Below the pieces are notes generated by a model that ran no database searches, was not told the DNA's origin, and worked only from the letters and a program-made list of their open reading frames with translations. From Clostridiales bacterium (GTDB lineage Bacteria; Bacillota; Clostridia; Oscillospirales; Oscillospiraceae), in contig JAAVHX010000004.1 in assembly GCA_014799475.1 (NCBI GenBank), forward strand, positions 17,897 to 59,815: 41,919 nt of DNA, read 5' to 3'. Below are positions 1 to 41,919 of the stretch, in pieces (the first letter of the stretch is position 1; each line of letters starts with the position of its first letter). Position numbers and translations under genes: made by a program.

Positions 1-53
1 ATCTTGATCTCGGTGGTGTCCGGCACCTGCTTGACACAGACCAATATGTTCAT
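1..53 (-). CDS. etfB: Electron transfer flavoprotein beta subunit, N-terminal fragment
   Basis: Only the first 17 codons are in the window; the gene runs off its left edge. The start MNILVCVKQVPDTTEIK is the hallmark N-terminus of EtfB, the FAD/AMP-binding subunit that passes electrons between acyl-CoA dehydrogenases and other redox partners. A strong ribosome-binding site (GGAGG on the minus strand, about 61-65) precedes the ATG at 53, and a sigma-70-type promoter lies upstream at 107-135. In Clostridia etfB is usually followed by etfA, which would lie outside the window. The identification rests on a short but very characteristic sequence. Confidence 0.8.
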   Translation of the reverse strand, partial: MNILVCVKQVPDTTEIK

Positions 54-106
54 GTTGCTTCCTCCTATCAGAATTGAGTGCGCGGTGGTATATCAATACG
101 GATTCT

Positions 107-135
107 ATTTTATATAGTTCGGGCTGGGGTGTCAA
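107..135 (-). promoter_or_regulatory. Promoter of the etfB transcript
   Basis: On the minus strand TTGACA (130-135) is separated by 17 bp from TAAAAT (107-112), inside an AT-rich patch that contrasts with the GC-rich surroundings. It points toward etfB, with the start codon about 50 bp downstream. Confidence 0.6.
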
Positions 136-225
136 GTGCTTATTCGTTTATTTTTTGACAAATGGAAAAATGTGCGGGTTTGAATAAAAAATAATGCGTC
201 AGAGCTGAAAAGCTTTTTCGTAAAA

Positions 226-269
226 AACAGACAGCGAAGCGCCGTATCGGTGTTTCGCTGTCTGTTTTT
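226..269. terminator. Bidirectional rho-independent terminator
   Basis: A 13-bp stem (AACAGACAGCGAA at 226-238 with its complement at 254-266) is flanked by T runs on both strands. It lies just past the stop of the minus-strand gene ending at 285 and separates it from the etfB promoter. Confidence 0.8.
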
Positions 270-284
270 ATGCTGTCTGGTCCG

Positions 285-914
285 TCAGAGCGTCTCGCCG
301 CCCGCCGCGCCCAGCAGCTCCCGGGCGTAGGGCAGCTCCAGGATGGCGGCGCATAGGGTGTGCCACTCCTCCAGCTTGTGGTTCCGGCGGGCATAGTAGA
401 TGTTGGCCAGCACCTCGTAGTTCAGCGCCACGGTGCGCATCTGGTTGTAGCTGGAGGGGAGCAGCTGGATGAGGTCATACCAGTCCGCCTTGTCCTTGCC
501 CGCCACATAGCGCTGACGCACCGTTTCCAGATAGCCCACGTACCGCTCAAATTCCGCCAGGGAGGCGGGGGTGAGGTGGTCGGTGGAGAAGTCGCCCGGC
601 TCCAGGGGCTTGGCGTGGAGCTTGTGCATGGTGGAGGTGGAGTTGGCCACGGTGCCCACCTTGTAGGTGTCGAACTCCTTCCACCAGTACATGGGGGCGG
701 TGATGTCCATGGACACGAAGATCTGCCGGATGAATTTCCGGTGGTCGCTGCCCGCCGCGCACAGACGCACCGCGAGGGAGAGATCCTTCTCCCCCAGCAC
801 ATACCGTCCGCCCTCATAATAGCTGTCCGATCGGTCCCAGCTGTTCAGGGGGTTGCGGGCCCCCCGCATGGCGTTTTCCAGGTTCATCACGCTGACGCGC
901 TCCACTTTCAGCAC
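285..914 (-). CDS. Conserved hypothetical protein, possibly a ThyX-like fold
   Basis: A 209-residue protein with a GTG start at 914, chosen because GGAGGG lies 6-7 nt upstream on the minus strand. It has no signal peptide or membrane segment. Two blocks resemble the layout of flavin-dependent thymidylate synthase (ThyX): a central stretch around residues 60-98 with QIFVSMDITAPMYWW and a late LP-x-S-YNQ-x-R block around 150-160 followed by an HKLEEWHTL helix. The classic ThyX RHR motif and its nucleotide-binding residues are not evident, so thymidylate synthase activity should not be assumed. It stands alone between two terminators. The fold suggestion is from memory of the family pattern. Confidence 0.65.
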   Translation of the reverse strand: MLKVERVSVMNLENAMRGARNPLNSWDRSDSYYEGGRYVLGEKDLSLAVRLCAAGSDHRKFIRQIFVSMDITAPMYWWKEFDTYKVGTVANSTSTMHKLHAKPLEPGDFSTDHLTPASLAEFERYVGYLETVRQRYVAGKDKADWYDLIQLLPSSYNQMRTVALNYEVLANIYYARRNHKLEEWHTLCAAILELPYARELLGAAGGETL

Positions 915-928
915 AAAAAGCCCTCCTT

Positions 929-963
929 CAAAAAAGGAGCGCCGCCCGCCAGGGCGGCGCTCC
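929..963 (-). terminator. Rho-independent terminator after the 970-2091 gene
   Basis: A perfect 12-bp stem (GGAGCGCCGCCC, 936-947, with its complement at 952-963) around a GCCA loop. On the minus strand it is followed by a run of six or seven T, which directly precedes the ribosome-binding site of the gene starting at 914. Confidence 0.85.
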
Positions 964-969
964 CATCGG

Positions 970-2091
970 TCAGTTGCTGGAAATATATTCGCCCATGATG
1001 TAGCCGGTCATAGTGGCTCCGCCGCTTCCGGCGAAGCTGATCTGATACCAGCCGTTGCCCGCGTCGGCCACCACGGTGACAGTCTGGCCGTTGAGCAGGC
1101 TGGCGATGGGGGGATTGGACGTGCTCGGGTCGGGGCGCACCCGCAGGCCGCCGTCCGCGCCCGCAATGGTGCCCGTCCGCCCCACAACGGGGCCGGTGGT
1201 GGTGCCGGGCGTCTGGGTGATAACCACGGGAGGATCGGTGACCACCGGAGTGGTGGGCTGGGCGGAGCCGTCCCGCCGCTGGGACTGGGCGCGCACCACG
1301 CACTGGACGGATACGCCGTCAGCGGAGGCGGTGATATACACGTTGTGGAACGCGCCGCTGTTGTTCACGTTGGTCACCAGGCCGGTGGCGCTCACCGAGA
1401 CCCAATCAGGGCTGGAGGACGTCCAGGTCACAGTGCCCGTCCAATCCGCCGGAGTGAATTTGGGCGTGAGCTGATAGGACTCGCCCACCCACAAGGTGAA
1501 GTCCTCGGCCAGGCGGCCGTCAGCGCCGTAGAGCGCCATGCCGGTGAGGGTGGACTGCACGGGGACGGTGTCCACTGGCGGCGTGTCAGTGGGTTCCACG
1601 GGGGCGGTGGGCAGGGTAATGATATTGCTGGGATTGGCGCTGGGCTCCATACTGGCGGGAGGCTGGGACTGGGAGGAGTCGGGGCCGGGGTTCTTTTTGC
1701 CGTGGAGCTGGGGGTAGATGACGGTGAACACGATGATGAGCGCCGCCACGATGATGATCAGCGAGCACAGGAAGGTAATGAGCCGGGGCCAGTTGATGGG
1801 GGGCAGGTCAACGCTGCGCCCGCTCTGCTTGGGCGCCAGCCGCTTGCCCGCCTTGGGCTTGGGGGCGTAGTACTCCTCTTCGTCCAGATCATCGTCAAAG
1901 GCGTCCTGCCCGTCGAACACATAAGTGTCGTCCTGGTTGCCCTCATCCCGGGCGGGGGGGACGCTGTCCCGGACGGCGCGCCGGGGGTCGCTGCGCTCGC
2001 CGCAGAAGGGACAGCGGCGGTAGGTGGAGCTGTAGTCCTCGCCGCAGGCGTCGCAGTGGATCAGTTTATCATGGGAAGGCTTGGGAGCCAT
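970..2091 (-). CDS. Membrane protein with zinc ribbon, Ig-like and SH3 domains
   Basis: A 373-residue protein; the ATG at 2091 is preceded by AAGGAGG. Residues about 10-35 hold a double zinc ribbon (CDACGEDYSSTYRRCPFCGE). An acidic linker follows, then one transmembrane helix around residues 108-130, a Pro/Thr-rich stretch, a bacterial Ig-like (BIG2-type) domain around 190-260 (WTSSSPDWVSVSATGLVTNV), another Pro/Thr linker, and a C-terminal SH3-type domain (GGLRVRPDPS). The arrangement puts the zinc ribbon in the cytoplasm and the Ig-like and SH3 domains outside, suggesting a cell-wall-associated or sensory role. The exact function is unknown. It is host chromosome; the prophage lies just upstream of its promoter. 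Confidence 0.75.
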   Translation of the reverse strand: MAPKPSHDKLIHCDACGEDYSSTYRRCPFCGERSDPRRAVRDSVPPARDEGNQDDTYVFDGQDAFDDDLDEEEYYAPKPKAGKRLAPKQSGRSVDLPPINWPRLITFLCSLIIIVAALIIVFTVIYPQLHGKKNPGPDSSQSQPPASMEPSANPSNIITLPTAPVEPTDTPPVDTVPVQSTLTGMALYGADGRLAEDFTLWVGESYQLTPKFTPADWTGTVTWTSSSPDWVSVSATGLVTNVNNSGAFHNVYITASADGVSVQCVVRAQSQRRDGSAQPTTPVVTDPPVVITQTPGTTTGPVVGRTGTIAGADGGLRVRPDPSTSNPPIASLLNGQTVTVVADAGNGWYQISFAGSGGATMTGYIMGEYISSN

Positions 2092-2140
2092 ATTGAATTC
2101 CTCCTTGCTTGAAAGGGTCAGAGCTTGTCGCCTACCCTCT

Positions 2141-2169
2141 ATCTTACACGTTTCGGCTGGGTTCGTCAA
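2141..2169 (-). promoter_or_regulatory. Promoter of the zinc-ribbon/SH3 membrane protein gene
   Basis: On the minus strand TTGACG (2164-2169) and TAAGAT (2141-2146) are separated by 17 bp. The prophage's left direct repeat begins 11 bp upstream of the -35 box, so the insertion leaves this promoter intact. Confidence 0.55.
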
Positions 2170-2180
2170 TCTTTATTTAT

Positions 2181-2196
2181 TATGTCACCTGAATTT
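2181..2196. repeat. Left 16-bp direct repeat of the prophage
   Basis: TATGTCACCTGAATTT, identical to 35821-35836. It marks the left prophage boundary. It is longer than the 2-3 bp target duplication usual for IS30 elements, so it may be a specific target or attachment core rather than a simple duplication. Confidence 0.8.
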
Positions 2197-2211
2197 CGCG
2201 GCTTGTAATAT

Positions 2212-2277
2212 TAAATGCGAAAGAACAAGAACCCACCCGAAAGGGTGCGGAACGGTTCTATCGCATTTATTTTTTTA
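2212..2277. repeat. Left terminal inverted repeat within a large hairpin
   Basis: TAAATGCGAAA (2212-2222) is the inverted partner of TTTCGCATTTA at 35795-35805. Its first nine bases also pair with TCGCATTTA at 2261-2269, enclosing an inner AGAACC/GGTTCT and CACCC-GAAA-GGGTG stem. A T-rich run (2270-2276) follows, so the structure could also act as a rho-independent terminator shielding the phage early genes from host transcription. It may serve as transposase-binding end, terminator or both; neither is proven. Confidence 0.6.
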
Positions 2278-2318
2278 TCTTTGTCTGGCCGGAAAAGATG
2301 ATTGAAACGGGGTGAAAG

Positions 2319-2618
2319 ATGGTGCGGAAGTACAAATATATAACGTTTTCGGACCGGAAGCAGATTGCCGCGCTGTATCAATCGAACGCACGCCCGGCGG
2401 ACATTGCCGAAAAAATCGGCGTTACCGTCGCCGCGATCTATCGGGAGTTGAAGCGCGGTGAAACCGTCGGAGAGGACGGCGCGCCGGTTCTGGACCGGAA
2501 CCAGCGGCGGGCATATAACCCGGTTATCGCCCAGCAGACGGTACAGGCGAGTTTCGGGCGGCGGGGCAGGACCCCGGCGGACAGCCGGAAAGGAGCGGTC
2601 AACAGTGACGGTATTTGA
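2319..2618 (+). CDS. Small IS30-like helix-turn-helix protein at the left end
   Basis: A 99-residue protein; ATG at 2319 with GGGGTG upstream. Residues about 8-48 form a helix-turn-helix (DRKQIAALYQSNARPADIAE then KIGVTVAAIYRELKRG) that aligns with residues 8-46 of the IS30-family transposase encoded at the other end of the prophage (DRYKLEAELLAGTKPRDIAK, STIYREKNRA). The YNP-x-x-AQ block that follows the motif in IS30 proteins is also kept. No catalytic DDE domain follows. It may bind the same DNA ends as the transposase and act as a regulator or architectural partner, like a transposase-derived repressor. It overlaps the next gene by 14 nt and starts the early operon. Confidence 0.75.
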   Translation: MVRKYKYITFSDRKQIAALYQSNARPADIAEKIGVTVAAIYRELKRGETVGEDGAPVLDRNQRRAYNPVIAQQTVQASFGRRGRTPADSRKGAVNSDGI

Positions 2619-2820
2619 AAAGATCACGGAAAGCCCGGAAGTGCTGGGGAAGTTTCTTGCGTGCTTGCCGGTGATTGAGGGGCCGTGGGATGACAAATTT
2701 CACGATCAGTTTTGTTCCGGGTGCGCCGCGAAAAACTGCGACGCTTGCCCGAATCAGCGGTTCAGGAACAACCCCGGCTGGTGGCTGACCCTTGAAATCG
2801 GAAAGGAGCGGGACGCATGA
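2605..2820 (+). CDS. Small cysteine-rich phage protein
   Basis: A 71-residue protein. The GTG at 2605 is preferred because AAAGGAGCGG lies just upstream at 2588-2597 and an upstream extension would run far into the previous gene. Four cysteines in CSGCAAKNCDAC (residues about 37-48) suggest a small zinc- or metal-binding knot. The rest resembles nothing I recognise. It overlaps the next gene by 4 nt (ATGA), which implies translational coupling in the early operon. Confidence 0.6.
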   Translation: MTVFEKITESPEVLGKFLACLPVIEGPWDDKFHDQFCSGCAAKNCDACPNQRFRNNPGWWLTLEIGKERDA

Positions 2821-3212
2821 AAAAGAAAATCACATTCCCGGACTGGACAGGCCCGGCGGGGGTGACGATTACCCGCGCCAGCAAGGACAAGCCGCGCGCC
2901 GTTTGGGGTGAGTACACGGAGGAACCGGCGGAATGGCTTTCCCTCCGTGCGACGCTGGAGATTGCCGGGGGTTCGGTCCTCTTTGAAACGTTCGACAGCA
3001 GAGAGGAAGAAGAAGCCGCGCGGCTGGAAGCGGACCGGCGCGCCGCATGGCGAAACGCCCTTGCCTTTGCTGAACAGTTGTGGCGGGCCGCGCCACATCA
3101 TGAATACGTCGTTTTGTTCAGACCGAAAAACCCGAATGTCGGTCCGGAAGCGGTTTGCATTTGTCGGCGGTTGTTCCCCTATTCGGCGGAAAGAAAGGGG
3201 CGCGCGTCATGA
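2817..3212 (+). CDS. Hypothetical phage early protein
   Basis: A 131-residue, mostly charged, soluble protein. It begins MKKKITFPDWTGPAGVTITR; a Glu/Arg-rich helix (REEEEAARLEADRRAAWRNA) occupies residues about 62-81. It has no signal peptide or membrane segment. It is coupled on both sides by ATGA overlaps (2817-2820 and 3209-3212). The function is unknown. Confidence 0.65.
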   Translation: MKKKITFPDWTGPAGVTITRASKDKPRAVWGEYTEEPAEWLSLRATLEIAGGSVLFETFDSREEEEAARLEADRRAAWRNALAFAEQLWRAAPHHEYVVLFRPKNPNVGPEAVCICRRLFPYSAERKGRAS

Positions 3213-3439
3213 ACGTTTGCAATCGGTGCGGGCGTGAAATCGAATGGATAAGGACCACAAGCGGAAAACCGATACCGTTTGACGCTGAACCCGTGTTCGT
3301 GATTGAGGGCGACGGGCGGGACACCTTCACGGACGACAGCGGCGCGCCGATTGTGGGGCGCGTCGCCCGCCCGGAAGAGGAATCGCCGGAACTGCCCGTT
3401 GCATTTGTTCCGCATTGGATGACGTGCGGGAGGGGGTGA
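3209..3439 (+). CDS. Small zinc-ribbon protein
   Basis: A 76-residue protein starting at ATG 3209, which overlaps the upstream stop. The N-terminal CNRCGREIEW is half of a treble-clef or zinc-ribbon motif; a further Cys lies near the C-terminus (MTCGRG). The GKPIPFDAEP segment resembles small zinc-ribbon proteins common in phage early regions. The function is unknown, perhaps nucleic-acid or protein binding. Confidence 0.6.
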   Translation: MNVCNRCGREIEWIRTTSGKPIPFDAEPVFVIEGDGRDTFTDDSGAPIVGRVARPEEESPELPVAFVPHWMTCGRG

Positions 3440-3443
3440 GATC

Positions 3444-3638
3444 GTGACGCGTCAATTCTGCTTACCTTGTTTCCTTGAACTGAAAAAGGCCGGGAAACAC
3501 AACATTCAGCGCGTCGGCGGCGGGGTCAATATGAAGATCACGTGCTGGAAGTGCAAGCGCCGCCGGTACGGGGCAGACTATGAGATTTCCCGGAAGATCG
3601 GGGAAAACGAAAGAGGGACAAGCAATGCCGAAATATGA
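3444..3638 (+). CDS. Small cysteine-rich protein
   Basis: A 64-residue protein with a GTG start at 3444; GGGGGTGAG at 3432-3440 can serve as ribosome-binding site. It has two CxxC pairs, CLPC (residues 6-9) and CWKC (about 34-37), a typical four-cysteine zinc site. It overlaps the following HAD-like gene by 14 nt. The function is unknown. Confidence 0.55.
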   Translation: MTRQFCLPCFLELKKAGKHNIQRVGGGVNMKITCWKCKRRRYGADYEISRKIGENERGTSNAEI

Positions 3639-4293
3639 ATTTGTCGCCGTCGATTTCGACGGGACCCTTTGCGCCGACGCTTTCCCGGAAGTGGGCGCGC
3701 CGAACCGGGCCGTCATTGCCTACGTGAAGCGGCTGGTGGCGGACGGGTCAAAAATCATCCTTCACACCAGCCGGGAGAACGGAACCCGGAAACTGCTTGA
3801 TGAAGCGGTGGCGTTCTGCGAGGAACAGGAAATTCCCCTGTATGCGGTCAATGAGAATCCGGGCAACCCGCACGCCGCAAAAATCGGCTTGAAGCCCTCC
3901 GACGGGCGCAAGGTGTACGCGGACCTTTACATTGACGACAAGGCCATAAACCCGGCGGAAATCGAAAGAACGGCGGAATATGAAAGGCCGGGGGCATTCG
4001 TGCCGCCGCCGGAAGCCGCCGCCGCGGATGACCGCTGGGAAGAGATCATGAAGCAGGCGGAGCAATGCGGGTTCATCATTTACGCCGCGGCGGGGACGGC
4101 GATTCTTGCGACGAACAGGGTTCAGGCCAGCACGATGGGGGCGACAAGATACGCCGACATTCAGCGCATGAACGGACGTTGCCCGCAGGAAATCGGGTTG
4201 CCGGGTTGCCTTGACAGCTACACCGGGAAGCCGGGGTGCGCCGGGGACCGTTGCGAATTGTGGAAGCGGAGGGCCGACCATGCCGAACCGTGA
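3625..4293 (+). CDS. HAD-superfamily phosphatase-like protein
   Basis: A 222-residue protein starting at ATG 3625. The HAD motif I, DFDGTL, lies at residues about 10-15, and motif II is the ILHTSRENG stretch around 45-53 with Thr/Ser. A conserved Asp pair in DLYIDDKA (about 100-107) matches motif IV. Residues 1-115 therefore form a compact HAD domain like those of phage nucleotidases and polynucleotide-kinase phosphatases. The remaining ~105 residues are a separate domain with several cysteines (CPQEIGLPGC, CAGDRCELW) that may bind metal. A role in nucleotide or DNA-end metabolism during infection is an inference. Confidence 0.75.
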   Translation: MPKYEFVAVDFDGTLCADAFPEVGAPNRAVIAYVKRLVADGSKIILHTSRENGTRKLLDEAVAFCEEQEIPLYAVNENPGNPHAAKIGLKPSDGRKVYADLYIDDKAINPAEIERTAEYERPGAFVPPPEAAAADDRWEEIMKQAEQCGFIIYAAAGTAILATNRVQASTMGATRYADIQRMNGRCPQEIGLPGCLDSYTGKPGCAGDRCELWKRRADHAEP

Positions 4294-4552
4294 ACCGATC
4301 ACCCGCGGAGCGGGACAAGCCCGGCGGCGCGCCGCCCGGATATGGGGGACCGTTGCGAAATATGCCGCCCTGACCCTTGCCGGAATCATCCTGTTTCGAG
4401 CGGGCGCGGCTTACAGCCTGAAAGAGCGCGGATATTCGGCGGCTGGCGGTGAAGCTTTGGGCCTTTTGCTTCCGGTCCTTTACGCGCCGATTTCCGCCGT
4501 GGTGCGGGGCTACATCGAGGACGCGAAAACCGGCTATAAGCCGAAATTTTAA
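4280..4552 (+). CDS. Small membrane protein
   Basis: A 90-residue protein starting at ATG 4280 inside the end of the HAD-like gene. A basic N-terminus (RRRAARIWG) leads into a hydrophobic helix at residues about 27-45 and a second, weaker one at about 58-75. It is likely a two-pass inner-membrane protein with the N-terminus inside. It is not recognisable as a holin and lies far from the lysis genes. It sits directly upstream of the second DGR target. Confidence 0.6.
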   Translation: MPNREPITRGAGQARRRAARIWGTVAKYAALTLAGIILFRAGAAYSLKERGYSAAGGEALGLLLPVLYAPISAVVRGYIEDAKTGYKPKF

Positions 4553-4567
4553 GGAGGACAACAGACC

Positions 4568-5407
4568 ATGAAGAAACTTGCGACATTGAAACCCGGTGCA
4601 TTCTTCTGTTACGGCGGCGTTCAGTGGGTGACGCTGGAGAATGACAAAGAGAACGGCGCGGCGCTGGTCATTTCCGCCGCCCCCGTGTTCAACGCGGCGT
4701 TCGACGACGACAACAAAAACGACTGGCGGGAATCGTCCGTGCGCGTGGAACTGAACGGCCCGTTCCTTGACAGACTGATTCAGGCGGGCGCGGACCCGGC
4801 GGCTTTCTTGGAATGGGAAAGCGACCTGACCGCCGACGACGGAATGACCGACTACGGGACCGCGACCGACAAAATCGCGTTGCTGTCCGACGGCCTGTAT
4901 CGGAAATTCCGGCAGTTTATCCCCGCCGTTGACGAATGGTGCTGGACCCTGACCCCGTGGACCTGTAAGCCGGAATATGCCGCTTTCGTCCGCAACGTCA
5001 GTTCCTCCGGCTCGCTGAACAACAACTACGCGTACAGCGGCCACTGGGGCGTTCGCCCGCTTTGCTATCTGAATTCTGAAATCTTGGTATCTGTCCCCTA
5101 CGAAGAGGAATGCGCGGACCCGCACGCCGACGCGGTGGAGGAAGCCCACAGCGCGATCATGTACGTTCTGGAACAGTACCCCACAGACGTATGGGGCGAC
5201 GCTATCGCCGCCGTGGTTGCTTCCCTCTTCCGGGCGAATCAGGACGCGGAGGAAATCGCGCAGGAAGAAGCGGCGGCGCGGGCGCTGAACGGTACGCCCG
5301 GCAAAAACAGCGTGAAGATCACGATTGAGGGGCAGGCCGCTTCCGCCGCGACAATCGTTGCAATGGTGGCGGACATGATCGAGAACAACGGGGGCAAAGA
5401 GGAATGA
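4568..5407 (+). CDS. DGR target protein 2 (DUF6273/C-type-lectin-like), early module
   Basis: A 279-residue protein; AAGGAGG lies 9 nt upstream of ATG 4568. Residues 1-175 look like a DUF6273-type formylglycine/C-lectin-like domain, ending in the DGR variable repeat (residues about 141-166, GVRPL motif) followed by SEILVS. The same end is found in the retroelement-proximal target at 26582-28297. It has no signal peptide or membrane segment and lies among early genes rather than tail genes. A helical, acidic region follows. Residues 255-273 (GQAASAATIVAMVADMIE) almost copy the active-site segment of the prohead protease at 9928-11079, including a 25-nt identical run. What it binds is unknown; its hypervariable surface suggests recognition of changing ligands. 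Confidence 0.8.
   Translation: MKKLATLKPGAFFCYGGVQWVTLENDKENGAALVISAAPVFNAAFDDDNKNDWRESSVRVELNGPFLDRLIQAGADPAAFLEWESDLTADDGMTDYGTATDKIALLSDGLYRKFRQFIPAVDEWCWTLTPWTCKPEYAAFVRNVSSSGSLNNNYAYSGHWGVRPLCYLNSEILVSVPYEEECADPHADAVEEAHSAIMYVLEQYPTDVWGDAIAAVVASLFRANQDAEEIAQEEAAARALNGTPGKNSVKITIEGQAASAATIVAMVADMIENNGGKEE
4987..5064 (+). repeat. DGR variable repeat 2 (VR2)
   Basis: 78 bp aligned without gaps to the template at 25146-25223. There are six differences, all at template adenines (A to G twice, A to T three times, A to C once), and none elsewhere. The repeat ends with the GC-rich GGGGCGTTCGCCCGCTTTG block shared with the template and VR1, the expected site for priming of mutagenic homing. It lies about 20 kb from the reverse transcriptase gene. 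Confidence 0.93.
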
Positions 5408-5610
5408 CGCGGAAAATTGATGTTAAATGCCCGTATTGCGGGCGGAAAGTCACGGTGGAGCATGACGGCCTTTACGCGGACGCGCATATTGCCACGTGCG
5501 ATTTCATGGACGGCGGGTGCGACAGAATGTTTGTCGCCGACGTTAAAGTTTCCATGACGGCCACGGCCCGGAAGATCGAGGGCGAAGCGGAAAAGGTGGC
5601 GGAGGGCTGA
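5404..5610 (+). CDS. Small zinc-ribbon protein
   Basis: A 68-residue protein coupled to the DGR target by an ATGA overlap. It carries CPYCGRKVTV (residues 9-18), then a histidine and two further cysteines in HIATCDFMDGGCDRMF (about 33-48). This is consistent with a zinc ribbon that could bind nucleic acid. It is the last gene before a 343-nt gap. The function is unknown. Confidence 0.65.
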   Translation: MTRKIDVKCPYCGRKVTVEHDGLYADAHIATCDFMDGGCDRMFVADVKVSMTATARKIEGEAEKVAEG

Positions 5611-5953
5611 CAGCCCCCGCCCCCGCCGCCGAAAACTGCATAGAAAAACCGCCCCGCGCCCGTTGTGCGAAAACGGGTGCGAAGCGGATTCCGCCGGTAA
5701 AAACACAGCTTATCAACCTATGAATAAGTATAGCAGAAACCGGCGGAAAAGTCAAGATTCAGCGCCGTTTTTATGCGGCGTGGCGGGCTTGTAATGGGTA
5801 TTAAGATTCCAGCAAAGCCTTGTCACGCACACGGGAAAGAACGGGGGCCGCTTCCGGGCCGTTCCCGCTCCACCACACCACAGAGAAAACAGGGCTTGCA
5901 GGAAGAGCCAAACACGCCCGCTTCATCATCACACAGAAAGAGGGTGAAGCAAG
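5611..5953. other. Noncoding gap with large inverted repeat; candidate replication origin
   Basis: No convincing gene lies in these 343 nt. The clearest structure is a perfect 10-bp inverted repeat, TTCCGCCGGT (5689-5698) and ACCGGCGGAA (5739-5748), around a 40-nt AT-rich loop. Smaller GC-rich hairpins lie at about 5659-5677 and 5849-5871. Its place directly upstream of an HUH-type Rep gene is where rolling-circle origins often lie, so it is a candidate double-strand origin or the promoter/operator region of rep. No nick site can be assigned by eye. Confidence 0.4.
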
Positions 5954-6775
5954 GTGAAAAGCTTTATCAGGGAAAAAAAGATTTATTGCGGCGATCAGTA
6001 CAGAGAGGTTGATATATTCACCTACACCACGGCGCAAAAGACCGCCGCCAGCCGCGGGAAGCGGTCGAAGAAGGTTCAGGAATCGGAACCGAAACAAAAG
6101 AACCTGAACGACAAGAACGCCCGCCGGTATTTCGTCCAGTTGGGGAACCTGAATTTCGGGAGTGACCCGGACGCGTTGCACGTGACGGCTACATACAGCC
6201 CGAAACACCTTCCCCCATCCATAGAAGCCGCGGAAAAGGAAGTTTCAAACTACTTGCGCCGGGTGGCCTACGCCCGGAAGAAAGAGGGGTTGCCGCCCCT
6301 GAAATATATTCTTGTCACCGCCTACACCACAGCCCGGAACGGCGGGAAGCCCACCCGGATTCATCACCACATTGTCATAAATGGAGGGCTTGACCGTGAC
6401 ATTGTGGAAGAGTTGTGGCGCAAGCGGAAGCGCAAGGGGCAGAAAAAGGGTGATCGAATCGGGTATTGCAATGCCGACCGCCTGCAAGCGGACGGAAGCG
6501 GTATTGCCGCCCTTTGCAATTACCTTGTCAAGCAGGCCGGGGGAAAAAAGCGGTGGTCCTCTTCCCATAACTTGAAGAAGCCGACCAGCCGGGCAAACGA
6601 CGGGAAGTACACCCGGCGGCAGATCGAGAAATGGGCGAAAGAAAGGCCGGGCCGGGAATTTTGGGAAAAGAAATACCCCGGCTGGACCCTGACCGACGAT
6701 GATTACGGGGTTCGATACGAATATAACGCCCAAACGGGCTGGTCAATCTATCTGAAATTGAGAAAAAAGGAATAG
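5954..6775 (+). CDS. HUH-type rolling-circle replication initiator (Rep)
   Basis: A 273-residue protein with a GTG start at 5954; GAAAGAGGGTG provides the ribosome-binding site. The HUH metal-binding motif is seen at residues 136-140 (IHHHI), and the presumed nicking tyrosine follows in NYLVKQAGG (Tyr190, Lys193). The upstream LHVTATYSP strand (residues 75-83) fits motif 1. HUH endonucleases nick one strand and stay bound to the 5' end through tyrosine, starting rolling-circle replication. A basic C-terminal region could help DNA binding. Such Reps are typical of ssDNA phages and plasmids; in a tailed prophage it may start replication after excision or be an acquired plasmid function. The gap upstream may hold its origin. 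Confidence 0.8.
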   Translation: MKSFIREKKIYCGDQYREVDIFTYTTAQKTAASRGKRSKKVQESEPKQKNLNDKNARRYFVQLGNLNFGSDPDALHVTATYSPKHLPPSIEAAEKEVSNYLRRVAYARKKEGLPPLKYILVTAYTTARNGGKPTRIHHHIVINGGLDRDIVEELWRKRKRKGQKKGDRIGYCNADRLQADGSGIAALCNYLVKQAGGKKRWSSSHNLKKPTSRANDGKYTRRQIEKWAKERPGREFWEKKYPGWTLTDDDYGVRYEYNAQTGWSIYLKLRKKE

Positions 6776-6790
6776 AAAGGGGTGGTCATC

Positions 6791-7162
6791 GTGGGGAAGC
6801 CTTACCGGGAATGCCCGTTTTGCGGCGCGCATTTGGACGCGGGCGAAAGGTGCGATTGCCGGGAGCCGGAACGGAAACCCGCGGCGGCGGAGGAAAAGCC
6901 GGGGAAAATGCGGCTGGTTGCCATTTGCCGGGAAGTGAACGCGAAAACCGGGAACGTCGCCGTCTATCGGGTAGGGGAAGAAATGACGGACCGGACAATT
7001 TCGTTCTTGCAGGATTGGGCGCGAAACAACCCCGGATTCCGGTATTTCACGCTTACTTCAACCCGCTGGGAGCGGTTCGGGGCCGTGATAACGGGCATTT
7101 TGAAACGCCGGACAGTAACAGCCGCGGACGTGGACCGAATCGGCGGAATTGTGGAATTGTAG
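6791..7162 (+). CDS. Zinc-ribbon phage protein
   Basis: A protein of about 123 residues. The GTG at 6791 is preferred over 6782 because AGAAAGGGGTGG ends 6 nt before it. The N-terminus holds CPFCGAHLDAGERCDC, a four-cysteine zinc ribbon, followed by a Pro/Glu-rich linker and an alpha/beta domain of about 90 residues (MRLVAICREVNAKTGNVAVY). It is likely cytoplasmic. The function is unknown; its position between Rep and the Mom homolog suggests an early role. Confidence 0.6.
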   Translation: MGKPYRECPFCGAHLDAGERCDCREPERKPAAAEEKPGKMRLVAICREVNAKTGNVAVYRVGEEMTDRTISFLQDWARNNPGFRYFTLTSTRWERFGAVITGILKRRTVTAADVDRIGGIVEL

Positions 7163-7173
7163 GGGGATGGAAT

Positions 7174-7872
7174 GTGAATCCGTATATCATCGTAAAAATT
7201 CCGTCCTTGCGGGCGAAAGCCTATATTTGCGAACACCACTATTCGCACGGTTGCCACAATAGACCGTCACCGTGCTATGGACTGTATGACGGGGAAAACC
7301 TGATCGGCGTTTGTGCCTTTGCCACCCCGTGTAGTGAGCGGGTCCGGTCATCGGTATTCGGTGAGAAATACAAGGGCCATGTAACAGAGTTGCACAGACT
7401 TCACATTTTGGATTGCACACCGAAAAACACTGAAAGCTGGTTTATTTCCCGCTGTCTGAAACTGCTAAAACAGGAAAAACCGGATATTTGGGCCGTTATC
7501 AGCTTTTCAGACCTGACCGTTGGACACGTGGGGACGATCTACAAAGCGACGAACGCTTACAGGTTAGGGACGACACCGCCGCGGCGGTTCTTCATCGACG
7601 AAACGGGACGGTTGCGCCACCCGCGGCAATGCGGGCATAACATCACAACGGCGGAAGCCGCCGAAATGGGCTGGCGCGCTGAAATGCGGGAATCGAAAAA
7701 CCGGTATCTTTGGTTATTGCCGGACAGCAAGGGCCACAAGCGGCGGTTGCTGAAACTTTGCAAATATGACCTTCAAGGAGGGGGAAACATTGGACAGCGA
7801 ACAGGAATTGCAGGAAATGTACCGCGCGGCGGCAGTTATCAAGGAAATCTGCAACCGCCGGACAGAGGATGA
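7174..7872 (+). CDS. mom: Mom-like DNA-modification acyltransferase
   Basis: A 232-residue protein with a GTG start at 7174; AGGGGGATGG lies just upstream. Residues about 18-130 match the Mom family of phage Mu, a GNAT-fold enzyme that carbamoylates adenine in phage DNA so that host restriction enzymes cannot cut it. Visible family marks are EHHYSHGCHNRPSPCYGLYD with GENLIGVCAF, the ELHRLHILD strand, SWFISRCLKLL, and the block AVISFSDLTVGHVGTIYKAT (residues 107-126). The C-terminal ~25 residues overlap the next gene in another frame and may not be conserved. The likely role is anti-restriction. Confidence 0.8.
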   Translation: MNPYIIVKIPSLRAKAYICEHHYSHGCHNRPSPCYGLYDGENLIGVCAFATPCSERVRSSVFGEKYKGHVTELHRLHILDCTPKNTESWFISRCLKLLKQEKPDIWAVISFSDLTVGHVGTIYKATNAYRLGTTPPRRFFIDETGRLRHPRQCGHNITTAEAAEMGWRAEMRESKNRYLWLLPDSKGHKRRLLKLCKYDLQGGGNIGQRTGIAGNVPRGGSYQGNLQPPDRG

Positions 7873-7957
7873 CGCGTGCCATAAATGCCCGTTCTATGCT
7901 ATGTGTTGCGGGGAACCGTATTCGTGGGAGATTCCAGAAAGCGGGGCGGACGCATGA
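7790..7957 (+). CDS. Small cysteine-containing protein
   Basis: A 55-residue protein. The TTG at 7790 is chosen because a very strong ribosome-binding site (AAGGAGGGGG, 7775-7784) precedes it. Four cysteines in CHKCPFYAMCC plus one in the ICNRR segment suggest a metal site. It overlaps the end of the Mom-like gene by 83 nt in another frame and the next gene by 4 nt. The function is unknown. Confidence 0.5.
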   Translation: MDSEQELQEMYRAAAVIKEICNRRTEDDACHKCPFYAMCCGEPYSWEIPESGADA

Positions 7958-8508
7958 CGGACCGAGAACAGCTTTTGCAGAAAGTCAAAAAGATTCAGGC
8001 TTTGGCGGAACGCGGCGACCGCGGGGAAAAGGAATCCGCCGCCGCCTTGCTTGAACGGCTGATGAAGCAACACGGAATCACCGAAACCGAACTTGAAGAG
8101 GACCGCCGAGAATTGGCGTGGTTCAGATTCAAAACCCCGCTTGAACGTCGGCTTTTGAATCAAATTATTTACGCTGTCACCGGGCGCATTGCTTCCGGGT
8201 GCGTTGGAAGGTACACGAACAGAACGCGAAAAATGCTGGGGATTGAATGCACGGCGGCGGAGCGGTTAGAAATCAAATTCAGCTTTGAATTTTACAACGC
8301 CGCCTTGAAAAAGGAACTTGAACGGTTCTATTCGGCTTTCGTGAACAAGAACGACATATTCCCGGAAAATGCGATTGACAAAATACCGGACACGGGGGAA
8401 ATCGACCTTGAAGAAGCCCAGCGTGTTTCGATGATGATGGAGGGCATGGAGGTACACACCCGCCGGAAAGCGTTGGGGAGCGGGGCGGACGAAAGGGGCG
8501 ATCAGTAA
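7954..8508 (+). CDS. DUF2786 domain protein
   Basis: A 184-residue protein starting at ATG 7954 (ATGA overlap). Residues about 5-45 match DUF2786: QKVKKIQALAERGDRGEKES, then AAALLERLMKQHGITETELE. The rest is an alpha-helical domain with a second conserved block around residues 65-130. DUF2786 proteins are common in phages and plasmids and often lie near replication or anti-restriction genes; their biochemical role is not settled. It is directly followed by the RecU-portal fusion, with stop and start overlapping (TAATG). Confidence 0.75.
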   Translation: MTDREQLLQKVKKIQALAERGDRGEKESAAALLERLMKQHGITETELEEDRRELAWFRFKTPLERRLLNQIIYAVTGRIASGCVGRYTNRTRKMLGIECTAAERLEIKFSFEFYNAALKKELERFYSAFVNKNDIFPENAIDKIPDTGEIDLEEAQRVSMMMEGMEVHTRRKALGSGADERGDQ

Positions 8509-9968
8509 TGCCCACGCAATGGGAATCGAAATACCTTGCCCAGCGTTATCAAAACGCCGTGAACAACGCGCAAGGTCATTCTTTCGAGGAATACATAAAG
8601 GACGCGTGCGCCCTGTATTCACGGCAAGGCCGGGCGGAGATCGAGAAAACCCCCGAACCCTTCCGCGTGCTGGAGAAGTTGCGCGACGGGATTTTTAAGG
8701 GACGGTTCACAGCCCCGGCCCAGCCGGATTTTCAAGGGACCTTGGACGGCGGGCGCTCCATCGTCTTTGAAGCAAAGTACACCACGACGGACCGGTTGAA
8801 ACGGGACGTTCTGACCGGCGAACAGCAGGACGCGCTGGACAATTTTTACGAACTGCAACAGCTTGCCTTTTTGAATTGGCTTATGTCCGGCGACGTTATC
8901 GCAACATTGCCCGTCACGCGGCGGGTGAATATGCCCTATGACCTCCGAATTTGCCTGATCGAAGCGGACAGGTTGAGCAACCCGGACGGAGACACCGGCG
9001 ACCCGCACATTGTCGGCGGCGTGGAAACAAACGACGCGGGGGAGGTTGTCGCATACCATATCAGCAAACACCACCCCTTGTCCTATGACCTGACCGAAAC
9101 GGGCTGGACGCGGGTGGAAGCATGGGGAGCAAAGACCGGGCGGCGGAACGTGCTTCACATCATGAACCGGGAAAGAATCGGACAGCGGCGCGGCGTGCCG
9201 TTCCTTGCACCGGTTATTGAAGCCCTGAAACAGTTGGGGCGCTATACCGACGCGGAACTTGTCGCCGCCGTTGTTTCTGGAATGTTTACCGTGTTCATCG
9301 AAAAGGAATCCGCGTCCAGTGAAGGGGCGTTCGGCGAGATCATACCGGAAGAAGAACAGGTGGACGCAGGCGACGACGGAACGATTGAACTTGCGCCCGG
9401 CGCTATTGTGGACCTGAACGAAGGGGAAAAGGCGCACGACATGAACCCCGGCAGGCCGAACACGGCCTTTGAAGGGTTTGTGATTGCGATTTGTCGGCAG
9501 ATCGGCGCGGCCCTTGAAATCCCCTATGAACTGCTGGTGAAGTGCTTCAATTCGTCATTCACAGCTTCCCGCGGCGCGCTTTTGGAAGCGTGGAAAATGT
9601 TTCGTATGTACCGGACATGGCTTGCAAATGATTTCTGCCAGCCCATTTATGAAGAGTGGTTCGCGGAAGCCGTCGCAAAGGGAAGAATCCCCGCGCCCGG
9701 CTTTTTTGCTGACCCGATCATTCGCAAGGCGTACTTGTCGGCGGAATGGAACGGTCCGGCGCAAGGGCTTTTGAACCCGGTTCAGGAAGTAGAAGCGGCG
9801 GAAAAACGGGTTATAAACGGCTTTTCGACCCGTGACCGTGAAGCTATGGAAATGAACGGGTCCGACTTCTACCGTAACGCCGCACAGCGGAAGAGGGAAG
9901 AAAAAATGTTAAGGGAGGTAAACGAAGATGGCGGACAAGAACCCCGTACAGGGGAAGCCGGTCAATAA
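8508..9968 (+). CDS. RecU-type resolvase N-terminus fused in frame to phage portal protein
   Basis: A 486-residue protein made of two unrelated parts. Residues about 20-110 are the front of a RecU/resolvase-like nuclease: GHSFEEYI, the KTPEPF and GRFTAPAQPDFQG blocks (Asp74) and the IVFEAKYTT motif (Glu88, Lys90). From about residue 112 (DNFYELQQLAFLNWLMSGDV) it becomes a lambda-type portal protein (Phage_portal_2), including CLIEADRLSNP, the NSSFTASRGALLEAWK helix and a typical basic C-terminus. The portal's usual first ~110-150 residues are missing, as are the end of RecU and any terminase. A deletion joining recU to portal around 8830-8865 is the simplest explanation. A working portal is doubtful. 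Confidence 0.85.
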   Translation: MPTQWESKYLAQRYQNAVNNAQGHSFEEYIKDACALYSRQGRAEIEKTPEPFRVLEKLRDGIFKGRFTAPAQPDFQGTLDGGRSIVFEAKYTTTDRLKRDVLTGEQQDALDNFYELQQLAFLNWLMSGDVIATLPVTRRVNMPYDLRICLIEADRLSNPDGDTGDPHIVGGVETNDAGEVVAYHISKHHPLSYDLTETGWTRVEAWGAKTGRRNVLHIMNRERIGQRRGVPFLAPVIEALKQLGRYTDAELVAAVVSGMFTVFIEKESASSEGAFGEIIPEEEQVDAGDDGTIELAPGAIVDLNEGEKAHDMNPGRPNTAFEGFVIAICRQIGAALEIPYELLVKCFNSSFTASRGALLEAWKMFRMYRTWLANDFCQPIYEEWFAEAVAKGRIPAPGFFADPIIRKAYLSAEWNGPAQGLLNPVQEVEAAEKRVINGFSTRDREAMEMNGSDFYRNAAQRKREEKMLREVNEDGGQEPRTGEAGQ

Positions 9969-11079
9969 GCACTTTTGGAAATTCTGCAACGCCGCGGAAG
10001 AAGGAAAACCGCCCGAACTGATTTTAGAGGGCGACATTTCTTCCACAACGTGGTGGGGCGACGAAGTAACCCCGCGACTGTTTACGGAGGAATTGAATGC
10101 GCTGGGGAGCGTGCCCGAAATCGTCGTGCGAATCAACAGCGGCGGCGGCGACGTGTTCGCGGCAAATGCTATTTATACCCGGCTGAAAGACAATGCGGCG
10201 AAAATCACGGTGAAGATCGACGGCTGGGCCGCGTCCGCCGCGACAATCGTTGCAATGGCGGGCGACGTGATCGAGATTCCGGGAAACGGCGTGTTTATGG
10301 TCCATGACCCGAAAATGGGCGCAATGGGCTATTTCAGCGCGGAGGAATTCACAAAGGCCGCGGAAGAACTGAAAGTGATTAAGCAGGCAATTATAAACGG
10401 CTATGCCCTGAAAACCGGCAAATCGGCGGAGGAAATTTCCGCGATCATGTCGGCGGAAACATGGTACGACGGAAAACAGGCCGTCGAAGCCGGATTCTGC
10501 GACAAGCTTATGTTTGAGGACGCGAAAACAACCGTTGAAAACATGGGAAAAGTTGTTGTCAACAGTGTTTCGATGGACCTTGAACGCTTCCCGAATATGT
10601 CTGTTTCGTTGTTAAACCGCCTGACGGCCAGCGCGTCCGGCGGTTTTTCAAATACACATACAACACCAAAAATCACCGAAAAGGAGCGAAAGACAATGGG
10701 ACCTGAAAACAAAGAGATCAAGAATCCCGCGGACCTGAAAGCGGCCTTTCCCGATTTGGTAAAGCAGATCGAGGACGCGGCGACCACCGCGGAGCGCAAG
10801 CGCATTCAGGACATCGAGGGCGTGGCGCTTGCGGGCTTTGAAAAGATCGTGAACGCCGCAAAGTTTGACAACCCCGTTTCCGCCGGGGACGTTGCGACGC
10901 AGATTGTCGCGGAGCAGAAGAAGCAGGCGGCGGGCTATATCGCCGACCGGAACGCCGACGCACAGGACAGCGGCGCGGGCGACGTGGGAACGGGCAAGAT
11001 CGAGGGCGCGGCTGGCGGCGGCGGAGGTCAAAGCGAGATCGACGCGGCGATTGACCGGCTTTTCCCTGAAACGAAGTAA
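9928..11079 (+). CDS. ClpP-like prohead protease with C-terminal scaffold region
   Basis: A 383-residue protein; ATG 9928 overlaps the portal gene by 41 nt and has GGGAGGT upstream. Residues about 30-200 form a ClpP-type serine protease: INSGGGDVFAANAIYTRL, the nucleophile Ser103 in WAASAATIVAMAGD and His126 in VFMVHDPKMG. The C-terminal half is low-complexity and charged, ending in a glycine-rich stretch and a short helix. This matches fused protease-scaffold proteins that shape and mature the lambda-like capsid. A 57-nt stretch coding for the active-site segment recurs, slightly changed, at the end of the DGR target at 4568-5407. Confidence 0.9.
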   Translation: MADKNPVQGKPVNKHFWKFCNAAEEGKPPELILEGDISSTTWWGDEVTPRLFTEELNALGSVPEIVVRINSGGGDVFAANAIYTRLKDNAAKITVKIDGWAASAATIVAMAGDVIEIPGNGVFMVHDPKMGAMGYFSAEEFTKAAEELKVIKQAIINGYALKTGKSAEEISAIMSAETWYDGKQAVEAGFCDKLMFEDAKTTVENMGKVVVNSVSMDLERFPNMSVSLLNRLTASASGGFSNTHTTPKITEKERKTMGPENKEIKNPADLKAAFPDLVKQIEDAATTAERKRIQDIEGVALAGFEKIVNAAKFDNPVSAGDVATQIVAEQKKQAAGYIADRNADAQDSGAGDVGTGKIEGAAGGGGGQSEIDAAIDRLFPETK

Positions 11080-11092
11080 GGAGGGAACGACC

Positions 11093-11416
11093 ATGTATGA
11101 AATCAAGCGCGACGAACTGACCCGCAAAAATGTTCTTGCGGGCGACTTCCCCATTGTCAAGGACGTGGGCGAAGTCAAGGACGGCGAAACCGTGCGCCAG
11201 TATGCCCCGGTCATTCAGACCGCGGACGGAATCAGCGAAGCAACAGCGGACGGGCTGGGCGACCTGTACGGCGTTGCCGCGGCTGATTCCACCGACGGCG
11301 GCGTTGTCGTCTACCTGACCGGCGAATTTTTCGCCGACGGGCTGACCTTGCCGGACGGCGTGACGGTGGAAGCCCTGAAACCCGCTTTCCGCAAGCTGAA
11401 TATCTTTTTGAAGTAA
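11093..11416 (+). CDS. Head decoration protein
   Basis: A 107-residue protein; ATG 11093 has AAGGAGGG upstream. Its place between the prohead protease and the major capsid gene, its size and its beta-rich, small-residue composition (DGVTVEALKPAFRKLNIFLK at the end) match lambda gpD-like decoration proteins, which trimerise on the capsid to stabilise it after DNA filling. The family is inferred mainly from position and general pattern. Confidence 0.75.
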   Translation: MYEIKRDELTRKNVLAGDFPIVKDVGEVKDGETVRQYAPVIQTADGISEATADGLGDLYGVAAADSTDGGVVVYLTGEFFADGLTLPDGVTVEALKPAFRKLNIFLK

Positions 11417-11432
11417 AGGGAGGAAAAAGAAA

Positions 11433-12488
11433 ATGGCTATTGAAACCGACATTTACACCCCGCGCACGTTAGGGAAGCTGGTTCGGCGCACGCCCCCGGT
11501 AAGAACCTTTTTCCGCGATACGTTCTTTAAGAACCGCAAAACCTTTGTGACGAAGAGCGTTGACGTGGACTTTAAGAAGGGCAAACGCGCCCTTGCGCCG
11601 TTCGTCCACCCGAAAATCGGCGGCAAAACCGTTCCGAACAGCGGCTATCAGACGAAGAGTTACACCCCCGTTCTTCTTGCGCCGAACAAGGTGACGACTG
11701 TTGACGATCTGCTGGAGCGGGCCGCAGGCGAAAACCCGTACAGCGGCAGAAAGCCCGCAGACCGCGCCGTTGAAAAGCTGGCGGAGGATTTGAAGGAACT
11801 GAAAGAAATGATTGCCCGCCGGGAAGAGTGGATGGCGGCGACCTCCATTTTCACCGGCAAGATTCCCATTATCGGCGAGGGGCTGGACGAAGAAATCGAC
11901 TTTGAATTTGAAAACGTCGAAATCATCGTAACGGACGCGCTGAAATGGAGCGCCCCGACCTCCGACCCGCTGGCCGACTTGGAACGGTGGCGGACCACGG
12001 TTCAGAAAAACGGGTTCGTGAACTGCGATATTTGCGTTATGGCGGCGGACGTTGCAAACGCGTTTGTCAACCATCCGAAGGTAAAGGAAGTTTGCGACAC
12101 GAAAGCTTATGATTTGGCGGTCATCAAGCCCCGCGAACTTCCGAACGGCCTTACATACGTTGGGACCATTCACAAGCTGGGGCTGGATATTTACCAGTAT
12201 AACGAATGGTATCTTGACGACTGGACCAACCCGGAAGCGCCGGACGAATACCCGATTGTTCCCGACGGTGCGCTGGCGCTTTTGAGTACGCGGGCCGACT
12301 ATTCGATCTACTACGGCGGCATTACCATGATTCCCGAAGAGGGAAAGGGCTTTGTCACCGTGGAGGGCGATATGGTCCCGCAAACGTGGGTGGAGCGCCG
12401 CCCGGACCGCCGCTTTTTGCAGATCAACAGCAAACCGCTGACCGTGCCGCATGAGGTCAATAGCTGGTTTGTCGCCCACGTCCTGTAA
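11433..12488 (+). CDS. Major capsid protein (lambda gpE type)
   Basis: A 351-residue protein; ATG 11433 has GGGAGG upstream. The sequence follows the lambda gpE family: an N-terminal TFFRDTFFKNRKTFVTKSVD strand, VDFKKGKRALAPFVHP, a QTKSYTPVLLAPNKVTTVDD block and the late DRRFLQINSKPLTVPHEV segment. The HK97 fold is expected. It lies after protease and decoration genes and is followed, with stop and start overlapping, by head-tail joining genes. The length is normal for the family. Confidence 0.9.
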   Translation: MAIETDIYTPRTLGKLVRRTPPVRTFFRDTFFKNRKTFVTKSVDVDFKKGKRALAPFVHPKIGGKTVPNSGYQTKSYTPVLLAPNKVTTVDDLLERAAGENPYSGRKPADRAVEKLAEDLKELKEMIARREEWMAATSIFTGKIPIIGEGLDEEIDFEFENVEIIVTDALKWSAPTSDPLADLERWRTTVQKNGFVNCDICVMAADVANAFVNHPKVKEVCDTKAYDLAVIKPRELPNGLTYVGTIHKLGLDIYQYNEWYLDDWTNPEAPDEYPIVPDGALALLSTRADYSIYYGGITMIPEEGKGFVTVEGDMVPQTWVERRPDRRFLQINSKPLTVPHEVNSWFVAHVL

Positions 12489-12826
12489 TGCGTAACTTCA
12501 AGGCGCAGGCGGAACGGGATTTGCTGGCCGTATTCCATAACACCGCGGAACACGCGGAAGAACTGGAATTCTGGATTGACGGGACCCGCTACAAAGGGCC
12601 GGTCATCATCGACGACGGCGGCGCGCAAGACCGGACAAGGCGGGACGACGACCACGTGGACGGCCTGACCCTGATTGATATTGTCATGTATGTTCCCCTT
12701 TCTATCCTGAATCAGATTCCGAAAAGAGGGTTGAACGTGGAGATCGACGGCGATCTTTACGAAATCAAAAAGGTTCACCCGGAAGCGGGGGACATTGTGC
12801 TTTATTTGGAGAGGTTGACCGAATGA
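12488..12826 (+). CDS. Head-tail joining protein
   Basis: A 112-residue protein with TAATG coupling to the capsid gene. Its beta-rich second half (LTLIDIVMYVPLSIL, VEIDGDLYEIKKVHPEAGDI) resembles the lambda gpFII / Gifsy-2-type head-tail joining family. This family caps the head and accepts the tail. The assignment relies on position plus the general pattern of a small beta-barrel. Confidence 0.65.
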   Translation: MRNFKAQAERDLLAVFHNTAEHAEELEFWIDGTRYKGPVIIDDGGAQDRTRRDDDHVDGLTLIDIVMYVPLSILNQIPKRGLNVEIDGDLYEIKKVHPEAGDIVLYLERLTE

Positions 12827-13389
12827 TTCAGATTACAGGCGAACAGATCGAGCGGGTGAACCTGATTCTTTCCGGCATTCCGGGCGGCGCGCAAAAGGCG
12901 TTTTCAAGCGCAATTCGCCGGGTGAACAGCACGGTAAAGGCTGAAACCGTCCGGCAAATTACCGGAACTTATGCCATTTCCGCGCAGAACGTCCGCGCCG
13001 GGGGAAACATTCGCACACAGGTTCAGAAAGCGGACGGCGGCGTTTGTGGAATCGTGACTTTCGCGGGCCACAAATTGCCGCTGTACCGCTTCAACGTTAC
13101 GCCCACGTTGCCGATTCAGCGGGCGCAAGTGAAAGCGGCGGTCATGCGGGGGAACGCGCAAACCCCATTCGCCCACGCGTTTATTGCCCGCATGAAAAAC
13201 GGCCATACCGGAATGTTTGAGCGCGAAACGGGCCGGTCCTTCCCGGTAACTGAATTCATGGCACAGTCAACCGCGCAAATGGCGGGGAATGAGGACGTGC
13301 TGGAACAGGTTTCGGAAAAGGCGGGAGAAACCATGAATAAGCGGCTTGAACATGAAATAACCCGGATTCTGAACGGTTACGGAGGGTAA
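12823..13389 (+). CDS. Minor tail protein Z-like
   Basis: A 188-residue protein coupled by ATGA overlap. The AFSSAIRRVNSTVKAETVRQ start, the ISAQNVRAGGNIR segment and the GHKLPLYRFNVTP strand match the prophage minor tail protein Z family (lambda gpZ, HK97 gp10-like), involved in head-tail completion. It has no signal or membrane segment. The length is typical. Confidence 0.8.
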   Translation: MIQITGEQIERVNLILSGIPGGAQKAFSSAIRRVNSTVKAETVRQITGTYAISAQNVRAGGNIRTQVQKADGGVCGIVTFAGHKLPLYRFNVTPTLPIQRAQVKAAVMRGNAQTPFAHAFIARMKNGHTGMFERETGRSFPVTEFMAQSTAQMAGNEDVLEQVSEKAGETMNKRLEHEITRILNGYGG

Positions 13390-13392
13390 ACA

Positions 13393-13890
13393 ATGACACC
13401 TTTGGACTTGCTGGACGAAATGAAAATTTACATCGAACAGCAGACGAAAGACCTGATCTTACCGACACGGATGGACCGGCGGAGCGGTGAAACACCGGAA
13501 CGACCGGCGGAGGTCCACACGATGGCGCTTCCGAATAAGAAAGCGGAAACGGAACGGATTCCCTATGTCCTCTTGCAGTTTTTGACAAGCAAGGACCAGC
13601 AGGAACCGGGAGAAATGCCAGAAAGCAGTTGCAAAATCCGCATTGTTGCCGCGACCTATTCGGAGGACAAAGCGGAGGGGTCAAGGTGCCTTTTGAATCT
13701 GCTTACCCGGATTCGGTTGGCATTTCTCCGCGATGGGAGCATTGCGGACCGGTATTTGCTGAAAATTCGCAAAGAACAGCCCCTTGAAATGATTATTTAC
13801 CCGGACAGCCCGGCCCCGTACTATTTGGGCGAAATGATGACCGAATGGACGTTGCCGCCGGTCAACATCGAATGCCCGTTTTCGGGGTAA
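13393..13890 (+). CDS. Probable tail terminator/completion protein
   Basis: A 165-residue protein; ATG 13393 with GGAGGG upstream. It lies between the Z-like gene and the sheath region, where contractile phages encode the tail terminator. Its alpha/beta pattern (LDEMKIYIEQQTKDLILP at the start, PYVLLQFLTSKDQ, CKIRIVAATYSEDKAEGSRC) fits, but I recognise no named family. The function is inferred from position. Confidence 0.6.
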   Translation: MTPLDLLDEMKIYIEQQTKDLILPTRMDRRSGETPERPAEVHTMALPNKKAETERIPYVLLQFLTSKDQQEPGEMPESSCKIRIVAATYSEDKAEGSRCLLNLLTRIRLAFLRDGSIADRYLLKIRKEQPLEMIIYPDSPAPYYLGEMMTEWTLPPVNIECPFSG

Positions 13891-13937
13891 TACATCGACA
13901 AGAGAACAACAGCCATTGAAAGTGAGGTTGAACAAGG

Positions 13938-14447
13938 ATGATTGAATTCAGGAAAAACGCGGCGCGGGACAAGCTGTATGCCCTTGCGGTGGAAAATGGC
14001 GTTTCGGTTGCGGAGGACGCGGACCGGGACGCGATTATTGCCGCGCTGACCGCGCACAACGAAAAGGAAGCCGCAGAAACGCCCGCAGACGGGGCCACAG
14101 AGGGCACAGGAAGCGCCGCGGGCGACGGCGGGACCGATGACACCACCCACAGCGAAACGCCCGGAGAACGGCCCACAGAGGGCGCGGAGGGCTACGACAC
14201 GTTCGTTTATGTCGGTCCCTCTATCCCACGCGGGCGGCTGAAAGAAAACGCCGTGTTCCGCGGGACACGTTCGGACGTGCTGGAGTATTTGGCGGACGTG
14301 GTGGAGCAGTACCCGCAAATCCCCCGGCTGATCGTGCCGACGAACAAGCTGGCGGCGTTTTCCGTCAAGGTCAAGACCCCCGGCAATATCGCGCACAAGT
14401 ATTATTCCGACATTGCTTCCGCAATTCGGAGGGGAAAGGAAGTGTAA
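13938..14447 (+). CDS. Hypothetical tail-region protein
   Basis: A 169-residue protein; ATG 13938, upstream sequence poor in GGAGG. Three parts are visible: an N-terminal SAP/HeH-like helical segment (DKLYALAVENGVSVAEDADR), an Ala/Glu/Thr/Gly-rich linker (residues about 45-85) and a C-terminal alpha/beta domain of about 75 residues (TFVYVGPSIPRGRLKENAVF). It directly precedes the sheath gene. A structural or assembly role is likely but unproven. Confidence 0.6.
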   Translation: MIEFRKNAARDKLYALAVENGVSVAEDADRDAIIAALTAHNEKEAAETPADGATEGTGSAAGDGGTDDTTHSETPGERPTEGAEGYDTFVYVGPSIPRGRLKENAVFRGTRSDVLEYLADVVEQYPQIPRLIVPTNKLAAFSVKVKTPGNIAHKYYSDIASAIRRGKEV

Positions 14448-14450
14448 AAA

Positions 14451-15908
14451 GTGGCGAACTATTATCACGGCGTATCGACGCGACAGGTTGACACGTCGGT
14501 TTCGACCCCCGTTGAAGCGGATTCCGGCGTTCCGTTCGTCGTTGGAGCCGCGCCGGTACATACCGTCGGCGGGAAGGTGAACGAACCCGTCATGTGCTAC
14601 ACCTACGCGGAAGCCGTTTCCGCTTTCGGGTATAGCGACGATTGGGAGAAATACCCGCTTTGCGAAATGATCTATTCGCAATTCCAGCTTTACGGCGTCG
14701 CCCCCGTTGTGCTGGTGAACGTGCTTGACCCGGCAAAGCACAAGAAAGCCGTTGCCGAACAGAATTACCCCATCACGGACGGCAAGGTTTATTTGCCGCT
14801 GGAAGCCGTACAGGACAGCGTAACGGTGAAGAACAACGCGGCGGAGGGCGACACGCCCGCAAACTACGTCGCCGGGACCGATTACGACACCCTGTACGAC
14901 GGGGAAAACCTGATCGTCGAAGTGCTGGAGGGCGGAGCAATCCCGGAAAACGCGGGCGAACTGACAATTTCTTTCAGCGCGGTGGACCCGTCCGCCGTGA
15001 CAAAGAAAGAGATCATCGGCGGTTTTGACACCAACACGAAGAAATCTTCCGGGCTTGAACTGCTGGATTCCGTCTTTCCGAAATACGGCATTGTTGCCGA
15101 TTTGGTCCTTGCCCCCGGATGGTCCCATGATTCGGAGGTTGCCGCGATCATGTCGGCAAAGGTCCAGTCTATCAACGGCGTTTTCGAGGGGAAAGCCCTT
15201 TGCGACATTGACACGAACGACGTTCGGCATTACGCCGACGCGCCCGCGTGGAAAAAGGCAAAGAACATCAATTCTAAATATCAGCTTATCTGCTGGCCGC
15301 TCTTCAAGCTTGGGGAGCGGATTTTTCATGCGTCCGTGCAGGCGGCGGGCCGAATGGGGTTGACCGATTCGGACAACGGCGGTTGCCCGGCGGAAAGCCC
15401 CTCCAACAAGCTTTTGCAGATCGACAGCGCGGTTCTTGCCGACGGTACGGTTGTTCTGCTGGACCTCCAGCAAGCGAACTACCTGAACAGCAACGGCATT
15501 ATTACCGCGCTGAACTTCATCGGCGGTTATGTACTTTGGGGCGACGAAACCGCCTGTTTCCCCGCCGATACGGACGTAAAGAATTATTTCATTTGCGTTT
15601 CCCGTATGTTCGGCTGGGTTGCGAATTCCCTTGTTCTGACCTATTGGAGCAAGGTGGACAAGAAAATGACGCGGCGGCTGATCGACAGTATCGTTGATTC
15701 CGTGAATATTTGGCTGAACGGCCTTGTTTCGGAAGAGAAGTTGCTGGGTGGGCGCGTCGAATTCCGGGAGGATGAAAACCCCGTGACTTCCCTTATGGCA
15801 GGAAAGGCGACGTTCCACGTGTTCCTGACCCCGCCCAGCCCCATGAAGGAATGCGAATTTGTGCTTGAATACGACGTGGAGTACGTTTCCGCGGCGCTGA
15901 CGGCGTAA
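14451..15908 (+). CDS. Contractile tail sheath protein
   Basis: A 485-residue protein with a GTG start at 14451 after GGGGAAAGGAAG. The start YYHGVSTRQVDTSVSTPVEA and the VPFVVGAAPVH strand are characteristic of the P2 FI / Mu L sheath family, as are the Rossmann-like middle and the C-terminal SLMAGKATFHVFLTPPSPMK domain. The sheath surrounds the tail tube and contracts to drive it through the host envelope. It is followed by the tube gene as in P2 and Mu. This shows the phage was a myovirus-type particle. Confidence 0.92.
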   Translation: MANYYHGVSTRQVDTSVSTPVEADSGVPFVVGAAPVHTVGGKVNEPVMCYTYAEAVSAFGYSDDWEKYPLCEMIYSQFQLYGVAPVVLVNVLDPAKHKKAVAEQNYPITDGKVYLPLEAVQDSVTVKNNAAEGDTPANYVAGTDYDTLYDGENLIVEVLEGGAIPENAGELTISFSAVDPSAVTKKEIIGGFDTNTKKSSGLELLDSVFPKYGIVADLVLAPGWSHDSEVAAIMSAKVQSINGVFEGKALCDIDTNDVRHYADAPAWKKAKNINSKYQLICWPLFKLGERIFHASVQAAGRMGLTDSDNGGCPAESPSNKLLQIDSAVLADGTVVLLDLQQANYLNSNGIITALNFIGGYVLWGDETACFPADTDVKNYFICVSRMFGWVANSLVLTYWSKVDKKMTRRLIDSIVDSVNIWLNGLVSEEKLLGGRVEFREDENPVTSLMAGKATFHVFLTPPSPMKECEFVLEYDVEYVSAALTA

Positions 15909-15921
15909 GGAGGGATAGACC

Positions 15922-16437
15922 GTGAAAGTTGATAACGGCGTGACTAACTTTGCCGTGTATGAGGACGCGACGGAGTTTTACGGCATGGCGGAAGTGACTT
16001 TGCCGGAAATCTCTTCCATTACGGAAGAGGTAAAAGGCGCGGGCATTTCCGGCACGTTCAACGGCGCGTTTGTGGGCCATATCGAAGCTATGACCCTGAC
16101 GCTGAATTTCCGTTCGGTGACGGCGGACGCGATCAGGCTGGCGGAGCCGCGGAATCACCAGATCGACCTCCGCGCTTCCCAGCAGGCGTGGGACAACGCT
16201 TCCGGGCGCTTCAAGCAAACGGCGGTCAAACACATTCTGATGGTGACACCGACGAAGCTTGCCCCCGGCAAGCTTGCCCCCGCGTCCCCCGCGGAAGCGT
16301 CCGGCGAATACGCGGTGACGTATTTTGCCACCTACATCGACGGCGTGAAGAAGCTTGAAATCGACATTCTGAATTTCATTTACTTTGTGAACGGCGTTGA
16401 CTATCTGGCAGACGTGAGAAAGGCGCTGGGCAAGTAA
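15922..16437 (+). CDS. Tail tube protein (P2 FII type)
   Basis: A 171-residue protein with a GTG start at 15922 and AAGGAGGG upstream. Its size, its place directly after the sheath gene and the pattern YEDATEFYGMAEVTLPEISS, GISGTFNGAFVGHIEAMTLT match the P2 FII major tail tube family. A strong hairpin terminator follows at once, as often seen after highly expressed tube genes. Confidence 0.9.
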   Translation: MKVDNGVTNFAVYEDATEFYGMAEVTLPEISSITEEVKGAGISGTFNGAFVGHIEAMTLTLNFRSVTADAIRLAEPRNHQIDLRASQQAWDNASGRFKQTAVKHILMVTPTKLAPGKLAPASPAEASGEYAVTYFATYIDGVKKLEIDILNFIYFVNGVDYLADVRKALGK

Positions 16438-16445
16438 CAACACAA

Positions 16446-16475
16446 CCCCGGCGGGGCGACCCGCCGGGGCCTTTT
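16446..16475 (+). terminator. Terminator after the tail tube gene
   Basis: Perfect 10-bp stem CCCCGGCGGG (16446-16455) with CCCGCCGGGG (16460-16469), GCGA loop, then CCTTTT. It may reduce transcription of the assembly chaperone and tape measure relative to sheath and tube. Confidence 0.8.
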
Positions 16476-16525
16476 ATGCCCGCTTATCTGTATATCAAAT
16501 TTTCAATAATCGGAGGAATTGAACC

Positions 16526-16945
16526 ATGAGCGACAAGAAGAACATTGCCGAAATCGGCGCAGGAAGCGCCACAGACGCGGCGGAAGCCCTGACCCATGAA
16601 AAGACACAGGCGGCGGCGGAAACCGCCACAGAGGGCGCGGAGAGCGCCGACGCTGGCGTTTATACGCACGCGTTCAAGAATCCGTTCGAGTTTGAGGGCC
16701 GGACCTATACGGAACTGACCTTCAATTTCGTGGGGCTGAAAGGGCGCGATATGCTGGCAATCGAAAACGAAATGCAGGCTATGAGCGAATACGCCCTTGC
16801 CCCTGAAATCTCCGCCAGCTTCCAGTGCAAGATGGCGGCGCGCGCCGCCGGTATCGGAAGCGACGTGCTGGAAGCTATGCCCCTGAAAGATTTTAACAAG
16901 ATCACGGGGGCCGCGCGCCGTTTTTTGCTGGATTCGGGCTATTAA
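16526..16945 (+). CDS. Tail assembly chaperone (P2 gpE-like)
   Basis: A 139-residue protein; ATG 16526 with CGGAGG upstream. After an Ala/Glu-rich head, the domain around residues 50-139 (FKNPFEFEGRTYTELTFNFV, GRDMLAIENEMQA) matches the P2 E / Mu gp41-type chaperone that binds the tape measure protein during tail assembly. A slippery heptanucleotide near its end (16921-16927) allows a -1 frameshift into a longer form (see the separate entry). Confidence 0.85.
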   Translation: MSDKKNIAEIGAGSATDAAEALTHEKTQAAAETATEGAESADAGVYTHAFKNPFEFEGRTYTELTFNFVGLKGRDMLAIENEMQAMSEYALAPEISASFQCKMAARAAGIGSDVLEAMPLKDFNKITGAARRFLLDSGY

Positions 16946-17109
16946 AGCAGAACCCGGCGCAATGGTGGCGGCGTGAAGCTTACAAAATGGCGCAAGCGTC
17001 CTTTACCGGCGTTCCGTTTTGGCTGGATATGACCGTTTCGGAATTTGCTTTGTGGATAAAGGACGCGAACGCCGTTGAAGCGGAGAGGAAGAAAACGAAG
17101 GGCGGGTGA
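16526..17109 (+). CDS. Tail assembly chaperone, -1 frameshift extended form (E+E'-like)
   Basis: Ribosomes slipping -1 at T-TTT-TTG (16921-16927, in the zero frame TTT TTG) bypass the stop at 16943-16945. They read about 60 further residues to the TGA at 17107-17109: KQNPAQWWRREAYKMAQASF, then TGVPFWLDMTVSEFALWIKD. This open stretch has no good start of its own, begins before the upstream stop, and ends 5 nt before the tape measure start, exactly the geometry of P2 E/E' and lambda G/GT. The heptamer fits the X-XXY-YYZ rule. Frameshifting itself is inferred, not shown. Confidence 0.8.
16921..16927 (+). promoter_or_regulatory. Slippery site for programmed -1 frameshift
   Basis: TTTTTTG read in frame as T TTT TTG. 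Both tRNAs can re-pair after slipping one base back. It lies 16 nt before the zero-frame stop codon. Confidence 0.75.
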
Positions 17110-17113
17110 CAGA

Positions 17114-20100
17114 GTGGCAACAAGCAGAAAAGAATATGAATTGTTGTTCAAACTGCAAGCGTCTTTGGGTGGGAACTTCAATGCGGCGTTCAAAAACGCG
17201 ATCAGCACGACGACAAAGCTTCAAAACACAATGCAGAAGCTAAATTCCACCACCGGAAAGATCGACGCATTCAAAAAGCAGGAAACCGCCCTTGAATCGA
17301 ACCGGCAGAAGCTGGCGAAGCTGACCGCGGAGCATGACCGGTTACAGCAGGAAATGAGCCAGACGGAACAGCCGTCGGAGAAATTGCGGGCCGCTATGGA
17401 GCGGAACGAACGGCAGATTGCCGAAACGACCGCAAAAATCGAACAGCAGGAAGGCCGGTTGCGGACGCTGGGCGACGAACTTTCCGACGCGGGCGTTGAT
17501 ACGTCGCGTCTGGCGGACGAAAACGAGCGGCTGGCGAAAAGCTATGAACGGCTGAAAAGCGGTCAAGAGGAATTGGCACGGCTGAACAACGCGATTCAGC
17601 AGAATAACGAAGCGATTTCACAGACAAAAGCCCAGCTTGGCGGGGTATTGGGTACGGCGGCGGCGCTGGGTGCGGCGCTATACGCCGGGCCGGTCAAGAA
17701 AGCCGCGGAGTTTGAAGCGCAAATGTCAACCGTTCAGTCTATTTCCGGGGCGACCGGGGATGATTTGGCGAAACTGTCCGCCCTTGCCAAAGAGATGGGG
17801 GCGACGACGCAGTTTACAGCCGTCGAATCCGGGCAAGCCCTTGAATATATGGCTATGGCGGGCTGGAAAACCCAGCAAATGATCGGCGGATTGCCGGGCA
17901 TTATGAACCTTGCCGCCGCTTCCGGGGAAGATTTGGGGTCCGTGTCCGACATTGTGACGGACGCGCTGACCGCGTTTAGAATGAGCGCGGAGGACGCAGG
18001 CCGGTTCGCCGACGTGCTGGCGCAAGCGTCGAGCAATGCGAATACAAACGTCGGAATGATGGGGGCGACCTTCCAAAAGGTTGCCCCCGTCGCGGGCGCT
18101 TTAGGGTATTCCGTGGAAGATATGTCGCTGGCAATCGGCCTTATGGCGAACGCGTCGATCAAAGCGGACGTTGCGGGAACTTCCCTGAAAACGTCCCTTG
18201 CGAATATGGCAAAGCCGACAAAGCAAATGCAAACCTATATGGACCGCTACGGAATCAGCCTGACCCGTTCCGACGGGTCAATGAAAACATTCCGTGAAGT
18301 GGTGGACAATTTGCGTTCGAGTTTGGGCGGCTTGTCTGAAGCTGAACAGGTGGCGGCGGCGACCGCGATTTTCGGCAAGGAATCGTTCGCAGGAATGCTG
18401 GCCATTGTCAACGCAAGCGACGAAGATTTTCAAAAGCTGTCCGATTCGATCAACAATTCAGCAGGCGCGGCGGAGCGGATGGCGGCAATCAAGCTGGACA
18501 ATTTGGAGGGCGATATAACCCTTATGAAATCCGCGCTTGACGGCCTGCAAATTGCAATCGGCGACGCGCTTTTGCCAACATTCCGAGCGGGAACGCAAGG
18601 AATAACGGACTTTATCACGAAACTAACGCAATTCATCAACGAAAACCCGGAATTGATTCAACAGATCGTGAAGATCACCGCCGGGCTTTTGGCATTCAAG
18701 GCGGCGACGCTGACCGGGAAGCTGGCGTTTTTGGAACTGAAAGGCGGCGTTTTGTCCGTTCAAAAGGGATTTACCCTTTTGAAAACTATGTTCGCCCTTG
18801 CAAGTGTCAATTCGCGGGGGTTTTCCAGCACGCTGAAAGGCGTTGCAAAGAACGTGATCGACTATTTCGGCGGAATCGGGAACGCGGCGGGCGGCGTGGG
18901 CCGTGCGTTTACCAACCTGTTCAGCGGAACGAAGATCGGGAATCTGTTTTCCGGTATCGGCGGAGCCGCGGGCGGTTTGTTCTCTAAAGCGTTTTCCGGT
19001 ATCGGCGGACTGGCAAGCGGGGCCGCGGGCAAGGTGACAAGCATTTTCGCAAGCGCGGGAAGCAAGATTGCCGCCGGCCCTCTTGGAAAAATCGGCGGAG
19101 TGGTTGCAAAGGGGTTCAGCAAGGTAACGGGCCTGATTGCGCCGCTTCAAAAGCTGGGCGGGTCCATTTTGGGGCCGCTTGGAGGAATCGCCGGAAAGAT
19201 TCTGCCCGTCGTCGGCGTGATCGGCCTGATTATTGCCGCGGTTCAGATCTTCCGGGACCATTTGGACGATATACGGAACCTGATTGAACGGGTTTTCGGT
19301 CCGGCGGGCGTTGCTGTCTTTGACAATATCGTGGGCGTGATTACAAATATCGGCGACACGATCAAGGGCATTTTCAGTGACGGCAACCTTGCAAACGCGC
19401 GGGAATTCATCAACGGAATTTTCGGCGAACAGGGCGTTGCCGTGTTCGACACGTTCGTTTCCATCATGCAGACGGTGGGCGGCGTGATTGGGCAGTTTAT
19501 TTCGTTCATTGATACAAGCGTAAAACCGATCATCGAAGAACTGTTTGCGTTCATCGTGACGACGGTTCTTCCGCAAATCGCGCAAGCGTTCGTCGAGTGG
19601 GGACCCACGATCACGGGCGTTATTCAAAGCATTTGGGAAATCTTTCAGACCGTCGCAACCGCCGTCATGGGGATTATTAGCGCGCTTATGCCTACGATTC
19701 AATCGCTGATAGGAACCGGGCTTGAAACAATCCGTTCCGTTGTCGGCGGCGTTCTGACCGCGATTCAGGGACTTTTGAACGTGTTTGCCGGGGTATTTAC
19801 CGGCGATTGGTCCAGAGTTTGGGAAGGTGTAAAGGGTATCTTTTCCGGCGTATGGGAAGCGATCAAGGGCATTGCAAAGGGCGCAATGAACGGAATTATC
19901 GACATTATAAACGGCCTGATCGGAGGGCTGAACAAGCTAAAAATTCCCGATTGGGTCCCCGGCATTGGCGGAAAGGGTATCAATATTCCGCTGATTCCGA
20001 AATTCGCAAAGGGTACGCCCCGGACACCTGATACGTTCATTGCAGGCGAAAAGGGCGCGGAACTTATCACGAACGCCCGGAACCGAACCGTTTTCAAATC

Positions 20101-20413
20101 GGCGGAAACCGGGAACATCTTCACGAACCTTGCAAGCATGGCAAAGACCCTGAACGGGAATGCGGGCTTGCAACAATACCGGCTGGCCTATGCGGGAGCG
20201 GAAGCCCCGAACGTGAACCCGCCGACGCTTGACGCGGCGGACCGGCAAAGATCGGTTGTCATCCACAGTGCGCCCGTTTTCCATGTGGGGAACGAAGCGC
20301 AGGCGCAGGACATTGAAGAACTCTTGCGGAAGCACGATGAAGAACTTTTGCAGGAAATCGACGACCGCGACCGGCAGAGGACAGATGACGAAAGGCGGCG
20401 GGCCTATGACTAA
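17114..20413 (+). CDS. Tail tape measure protein
   Basis: A 1099-residue protein. The GTG at 17114 is favoured by AAGGGCGGG just upstream and by the 4-nt gap from the frameshift product's stop. A coiled coil occupies residues about 35-190 (Lys/Glu/Gln-rich heptads). The TP901-type tape measure core follows at about 205-500 (MSTVQSISGATGDDLAKLSA, MAMAGWKTQQMIGGLPGIMN, DVAGTSLKTSLANMAKPT). Then come glycine-rich hydrophobic segments and Ile/Phe-rich repeats up to about 950, and a C-terminal PRTPDTFIAGEKGAELI motif. It sets tail length and is ejected during DNA entry. Confidence 0.93.
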   Translation: MATSRKEYELLFKLQASLGGNFNAAFKNAISTTTKLQNTMQKLNSTTGKIDAFKKQETALESNRQKLAKLTAEHDRLQQEMSQTEQPSEKLRAAMERNERQIAETTAKIEQQEGRLRTLGDELSDAGVDTSRLADENERLAKSYERLKSGQEELARLNNAIQQNNEAISQTKAQLGGVLGTAAALGAALYAGPVKKAAEFEAQMSTVQSISGATGDDLAKLSALAKEMGATTQFTAVESGQALEYMAMAGWKTQQMIGGLPGIMNLAAASGEDLGSVSDIVTDALTAFRMSAEDAGRFADVLAQASSNANTNVGMMGATFQKVAPVAGALGYSVEDMSLAIGLMANASIKADVAGTSLKTSLANMAKPTKQMQTYMDRYGISLTRSDGSMKTFREVVDNLRSSLGGLSEAEQVAAATAIFGKESFAGMLAIVNASDEDFQKLSDSINNSAGAAERMAAIKLDNLEGDITLMKSALDGLQIAIGDALLPTFRAGTQGITDFITKLTQFINENPELIQQIVKITAGLLAFKAATLTGKLAFLELKGGVLSVQKGFTLLKTMFALASVNSRGFSSTLKGVAKNVIDYFGGIGNAAGGVGRAFTNLFSGTKIGNLFSGIGGAAGGLFSKAFSGIGGLASGAAGKVTSIFASAGSKIAAGPLGKIGGVVAKGFSKVTGLIAPLQKLGGSILGPLGGIAGKILPVVGVIGLIIAAVQIFRDHLDDIRNLIERVFGPAGVAVFDNIVGVITNIGDTIKGIFSDGNLANAREFINGIFGEQGVAVFDTFVSIMQTVGGVIGQFISFIDTSVKPIIEELFAFIVTTVLPQIAQAFVEWGPTITGVIQSIWEIFQTVATAVMGIISALMPTIQSLIGTGLETIRSVVGGVLTAIQGLLNVFAGVFTGDWSRVWEGVKGIFSGVWEAIKGIAKGAMNGIIDIINGLIGGLNKLKIPDWVPGIGGKGINIPLIPKFAKGTPRTPDTFIAGEKGAELITNARNRTVFKSAETGNIFTNLASMAKTLNGNAGLQQYRLAYAGAEAPNVNPPTLDAADRQRSVVIHSAPVFHVGNEAQAQDIEELLRKHDEELLQEIDDRDRQRTDDERRRAYD

Positions 20414-20615
20414 ATATACGACCATTGCCGGGGATATGTGGGACGGTATCGCCTACAAGACGCTGGGCGACGAAGCATACACCGACAAGATCATGAAAGC
20501 GAACCCGGAATTCCGCCGCCTTTTCGTCTTTCCGGCGGGAATCGTGCTGAACATACCTGAACCCGAAATGCGGATTTCCGGCGAATTGCCGCCGTGGAAG
20601 AGGGTGCAGGCATGA
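20406..20615 (+). CDS. Tail protein X (P2 gpX, LysM-like)
   Basis: A 69-residue protein; ATG 20406 overlaps the tape measure stop. The pattern GDMWDGIAYKTLGDEAYTDK followed by N-P-E and FPAGIVLNIPE is the P2 gpX family, a small LysM-like fold of the baseplate hub that binds the D protein. The order tape measure-X-D-V is as in P2-like phages. Confidence 0.9.
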   Translation: MTKYTTIAGDMWDGIAYKTLGDEAYTDKIMKANPEFRRLFVFPAGIVLNIPEPEMRISGELPPWKRVQA

Positions 20616-21649
20616 ACGCACGAAGAACGGAAATCAAGCTGATCTTTGAAGGGGCGGACATTTCCGCGGACATTAACCGGAATCTTATTTCGATGACCTA
20701 CACGGACAACGAAGAGGACAAAGCGGACGACTTGCAATTATCCCTTGACGACCGGGAAGGAATCTGGCTGGGTGACTGGCTGAACAATCCGACAGCCGGG
20801 AAATCCGCGGAGGTTTCGGCGGTCATCATTCAAAAAAATTGGGAATCCACAGGGAAAGACCGGGTGCTGGATTGCGGCACGTTCGAGGTTGACACCGTGG
20901 AGGGAAGCGGCCCGCCGTCGAAAGTGACGATCAAGGCCGCTTCCATCCCATACAAGACCGCCGCCCGGACACAGAAAAATACAAAGGCGTGGGAGAAAAT
21001 CAAACTTTCGGCGATTGCAAATGAAATCGCCGGTAAAAACGGGCTTGTCTGTATGTTTGAATCATCGACAGACCCGTTTTACAACCGGAAAGAGCAAATG
21101 CAGGAATCCGACATAACTTTTTTACAGCGCATTTGCAAAGACGCGGGAATTTCCCTGAAAGTTACCGCGAAAATGATTGTTCTGTTTGACGCGGCGGACT
21201 ATGAGCAAAAAGAAGCTGTAATGACGATCAAGCGCGGCACGTCGAACGTGTCGCGCTATTCGTTTTCGACCAGCCTGCATGACGCGGCTTATAGTAGCTG
21301 TCACGTGTCTTATACGGACCCGAACACACAAACGACGATTGAATACACCTATACACCCCGCGACGCTGACAAAAGCGGACAGGTGCTGGAGGTAAACGAA
21401 AAGGTTTCAAGCCGTGAAGAAGCCCGCTTGCTGGCAATGAAGCGGTTACGGCAGAAAAACAAATCGGAGTATAAAGCGTCGTTCAGCCTGTCCGGGGACA
21501 CGCGGCTGGTTGCTGGGGTAACGGTCGAGGTTTCCGGCTATGGAGCATTCGACGGAAAGTACATCATCGAAACCGCGACGCATTCAATTTCAAAAAGCGG
21601 CGGATATAAGACGGAAGTTACCTTGCGGCGGGTGCTGGAGGGGTACTAA
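20612..21649 (+). CDS. Baseplate hub protein (P2 gpD / late control D type)
   Basis: A 345-residue protein; ATG 20612, ATGA overlap with X. Its start with ADISADINRNLISMTYTDNE, the WLGDWLNNP block and the C-terminal LVAGVTVEVSGYGAFDGKY segment are typical of the gpD/gp27 family that forms the central hub around the spike. It is followed by the spike gene with TAATG overlap. Confidence 0.88.
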   Translation: MNARRTEIKLIFEGADISADINRNLISMTYTDNEEDKADDLQLSLDDREGIWLGDWLNNPTAGKSAEVSAVIIQKNWESTGKDRVLDCGTFEVDTVEGSGPPSKVTIKAASIPYKTAARTQKNTKAWEKIKLSAIANEIAGKNGLVCMFESSTDPFYNRKEQMQESDITFLQRICKDAGISLKVTAKMIVLFDAADYEQKEAVMTIKRGTSNVSRYSFSTSLHDAAYSSCHVSYTDPNTQTTIEYTYTPRDADKSGQVLEVNEKVSSREEARLLAMKRLRQKNKSEYKASFSLSGDTRLVAGVTVEVSGYGAFDGKYIIETATHSISKSGGYKTEVTLRRVLEGY

Positions 21650-22101
21650 TGGACGACCTGAACTTAAACGTATTAAAAAACATCGTGCGGACGGGCTGGG
21701 TTTCCTCTGTCAACGTGGAGGAACGAACCGCCCGCGTGATATTTGAGGACAAGGGGGAAACGATTGTTTCCGGGGATTTGAAGATTGTTGCGAACCAGCC
21801 TGTAATAACCGTCGAGAAATGGGTGGACGGTGACAAGTGGAGTTATGACGCGCAATACTCTTCCGCCGACCGCTCTTTAGAGCTGGACGAAAGCTATGTG
21901 AAAGCGGCCCCTTCCGCCCCGGACGTTATCACGGTTCAGAAAAGCATTGATTATAAATGCCCGTTGCACGGGGTCGATGAAACGAAACATCATAAAACCG
22001 TTGTAAAGGTCTACCCGTGGATTCCATACGTGGGACAATTCGTGCTTTGCATTTACATTCCGCGGGATGACGGCGACGGATTCGTGATAGGGGGGATTTG
22101 A
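21649..22101 (+). CDS. Baseplate spike protein (gpV-like)
   Basis: A 150-residue protein. The N-terminal VRTGWVSSVNVEERTARVIF is an OB-fold typical of gpV/gp45 spikes. The later YKCPLHGVDETKHHKT segment, with Cys and His clusters, may bind the metal ion seen in spike tips. The end VGQFVLCIYIPRDDGDGFVI matches the family. The protein pierces the host envelope when the sheath contracts. Confidence 0.8.
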   Translation: MDDLNLNVLKNIVRTGWVSSVNVEERTARVIFEDKGETIVSGDLKIVANQPVITVEKWVDGDKWSYDAQYSSADRSLELDESYVKAAPSAPDVITVQKSIDYKCPLHGVDETKHHKTVVKVYPWIPYVGQFVLCIYIPRDDGDGFVIGGI

Positions 22102-22502
22102 TGGCGACCATTGGAAGCTGGGGCGGAATCGTCTTTTCGGTTTCGCGGAAATCGGTGAAAACCTTTGACGGCCTGAAATGGGAAGCCGCGGCGAAATATT
22201 CCACCCACGACCGGCATTTGAAAGAACCCCTTTTAGAATTTACGGGAACGGACGTTGAAAGCATGACTTTTTCAATGTTCTTTTCCGTTTTTTTGGGCGT
22301 GAACCCTATTTCGGAGGTTTCAAAACTGCTTCAAGCTATGCGCCGGGGAGAGGTCCACCGGCTTGTTATCGGGCCGAAAGCCTACGGAACAAATAAGTGG
22401 GTTATCACAAAAGTTTCGACCGCCCTTGAACGGTACGACAACCGGGGAAATCTGCTTGTCGCGGCGGTCAATATCACGATGAATTCTTATGCGGCACGAT
22501 AG
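22101..22502 (+). CDS. Tail protein U (P2 gpU type)
   Basis: A 133-residue protein. ATG 22101 is chosen over a TTG one codon earlier because it overlaps the spike stop (TGATG) and GGGGG lies 6-10 nt upstream. The IGSWGGIVFSVSRKSVKTFD start and the EMA-like core (SFRVFLG in relatives, MFFSVFLGVNP here) belong to the P2 gpU family, a tail-terminus/baseplate factor. Confidence 0.85.
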   Translation: MATIGSWGGIVFSVSRKSVKTFDGLKWEAAAKYSTHDRHLKEPLLEFTGTDVESMTFSMFFSVFLGVNPISEVSKLLQAMRRGEVHRLVIGPKAYGTNKWVITKVSTALERYDNRGNLLVAAVNITMNSYAAR

Positions 22503-22517
22503 GGGGTCCGGCGATAT

Positions 22518-22841
22518 ATGGCTTATGTGGTAAAGGCGTTCAGCCTGAAAAAGATAAACCTTGCGCCGGAATCCACGGTTGAAGAGGTTTTGCAGAATGT
22601 CGCAATGATCTTGTCAACGCCGAAATTCTCTGTTCCTCTTGACCGGGGATTTGGGATGGCGCAAAGGTTCATCGACAAACCGATTCAGATGGCACAGCCG
22701 ATTTTGATTTCGGAAGTGCTTGACGCTATCGAGGAATACGAACCGCGGGCGGAGGTCGAAAACGTGTCGTTTGTGATGGGTGAAAGGCCGGGCGCGCTGA
22801 TTCCGATTGTGGAGGTGAACATAATTGACGGAGAACGTTAG
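22518..22841 (+). CDS. Baseplate wedge protein W (gp25-like)
   Basis: A 107-residue protein. The pattern VEEVLQNVAMILSTPKFSVP, LDRGFG and the ISEVLDAIEEYEPRAEVENV end mark the gpW/T4 gp25 lysozyme-fold family, a core wedge component that contacts the sheath. It overlaps the next gene by 17 nt. Confidence 0.88.
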   Translation: MAYVVKAFSLKKINLAPESTVEEVLQNVAMILSTPKFSVPLDRGFGMAQRFIDKPIQMAQPILISEVLDAIEEYEPRAEVENVSFVMGERPGALIPIVEVNIIDGER

Positions 22842-23952
22842 ACAATACCCGGCGATTTCCTTTGTGGACACGGACACGGAAACGCTTGTAAATGCCCTGA
22901 TTCGATCATTCGAGCGGTTCACCGGGCGGACGCTGTACCCCGGCGACCCCGTGCGGCATTTCATTTTGTGGATTGCCGACATTATGATTCAAGAGCGCGC
23001 GAACATCGACTTTTCAGCGAAACAGAATTTGCCCCGGTATGCAGAGGGTGTATATCTGGATTCGCTGGCGGAAATCTTCAAAGACGCATACCGGCTGGAG
23101 CCGGAAGCGGCGCACACGAAATTTCGGTTCACGCTGTCAATCGAGCGGGACACGGCGACCATTATTCCGGCGGGAACCCGCTTGTCGGCGGGGGAAGAAA
23201 TTTTGTTTGCAACGCTTGACGCGCTGACAATCCCCGCGGGAGAACTGACCGGGGAAATTGCGGCGGAATGCCTGACTGTCGGAGAGATCGGAAACGGCTT
23301 TGTACCGGGACAGATCACGAAGCTGGTTGACATTTTCCCGTATTTCGAGAAGGTCGAGAACATCACCGAAAGCGCAGGCGGAGCCGATTGGGAGAGCGAC
23401 GCGGCCTTTTATGAGCGAATGCGTGAAAGCATGGAAACATTTTCGACCGCCGGGCCGCTGGGGGGCTATGAGTATTACGCAAAGAGCGCGTCGGCCCTGA
23501 TTGTGGACGTGAAAGCGACTTCACCGGAACCGGGGGAAGTGGACGTGCGGGTTCTGCTGGCGAATGGCGAATTGCCGACGGAAGAAATCTTGAACGCGGT
23601 ACATGAAAAATTGAATGCGGACAAGGTGCGCCCCCTGACCGATCACGTTACCGTCGCGGCCCCTGAAACGGTCCTTTACAATATCGACTTGACGTACTAC
23701 ACGCAAGAGGGCGGGCCGCTGGGGGCGGAAACGGTCGAAAAGAACGTTGCCGCCGCCGTCGCAGAGTATCAGCGGTGGCAGGCCGCGAAAATGGGGCGGG
23801 ACGTGAACCCGTCCTATTTGCAATATTTGATTATGCAGACGGGCGCAAAGCGCGTTGAAGTGCGGTCCCCCCTGTTCTCCGTCGTCGCCGACAACGCCGT
23901 GGCGGTGATCGGCGAAACGGCGGTTTTGAACGGGGGTGCTGAACGTGAATGA
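22825..23952 (+). CDS. Baseplate assembly protein J
   Basis: A 375-residue protein with a TTG start at 22825, supported by GGAGGTG 8-14 nt upstream and its overlap with W. YAEGVYLDSLAEIFKDAYRL, TIIPAGTRLSAGEEILFATL and the VRVLLANGELP segment match the P2 J / Mu gp47 baseplate wedge family. It joins W and I in the wedge. The length is typical. Confidence 0.9.
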   Translation: MTENVRQYPAISFVDTDTETLVNALIRSFERFTGRTLYPGDPVRHFILWIADIMIQERANIDFSAKQNLPRYAEGVYLDSLAEIFKDAYRLEPEAAHTKFRFTLSIERDTATIIPAGTRLSAGEEILFATLDALTIPAGELTGEIAAECLTVGEIGNGFVPGQITKLVDIFPYFEKVENITESAGGADWESDAAFYERMRESMETFSTAGPLGGYEYYAKSASALIVDVKATSPEPGEVDVRVLLANGELPTEEILNAVHEKLNADKVRPLTDHVTVAAPETVLYNIDLTYYTQEGGPLGAETVEKNVAAAVAEYQRWQAAKMGRDVNPSYLQYLIMQTGAKRVEVRSPLFSVVADNAVAVIGETAVLNGGAERE

Positions 23953-24487
23953 CAGCGACATTTATTCCGTTGACTTCACCCGTTCGCTTCCGCCGCCGCT
24001 GAAAGACGACCCGGAAATAAACGCGCTGGGCCGGGCGATTGCGGAGCAATTACAGAACACGGCGCGGCAAATCCGGCAAAATATCATTTACGCCCGGATT
24101 GACGAACTGGACGAACAGACCCTTGATATTCTGGCCTACGATCTACACGTTGACTGGTACGACTATTCTTACCCGGTAGAGGTAAAGCGGCGGACCATCA
24201 AGGACAGCGTGAAGATTCACCGGCGGCTGGGGACGAAATACGCCGTTGAAACCGCGCTGGGGGCCGTATTTCCCGGAACACAGGTTGAAGAGTGGTTCGA
24301 GTACGGGGGCGACCCGTACAGATTCCGCGTCATCATCAACGCCACAGAAAACGGCGTAACCGCGGCACAGCAAGCGGCGGTTTTGGAGCGGGTCATATTC
24401 TATAAAAATTTGCGGTCCCATTTGGAAGCCGTGCCTGTTCCCGCCGGGAACTGTCCTGCATTATTGGGAATCTGTTTACGGAAATAG
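23945..24487 (+). CDS. Tail protein I (baseplate)
   Basis: A 180-residue protein. The GTG at 23945 is preferred because CGGGGGTG lies 8-14 nt upstream. LPPPLKDDPEINALGRAIAE, DELDEQTLDILAYDLHVDWY and KIHRRLGTKYAVETAL are characteristic of P2 gpI, which connects the wedge to the tail fibers. It ends the baseplate block; the DGR follows, which fits a displayed fiber target downstream. Confidence 0.88.
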   Translation: MNDSDIYSVDFTRSLPPPLKDDPEINALGRAIAEQLQNTARQIRQNIIYARIDELDEQTLDILAYDLHVDWYDYSYPVEVKRRTIKDSVKIHRRLGTKYAVETALGAVFPGTQVEEWFEYGGDPYRFRVIINATENGVTAAQQAAVLERVIFYKNLRSHLEAVPVPAGNCPALLGICLRK

Positions 24488-24567
24488 AACCGCCTTGCGA
24501 ACGGTGCGGTCCCGCTGATGTGTTGACGATCAGCGGGACCACCTACACCGGGAACAGGGCGGTTCTA
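24485..24567. repeat. Nested stem-loop between tail gene I and the DGR
   Basis: Two inverted repeats are nested: TAGAACCGCC (24485-24494) with GGCGGTTCTA (24558-24567), and inside it GGTCCCGCTGAT (24508-24519) with ATCAGCGGGACC (24529-24540). All pairs are perfect. No T run follows, so it is not a plain terminator. It could be an RNA processing site, an mRNA-stability element or a DGR control element. Confidence 0.7.
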
Positions 24568-24714
24568 ACCGTCACAGAACACGGGTTCACCTTTGAGGGC
24601 GACCCGGCGGAGGTTGCGAAAATCCGTGAAAGGCGGTGCTTGCAATGGGCTACCCACAACGCAACGGGGAGAAATACCAGCCCCGGAATGGGGAGCAAAG
24701 CGAATTTATCTTGA
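24520..24714 (+). CDS. Possible small protein upstream of the Avd-like gene
   Basis: A 64-codon open frame starting at GTG 24520, inside the nested stem-loop. It overlaps the Avd-like gene by 70 nt and has no convincing ribosome-binding site. The peptide starts with TISGTTYTGNRAVLTVTEHG and is not recognised. It may be a real small tail-region protein or only an open frame across structured RNA. Confidence 0.3.
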   Translation: MLTISGTTYTGNRAVLTVTEHGFTFEGDPAEVAKIRERRCLQWATHNATGRNTSPGMGSKANLS

Positions 24715-25094
24715 TTACAAAGGCGAAAGACCTTGTAAAGCACACGTATATGATGACCGGCGAAAAGCGGTTTCCGAAAAAGCATTATAAGCTTGTTCAA
24801 CGTCTGCAAGATACCACGATTGAGATTTTCGAGCGGGTGCAGGAAGCGAACGAACTTGATCTTTCAGACCCGCAGGAATTCAGGGAACGGCAATACGATC
24901 AGAAAAAAGCAATGACGAAATGCAAAACCGTTCTGTTCCTGATCGAAATTGCCCTTGAACGCGGCATGATTTCAAAAAGTCAATGCGATACATGGACAAA
25001 TTACGTCGTCGAGGTAAAGCGGATGACCGCAAGCTGGAAGAAGAAGGACCGGGAACGGGCCACAGCACAATGGAGAAACGCGCCGCCCCGGTAA
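24645..25094 (+). CDS. avd: DGR accessory variability determinant-like protein (Avd)
   Basis: A 149-residue protein. ATG 24645 is preferred, with AAAGGCGG 8-15 nt upstream. It is basic and almost wholly helical: FILITKAKDLVKHTYMMTGE, FPKKHYKLVQRLQDTTIEIF, then long helices to the C-terminus. This matches the four-helix-bundle (S23/Avd) family. Avd forms a pentamer that binds the reverse transcriptase and template RNA and is required for mutagenic homing. Its position directly upstream of the template repeat and reverse transcriptase supports the call. Confidence 0.85.
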   Translation: MGYPQRNGEKYQPRNGEQSEFILITKAKDLVKHTYMMTGEKRFPKKHYKLVQRLQDTTIEIFERVQEANELDLSDPQEFRERQYDQKKAMTKCKTVLFLIEIALERGMISKSQCDTWTNYVVEVKRMTASWKKKDRERATAQWRNAPPR

Positions 25095-25128
25095 CGGGAC
25101 CGACGCTTTTCTTGGGGTATGCCTTGTA

Positions 25129-25223
25129 GCGTCGAATTCGTACAACGTCCGCAACGTCAATTCCTCCGGCACGCTGAACAACAACAACGCGTACAACGGC
25201 AACAGGGGCGTTCGCCCGCTTTG
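25129..25223 (+). repeat. DGR template repeat (TR)
   Basis: 95 bp lying between avd and the reverse transcriptase gene, outside any likely gene. It aligns without gaps to VR1 (27242-27336) and, from 25146, to VR2 (4987-5064). It carries 24 adenines, mostly in ten in-frame AAC/AAT codons, the arrangement that gives widest amino-acid diversity when A is mutated. In the target frame it would read SSGTLNNNNAYNGNRGVRPL and then meets a stop codon after the repeat. The GC-rich end GGGGCGTTCGCCCGCTTTG is unchanged in all three copies. Confidence 0.95.
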
Positions 25224-25463
25224 GTGGAATACCGCGATTGAGTAAGCCGAAAGGCCGAAAACAGAGGACCACTATCAAAGGAAGGTATATCCCGCCGCCG
25301 TGGTGAGAGCGCGACGGTAAATACAAGATTGGTGGAGCAAGGCCCACGGGAACCAGCTTCCGCCCCGCGGCGGGCGCGCTACGGGGTCCGATGATGACGC
25401 GTTGAACGGTGATCTTTGCCGGACAGCAACGCTGATTCTATGCACGGCAAGGAGTTTCCTTTT
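25224..25463 (+). ncRNA. DGR spacer RNA region between TR and reverse transcriptase
   Basis: These 240 nt hold no convincing gene. In studied DGRs the RNA just downstream of the template binds Avd and reverse transcriptase and primes cDNA synthesis, so this stretch is expected to be part of the functional template RNA. Short GC-rich pairings are visible (for example GCCGAAAGGC near 25247). The end of the RNA cannot be set from sequence alone. Confidence 0.6.
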
Positions 25464-26582
25464 ATGGAACAAACAAGCGATTTTCAAAGGGTGTACGATT
25501 TCGGGAACCTTTACACGGCGTTCCTGAAAGCCCGCAGAGGGAAGCGGGACAAACCCAGCGTTGCAAAGTTTGAAGCGAATTTGCTGGAAGCCCTTTCCCT
25601 TTTATCTGAATTGCTGAAAACCAAAAAATACCGTATGTCGGAATATTTCGTTTTCCGGGTGTATGAACCTAAAGAACGAATTGTGATGACAAACGCGTTC
25701 AAAGACAAGGTTGTTCAGCACTCTTTATGTGACAATGTTTTAGAACCCGCATTTACAGGCAGTTTCATTCGTGACAACTACGCTTCACAACGCGGGCGCG
25801 GGACCCATGACGGCCTTTACCGATTGGAAGGTTTCATGCGGTCCTATTATTTTTCCCGAAAAGCGCGGGCGGAGGAAGAAAGCCGGGAGGAGGGGTTGCC
25901 GCGGCTTTCGCCCGCCGAATGCGCCGACGGATGGGTTTTGAAATGCGATATTTCAAAATACTTCTATTCGATACGGCATGAGCCATTAAAGAAAATGGTC
26001 CGGCGATACATCAAGGACCCGGACGTTTTGTGGCTGATTGACTTAATCATTGACAGCACGCCGGACCCCGGAATTCCTATCGGCAATCAGACTTCACAAT
26101 GGTTCGCCGTCATGTACCTTTCGGGGTTAGATCACTTTATCAAAGAAAAGCTGGGTATCAAGTATTACGGGCGATACATGGACGATTTCTTTTTGATTCA
26201 TGAGGACAAGGCGTACTTGCAGTATTGCTGGAAAGAGATTGAAAAGTATGTTTCCGAACTTGGGCTTTCTTTGAACAATAAAACGAACATTTTCCCGTTG
26301 CGGAACGGTATTGATTTCCTTGGATTCCATACATATTTGACCGAAACGGGCAAGGTGATTCGGAAAGTAAGGAGGTCGAGCAAGAGCAATGAACAAAAGA
26401 AGCTAAAGAAACAGCGGGCTTTGTTGGACCGCGGGAAAATCACCTTGAAACAGGTTGAACAATCCTACGGAAGCTGGCGGAGCCACGCGGAAAAGGGCAA
26501 CTGCTATCACCTTATCCGGGACATGGACGAACTTTGTATGAATCTATTCCCGGAAATCTATTCAAAGGAGAGTGCGGCATAA
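25464..26582 (+). CDS. DGR reverse transcriptase
   Basis: A 372-residue protein. ATG 25464 is chosen because AAGGAG (25449-25454) lies 9 nt upstream. Reverse transcriptase motifs occur in order: VLKCDISKYF (residues 158-167, first catalytic Asp162), the DGR-type IGNQTSQ (206-212, in place of the QGxxxSP of group II intron enzymes), the catalytic GRYMDDFF (236-243), and IDFLGF (283-288). There is no maturase or integrase domain, as expected for DGRs. The enzyme copies the template RNA with errors at adenines, and the cDNA replaces the variable repeats. The next gene starts on the overlapping TAATG. Confidence 0.94.
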   Translation: MEQTSDFQRVYDFGNLYTAFLKARRGKRDKPSVAKFEANLLEALSLLSELLKTKKYRMSEYFVFRVYEPKERIVMTNAFKDKVVQHSLCDNVLEPAFTGSFIRDNYASQRGRGTHDGLYRLEGFMRSYYFSRKARAEEESREEGLPRLSPAECADGWVLKCDISKYFYSIRHEPLKKMVRRYIKDPDVLWLIDLIIDSTPDPGIPIGNQTSQWFAVMYLSGLDHFIKEKLGIKYYGRYMDDFFLIHEDKAYLQYCWKEIEKYVSELGLSLNNKTNIFPLRNGIDFLGFHTYLTETGKVIRKVRRSSKSNEQKKLKKQRALLDRGKITLKQVEQSYGSWRSHAEKGNCYHLIRDMDELCMNLFPEIYSKESAA

Positions 26583-28297
26583 TGGCAAAAGCACTTAGCA
26601 CGCTGGCCGTCGGCGCGCTTATCAAGGACACCGGAACACTTTACAACGGAAAGCCCATTGTCTGGAAGATTGCTGACAAGAACCACGCGGGCTATCCTGC
26701 GAATTCCGTGACCCTGATTACGGAACGCATTATTTCGCTGAAATGCTTTGACGCTATCGAGAGCGGCAACACCGACAGCAACCGGCGTTCTTACGGCAAT
26801 AACCGCTGGATTTTCTCGAATGTCCGGCAATGGCTGAACAGTCAAGCCGCGGCGGGCAAATGGTACAGCGCACAGCACAGCGCCGACGCGCCGCCCACAA
26901 AAGCGAACAGCGCCGGTTATAACGGCTATGACACGAAACCGGGATTCCTTGCGGGATTCTCCGCGTCCTTCCTTGCGGCATTGCTGGACACGACGCACAC
27001 CGTCGGCAAGGCAAGCGTGGACGGCGGCGGAACGGAAACTTGCACCGACAAAATCTTTTTCGCCACCTGTACGGAAGTGGGCTTGACCGGCGACGCGACG
27101 TGCGGCACAAAGCTGGCCTTGTTCAGCGATAACAATTCCCGGCTGGCAAAGCCGACCGCGGAAGCCGTAAGCGAAAGCGATTACACGAACAGCAGTTTCA
27201 ATGCTAATTCTAATTGGTATTGGTGGCTGGCGGACGCTTATGCGTCGGATTCGTACGGCGTCCGCAGCGTCTATTCCTCCGGCGCGCTGAGCGACGCCAG
27301 CGCGTACTACGGCTACTGGGGCGTTCGCCCGCTTTGTAATCTTAAATCTGAAATCTTGGTATCTGATACCACGGATTCGGACGGCGCATATACGATTATC
27401 TGGAATCGCGCCCCGTCCGCGCCCGGCAGTATCAACGTACCGGCGCAGGTTTTGAGCGAACAGAATGTGACCGTCACGTGGGGCGTGTCCACGGATGAGG
27501 ACGGAAGCGTTTCCGGGTACACGCTGGAACGGAAGGTGAACGACGAAAGCTGGGCGCAGATTTACAAGGGAATCAACCGGACCTATACCGATACCGCGGG
27601 CGCGACATGGCAAACGGTGGCGTATAGGGTCAAAGCCTACGACAACGCGGGCGCGGATTCCGAATACACCACCAGCCCGGCGCGGGCCGTGGTCCACAAT
27701 ACGCCGCCCGCGATCAGCGGCACAAATACGAATCTCGGAGAGAAAACCGGGGCGTTTGCGCAGGCGTACACCGTGACGGACATTGACGGCGGGCAAACCC
27801 TGACCGTAACGGAAAAGATCGACGACACCGTGAAGCGGTCCCACACTGTCACCAGCGGGCAGGAATATTCCTTCAACGTGACGGCGGAAGAATGGGTGAA
27901 GCTTTCCAACGGGTCCCACACCCTGACGATCACCGCGGACGACGGGACCGGCGGAACTGCCACCCGGACATACACGTTCAGCAAAAACGTTTCGGAAATC
28001 GAATTTCAGCTTGCGACCCCGCTGGCGACCGACGACGCGGTTACAAAGGCAATTATGAGCGTCGCCCGGCAGATTCCCGCGGGGGCCGAATTCACCGTTG
28101 AAGCCTGCAACAACGGCAACGACGCTTCCCCCACGTGGGAGGACGTGACGCAGGCCGTCACCAGCGGAAGCAAATTCTTTTTCAGCAACACCACAAAGAC
28201 AGCCGCCGAATGGGGCTTTAACTTCCGTATCAAGGTAAAGCGGAACGGGGCCATCGGCGACTGTTTCATTTCGTCCGTGGGAGGTAATTTTGAATGA
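26582..28297 (+). CDS. DGR target protein 1, phage tail/fiber protein with C-lectin-like, Fn3 and Ig-like domains
   Basis: A 571-residue protein; ATG 26582 has AAAGGAG upstream. Residues 1-265 are a DUF6273/C-type-lectin-like domain with WIFSNVRQWLNS and WYWWLADAYASDSYGVR. It ends in variable repeat 1 (residues 221-252, GVRPL) and SEILVS. An Fn3-like domain (about 280-375: PSAPGSINVPAQVLSEQNVT), an Ig-like domain (about 380-470) and a last beta-rich domain follow. It has no signal peptide, as expected for a virion protein. Its place after the baseplate genes and beside the retroelement points to a receptor-binding tail protein with DGR-variable binding surface. Confidence 0.9.
   Translation: MAKALSTLAVGALIKDTGTLYNGKPIVWKIADKNHAGYPANSVTLITERIISLKCFDAIESGNTDSNRRSYGNNRWIFSNVRQWLNSQAAAGKWYSAQHSADAPPTKANSAGYNGYDTKPGFLAGFSASFLAALLDTTHTVGKASVDGGGTETCTDKIFFATCTEVGLTGDATCGTKLALFSDNNSRLAKPTAEAVSESDYTNSSFNANSNWYWWLADAYASDSYGVRSVYSSGALSDASAYYGYWGVRPLCNLKSEILVSDTTDSDGAYTIIWNRAPSAPGSINVPAQVLSEQNVTVTWGVSTDEDGSVSGYTLERKVNDESWAQIYKGINRTYTDTAGATWQTVAYRVKAYDNAGADSEYTTSPARAVVHNTPPAISGTNTNLGEKTGAFAQAYTVTDIDGGQTLTVTEKIDDTVKRSHTVTSGQEYSFNVTAEEWVKLSNGSHTLTITADDGTGGTATRTYTFSKNVSEIEFQLATPLATDDAVTKAIMSVARQIPAGAEFTVEACNNGNDASPTWEDVTQAVTSGSKFFFSNTTKTAAEWGFNFRIKVKRNGAIGDCFISSVGGNFE
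27242..27336 (+). repeat. DGR variable repeat 1 (VR1)
   Basis: 95 bp aligned without gaps to the template at 25129-25223. There are fourteen differences, all at template adenines (14 of 24): mostly A to G, four A to T, one A to C. No other template base differs. This is the diagnostic pattern of adenine-specific retrohoming. Confidence 0.96.
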
Positions 28298-28782
28298 GCG
28301 TTCAGCACAAAGAAGATAGCATTCGCGGAATGCGGCTGGAGCGGCTGGGAATCCAGCCGCCCGCCGACTGGAACGACGTTGAACAGGTCCGGGCGGTGAA
28401 GGTAAAGGAGATCAGCGCGGAGTGTTCCGCGGCTATTTACGCCGGGGTTGACGTGGGCGAATCCCATTACAGCCTGACCGAACACGACCAAACCGAACTG
28501 CTGGCGCAGACGCAGGCGGTCAAAGAGGGCGCGGCGGCGGTCCCCTATCATGCGGATGGGGAACTTTGCCGTATGTACCCGGCGGAGGAATTCACCGCGC
28601 TGGCGCAGGCCGCGTCCGCCCACGTGTTCTATCATCGGACATACTGCAATCACGCGTTCGCGTGGATTGCGCGGGCGGACCTTGCCGAACTGGATTCCAT
28701 CAAGTACGGCGCAGAACTGCCCGCCGACCTTGCGGAAAGAATGGCGGCGATCATTGCCGCGGCGGGCGGGGGTGCGGTATGA
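28294..28782 (+). CDS. Tail accessory protein, possibly DUF4376-like
   Basis: A 162-residue protein coupled by ATGA to the DGR target. The second half (VPYHADGELCRMYPAEEFTA, HRTYCNHAFAWIARA) resembles small proteins found directly behind tail fiber genes in Firmicutes phages, some labelled DUF4376. It may be a fiber assembly factor or a minor tail protein. The family call is tentative. Confidence 0.65.
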   Translation: MSVQHKEDSIRGMRLERLGIQPPADWNDVEQVRAVKVKEISAECSAAIYAGVDVGESHYSLTEHDQTELLAQTQAVKEGAAAVPYHADGELCRMYPAEEFTALAQAASAHVFYHRTYCNHAFAWIARADLAELDSIKYGAELPADLAERMAAIIAAAGGGAV

Positions 28783-29255
28783 AACGCATTTTGACCCTTT
28801 GGGCGATTTTGGGGGCGGCTTACGTCGCCCTTGAAATCCTCTTCCGCGGAAGGTCCCACCCGTCAATGCTGATCGTCGGCGGGCTTTGCGGGGTCCTTGT
28901 GGGAGCAATCAACCAGCGGCCCGGATTCTTCCGCGCCCCGGTCATCGTGCAAGCGGTGATCGGGGCGCTGATTGTGCTTGCCGTGGAATTCGTTTCCGGG
29001 TGCGTCCTGAACCTTTGGCTGGGGCTGGGGGTTTGGGATTACAGCAATCAGCCGGGGAACGTGCTGGGGCAGATTTGCCCGGCGTTCGGGCTTTTGTGGT
29101 TCTTTATTATGCCCTTTGCAATTTGGGCGGAGGACACGGCCCGCTGGCTGATTTGGGCGTATGAATGCGCCGTGTTCGGGAAGAGAGGGGAGCCGCCAGA
29201 CCCAGCCCCGTATTCCCTGAAAAGTATTTATAAAGATTTCTTTTGCGGGAGGTAA
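28779..29255 (+). CDS. Membrane protein, putative ABC-transporter-type (PF06541-like)
   Basis: A 158-residue protein; ATG 28779, ATGA overlap. Four hydrophobic segments lie at residues about 5-23, 30-45, 50-80 and 90-115. The motif NLWLGLGVWDYSNQPGNVLG is characteristic of the small PF06541 (CmpB-like) membrane family, often seen in Clostridia and their phages. Its role is unknown; its position near the lysis genes could suggest a membrane-targeting lysis accessory. Confidence 0.65.
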   Translation: MKRILTLWAILGAAYVALEILFRGRSHPSMLIVGGLCGVLVGAINQRPGFFRAPVIVQAVIGALIVLAVEFVSGCVLNLWLGLGVWDYSNQPGNVLGQICPAFGLLWFFIMPFAIWAEDTARWLIWAYECAVFGKRGEPPDPAPYSLKSIYKDFFCGR

Positions 29256-29261
29256 ACGACC

Positions 29262-29570
29262 ATGAACGAACTTTTGCCAGTAATCAGCGTGATTAGTACG
29301 ATTTGCGCTATCGTGTTTGGATATGCGGCCTTTGCCCGGAACGGGAAGAAGGACACAGAGGACGAAGCGCGCGCAGACGCAACCGTTCTTTCGGAAATCG
29401 GGTACATCAAAGGCGGAATCGACGACATTAAAGCGGAACAGCGGGAACAGCGCAAGACGAACCTTGAAGTTTTAACCCGCCTGACCGCCGTTGAAGAATC
29501 CGCAAAGCAGGCACACCACAGGCTGGACCGTCTGGACGGTATCACGGACAGCAAAAACGACCCGGATTGA
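29262..29570 (+). CDS. Small membrane-anchored coiled-coil protein, holin-associated type
   Basis: A 102-residue protein; ATG 29262 with GGGAGG upstream. A single N-terminal transmembrane helix (residues about 5-24) is followed by a charged coiled-coil region (ADATVLSEIGYIKGGIDDIK, LEVLTRLTAVEESAKQAHHR). This shape is common to small XhlA/holin-neighbour proteins of Firmicutes phages. A lysis or membrane role is an inference. Confidence 0.6.
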   Translation: MNELLPVISVISTICAIVFGYAAFARNGKKDTEDEARADATVLSEIGYIKGGIDDIKAEQREQRKTNLEVLTRLTAVEESAKQAHHRLDRLDGITDSKNDPD

Positions 29571-29587
29571 CGGAAAGGTGGTGCGGC

Positions 29588-29986
29588 ATGGGCTATATAA
29601 TCAGCGCCGCCGCTGGGCTGATCGGCGGGCTTGCCGCCGTGCTGATGATCGAGCGGCGGCGGAGCAATAAGCGCCGCCGGGCGCGGAGCCGGGCCGCGAA
29701 TACCGCCGGGAATGAAAAGGGGACCGCCGGAAAGATCGAGTTTTCAAAGCTCTTTCTTTCGGCGGTCCTCTTGACCTATTTTGCGGGGTTCGGGCTGGGC
29801 TTTTGGGCGGTGACAATCGACCTTTCACAATTAGGGGTTTTTCTTGTGTACGTCGGCACGCCGACGGCGGTTGCAATCGGCTTTTATTCGTGGAAAGCAA
29901 AGGCCGAAAACGTCGTGAAGATCAAAAAGGCGAACCCGGAGGAAACGGACGGAATACCCGTTGACCTGAACAACATTCAGCCATAG
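29588..29986 (+). CDS. Small membrane protein of the lysis region
   Basis: A 132-residue protein. ATG 29588 is preferred over an upstream start because GGAAAGG lies 9-16 nt before it. Hydrophobic segments at residues about 3-20 and 55-105 suggest two or three membrane passes, with a very basic stretch between (RRRSNKRRRARSRAANT). It lies directly before the endolysin gene. It could be a holin or a holin partner; no family was recognised. Confidence 0.6.
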   Translation: MGYIISAAAGLIGGLAAVLMIERRRSNKRRRARSRAANTAGNEKGTAGKIEFSKLFLSAVLLTYFAGFGLGFWAVTIDLSQLGVFLVYVGTPTAVAIGFYSWKAKAENVVKIKKANPEETDGIPVDLNNIQP

Positions 29987-30000
29987 CGGAGGATTTACAA

Positions 30001-31569
30001 ATGTCATTGCAAGGGAAAACAACGGAAGAACAAATTTACAATTTCCTGATCGGAAAGGGGCTGACCCCGGCGGGGGCCGCTGGCCTTATGGGGAATCTGT
30101 ACGCCGAAAGTGCCTTGAAACCGACGAACCTTCAAAACAGCTACGAAAGCAAGCTGGGGTACACGGACGACGCATACACGGCGGCGGTGGATTCCGGCGA
30201 ATACAAGAATTTTGCGGGCGATTCCGCGGGGTATGGAATTGCACAATGGACCTATTCGACCCGCAAACAAGGGCTTTTGACTTTCGCAAAGAACCGCGGC
30301 GCGTCCGTGGGCGATCTTGAAACCCAGCTTGAATACCTGTACAACGAAATGAATACCAGCTTTTCGACGGTACTTCAAACGCTGAAAACGGCGGATTCGG
30401 TGCGGGCCGCTTCCGACGCGGTTTTGCTGAAATTCGAGCGCCCGGCAGATCAAAGCACAGCGGCCCAGGAACGGCGCGCTGGGTACGGGCAGACCTACTA
30501 TAACAAATACGCCGCGGGAGCGGAGAAAGGGAAAGAGACAATGACAGCAAAAGAGAAGCAAAACCGCGAAAACATCGTTGCTATTGCTACGGGCTTTTAC
30601 GGGTGCAAGGAAAGCGACGGGAGCCATAAAAGAATCATCGACATTTACAACGCGGACAAGCCGCTGGCGCGCGGTTATCCTATGAAGTACACCGACGCAT
30701 GGTGCGCGTGCTTTGTGTCCGTTGTGAGTATCGAGGGCGGCGCGTTGTCGGTCATGCCGAAAGAGGTTGGTTGCGGCAAGATGATCGAACTATACAAACA
30801 GCTGGGGCGCTGGCAGGAAAACGACGCGTATATTCCCGCGCCAGCCGACGTGGTATTTTACGATTGGGACGACGGCGCGAACTATGCGACAACTGACAAC
30901 ACAGGCGCGCCCGATCACGTCGGAATCGTCGTTTCCGTCACGGGGTCCACGATCAGGGTTATTGAGGGCAATATGAGCAATGCGGTGGGGTATAGAAACC
31001 TCACTGTCAATGGGCGGTATATTCGCGGGTATGGTTTGCCTGACTTTTCGGCGATTATTGTTAAAACGCCCACAGGGAGCGCCACAGCGCCCGCAGAACA
31101 GCCCGGAACGTCCGGGGGGTCCTCCGATACCACCGCGCCGCTGGCGTTCAATGTGGGCGACGTGGTGCGGTTTACGGGGTCGAAGCACTACACCAACGCG
31201 AACGCGTCCACCGGCCCCGCCTGCAAGCCCGGAACGGCAAAGGTGATCGGGACGTATAAGGGGAAACACCCGTACCAGCTTAAAGCGGAACCCGGCGGCG
31301 GGTCCACGGTTTACGGCTGGGTTGACGCGGCGGACGTGCAGGCCGTCGGCGGGACTTCCGCCGGGAGCGGGACCGCGGCGGCGAAAATGCGCGTCGGCGC
31401 GCAAGTCCAGTATTCCGGCCCACTGTACCGGGACAGCAACGGGAACGGACAGGGAAAGACCGTGAACGGCACGTTCACGGTCAAATATTACTATCCGGGC
31501 CGCAAATGCGGCGTACATATTGACGGGCTGGGCTGGGTCCCTGAATCCGCCTGTTCTGTCATCGGCTGA
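30001..31569 (+). CDS. Multidomain endolysin (lysozyme + CHAP/NlpC-type + SH3)
   Basis: A 522-residue protein; ATG 30001 with GGAGG upstream. Residues about 5-170 match a tail-tip-lysozyme-type muramidase (GAAGLMGNLYAESALKPTNL, likely catalytic Glu38; YGIAQWTYSTRKQGLL). Residues about 190-355 form a CHAP/NlpC-type peptidase, with Cys in DAWCACFVSVV and His in DHVGIVVSVTG. Two SH3-like cell-wall-binding segments follow (GDVVRFTGSKHYTNANASTG, then VGAQVQYSGPLYRDSNGNGQ). Two cutting activities and two binding domains suit thick Gram-positive-type murein. It has no signal peptide, so a holin is needed for release. Confidence 0.9.
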   Translation: MSLQGKTTEEQIYNFLIGKGLTPAGAAGLMGNLYAESALKPTNLQNSYESKLGYTDDAYTAAVDSGEYKNFAGDSAGYGIAQWTYSTRKQGLLTFAKNRGASVGDLETQLEYLYNEMNTSFSTVLQTLKTADSVRAASDAVLLKFERPADQSTAAQERRAGYGQTYYNKYAAGAEKGKETMTAKEKQNRENIVAIATGFYGCKESDGSHKRIIDIYNADKPLARGYPMKYTDAWCACFVSVVSIEGGALSVMPKEVGCGKMIELYKQLGRWQENDAYIPAPADVVFYDWDDGANYATTDNTGAPDHVGIVVSVTGSTIRVIEGNMSNAVGYRNLTVNGRYIRGYGLPDFSAIIVKTPTGSATAPAEQPGTSGGSSDTTAPLAFNVGDVVRFTGSKHYTNANASTGPACKPGTAKVIGTYKGKHPYQLKAEPGGGSTVYGWVDAADVQAVGGTSAGSGTAAAKMRVGAQVQYSGPLYRDSNGNGQGKTVNGTFTVKYYYPGRKCGVHIDGLGWVPESACSVIG

Positions 31570-31583
31570 AAGGAGAAAACGAC

Positions 31584-32000
31584 ATGAAAATTCTTGCGTT
31601 TTTGCTGGCAAATTGGGACAGCGTGCTGGTCGTCCTTGTGTTCCTTGGCCTGATCGTCGCCCTTGTCAAGCGCGGCGAAACGGCGGTTTTGAAGAAAATT
31701 CTTTTCGGCCTTGTGACGCAGGCCGAAAAGGAATTCGGCGGCGGAACCGGCAAACTGAAACTTGCCACCGTGTCTGACTGGATTTATCAGAGAATCCCCG
31801 CCGTGCTGAAACTGCTTTTCGGTCAAAAGGATATTGAAAGCCTGATTGAGAGCGCGCTGGAGGAAGCAAAAAAAGCGTGGGGGAACAACGAAAAAATCGC
31901 GGTATACATCGGACAGTGCGCCGCCATTGAACCGACACCGGCGGAAATGGACGAAATCGCCGCAAAGCGGAACACGGAACCGTCGTGCTGGGACCGTTAA
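31584..32000 (+). CDS. Phage holin, LLH-type
   Basis: A 138-residue protein; ATG 31584 with AAAGGAG upstream. One N-terminal transmembrane helix (SVLVVLVFLGLIVALVK, residues about 12-28) is followed by an amphipathic domain (ILFGLVTQAEKEFGGGTGKL, KLATVSDWIYQRIPAVLKLL) typical of the LLH-family holins of Firmicutes phages. It opens the membrane for the endolysin encoded immediately upstream. A terminator follows. Confidence 0.85.
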   Translation: MKILAFLLANWDSVLVVLVFLGLIVALVKRGETAVLKKILFGLVTQAEKEFGGGTGKLKLATVSDWIYQRIPAVLKLLFGQKDIESLIESALEEAKKAWGNNEKIAVYIGQCAAIEPTPAEMDEIAAKRNTEPSCWDR

Positions 32001-32028
32001 AATAAACTTGTCCGATTCGGACAGGATG

Positions 32029-32062
32029 AAAGCCCGCCGGGATTGCCCCGGCGGGCTTTTTG
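32029..32062 (+). terminator. Terminator at the end of the late operon
   Basis: AAAGCCCGCCGGG pairs with CCCCGGCGGGCTTT around an ATTG loop and is followed by T residues. It ends the rightward late transcript after the holin and faces the leftward gene 32071-32295. Confidence 0.88.
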
Positions 32063-32070
32063 TGTTGGCT

Positions 32071-32295
32071 TTATTTGCTTGCGTATTTATCTATCATTGC
32101 CCCCATGACCGCGCGCGCTTCCTTATAATCGGTAACATAATTCGGGAGATCGGGACCATGAAAAACATATTGCAAGGGCAGACCGCTTTTTGTTTCCGTA
32201 TTCTCGAACGTCCCCTGAAAAATAACTTCATGCCCGCCGATATTAAAAGCACACCCGACAAACTTTTGATACCAAACGCCCTTTGCCTTCTTCAC
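32071..32295 (-). CDS. Hypothetical small phage protein
   Basis: A 74-residue protein with a GTG start at 32295 after GGGGA on the minus strand. It has a beta-rich N-terminal half (CAFNIGGHEVIFQGTFENTE) and a helical end (YKEARAVMGAMIDKYASK). It has no signal or membrane segment. It lies downstream of 32353-32766 on the same strand and may share its promoter. The function is unknown. Confidence 0.6.
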   Translation of the reverse strand: MKKAKGVWYQKFVGCAFNIGGHEVIFQGTFENTETKSGLPLQYVFHGPDLPNYVTDYKEARAVMGAMIDKYASK

Positions 32296-32319
32296 GGCGC
32301 ATTCCCCTTTCTTTATTGG

Positions 32320-32346
32320 GGCGGGCGGCGGTTTGCGCCGCCCGCC
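32320..32346. repeat. Strong hairpin between the two leftward genes
   Basis: An 11-bp perfect stem, GGCGGGCGGCG (32320-32330) with CGCCGCCCGCC (32336-32346). No T run follows on either strand, so it may be an attenuator or a processing/stability hairpin rather than a full terminator. Confidence 0.6.
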
Positions 32347-32352
32347 TATATA

Positions 32353-32766
32353 TTACGCGCTGACCGTGGACACGTCCAGCCGGTACGTCGCGTCGATCAC
32401 CTTTTGCCGGATTGTCGCGTTCTGCTTCACGCCCCGTTCGAGCGTCGCCCGGACGCTGGCGGGAGCAAGGGAAAGACCGTAAGCAATCAAGCGATCTTCC
32501 GCGGCTTTCAGAGCGTCGCGGGCGGCGTTCAGGCCGCTTTCCAGACCGGCGGCGGAGATCAGGGCGGAAACCGCTTCATTCGCCTTGTCAAAGGCCGCGT
32601 CGTCATCCATGCACCACAGGAATTCAGGGGTGGAGCCGTCCGGGTTGACAATGCCGTTGTCGGCAATGTACTTCTTTTCGATTTCCTCTTGCTGGGATTC
32701 GATTTCCTGAACGCGGGCTTTTGCGATCATGTACGCGCGCTGGAATCTGTTCATAGTCTTTTTCAT
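32353..32766 (-). CDS. Hypothetical helical phage protein under operator control
   Basis: A 137-residue protein; ATG 32766 with GGAGG upstream on the minus strand. It is nearly all helical: MNRFQRAYMIAKARVQEIES at the start, then repeated Ala/Glu/Lys helices. It has no membrane segment. Its promoter (32814-32842) is overlapped by a perfect operator palindrome, so it should be controlled together with the divergent RHH gene. The function is unknown; it may be a lysogeny or establishment protein. Confidence 0.65.
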   Translation of the reverse strand: MKKTMNRFQRAYMIAKARVQEIESQQEEIEKKYIADNGIVNPDGSTPEFLWCMDDDAAFDKANEAVSALISAAGLESGLNAARDALKAAEDRLIAYGLSLAPASVRATLERGVKQNATIRQKVIDATYRLDVSTVSA

Positions 32767-32813
32767 TTTGAAAACCTCCGTCGTGTTTTGTTGTTTCCCT
32801 CTTTCTGATTATT

Positions 32814-32842
32814 ATTATACTCACGTGAGTATGAAAAGTCAA
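32814..32842 (-). promoter_or_regulatory. Leftward promoter with operator O1
   Basis: On the minus strand TTGACT (32837-32842) and TATAAT (32814-32819) are 17 bp apart. The perfect palindrome ATACTCACGTGAGTAT (32817-32832) overlaps the -10 box and spacer, so a protein bound there would block transcription of 32353-32766. Confidence 0.75.
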
Positions 32843-32861
32843 CACGGAATGTTGCACAAAA

Positions 32862-32877
32862 ATACTCACGTGAGATT
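32862..32877. promoter_or_regulatory. Operator O2 (imperfect palindrome)
   Basis: ATACTCACGTGAGATT, a close copy of the O1 palindrome, sits between the divergent promoters. It probably helps cooperative binding of a repressor. Confidence 0.65.
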
Positions 32878-32889
32878 GTGCAATATTTC

Positions 32890-32922
32890 ATACTTGCGTG
32901 AGTATCAAAAAGATGATATAAT
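32890..32922 (+). promoter_or_regulatory. Rightward promoter with operator O3
   Basis: TTGCGT (32894-32899) and TATAAT (32917-32922) are 17 bp apart. The -35 box lies within ATACTTGCGTGAGTAT (32890-32905). The same 16 bp occur, unchanged, at the transposase promoter (34620-34635). It drives the RHH gene at 32954. Confidence 0.78.
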
Positions 32923-32953
32923 CAGGAAGCAAACAAAAAAGGAGGGGCTGGGC

Positions 32954-33163
32954 ATGGAAAAGAAAAAGTATGCAAGCAACACCCGCGCAAAAAACAAGTG
33001 GAACGCGGAAAATTATGACAGGCTTTACCCGTATGTGAAAAAAGGGAAAAAGGAAAAATACCTTGCGGCGGCGCAGGCGGCGGGAATGTCACTGAATGAG
33101 TGGCTGGAAAAGACGCTGGACGCGGCGGCGGGAATCGGGGAGAATCAGGAGGACCGGGCGTGA
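32954..33163 (+). CDS. Ribbon-helix-helix (Arc-type) regulator
   Basis: A 69-residue protein; ATG 32954 is preceded by a very strong AAAGGAGGGG. It is basic, with a C-terminal half (KEKYLAAAQAAGMSLNEWLE) that matches the helix-turn-helix arm of ribbon-helix-helix repressors; the short strand before it is RLYPYVKK. RHH dimers bind short palindromes, so it is the best candidate to bind the ATACTCACGTGAGTAT operators directly upstream and thus to regulate itself, the divergent gene and the transposase. It overlaps the next gene by 4 nt (GTGA). Confidence 0.78.
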   Translation: MEKKKYASNTRAKNKWNAENYDRLYPYVKKGKKEKYLAAAQAAGMSLNEWLEKTLDAAAGIGENQEDRA

Positions 33164-33444
33164 ACGAATGCAAAGTGACATTTCACCCGGTTTTCGTGGA
33201 AGCGATCAAGAACGCGGCGGAACTGGAAGAAGAGCGGGCGCGGCTTCAAATGGTAATGGAGAAAAGCACGTTCGAGCGGGTCCGAAGAATCGTTGAAGCA
33301 CAACCGGCGGAAAAGCGCGCCGCATACTATGGGACCATTTGTGAAGCGACGTGCGCCGGGCAGGATTTTTCCAGCGTGGAATCATTGAAGGACATAGCGG
33401 ACATATACGCCCGGTTTATCATCGGGCGGGCGTTTGAAACATAA
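33160..33444 (+). CDS. Hypothetical protein coupled to the RHH regulator
   Basis: A 94-residue protein with a GTG start at 33160, AGGAGG upstream, and GTGA overlap with the RHH gene. It is helical and charged (AIKNAAELEEERARLQMVME near the start, VRRIVEAQPAEKRAAYYGTI in the middle). It has no membrane segment. Co-translation suggests it works with the regulator, perhaps as a partner or antirepressor; this is inference only. Confidence 0.6.
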   Translation: MNECKVTFHPVFVEAIKNAAELEEERARLQMVMEKSTFERVRRIVEAQPAEKRAAYYGTICEATCAGQDFSSVESLKDIADIYARFIIGRAFET

Positions 33445-33475
33445 AAGGCGGCGGGCATTGCGCCCGCCGCCTTTG
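33445..33475. terminator. Bidirectional terminator between converging genes
   Basis: AAGGCGGCGGGC pairs with GCCCGCCGCCTT around a short ATTGC loop, with A residues before and T residues after. It serves the rightward RHH operon and the leftward lipoprotein gene (33488-34201). Confidence 0.82.
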
Positions 33476-33487
33476 CTGTATATAAGA

Positions 33488-34201
33488 TCATTCGCCCGGT
33501 TCGTAAGTATAACCGCCGCTTTCGTCAAGCGTGATCGTTCCGACGACTTCCAGAATTCCGCCGTCCGTGTCCTGCTTCCCGTATTGGGCGACGTAGTACA
33601 TAGAGCCGGGGAAGCAAATTCCCGTGCCGTCGTCGCAGATAATCGCCACCCAGTTGTAACCGCTGTCTTTCACGACGGTTTCGGCGAATTCTTTATAATC
33701 TTCCGCCGTGACTGCTTCAAGCTGGCCTTTTGTGATTTCGATGTAAGCATATTCGCCGATCTTTTCGCCGGACCCGCTTTCAACGTTGCCGACGTTCAGG
33801 GTGCAGGCCGTCAAGGGGTTATTATTGACGGGAACGGCGGGGGCGGGGTAGAGTGTTTCGCCGCCCTTGTCCACACGATCAACAACGCCGTTCGTGTAAT
33901 ACACGTCGAACGTGCTAAAACCGCTGGTAATGGTGCAATGCCCGTCGTCGCCCTGTTTGCGGGTTACGTTGGAAACCTTGCTGTCAATGCCGCAAGAAAC
34001 AAGGACAAGAAAAACGTCGTCGGCCTGTTCCGGGGTGATTGCCATGCCGGACGCAAGGGAAGCTTGCGAATCACGGTAAAAATCGTATGCGGCGGACAAT
34101 TCGCCGGATTTGGGGGTGTCATAATCGACCACCGCGCCGCCGCAGGCGGCAAGAGATAAGACAAGCGCCGCCAAAAGAACAAGGGAAAGAAACTGCTTCA
34201 T
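33488..34201 (-). CDS. Prophage-encoded lipoprotein
   Basis: A 237-residue protein. The ATG at 34201 (minus strand, GGAGG 9 nt upstream) is preferred over an upstream start because it begins a signal peptide at once: a Lys, then a hydrophobic core and the lipobox LAAC (residues 17-20), so Cys20 is lipidated and the protein is anchored outside the membrane. The rest is a soluble extracellular domain, not recognised. Placed in the lysogeny region and read leftward, it is probably expressed from the prophage. Superinfection exclusion or another host-altering role is plausible but not shown. Confidence 0.78.
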   Translation of the reverse strand: MKQFLSLVLLAALVLSLAACGGAVVDYDTPKSGELSAAYDFYRDSQASLASGMAITPEQADDVFLVLVSCGIDSKVSNVTRKQGDDGHCTITSGFSTFDVYYTNGVVDRVDKGGETLYPAPAVPVNNNPLTACTLNVGNVESGSGEKIGEYAYIEITKGQLEAVTAEDYKEFAETVVKDSGYNWVAIICDDGTGICFPGSMYYVAQYGKQDTDGGILEVVGTITLDESGGYTYEPGE

Positions 34202-34289
34202 GTGGAATCCTCCATTCCGCCGCCCATTGACCGCGGGCGGCATTTTTTGTTATTTGGGGCCGTCCCGCTCGAATCGCTGGCGTTCTGAC

Positions 34290-34351
34290 CTTTAACACAA
34301 TTATTGCTGGAATGCGTGCTAATGTCAAGAACGAATCTGAACTTTAACACA
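34290..34351. promoter_or_regulatory. Divergent control region of lipoprotein and XRE genes
   Basis: CTTTAACACA occurs twice in the same orientation (34290-34299 and 34342-34351). A minus-strand promoter, TTGACA (34323-34328) and AATAAT (34300-34305) with 17-bp spacing, points at the lipoprotein gene. The repeats are candidate operators for the adjacent XRE regulator. Confidence 0.5.
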
Positions 34352-34367
34352 CGTTGGAGGAACAACG

Positions 34368-34610
34368 ATGAAAATTTATGATTACAAAGGGCGAAAGAAT
34401 CTTTGCGGCGACAGGGTGCGGGAAGCGCGCGCACGAAATAAGATCACGCAAGCGGACCTTGCGGCGCGCCTGCAAGTGGCTGGGGTTATCATGGAGCGGG
34501 ACAGCGTTTCAAGAATCGAAATCGGAACGCGGTTCGTGACAGATTATGAACTATTGGTTCTTTCGGATGTGCTGGGGGTTTCTGTTGAATGGTTGCTAAT
34601 GCGCGAATAA
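34368..34610 (+). CDS. XRE-family (Cro/CI-type) transcription regulator
   Basis: An 80-residue protein; ATG 34368 with GGAGG upstream. Residues about 14-70 are a Cro/CI helix-turn-helix: CGDRVREARARNKITQADLA, ARLQVAG, DSVSRIEIGTRFVTDYELLV. It has no further domain, so it is Cro-sized rather than a full CI repressor. It lies between the lipoprotein gene and the transposase promoter and probably acts on the CTTTAACACA repeats. Confidence 0.85.
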   Translation: MKIYDYKGRKNLCGDRVREARARNKITQADLAARLQVAGVIMERDSVSRIEIGTRFVTDYELLVLSDVLGVSVEWLLMRE

Positions 34611-34619
34611 TCGGAATTT

Positions 34620-34652
34620 ATACTTGCGTGAGTATGAATAAAATGTTATACT
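34620..34652 (+). promoter_or_regulatory. Transposase promoter with phage operator O4
   Basis: TTGCGT (34624-34629) and TATACT (34647-34652) are 17 bp apart. The -35 box lies within ATACTTGCGTGAGTAT (34620-34635), identical base for base to operator O3 of the RHH gene 1.7 kb upstream. The transposase should therefore be switched by the same protein. Confidence 0.78.
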
Positions 34653-34671
34653 CTCCATGTCGAAAAAACAG

Positions 34672-34704
34672 GAACCCGCCCTTGCCTTGCGGCGGGGCGG
34701 GTTC
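34672..34704 (+). promoter_or_regulatory. Leader hairpin before the transposase gene
   Basis: GAACCCGCCC and GGGCGGGTTC form a perfect 10-bp stem with a 13-nt loop in the 5' leader, just before the ribosome-binding site GGAGGG (34714-34719). It may act as an attenuator or block read-through translation, a known way of keeping transposase levels low. Confidence 0.5.
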
Positions 34705-34725
34705 TGCCATTATGGAGGGCATAAC

Positions 34726-35778
34726 ATGGGGCATTGTTTTAGTCACCTGACATTAACAGACCGGTATAAACTCGAAGCTGAATTGCTGGCGGGGACAAAG
34801 CCGCGGGACATAGCAAAGAAACTTCATGTTCACGTAAGCACAATTTACAGGGAGAAAAACCGCGCCCGCATGATTCACCGCAATTCGGATTGGACGGAAG
34901 AAGAACGGTATAACCCGGATGAAGCCCACCGGAAGTATCGGCAGAACTTGGAGAAGAAAGGCGCGGCTTTGAAGATCGGGAACGATTTGGAACTTGCGGA
35001 TTATTTGGAAAAGAAGGTTCTGGAGGACGGATATTCCCCAGCCGCCGCGCTTGCGTCGGTCAAGCTGGAGGGCAAGACGTTTTCGACGACTATTTGCGTA
35101 AGCACATTTTACAGCTACATAACAAAGGGCGTTTTCCGCTTCCTGACGAATGCAAACTTGCCGGAAAAGCCGAAAAAGAAACGGAAATACAGAAAAGTTA
35201 AAACGATGAAACGCCCGCCGCGCGGGGATAGTATCGAAAAGCGCCCGGCGGAGGTTGAAACACGCGAAACGTTCGGGCATTGGGAGGGGGACACGGTTTA
35301 CAGCAAAAAGGACGGGTCAAAGGCCCTGTTTGTGATGACAGAGCGGTTGACCCGCCGGGAAATCATCGTGCGAATAAAGGACAGAACAGCCGAAAGCGTG
35401 ATAAAGGCGCTGGACCGAATCGAACGGAAGTGCGGCGCGGTCATGTTCCGAAAGATATTCAGGACGATCACGTTTGACAACGGCGGCGAATTCTCCGACG
35501 TGGAACGGTTGGAGCGGTCCGCCGTCCGAAAGAAGATCAAGCGAACGAAGGTTTATTTTTGCCACCCGTATTCGTCATATGAACGCGGGTCGAATGAATG
35601 CCAAAACAAAATGATTCGGCGGAAGTTTCCAAAGGGAACGGATTTCGGCGGAGTGTCCGACGCGGAGGTTGCGCGGGCGGAAGAATGGGTGAACAATTAC
35701 CCGCGGGAACTCTTGGAATGGAAAACGTCTGAAATGCTATTCCGGGAACACGTCGCCGCCCTGATTCCGCACGCTTAA
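34726..35778 (+). CDS. IS30-family DDE transposase
   Basis: A 350-residue protein. The ATG at 34726 is chosen because GGAGGG lies just upstream; the ATG at 34657 would almost coincide with the promoter. Residues about 8-46 are the IS30 helix-turn-helix. The DDE core is intact: Asp189 in TFGHWEGDT, Asp251 in TFDNGGEF and Glu291 in ERGSNECQNKMIRRKFPKGT. The gene is not flanked by its own close inverted repeats; its upstream DNA is a phage-type promoter. It is the last gene before the right prophage end. It probably cuts and joins the prophage ends, replacing an integrase; a passenger IS is less likely. Confidence 0.92.
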   Translation: MGHCFSHLTLTDRYKLEAELLAGTKPRDIAKKLHVHVSTIYREKNRARMIHRNSDWTEEERYNPDEAHRKYRQNLEKKGAALKIGNDLELADYLEKKVLEDGYSPAAALASVKLEGKTFSTTICVSTFYSYITKGVFRFLTNANLPEKPKKKRKYRKVKTMKRPPRGDSIEKRPAEVETRETFGHWEGDTVYSKKDGSKALFVMTERLTRREIIVRIKDRTAESVIKALDRIERKCGAVMFRKIFRTITFDNGGEFSDVERLERSAVRKKIKRTKVYFCHPYSSYERGSNECQNKMIRRKFPKGTDFGGVSDAEVARAEEWVNNYPRELLEWKTSEMLFREHVAALIPHA

Positions 35779-35794
35779 AAATTTTTTATATTTT

Positions 35795-35805
35795 TTTCGC
35801 ATTTA
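35795..35805. repeat. Right terminal inverted repeat of the prophage
   Basis: TTTCGCATTTA, the reverse complement of 2212-2222. It lies 15 nt inside the right direct repeat, the same distance as on the left. Looser matching continues outward (TGT and AA shared). Confidence 0.6.
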
Positions 35806-35820
35806 CTCTTGACATTTCCG

Positions 35821-35836
35821 TATGTCACCTGAATTT
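35821..35836. repeat. Right 16-bp direct repeat of the prophage
   Basis: TATGTCACCTGAATTT, identical to 2181-2196. Host sequence leading to the spoVAC-like gene follows. Confidence 0.8.
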
Positions 35837-35857
35837 TAAGCGGGAATAAAATAGCAA

Positions 35858-35881
35858 CCTCCGGGCATACTGACCCGGAGG
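35858..35881 (+). promoter_or_regulatory. Hairpin covering the spoVAC ribosome-binding site
   Basis: CCTCCGGG (35858-35865) pairs with CCCGGAGG (35874-35881) around an 8-nt loop; the right arm is the GGAGG ribosome-binding site. It could reduce translation when the transcript starts upstream, for example from the prophage side. Confidence 0.45.
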
Positions 35882-35889
35882 TGAAGCGC

Positions 35890-36333
35890 ATGGACATGAC
35901 CAATCAACAGTACAATCAATACGTCAGCAACAAAGCCCAGCCCTCCCCGCTGTGGAAGGACTGCCTGTGGGCCTTCTGCGTGGGCGGGGCCATCTGCGCC
36001 GGGGGCCAGGGGCTCATGGCCCTCTACCAGAGCTGGGGCGCCGGCAAGGAGGACGCGGGGACATGGGTTTCCATCACCCTGATCTTTTTGGCCTCCCTGC
36101 TCACCGGCTTGGGGGTGTTCGATAACATCGCCAAGCGGGCGGGGGCGGGCACGCTGGTGCCCATCACCGGCTTTTCCAACGCCATGGTGTCCCCGGCCCT
36201 GGAGTTCAAGAGCGAGGGCTTTGTCACCGGCACCGGGGCCAAGCTGTTCACCGTCGCGGGGCCTGTGCTGGCCTACGGCATCTCGGCCAGCGTGGTCTAC
36301 GGGATCATCCTGTATATTGTGGAGCTGTTCTAA
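35890..36333 (+). CDS. spoVAC: Stage V sporulation protein AC
   Basis: A 147-residue protein; ATG 35890, GGAGGTG upstream. Three to four hydrophobic segments lie at residues about 24-46, 58-80, 95-115 and 120-147. The motif FDNIAKRAGAGTLVPITGFS followed by NAMVSPALEFKSEG is the SpoVAC signature. SpoVA proteins form a channel in the inner spore membrane that moves dipicolinic acid. The partners spoVAD and spoVAE do not follow; radC does. It is host chromosome and indicates an endospore-forming lineage. Confidence 0.9.
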   Translation: MDMTNQQYNQYVSNKAQPSPLWKDCLWAFCVGGAICAGGQGLMALYQSWGAGKEDAGTWVSITLIFLASLLTGLGVFDNIAKRAGAGTLVPITGFSNAMVSPALEFKSEGFVTGTGAKLFTVAGPVLAYGISASVVYGIILYIVELF

Positions 36334-36366
36334 GGGACCGGGCGCGTTTCGTTTGCCAACAATCCC

Positions 36367-36395
36367 TTGCCCCTCCCTGGAAAACATGGTATACT
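36367..36395 (+). promoter_or_regulatory. Promoter of radC
   Basis: TTGCCC (36367-36372) and TATACT (36390-36395) with 17-bp spacing, about 40 bp before the radC start at 36435. Confidence 0.55.
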
Positions 36396-36434
36396 TGTCA
36401 TAACATACCAAAAAACGACAGGGGGACCACCGCA

Positions 36435-37133
36435 ATGGGGGAGAAAAAGTCCTCCATCCACGACGGGCACCGCCGGGGGATGAAGGAACAGTTTTTAACG
36501 CAGGGCCTGAGCGGAATGCGGGATCACCAGATTCTGGAGCTGCTGCTGTTCTACGCCGTCCCCAGGAGGGACGTGAACCCCCTGGCCCACCGGCTGGTGG
36601 AACACTTCGGCTCGCTGGCCGGGGTGTTCCACGCCACCTATGACCAGCTGCTGGAGGTGGAGGGGGTGGGCCCCAATATCGCCACGCTGCTCCTGCTCGT
36701 CCCGGCGGCGTCCGCCCGGTACCTGGAGGAGAGCGCCAGCATTGACGGGCAGATCGTGGCGGCCTGGCAGCTGCGGGAGCTGCTGACCCCACTGTTTTTC
36801 GGCCAGCGGGACGAGGTGGCGTACTTAGTGTGCATGGATGGGAAGAACAAGGTGCTGGCCACCCGGAAGCTGGGGGAGGGCGTGGTGGACTCGGTGCCCA
36901 TCGCCGCGCGGAAGGTGCTGGAGGCCGCCCTGGGCTGCAACGCCAGCCGGGTGGTGCTGGCCCACAACCATGTGTCCGGGGTGGCGCTGTGGTCCCAGGC
37001 GGACCTGGACACCACCCTGCGGCTCAAGCGCCTGCTGGCGGAGGCGGACATCGTGCTGGTGGACCACGTCATCCTGGCCGGGGGCGACATGGTGTCCATG
37101 GCGGAGTCCGGTCTGCTGGACGAGAAGCGCTGA
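36435..37133 (+). CDS. radC: RadC-family JAB-domain protein
   Basis: A 232-residue protein; ATG 36435 with AGGGGG upstream. An N-terminal helix-hairpin-helix-like region (LLEVEGVGPNIATLLLL, about 72-88) precedes a C-terminal JAB/MPN metalloprotease-like fold (about 105-232). The metal motif reads HNHVSGVALWSQAD (His177, His179, Asp190). The family was once thought to act in DNA repair, but its enzymatic role remains unclear. One-gene unit with its own promoter and terminator. Confidence 0.88.
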   Translation: MGEKKSSIHDGHRRGMKEQFLTQGLSGMRDHQILELLLFYAVPRRDVNPLAHRLVEHFGSLAGVFHATYDQLLEVEGVGPNIATLLLLVPAASARYLEESASIDGQIVAAWQLRELLTPLFFGQRDEVAYLVCMDGKNKVLATRKLGEGVVDSVPIAARKVLEAALGCNASRVVLAHNHVSGVALWSQADLDTTLRLKRLLAEADIVLVDHVILAGGDMVSMAESGLLDEKR

Positions 37134-37168
37134 GCTGTGACGCGTCCCTGACAATTCGGGAATAGAGG

Positions 37169-37201
37169 AAAGCCCCGGCGGACGGATCCGTCGGGGCTTT
37201 T
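37169..37201 (+). terminator. Terminator after radC
   Basis: AAAGCCCCG (37169-37177) pairs with CGGGGCTTT (37192-37200), with a further ACGGATCCGT palindrome between them and T residues at the end. Confidence 0.75.
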
Positions 37202-37209
37202 CGGGGTAT

Positions 37210-37232
37210 TTAGTTCTTCAAACCCTCCGCCC
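37210..37232 (-). pseudogene. Short relic of a phospho-sugar mutase 3' end
   Basis: Read on the minus strand this encodes AEGLKN and a stop, the same last residues as the intact mutase gene ending at 37355, with four or so base differences. It looks like a leftover of a duplication or of local rearrangement. It is too short to be certain. Confidence 0.35.
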
Positions 37233-37304
37233 TCGTCGGAACAAGCTCCATATCGCCTGTTTCCGCTTTCAGCGAAAGCAGGTTCATTCCGCTGCTCCTC
37301 CTCT

Positions 37305-37335
37305 CCCCGCAAAGCCAAAGAACGGCTTTGCGGGG
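37305..37335. repeat. Hairpin downstream of the mutase gene
   Basis: CCCCGCAAAGCC (37305-37316) pairs perfectly with GGCTTTGCGGGG (37324-37335). It lies past the mutase stop (minus strand). No clear T run follows, so it may be an mRNA 3' stabilising hairpin or weak terminator. Confidence 0.5.
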
Positions 37336-37354
37336 GCCCCAGAACGTGGGAAAA

Positions 37355-39076
37355 TCAGTTTTTCAAACCCTCTGCCCAGGCGGCGTACTTCTCCACCTTG
37401 TCGGCGCAGTCGGCCTGACTCTCGCCCTGGGCCAGGATATACACCTTGACCTTGGGCTCGGTGCCGGAGGGCCGCACGATGACGGAGGTGCCATCGGCCA
37501 GCTCGTAGCGCAGCACGTTGGAGCCGGACAGCTCCATGGCGGTCTTTTCGCCGGTGGCGGCGTCCACCACGCTGCCGTCCTTGTAGTCCTTCCAGGTCTT
37601 GACCGTCTCGCCGCCGATTTCGCGGGGGGGATTGGCGCGGAGATCGGCCATCAGCTGGGCCATCTTCTTCAGGCCGTCCAGGCCGGGCATCACCAGGTTC
37701 AGGGTGCGCTCGCCGTAGCTGCCGTACTTCTCGTACAGGGCCTGGAGGGCGTCGTACAGGGTCATACCCTTGCCGGCGTAGTAGGCGGCCATCTCGGTCA
37801 TGGCCACGGCGGCGGTGACGGCGTCCTTGTCCCGGACGTAGTCGCCCAGCATATAGCCGTAGCTCTCCTCGTAGGCCATGATGACATTGCCCTCGCCGCT
37901 GCCCTCCAGCTGGTCCTTCTTCTGGGCCAGGAACTTGAAGCCGGTGAAGGTGTCGTAGGACTTCAGGCCGTTGACCTCGGCGACTTTCCGGGCCATCTCG
38001 GTGGTGACGATGGTTTTCAGCGCCACGGGATTCTTGGGCATCTTGCCGGTGCGCTGCTTGGCGCCGATCAGGTAGTCCAGCAGCAGCACGCCGGTCTGGT
38101 TGCCGGTGAGCACCTTGAACTCATCACCGGCACGGACCATCAGGCCCACCCGGTCGGCGTCGGGGTCGGAGCCCAGGATGAAGTCCGCGCCCTCCTTCTT
38201 GGCCAGGTCCACCGCCAGATAGAAGCCCTCGGGGTTCTCCGGGTTGGGGGAGGCCACGGTGGGGAAGTTGCCGTCGATGACCATCTGCTCGGGGACGCAG
38301 ATGACGTGCTTCATGCCTAAGCGCTTGAGCGCTTCCGGGATCAGCTTGTGGCCGGTGCCGTGGAAGGGGGTGTACACCATTTTAAAGGTGTCGGCCACCG
38401 CGTCCACCGCCGCCTGGTCGTTGACCTGCTCCATCACGTTGGCCAGGAACTTCTCATCGGTCTCCTCCCCCATGATGGTGATGAGGCCGTCGGCCACCGC
38501 CTTGTCGTAGTCGGCCGCCTTCACGTCGAACACGCCGGACTCCCGCATGATCTTGGCCACCTCATCGGCGTGGTTGGGGGGGAGCTGGGCGCCGTCGGAC
38601 CAGTACACCTTATAGCCGTTGTACTCCTTGGGGTTGTGGCTGGCGGTGATGTTGATGCCCGCGATGCAGCCGTACTCCCGGATGGCGAAGGACAGCTCGG
38701 GGGTGGGGCGCAGGGACTCGAACAGCCGGACAGGGATGCCCGCCGCGGCCATGATGCAGGCGGCTTCACGGGCGAACACGTCGGAGTTGTTCCGGCAGTC
38801 GAAGCAGACGGCGACGCCCTTCTTCACCGCCTCGGGGCCCTCATTGAGAATGACCTTGGCAAATGCCTGGGTGGCGTGGCGGATGACGTGGATGTTCATG
38901 CGGTACAACCCCACGCCCATGGTGCCCCGCAGGCCGGCGGTGCCGAACTCCAGCTGGGAGAAGAAGCGGGATTCGATCTCCTTCTCGTCGCCCGCGATGG
39001 CGGTCAGCTCCGCCTTCTCCGCCTCAGACAGTGCGGGAGAATTGAGCCACAGCTCATAGGTTTGTTTGTAGTCCAT
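37355..39076 (-). CDS. Phospho-sugar mutase (phosphoglucomutase/phosphomannomutase family)
   Basis: A 573-residue protein. ATG 39076 is chosen because AAGGAGG lies just upstream on the minus strand. Family marks occur in order: GTAGLRG near residue 46, the active serine loop TASHNPKEYNG (Ser146, phosphorylated during catalysis), the metal loop DPDADR, the sugar-binding EESYGYMLG and the phosphate-binding RPSGTEPKVK at the C-terminus. It interconverts sugar 1- and 6-phosphates for glycogen, cell-wall and glycan precursors. The length is usual for the Gram-positive PgcA-like group; the precise substrate is not set. Confidence 0.93.
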   Translation of the reverse strand: MDYKQTYELWLNSPALSEAEKAELTAIAGDEKEIESRFFSQLEFGTAGLRGTMGVGLYRMNIHVIRHATQAFAKVILNEGPEAVKKGVAVCFDCRNNSDVFAREAACIMAAAGIPVRLFESLRPTPELSFAIREYGCIAGINITASHNPKEYNGYKVYWSDGAQLPPNHADEVAKIMRESGVFDVKAADYDKAVADGLITIMGEETDEKFLANVMEQVNDQAAVDAVADTFKMVYTPFHGTGHKLIPEALKRLGMKHVICVPEQMVIDGNFPTVASPNPENPEGFYLAVDLAKKEGADFILGSDPDADRVGLMVRAGDEFKVLTGNQTGVLLLDYLIGAKQRTGKMPKNPVALKTIVTTEMARKVAEVNGLKSYDTFTGFKFLAQKKDQLEGSGEGNVIMAYEESYGYMLGDYVRDKDAVTAAVAMTEMAAYYAGKGMTLYDALQALYEKYGSYGERTLNLVMPGLDGLKKMAQLMADLRANPPREIGGETVKTWKDYKDGSVVDAATGEKTAMELSGSNVLRYELADGTSVIVRPSGTEPKVKVYILAQGESQADCADKVEKYAAWAEGLKN

Positions 39077-39105
39077 TGGATTTGTCCTCCTTATCATGAT
39101 TTCAT

Positions 39106-39132
39106 GTTTTCCGCCCCGAAGGGGCGGAAAAC
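39106..39132 (-). terminator. Terminator after the aminopeptidase gene
   Basis: A 12-bp perfect stem, GTTTTCCGCCCC with GGGGCGGAAAAC and a GAA loop. On the minus strand it lies directly behind the aminopeptidase stop and before the mutase ribosome-binding site. Confidence 0.75.
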
Positions 39133-39138
39133 ATAGGA

Positions 39139-40380
39139 TTAGAACGCGAAATTGCCGTTGACAAACACGGGGATCTCCCGCCCGTCGTGGGTGGTGCCCA
39201 CGATGGACAGATCCCGGGTGCCCACCATGAAGTCCACATGGGTGTCAGAGCGGTTCAGGCCCGCGGCCTTCTGCTCCTCCTCGCTCATGTCCTCGCCGCC
39301 CTTGACGCAGCTGGGGTATGCCTCGCCGAAGGCAAGGTGGCAGGAGGCGTTTTCGTCGAAGAGCGTTTCGTAAAACAGGATGCCCGTATTGCGGATGGGG
39401 GAGTCGTAGGGCACCAGCGCCACCTCGCCCAGATAATGTGAGCCCTCGTCGGTGTCGATGGCTTGGCGCAGGAACTGTTCACCCTCCCCGGCGTGCACGT
39501 CCACGATGCGGCCGTCCTTGAAGTCCAGATAGAAATCCTTCACCAGGTTGCCGTCCATGGCCAGGGGCAGGGCGGCGTATACCCGGCCGTCCACCCCGTC
39601 CCAGCGGGGGGCGGTGAAGATCTCCTCCGTGGGGATGTTGGGCATGAACTCCACCCCATCGGGGGTGTGGTCGTTTGCCCCGCCCCACACGTGGTTTTCC
39701 GGCAGACGGACGGTCAAATCGGTGCCCAGGGAATTGGTGTAGCGCAGGGATTGGAACTGGTAGTCGTTGAGCAGCTTGACCCGCTTTGCGGTGGCGGCGG
39801 CAAATTCCTTCCAGCGCTCCACGGCCCTGCCGTCCCCGGTGATGCGGCACACGGAGAAGATGGCGTCCCACAGCGCGTCCATGGCGTCCTCGCCCTTCTT
39901 GTCCGGGAACACCTTTTCCGCCCAGACCTGGGTGGGATAGGCACCCACGCACCACTGGAACTTGTTGGCGGTCAGCGCGTCGAAATAGGGCCGGGTCGCG
40001 GGGCCGGATGCGCGGCGCCTCGCCTGGATGCGGGCGGGTTCCACGCCCTTCAAAAGCTCCGGGTCGGAACCGGTGAGGGACAGCCGGGGGCATTTCTGCT
40101 CCAGGCACCAGTCGTACCGGGCCTTCAAATAGCTGGGGTATTCGTCGAATACGGCGGCGTCTGCCCGGAGGTACTGCTCCTGGACAGTGAAATCGTCCCT
40201 GTAGTTGACCACCACGTCCCGGGCCCCGCGGTCGTAGCAGGCGGATACGCACAACCGGGTGAGCTGGGCGTATTCCACGTCGCTTTCGATGCTGGGGGTC
40301 TGCCCCGGCTGGACGTTCAGGCCCACCTCCACCAGCAGGCGGGCGTATTCGTTGAGCTTAGCTTCAAAATCTTGGATCAT
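39139..40380 (-). CDS. M29-family aminopeptidase
   Basis: A 413-residue protein; ATG 40380, with AAAGGAG upstream on the minus strand. The pattern of the thermophilic aminopeptidase (M29, AmpS/PepS) family is clear: LLVEVGLNVQPGQTPSIESD near the start, NSLGTDLTVRLPENHVWGG, the metal-binding NIPTEEIFTAPRWDGVDG and ASCHLAFGEAYP, and the C-terminal RSDTHVDFMVGTRDL with metal His and Asp. It removes N-terminal residues from peptides in the cytoplasm. The length is normal. It is divergent from asnA. Confidence 0.93.
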   Translation of the reverse strand: MIQDFEAKLNEYARLLVEVGLNVQPGQTPSIESDVEYAQLTRLCVSACYDRGARDVVVNYRDDFTVQEQYLRADAAVFDEYPSYLKARYDWCLEQKCPRLSLTGSDPELLKGVEPARIQARRRASGPATRPYFDALTANKFQWCVGAYPTQVWAEKVFPDKKGEDAMDALWDAIFSVCRITGDGRAVERWKEFAAATAKRVKLLNDYQFQSLRYTNSLGTDLTVRLPENHVWGGANDHTPDGVEFMPNIPTEEIFTAPRWDGVDGRVYAALPLAMDGNLVKDFYLDFKDGRIVDVHAGEGEQFLRQAIDTDEGSHYLGEVALVPYDSPIRNTGILFYETLFDENASCHLAFGEAYPSCVKGGEDMSEEEQKAAGLNRSDTHVDFMVGTRDLSIVGTTHDGREIPVFVNGNFAF

Positions 40381-40843
40381 CGGCTTGTCTCCTTTTGGGG
40401 TAAGTTGTCACGCTGCGAAGCGGCCAGGACGCTCGGTGGGTAGCCGTCAGGCTACCGGAGCGGTCGTTCGGCAAAGCCGAATGACGCTCCTGACGAATAT
40501 CCGCTTCTCCGCGCTTCTCATCAATTCGCCGGAAAAATCCGGGACGCCAAAGCGATATATAGAAATTATACCATATCGTGCCGGGAAACACAATTCGATT
40601 TGCATTTTTTTCTGCGGGGGTATATAATTTCAGTGCGTCCAAGCCGTTGTGAGCGGCCGTTAGGCCGCAAAGCGGCCACAGGCCTAAGCCGCGCTTTGCG
40701 CGGCCCACGGCGCGGATGGACTGGAGCGAGGGCAAAAGCCCAGGCACAATGGAATTGGGCCGGGTTTTGCCCGAGACGGAGGGAAGCCGCGCGTCGCGAA
40801 CAGGCGAGGCGTGTCTATCCCCAAAGCAAAGGAGAGGTTCGAT
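40381..40843. other. Intergenic region with many GC-rich hairpins before asnA
   Basis: This 463-nt gap has no convincing gene. It holds several small hairpins, such as GGTAGCC/GGCTACC at 40438-40455, TTCGGC/GCCGAA at 40469-40483 and GGGCAAAA/TTTTGCCC around 40733-40770. The stretch from about 40640 to 40810 has the look of a dispersed repeat element inserted in the asnA leader. I looked for a T-box (AGGGTGG-type antiterminator) and saw none. Confidence 0.5.
40600..40628 (+). promoter_or_regulatory. Promoter of asnA
   Basis: TTGCAT (40600-40605) and TATAAT (40623-40628) with 17-bp spacing, in an AT-rich island. The transcript would have a leader of about 210 nt before the asnA start at 40844. 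Confidence 0.65.
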
Positions 40844-41857
40844 ATGTTAACCACCGTCATTCCCCAGGGGTACGCCCCCCTGTTGAACCTGTACGACACC
40901 CAAAAGGCCATCGGCCTGCTCAAGCGCCTGTTTGAGGACGATCTGGGCGGCTCGCTCAACCTGCGCCGGGTGTCCGCGCCCCTGTTCGTGGAGGCGTCCA
41001 CCGGCCTGAACGACGACCTGAACGGCGTGGAGCGGGCCGTGTCCTTCGACGTGCCCGACGCGGGCCGGGACGCCCAGGTGGTGCACTCCCTGGCCAAGTG
41101 GAAGCGCATGGCCCTGCACCGTTATCAGTTTTCCGTGGGTGAGGGACTTTATACCGACATGAACGCCATCCGCCGGGATGAGGAGCTGGACAACCTCCAC
41201 TCCGTCTACGTGGACCAGTGGGACTGGGAGAAGGTCATCGCCCCCCGGGACCGCAACGTGGATTACTTAAAGTCGGTGGTGAAAACCATCGTCACCGCCC
41301 TGGCCGCCACCCAGCAGACCCTGCGCTCGGTATACCCCCAGCTCACCACCCTGCCCCTCATCGACCGGGAGGTATCCTTTGTCACGACCCAGGAGCTGGA
41401 GGATCTGTGGCCCGAGCTGTCCCCCAAGGAGCGGGAGGACCAGTGGGTGAAGGATCACCCCACCACCTTCCTCATGGGCATCGGCGGGGCGCTGAAGTCG
41501 GGCAAGCCCCACGACGGCCGCGCCCCGGACTACGACGACTGGGCGCTGAACGGGGACATCCTGCTGTGGAACTCCCTGCTGGGCCACGCCTTTGAGATCT
41601 CGTCCATGGGCATCCGGGTGTCCCCGGAGTCGCTGGACAGCCAGCTCACCATCTCCGGCCACGACGAGCGCCGGGAGCTGCCCTTCCACCGCGCCCTGCT
41701 GGCGGGCGAGCTGCCCCTGACCATCGGCGGCGGCATCGGCCAGAGCCGGGTGTCCATGTACCTGCTGGGCAAGGCCCACATCGGCGAGGTGCAGGCGTCC
41801 ATCTGGGACCCCCGCACGCTGGAGGCGTGCAAAGAGGCGGGGGTCATCCTGCTGTAG
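40844..41857 (+). CDS. asnA: Aspartate-ammonia ligase (asparagine synthetase A)
   Basis: A 337-residue protein; ATG 40844 with AAAGGAGAGG upstream. It follows AsnA along its length: IPQGYAPLLNLYDTQKAIG and RVSAPLFVEASTGLNDDLNG at the start, HSLAKWKRMALHRY, GLYTDMNAIRRDEELDNLHS, and the class II synthetase-like C-terminal GGGIGQSRVSMYLLGKAHIG. It makes asparagine from aspartate, ammonia and ATP. The length is typical and complete. It stands alone with a long structured leader. Confidence 0.95.
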   Translation: MLTTVIPQGYAPLLNLYDTQKAIGLLKRLFEDDLGGSLNLRRVSAPLFVEASTGLNDDLNGVERAVSFDVPDAGRDAQVVHSLAKWKRMALHRYQFSVGEGLYTDMNAIRRDEELDNLHSVYVDQWDWEKVIAPRDRNVDYLKSVVKTIVTALAATQQTLRSVYPQLTTLPLIDREVSFVTTQELEDLWPELSPKEREDQWVKDHPTTFLMGIGGALKSGKPHDGRAPDYDDWALNGDILLWNSLLGHAFEISSMGIRVSPESLDSQLTISGHDERRELPFHRALLAGELPLTIGGGIGQSRVSMYLLGKAHIGEVQASIWDPRTLEACKEAGVILL

Positions 41858-41884
41858 TTACTTTTTCTCGAGAGAAAAAGTAAC
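41857..41884. terminator. 28-bp perfect palindrome after asnA, probable terminator
   Basis: GTTACTTTTTCTC (41857-41869) pairs with GAGAGAAAAAGTAAC (41870-41884), starting on the last base of the asnA stop codon. The long A/T-rich stem suggests a bidirectional terminator or a dispersed palindromic element. A second small palindrome (GAGCTTTGAGCTC) follows before the window ends. Confidence 0.6.
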
Positions 41885-41919
41885 CAAAAAGAGCTTTGAG
41901 CTCGTTACTGGCGTGTCCA

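Follow-up and report, generated by a model that had tools for sequence, protein, structure and literature searches.

The gene at 4568-5407 of the DNA shown above raises the question of whether one DGR can rewrite two proteins of the same phage, one encoded just after the DGR itself and the other some 20 kb away among the early genes, and, if so, what a diversified protein encoded in such a position might be for. The whole stretch of prophage-bearing DNA that was analysed, 41,919 nucleotides in length, is called the window in what follows, and the features needed at the outset are these:

4568-5407, + strand: tgt2, the second DGR target, 279 aa, DUF6273/C-lectin-like (phrog_9958, E 4.7e-64, residues 2-184)
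4987-5064, + strand: VR2, the remote variable repeat, 6/78 differences from the TR, all at TR adenines
24636-25094, + strand: avd accessory gene (phrog_3206 'Avd protein of DGR', E 1.2e-26; NCBIfam DivGenRetAVD, E 5.6e-7, below cut-off)
25129-25223, + strand: TR, the template repeat (25129-25223 matches VR1, 25146-25223 matches VR2)
25416-26582, + strand: DGR reverse transcriptase (RT) gene (RVT_1, E 1.3e-12; phrog_1423, E 3.6e-136)
26534-28297, + strand: tgt1, the first target gene, tentaclin/Hoc-like (phrog_10993, E 2.4e-228; DUF6273, E 4.1e-31; Big_9, E 0.0015, below cut-off)
27242-27336, + strand: VR1, 14/24 TR adenines changed over 95 bp and nothing else changed

Three copies of the 78-bp repeat occur in the assembly (2.08 Mb in 46 contigs, about 87% complete), with no further copy at E 0.001. 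The one at 25146-25223 can be identified as the template because all differences from both other copies sit at its adenines; it is intergenic, with avd on one side and the RT gene on the other. VR2 lies 20.2 kb upstream, so that the separation of about 20 kb given in the initial annotation stands, as do its coordinates and its count of six differences over 78 bp, all at adenines. Six of the 19 TR adenines are changed and nothing else is; the chance of the adenine placement alone is 1.06e-4, the match itself having E = 7.8e-27 in the assembly. Read from the sequence, these changes alter six residues (N-S, T-S, N-Y, N-S, N-H and R-W). The RT carries the motifs IGNQTSQ, which we take to be the SQ motif and a sign of a DGR-type RT, and YMDD; its matches in NCBIfam were to other RTs only, all below cut-off with group II best, and the match of Avd to bAvd in Pfam was also below cut-off. 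An RT beside a TR and avd, repeats that differ from the TR only at its adenines, and an Avd-type accessory protein together make the locus a DGR. No Rfam family matched within the window at gathering scores.

The first target, tgt1, follows just after the RT gene (with an in-frame ATG at 26582), and its product is probably a surface adhesin on the virion, a tentaclin; phrog_10993 is labelled 'Hoc-like', and the Ig-like matches fall below cut-off. For tgt2 there were no Ig matches, so that the Ig-like domain by which a tentaclin would be recognised was not found. Its family, phrog_9958, is one without assigned function, and the homology spans the single DUF6273-like domain of tgt2, whose match to DUF6273 at the VR (E 9.2e-5, 22.8 bits) lies just under the cut-off of 23.5; in 8 of 10 relatives scanned the match is above it. 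The C-lectin fold of the related target2 proteins of phages nd4 and nd12 is a structural model of Baykov 2023 (PMC10743442). A search of solved structures gave a single match, to the IgA protease chain 9qa6 (E 3.1e-6). Hydropathy gave no membrane segment in the tgt2 product, nor any segment of membrane-level hydrophobicity in 20 out of 20 tgt2 proteins examined, of the 24 described below (hydropathy maximum <=1.57); the earlier statement that the protein has no signal peptide holds on the same footing, signal peptides having been judged by hydropathy only. In the Pfam scan, which covered eleven members of the family, no Ig or other attachment domain and no known defence domain were matched. 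Because there is neither a membrane segment nor an attachment domain, a cytoplasmic binder made early is the simplest reading of the gene.

Whole-gene dN/dS for tgt2 is 0.40-0.49 against its closest relatives, in genomes G368, G714 and G110. Its final 40 or so residues, with a 62-bp ClpP-like piece, are peculiar to the window copy, and this extension is missing from those three relatives. A similar helix-like C-terminal motif (DDLLxEI or NELIAEI) ends several tgt2 proteins (L057:11505-12152, L060:36624-37271, L054:3948-4559, L046:1027-1608 and L108:9465-10112); in the 11 stretches searched it occurs at the end of no other ORF. The surroundings of tgt2 in the window, with the added segment at its own C-terminus, are as follows:

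3580-4293, + strand: HAD-like early gene, 237 aa (phrog_1238 'phosphoheptose isomerase', E 4.5e-29)
5323-5384, + strand: ClpP-like segment at the tgt2 C-terminus, 84% identical to the ClpP-like prohead protease gene at 10215-10276
5404-5610, + strand: zinc-ribbon-like early gene, 68 aa, overlapping the end of tgt2 (weak zinc-ribbon matches only)
5954-6775, + strand: Rep gene of the early module (phrog_3584, replication initiation, E 8.1e-83; REP_ORF2-G2P, E 3.6e-7)
6811-7872, + strand: ORF with a Mom-like DNA modification protein, residues 121-320 (phrog_1384, E 1.4e-48)

The order downstream of tgt2 is therefore zinc-ribbon-like gene, Rep and Mom-like gene. Where the initial annotation had spoken of zinc-ribbon and HAD-like neighbours, the former description survives on weak matches, and the latter comes from the DFDGT motif of the 237-aa protein, which we take to be HAD-like and for which Pfam gave no match; the gene is conserved upstream of tgt2 in G110, G368 and G714. 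Further downstream, an ORF at 8508-9968 joins a resolvase (residues 4-111) to a portal protein (from residue 110 onward). In the relative G714 about 11.2 kb lie between the two, a stretch missing from the window prophage (or from its assembly), which is why the portal ORF starts just 3.1 kb past tgt2 in the window; a prophage without some 11 kb may have a DGR of its own that is idle. Elsewhere in the window, two copies of a 57-nt element, 74% alike (32887-32943 and 34617-34673) and with the palindrome ATACTTGCGTGAGTAT, are perhaps operators in the prophage control region.

Recombination scars of this kind (the ClpP-like tail and the resolvase-portal joint) could be taken to suggest that VR2 itself is a chimera of assembly or a recent recombination product in a single assembly. 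The probability of this is nevertheless practically negligible, as the same arrangement is shared by Brigit, Toutatis and Lelie, which are phages of cultured Faecalibacterium, by nd4 and nd12, and by another 18 systems from genomes.

The genomes searched comprised overlapping sets of 199, 400 and 394, together with a phage collection. Fifty of the 199 matched phrog_9958, mostly weakly, and stretches were taken from the window's own genome and from G037, G063, G108, G110, G119, G172 and G176. The sets of 400 and 394 gave 31 profile matches at E 1e-15 or better, a lower bound in that scoring covered only part of the first-look candidates in each genome. Eighteen of the 31 have, at a distance from the tgt2 gene, a TR whose differences are adenine-specific, and three more distant homologues adjoin their TR (G176 twice, and G293), as does another such homologue, L071. 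The remaining ten (G368:C33, G236, G348, G385, G240, G108, G119, G228, G501 and G760) had no TR in the stretches examined, G240 and G228 lying on contigs of less than 10 kb and G501 outside the stretches taken. Since the genomes G236, G240, G119 and G760, all with a tgt2 homologue, contain no relative of the window RT at E 0.001, tgt2 can persist without a DGR. Among phages, tblastn of the collection yielded 13 records, of which MT839794, MT839055, MT839962 and Moorella phage MCACPph1 were left out of the TR examination; in the fragments MT836645 and MT836117 no TR was found. A search of IMG/VR with the window tgt2 protein gave no relative, and single queries with the nd4 and Toutatis proteins gave 10 and 2 loci respectively, none of these 12 having a TR in its own stretch except L071, where it adjoins the gene.

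There are thus 24 remote systems (the 18 genome matches, G037, nd4, nd12, Toutatis, Lelie and Brigit), and the check in related prophages that the initial annotation had proposed therefore shows the arrangement not to be peculiar to the window. Across these 24, VR2 and TR mismatch at 237 adenines and at 3 other positions (there being 563 adenines in 2029 sites), a ratio that is inflated, partly by construction, because the finder penalises non-adenine mismatches. TR and VR2 share a contig or phage genome in 17 of the 24, and in 14 of those 17 the TR lies 18-41 kb downstream of VR2, with both on one strand. For nd4, nd12 and Lelie it lies 12-16 kb before VR2 in the deposited record; the nd4 and Lelie records begin at terminase genes, which suggests a different rotation of a circular map. 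The other seven systems have TR and VR2 on separate contigs, and here the two were matched up by how well they fit; contigs C2 and C6 of G110 are taken as one prophage because of synteny with G714. Individual cases include Lelie, where VR2 has 15 of 33 TR adenines changed and one other position, Brigit, with its TR at L061:21411-21483 and an early VR2 at L054:4373-4445, Toutatis, with a tgt2 VR at 11932-12032, and G110, a single genome with four VR2 genes bearing different repeats. Three of the 24 (G405, G644 and G729) have a stop codon within the profile match, the frame through VR2 being open in G405 and G644. The hosts of the genome systems span four families of one order. A nearly identical prophage (L102-L104 of G714; L039, L040 and L043 of G110) was found in genomes assigned to two bacterial families, which reflects either a broad host range or a binning error. 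Judged from the repeats, then, an RT/Avd cassette by the tail genes copies its TR, with adenine-specific changes, both into VR1 and into a remote VR2, and does so recurrently in the 24 systems.

Whether VR2 is rewritten at the present time can be judged best from close relatives, in two comparisons that are unaffected by the adenine bias of the finder. The prophages of G714 and G110 have blocks 94.2-98.5% identical and identical TRs; their copies of VR2 disagree at 9 of 21 TR-adenine sites and at 0 of 67 other sites, as against 9/400 and 2/259 differences in the adjoining coding sequence. For nd4 and L062, scored with the TR of nd4, the differences number 12/21 at TR adenines, 1/56 at other sites and 8/628 outside. 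Five further relatives of nd4 show 9-14 of 21, 1-4 of 56, and 38/628 to 142/613 respectively. The phage's own TR was the best or tied fit to VR2 in all 20 systems tested, ties occurring only between identical TRs, and for G063 and Brigit every foreign TR gives at least 8 non-adenine mismatches. The part of tgt2 outside VR2 is subject to purifying selection, with dN/dS values of 0.18-0.53 over five nd4 comparisons. The early remark that VR2 is less changed than VR1 applies in the window (6 changes against 11 over the same 78 bp) and also more widely, VR2 having fewer changes in 14 of 20 pairs, as many in 3 and more in 3 (sign test ~0.013). No read variation was observed at the VRs of Lelie under the conditions used by Gulyaeva 2024 (PMC11792537), which for that one phage speaks against present activity. 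As far as close relatives can tell us, VR2 would appear to be one that continues to be rewritten.

How a gene so far from the cassette comes to be a target may be connected with the sequence that follows the two variable repeats:

5065-5093, + strand: 3' flank of VR2, 29 nt, resembling tgt1 and absent beside the TR
27337-27365, + strand: 3' flank of VR1, counterpart of 5065-5093

Over 20 systems, when the 30 nt after the VR are compared for the two targets of one phage, the mean likeness is 0.72, against 0.57 between phages (0 of 5000 permutations reach the same-phage value) and 0.37 for random sequence; background values are seen in the following 30 nt (0.42), in an equal length upstream (0.39) and in the TR flank (0.35). 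Without sliding the likeness is uneven, ranging from 25/30 nt in the window to 10, 13 and 14 in G405, G037 and G172. Residues of the flank that tgt1 and tgt2 share are encoded by the same codon 91 times out of 104 when positions within the TR are left out (18 systems, G644 and G405 being omitted because of framing); a broader count, which includes TR-overlapping codons and one misframed system, gives 121 of 142 where codon usage predicts 48. Such counts overstate the evidence because related systems are not independent. A rare codon recurs here too, serine TCT in 30 of 36 cases at one position, its usage being 6-15% in the systems that have it. The flank would seem to be either read as DNA by the DGR or exchanged between tgt1 and tgt2, and the abruptness with which the likeness stops, at about 30 nt, speaks for the first of these; the flank is therefore put forward as a candidate target-recognition element and, as such, would offer a handle on how a DGR chooses distant targets. 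BPP-1 reportedly has a hairpin near its VR. A similar feature was considered here and rejected, stems of at least 6 bp occurring in just 4 of 20 VR1 and 2 of 21 VR2 flanks.

It might be argued that tgt2 plays no part of its own and, as a paralogue of the tentaclin head, has simply retained its VR and is rewritten without benefit. The VR and flank common to tgt1 and tgt2 are what such a paralogue would show, for 10 of the 31 homologues the examined stretches contain no TR, and 15 of 54 nd4-like genomes do without the second target (Baykov 2023, PMC10743442, in the part consulted). However, the gene is linked with clearly different TRs (the VR2s of G063 and Brigit fit no other TR), it is under purifying selection outside the VR, and its flank is matched to the tgt1 of its own phage, all of which makes an idle role very improbable.

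The position of tgt2 was examined through its neighbours, taken as five ORFs per side where available (some of them spurious), which were compared with reference sets of 90 structural-module and 54 early-module ORFs from five of the same phages, self-matches being removed. Among the 193 ORFs so collected from 20 systems, none matched structural modules and 39, from 15 of the 20 systems, matched early modules, whereas a control set of 126 ORFs in the vicinity of VR1 genes (ranks -8 to -4 and +1, +2, the DGR cassette being left out) gave 50 with matches to structural modules and none with matches to early ones. In Brigit, tgt2 comes after two helix-turn-helix genes and before an exonuclease, RecT and a replisome organiser; in Toutatis it is upstream of a replication initiator and antiterminator Q; and in nd4 it precedes a gene annotated as the DNA polymerase III alpha subunit. 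When 117 neighbours were compared with Pfam and PHROGs, replication initiators, exonucleases, DNA methyltransferases and pyrophosphatases were among the commonest families, and no head or tail family appeared among the best 25 of 34 and of 140 families; three neighbours matched SLT transglycosylase or endolysin families. Somewhat further out, ORFs 6-8 places from tgt2 included matches to RecU, SSB, ERF and RusA, and also to one terminase and, in the window itself, to the portal and the ClpP-like protease. Judged by the company it keeps, tgt2 evidently sits in the early/replication module, as the initial annotation had placed it (before Rep and far from the tail genes), and a place beside the tail genes, such as would be expected of an Mtd-like receptor-binding protein, was not seen in relatives in any of the 20 systems.

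It must be said that an early position does not prove absence from virions, and the principal alternative is that tgt2 is a second receptor-binding or decoration protein on the virion despite its early gene, which is the view of Baykov 2023 (PMC10743442), where it is compared with Mtd. It does belong to the domain family of the tentaclin, with the same TR and a corresponding variable stretch; furthermore, the only phage DGR studied experimentally, that of BPP-1, acts on a tail protein (Benler 2021, PMC8008677), and the viral targets of three DGR clades were annotated mostly as tail proteins (Roux 2021), each of these papers being cited for the parts consulted. Nonetheless, there is neither an Ig nor another attachment domain, none of the 193 neighbours is structural, the position in Brigit is within an early operon, and Lar-like and DUF3310 domains are found in frame with the gene, so that a place on the virion must be considered unlikely, though it deserves to be taken seriously.

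These in-frame domains occur in two of the 11 members scanned with Pfam. In member L041 an N-terminal Lar restriction-alleviation domain was matched at E 4.1e-8, above the Pfam cut-off, yet in NCBIfam it reached 33.7 of the 39.6 bits required; in the nd12 member the N-terminal domain is DUF3310 (E 2.5e-16). In both cases the domain and tgt2 share one open frame, from which the product would be either a fused protein or one made from an internal start. The Lar domain, and the Mom-like gene near tgt2 in the window, are possible links with anti-defence. The neighbourhood as a whole does not single out counter-defence, because DNA methyltransferase matches are not enriched near tgt2 (8 of 117, against 5 of 79 among ORFs 6-8 places away, among the families listed). 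A small membrane protein beside tgt2 was considered as a partner and dropped (6/21 against a background of 112/670, p 0.12).

One further possibility is that tgt2 protects the lysogen or infected cell, by binding a component of an incoming phage inside the cell, the DGR keeping pace with rival phages. The prophage setting would suit this, as would the four VR2 genes with different repeats in G110, and DGR-diversified putative antigen sensors have been reported in multicellular bacteria (PMC10907252, in the part consulted). On the other hand, tgt2 lies in the early/replication module and not among lysogenic genes, no known defence domain was matched in the 11 proteins, and the membrane partner is unenriched; protection is accordingly regarded as distinctly improbable.

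The explanation that we favour, at somewhat better than even probability, is that two proteins of a single temperate phage are rewritten by one DGR, that tgt2 is early, cytoplasmic and non-virion and binds an intracellular partner, and that the flank marks the targets. An early-module DGR target, probably cytoplasmic, is as a whole well supported by the sequence comparisons. Under the proposed mechanism tgt2 would be made early and stay in the cytoplasm, not becoming a virion component; its variable face would bind an intracellular partner that varies with the host, a target of host defence or of takeover being most likely; the DGR would let the phage population sample tgt2 binders upon meeting new hosts; and the roughly 30 nt of DNA 3' of both VRs probably serve to identify a target gene to the DGR at any location. 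That tgt2 encounters host defence is something we infer. A bolder version, according to which temperate phages of this bacterial order aim their DGR at the cell interior, an early cytoplasmic tgt2 being retargeted, over successive phage generations, at host proteins (such as restriction or other defence factors) while the same TR retargets the adhesin and a portable 3' flank enlists genes, is possible and on balance doubtful. Phage DGRs are mostly understood as host-range machines for virion surfaces; a conserved second target among the replication genes would mean that phages also bear the cost of targeted hypermutation for a protein at work within the cell.

In comparing these results with known systems, published work is taken from the parts of each paper that were consulted. 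Target2 of nd4 and nd12 (Baykov 2023, PMC10743442) belongs to the same family as tgt2 (40.6% and 45.9% identity by tblastn) and, as in the window, is paired with a tentaclin, a single TR serving both. That paper reports adenine variation in VR2, notes the DUF3310-like N-terminus of nd12, and finds both targets in only 39 of 54 nd4-like genomes, a lone target always being the tentaclin; it reads target2 as an Mtd-like receptor binder and treats both targets as parts of one cassette, and in its Results and Discussion the early location is not discussed, the words 'early' and 'intracellular' having 0 occurrences each. In Lelie/CP11 of Faecalibacterium (Gulyaeva 2024, PMC11792537), Lelie being one of the 24 systems and reportedly active in Faecalibacterium sp., there is likewise a small DUF6273 target, and CP11-like genomes vary at both VRs; the function of the small target is called 'not entirely clear', and the text consulted contains no statement of an early-module location, which the maps of its Fig. 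4 may nevertheless show. The DGRs of Brigit and Toutatis were already reported by Cornuault 2018 (PMC5883640), where the target of Brigit is given as Hoc-like; because only this one target is given, the early VR of Brigit is additional, while the Toutatis target described there as without assignable function may be the same as the tgt2 VR at 11932-12032.

A comparable case is ORF 84 of the Quimbyviridae (Benler 2021, PMC8008677), a second C-lectin target far from the structural module and near methyltransferases, which was proposed to be non-structural, situated near counter-defence genes and engaged in phage-host conflict. The Quimbyviridae differ from the window phage in being Bacteroides phages with ORF 84 on the opposite strand, and ORF 84 is likened to tgt2 by description only, no record named Quimbyvirus being among the 13 phage matches by tblastn. 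Cyanobacterial remote variable proteins (Vallota-Eastman 2020, PMC7517822) resemble the window in that remote VRs are fed by one TR, and intracellular signalling domains were proposed for them; they differ in being cellular and not of phage, with C-lectin joined to kinases and similar domains. Surveys restricted to the vicinity of the RT would miss remote targets such as tgt2; Roux 2021, in the part consulted, says of its own method that remote targets would escape it. The two-target DGR of tentaclin and small DUF6273 protein is thus already published (Baykov 2023; Gulyaeva 2024), and the suggestion in the initial annotation of a new use of a DGR was too strong, a non-structural second target having also been proposed (Benler 2021). 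What appear to be novel, within the open-access literature searched (preprints apart), are the systematic early location of the second target, an additional VR in Brigit, the Lar domain in one member, and the matched flank by which the two targets of one phage resemble each other.
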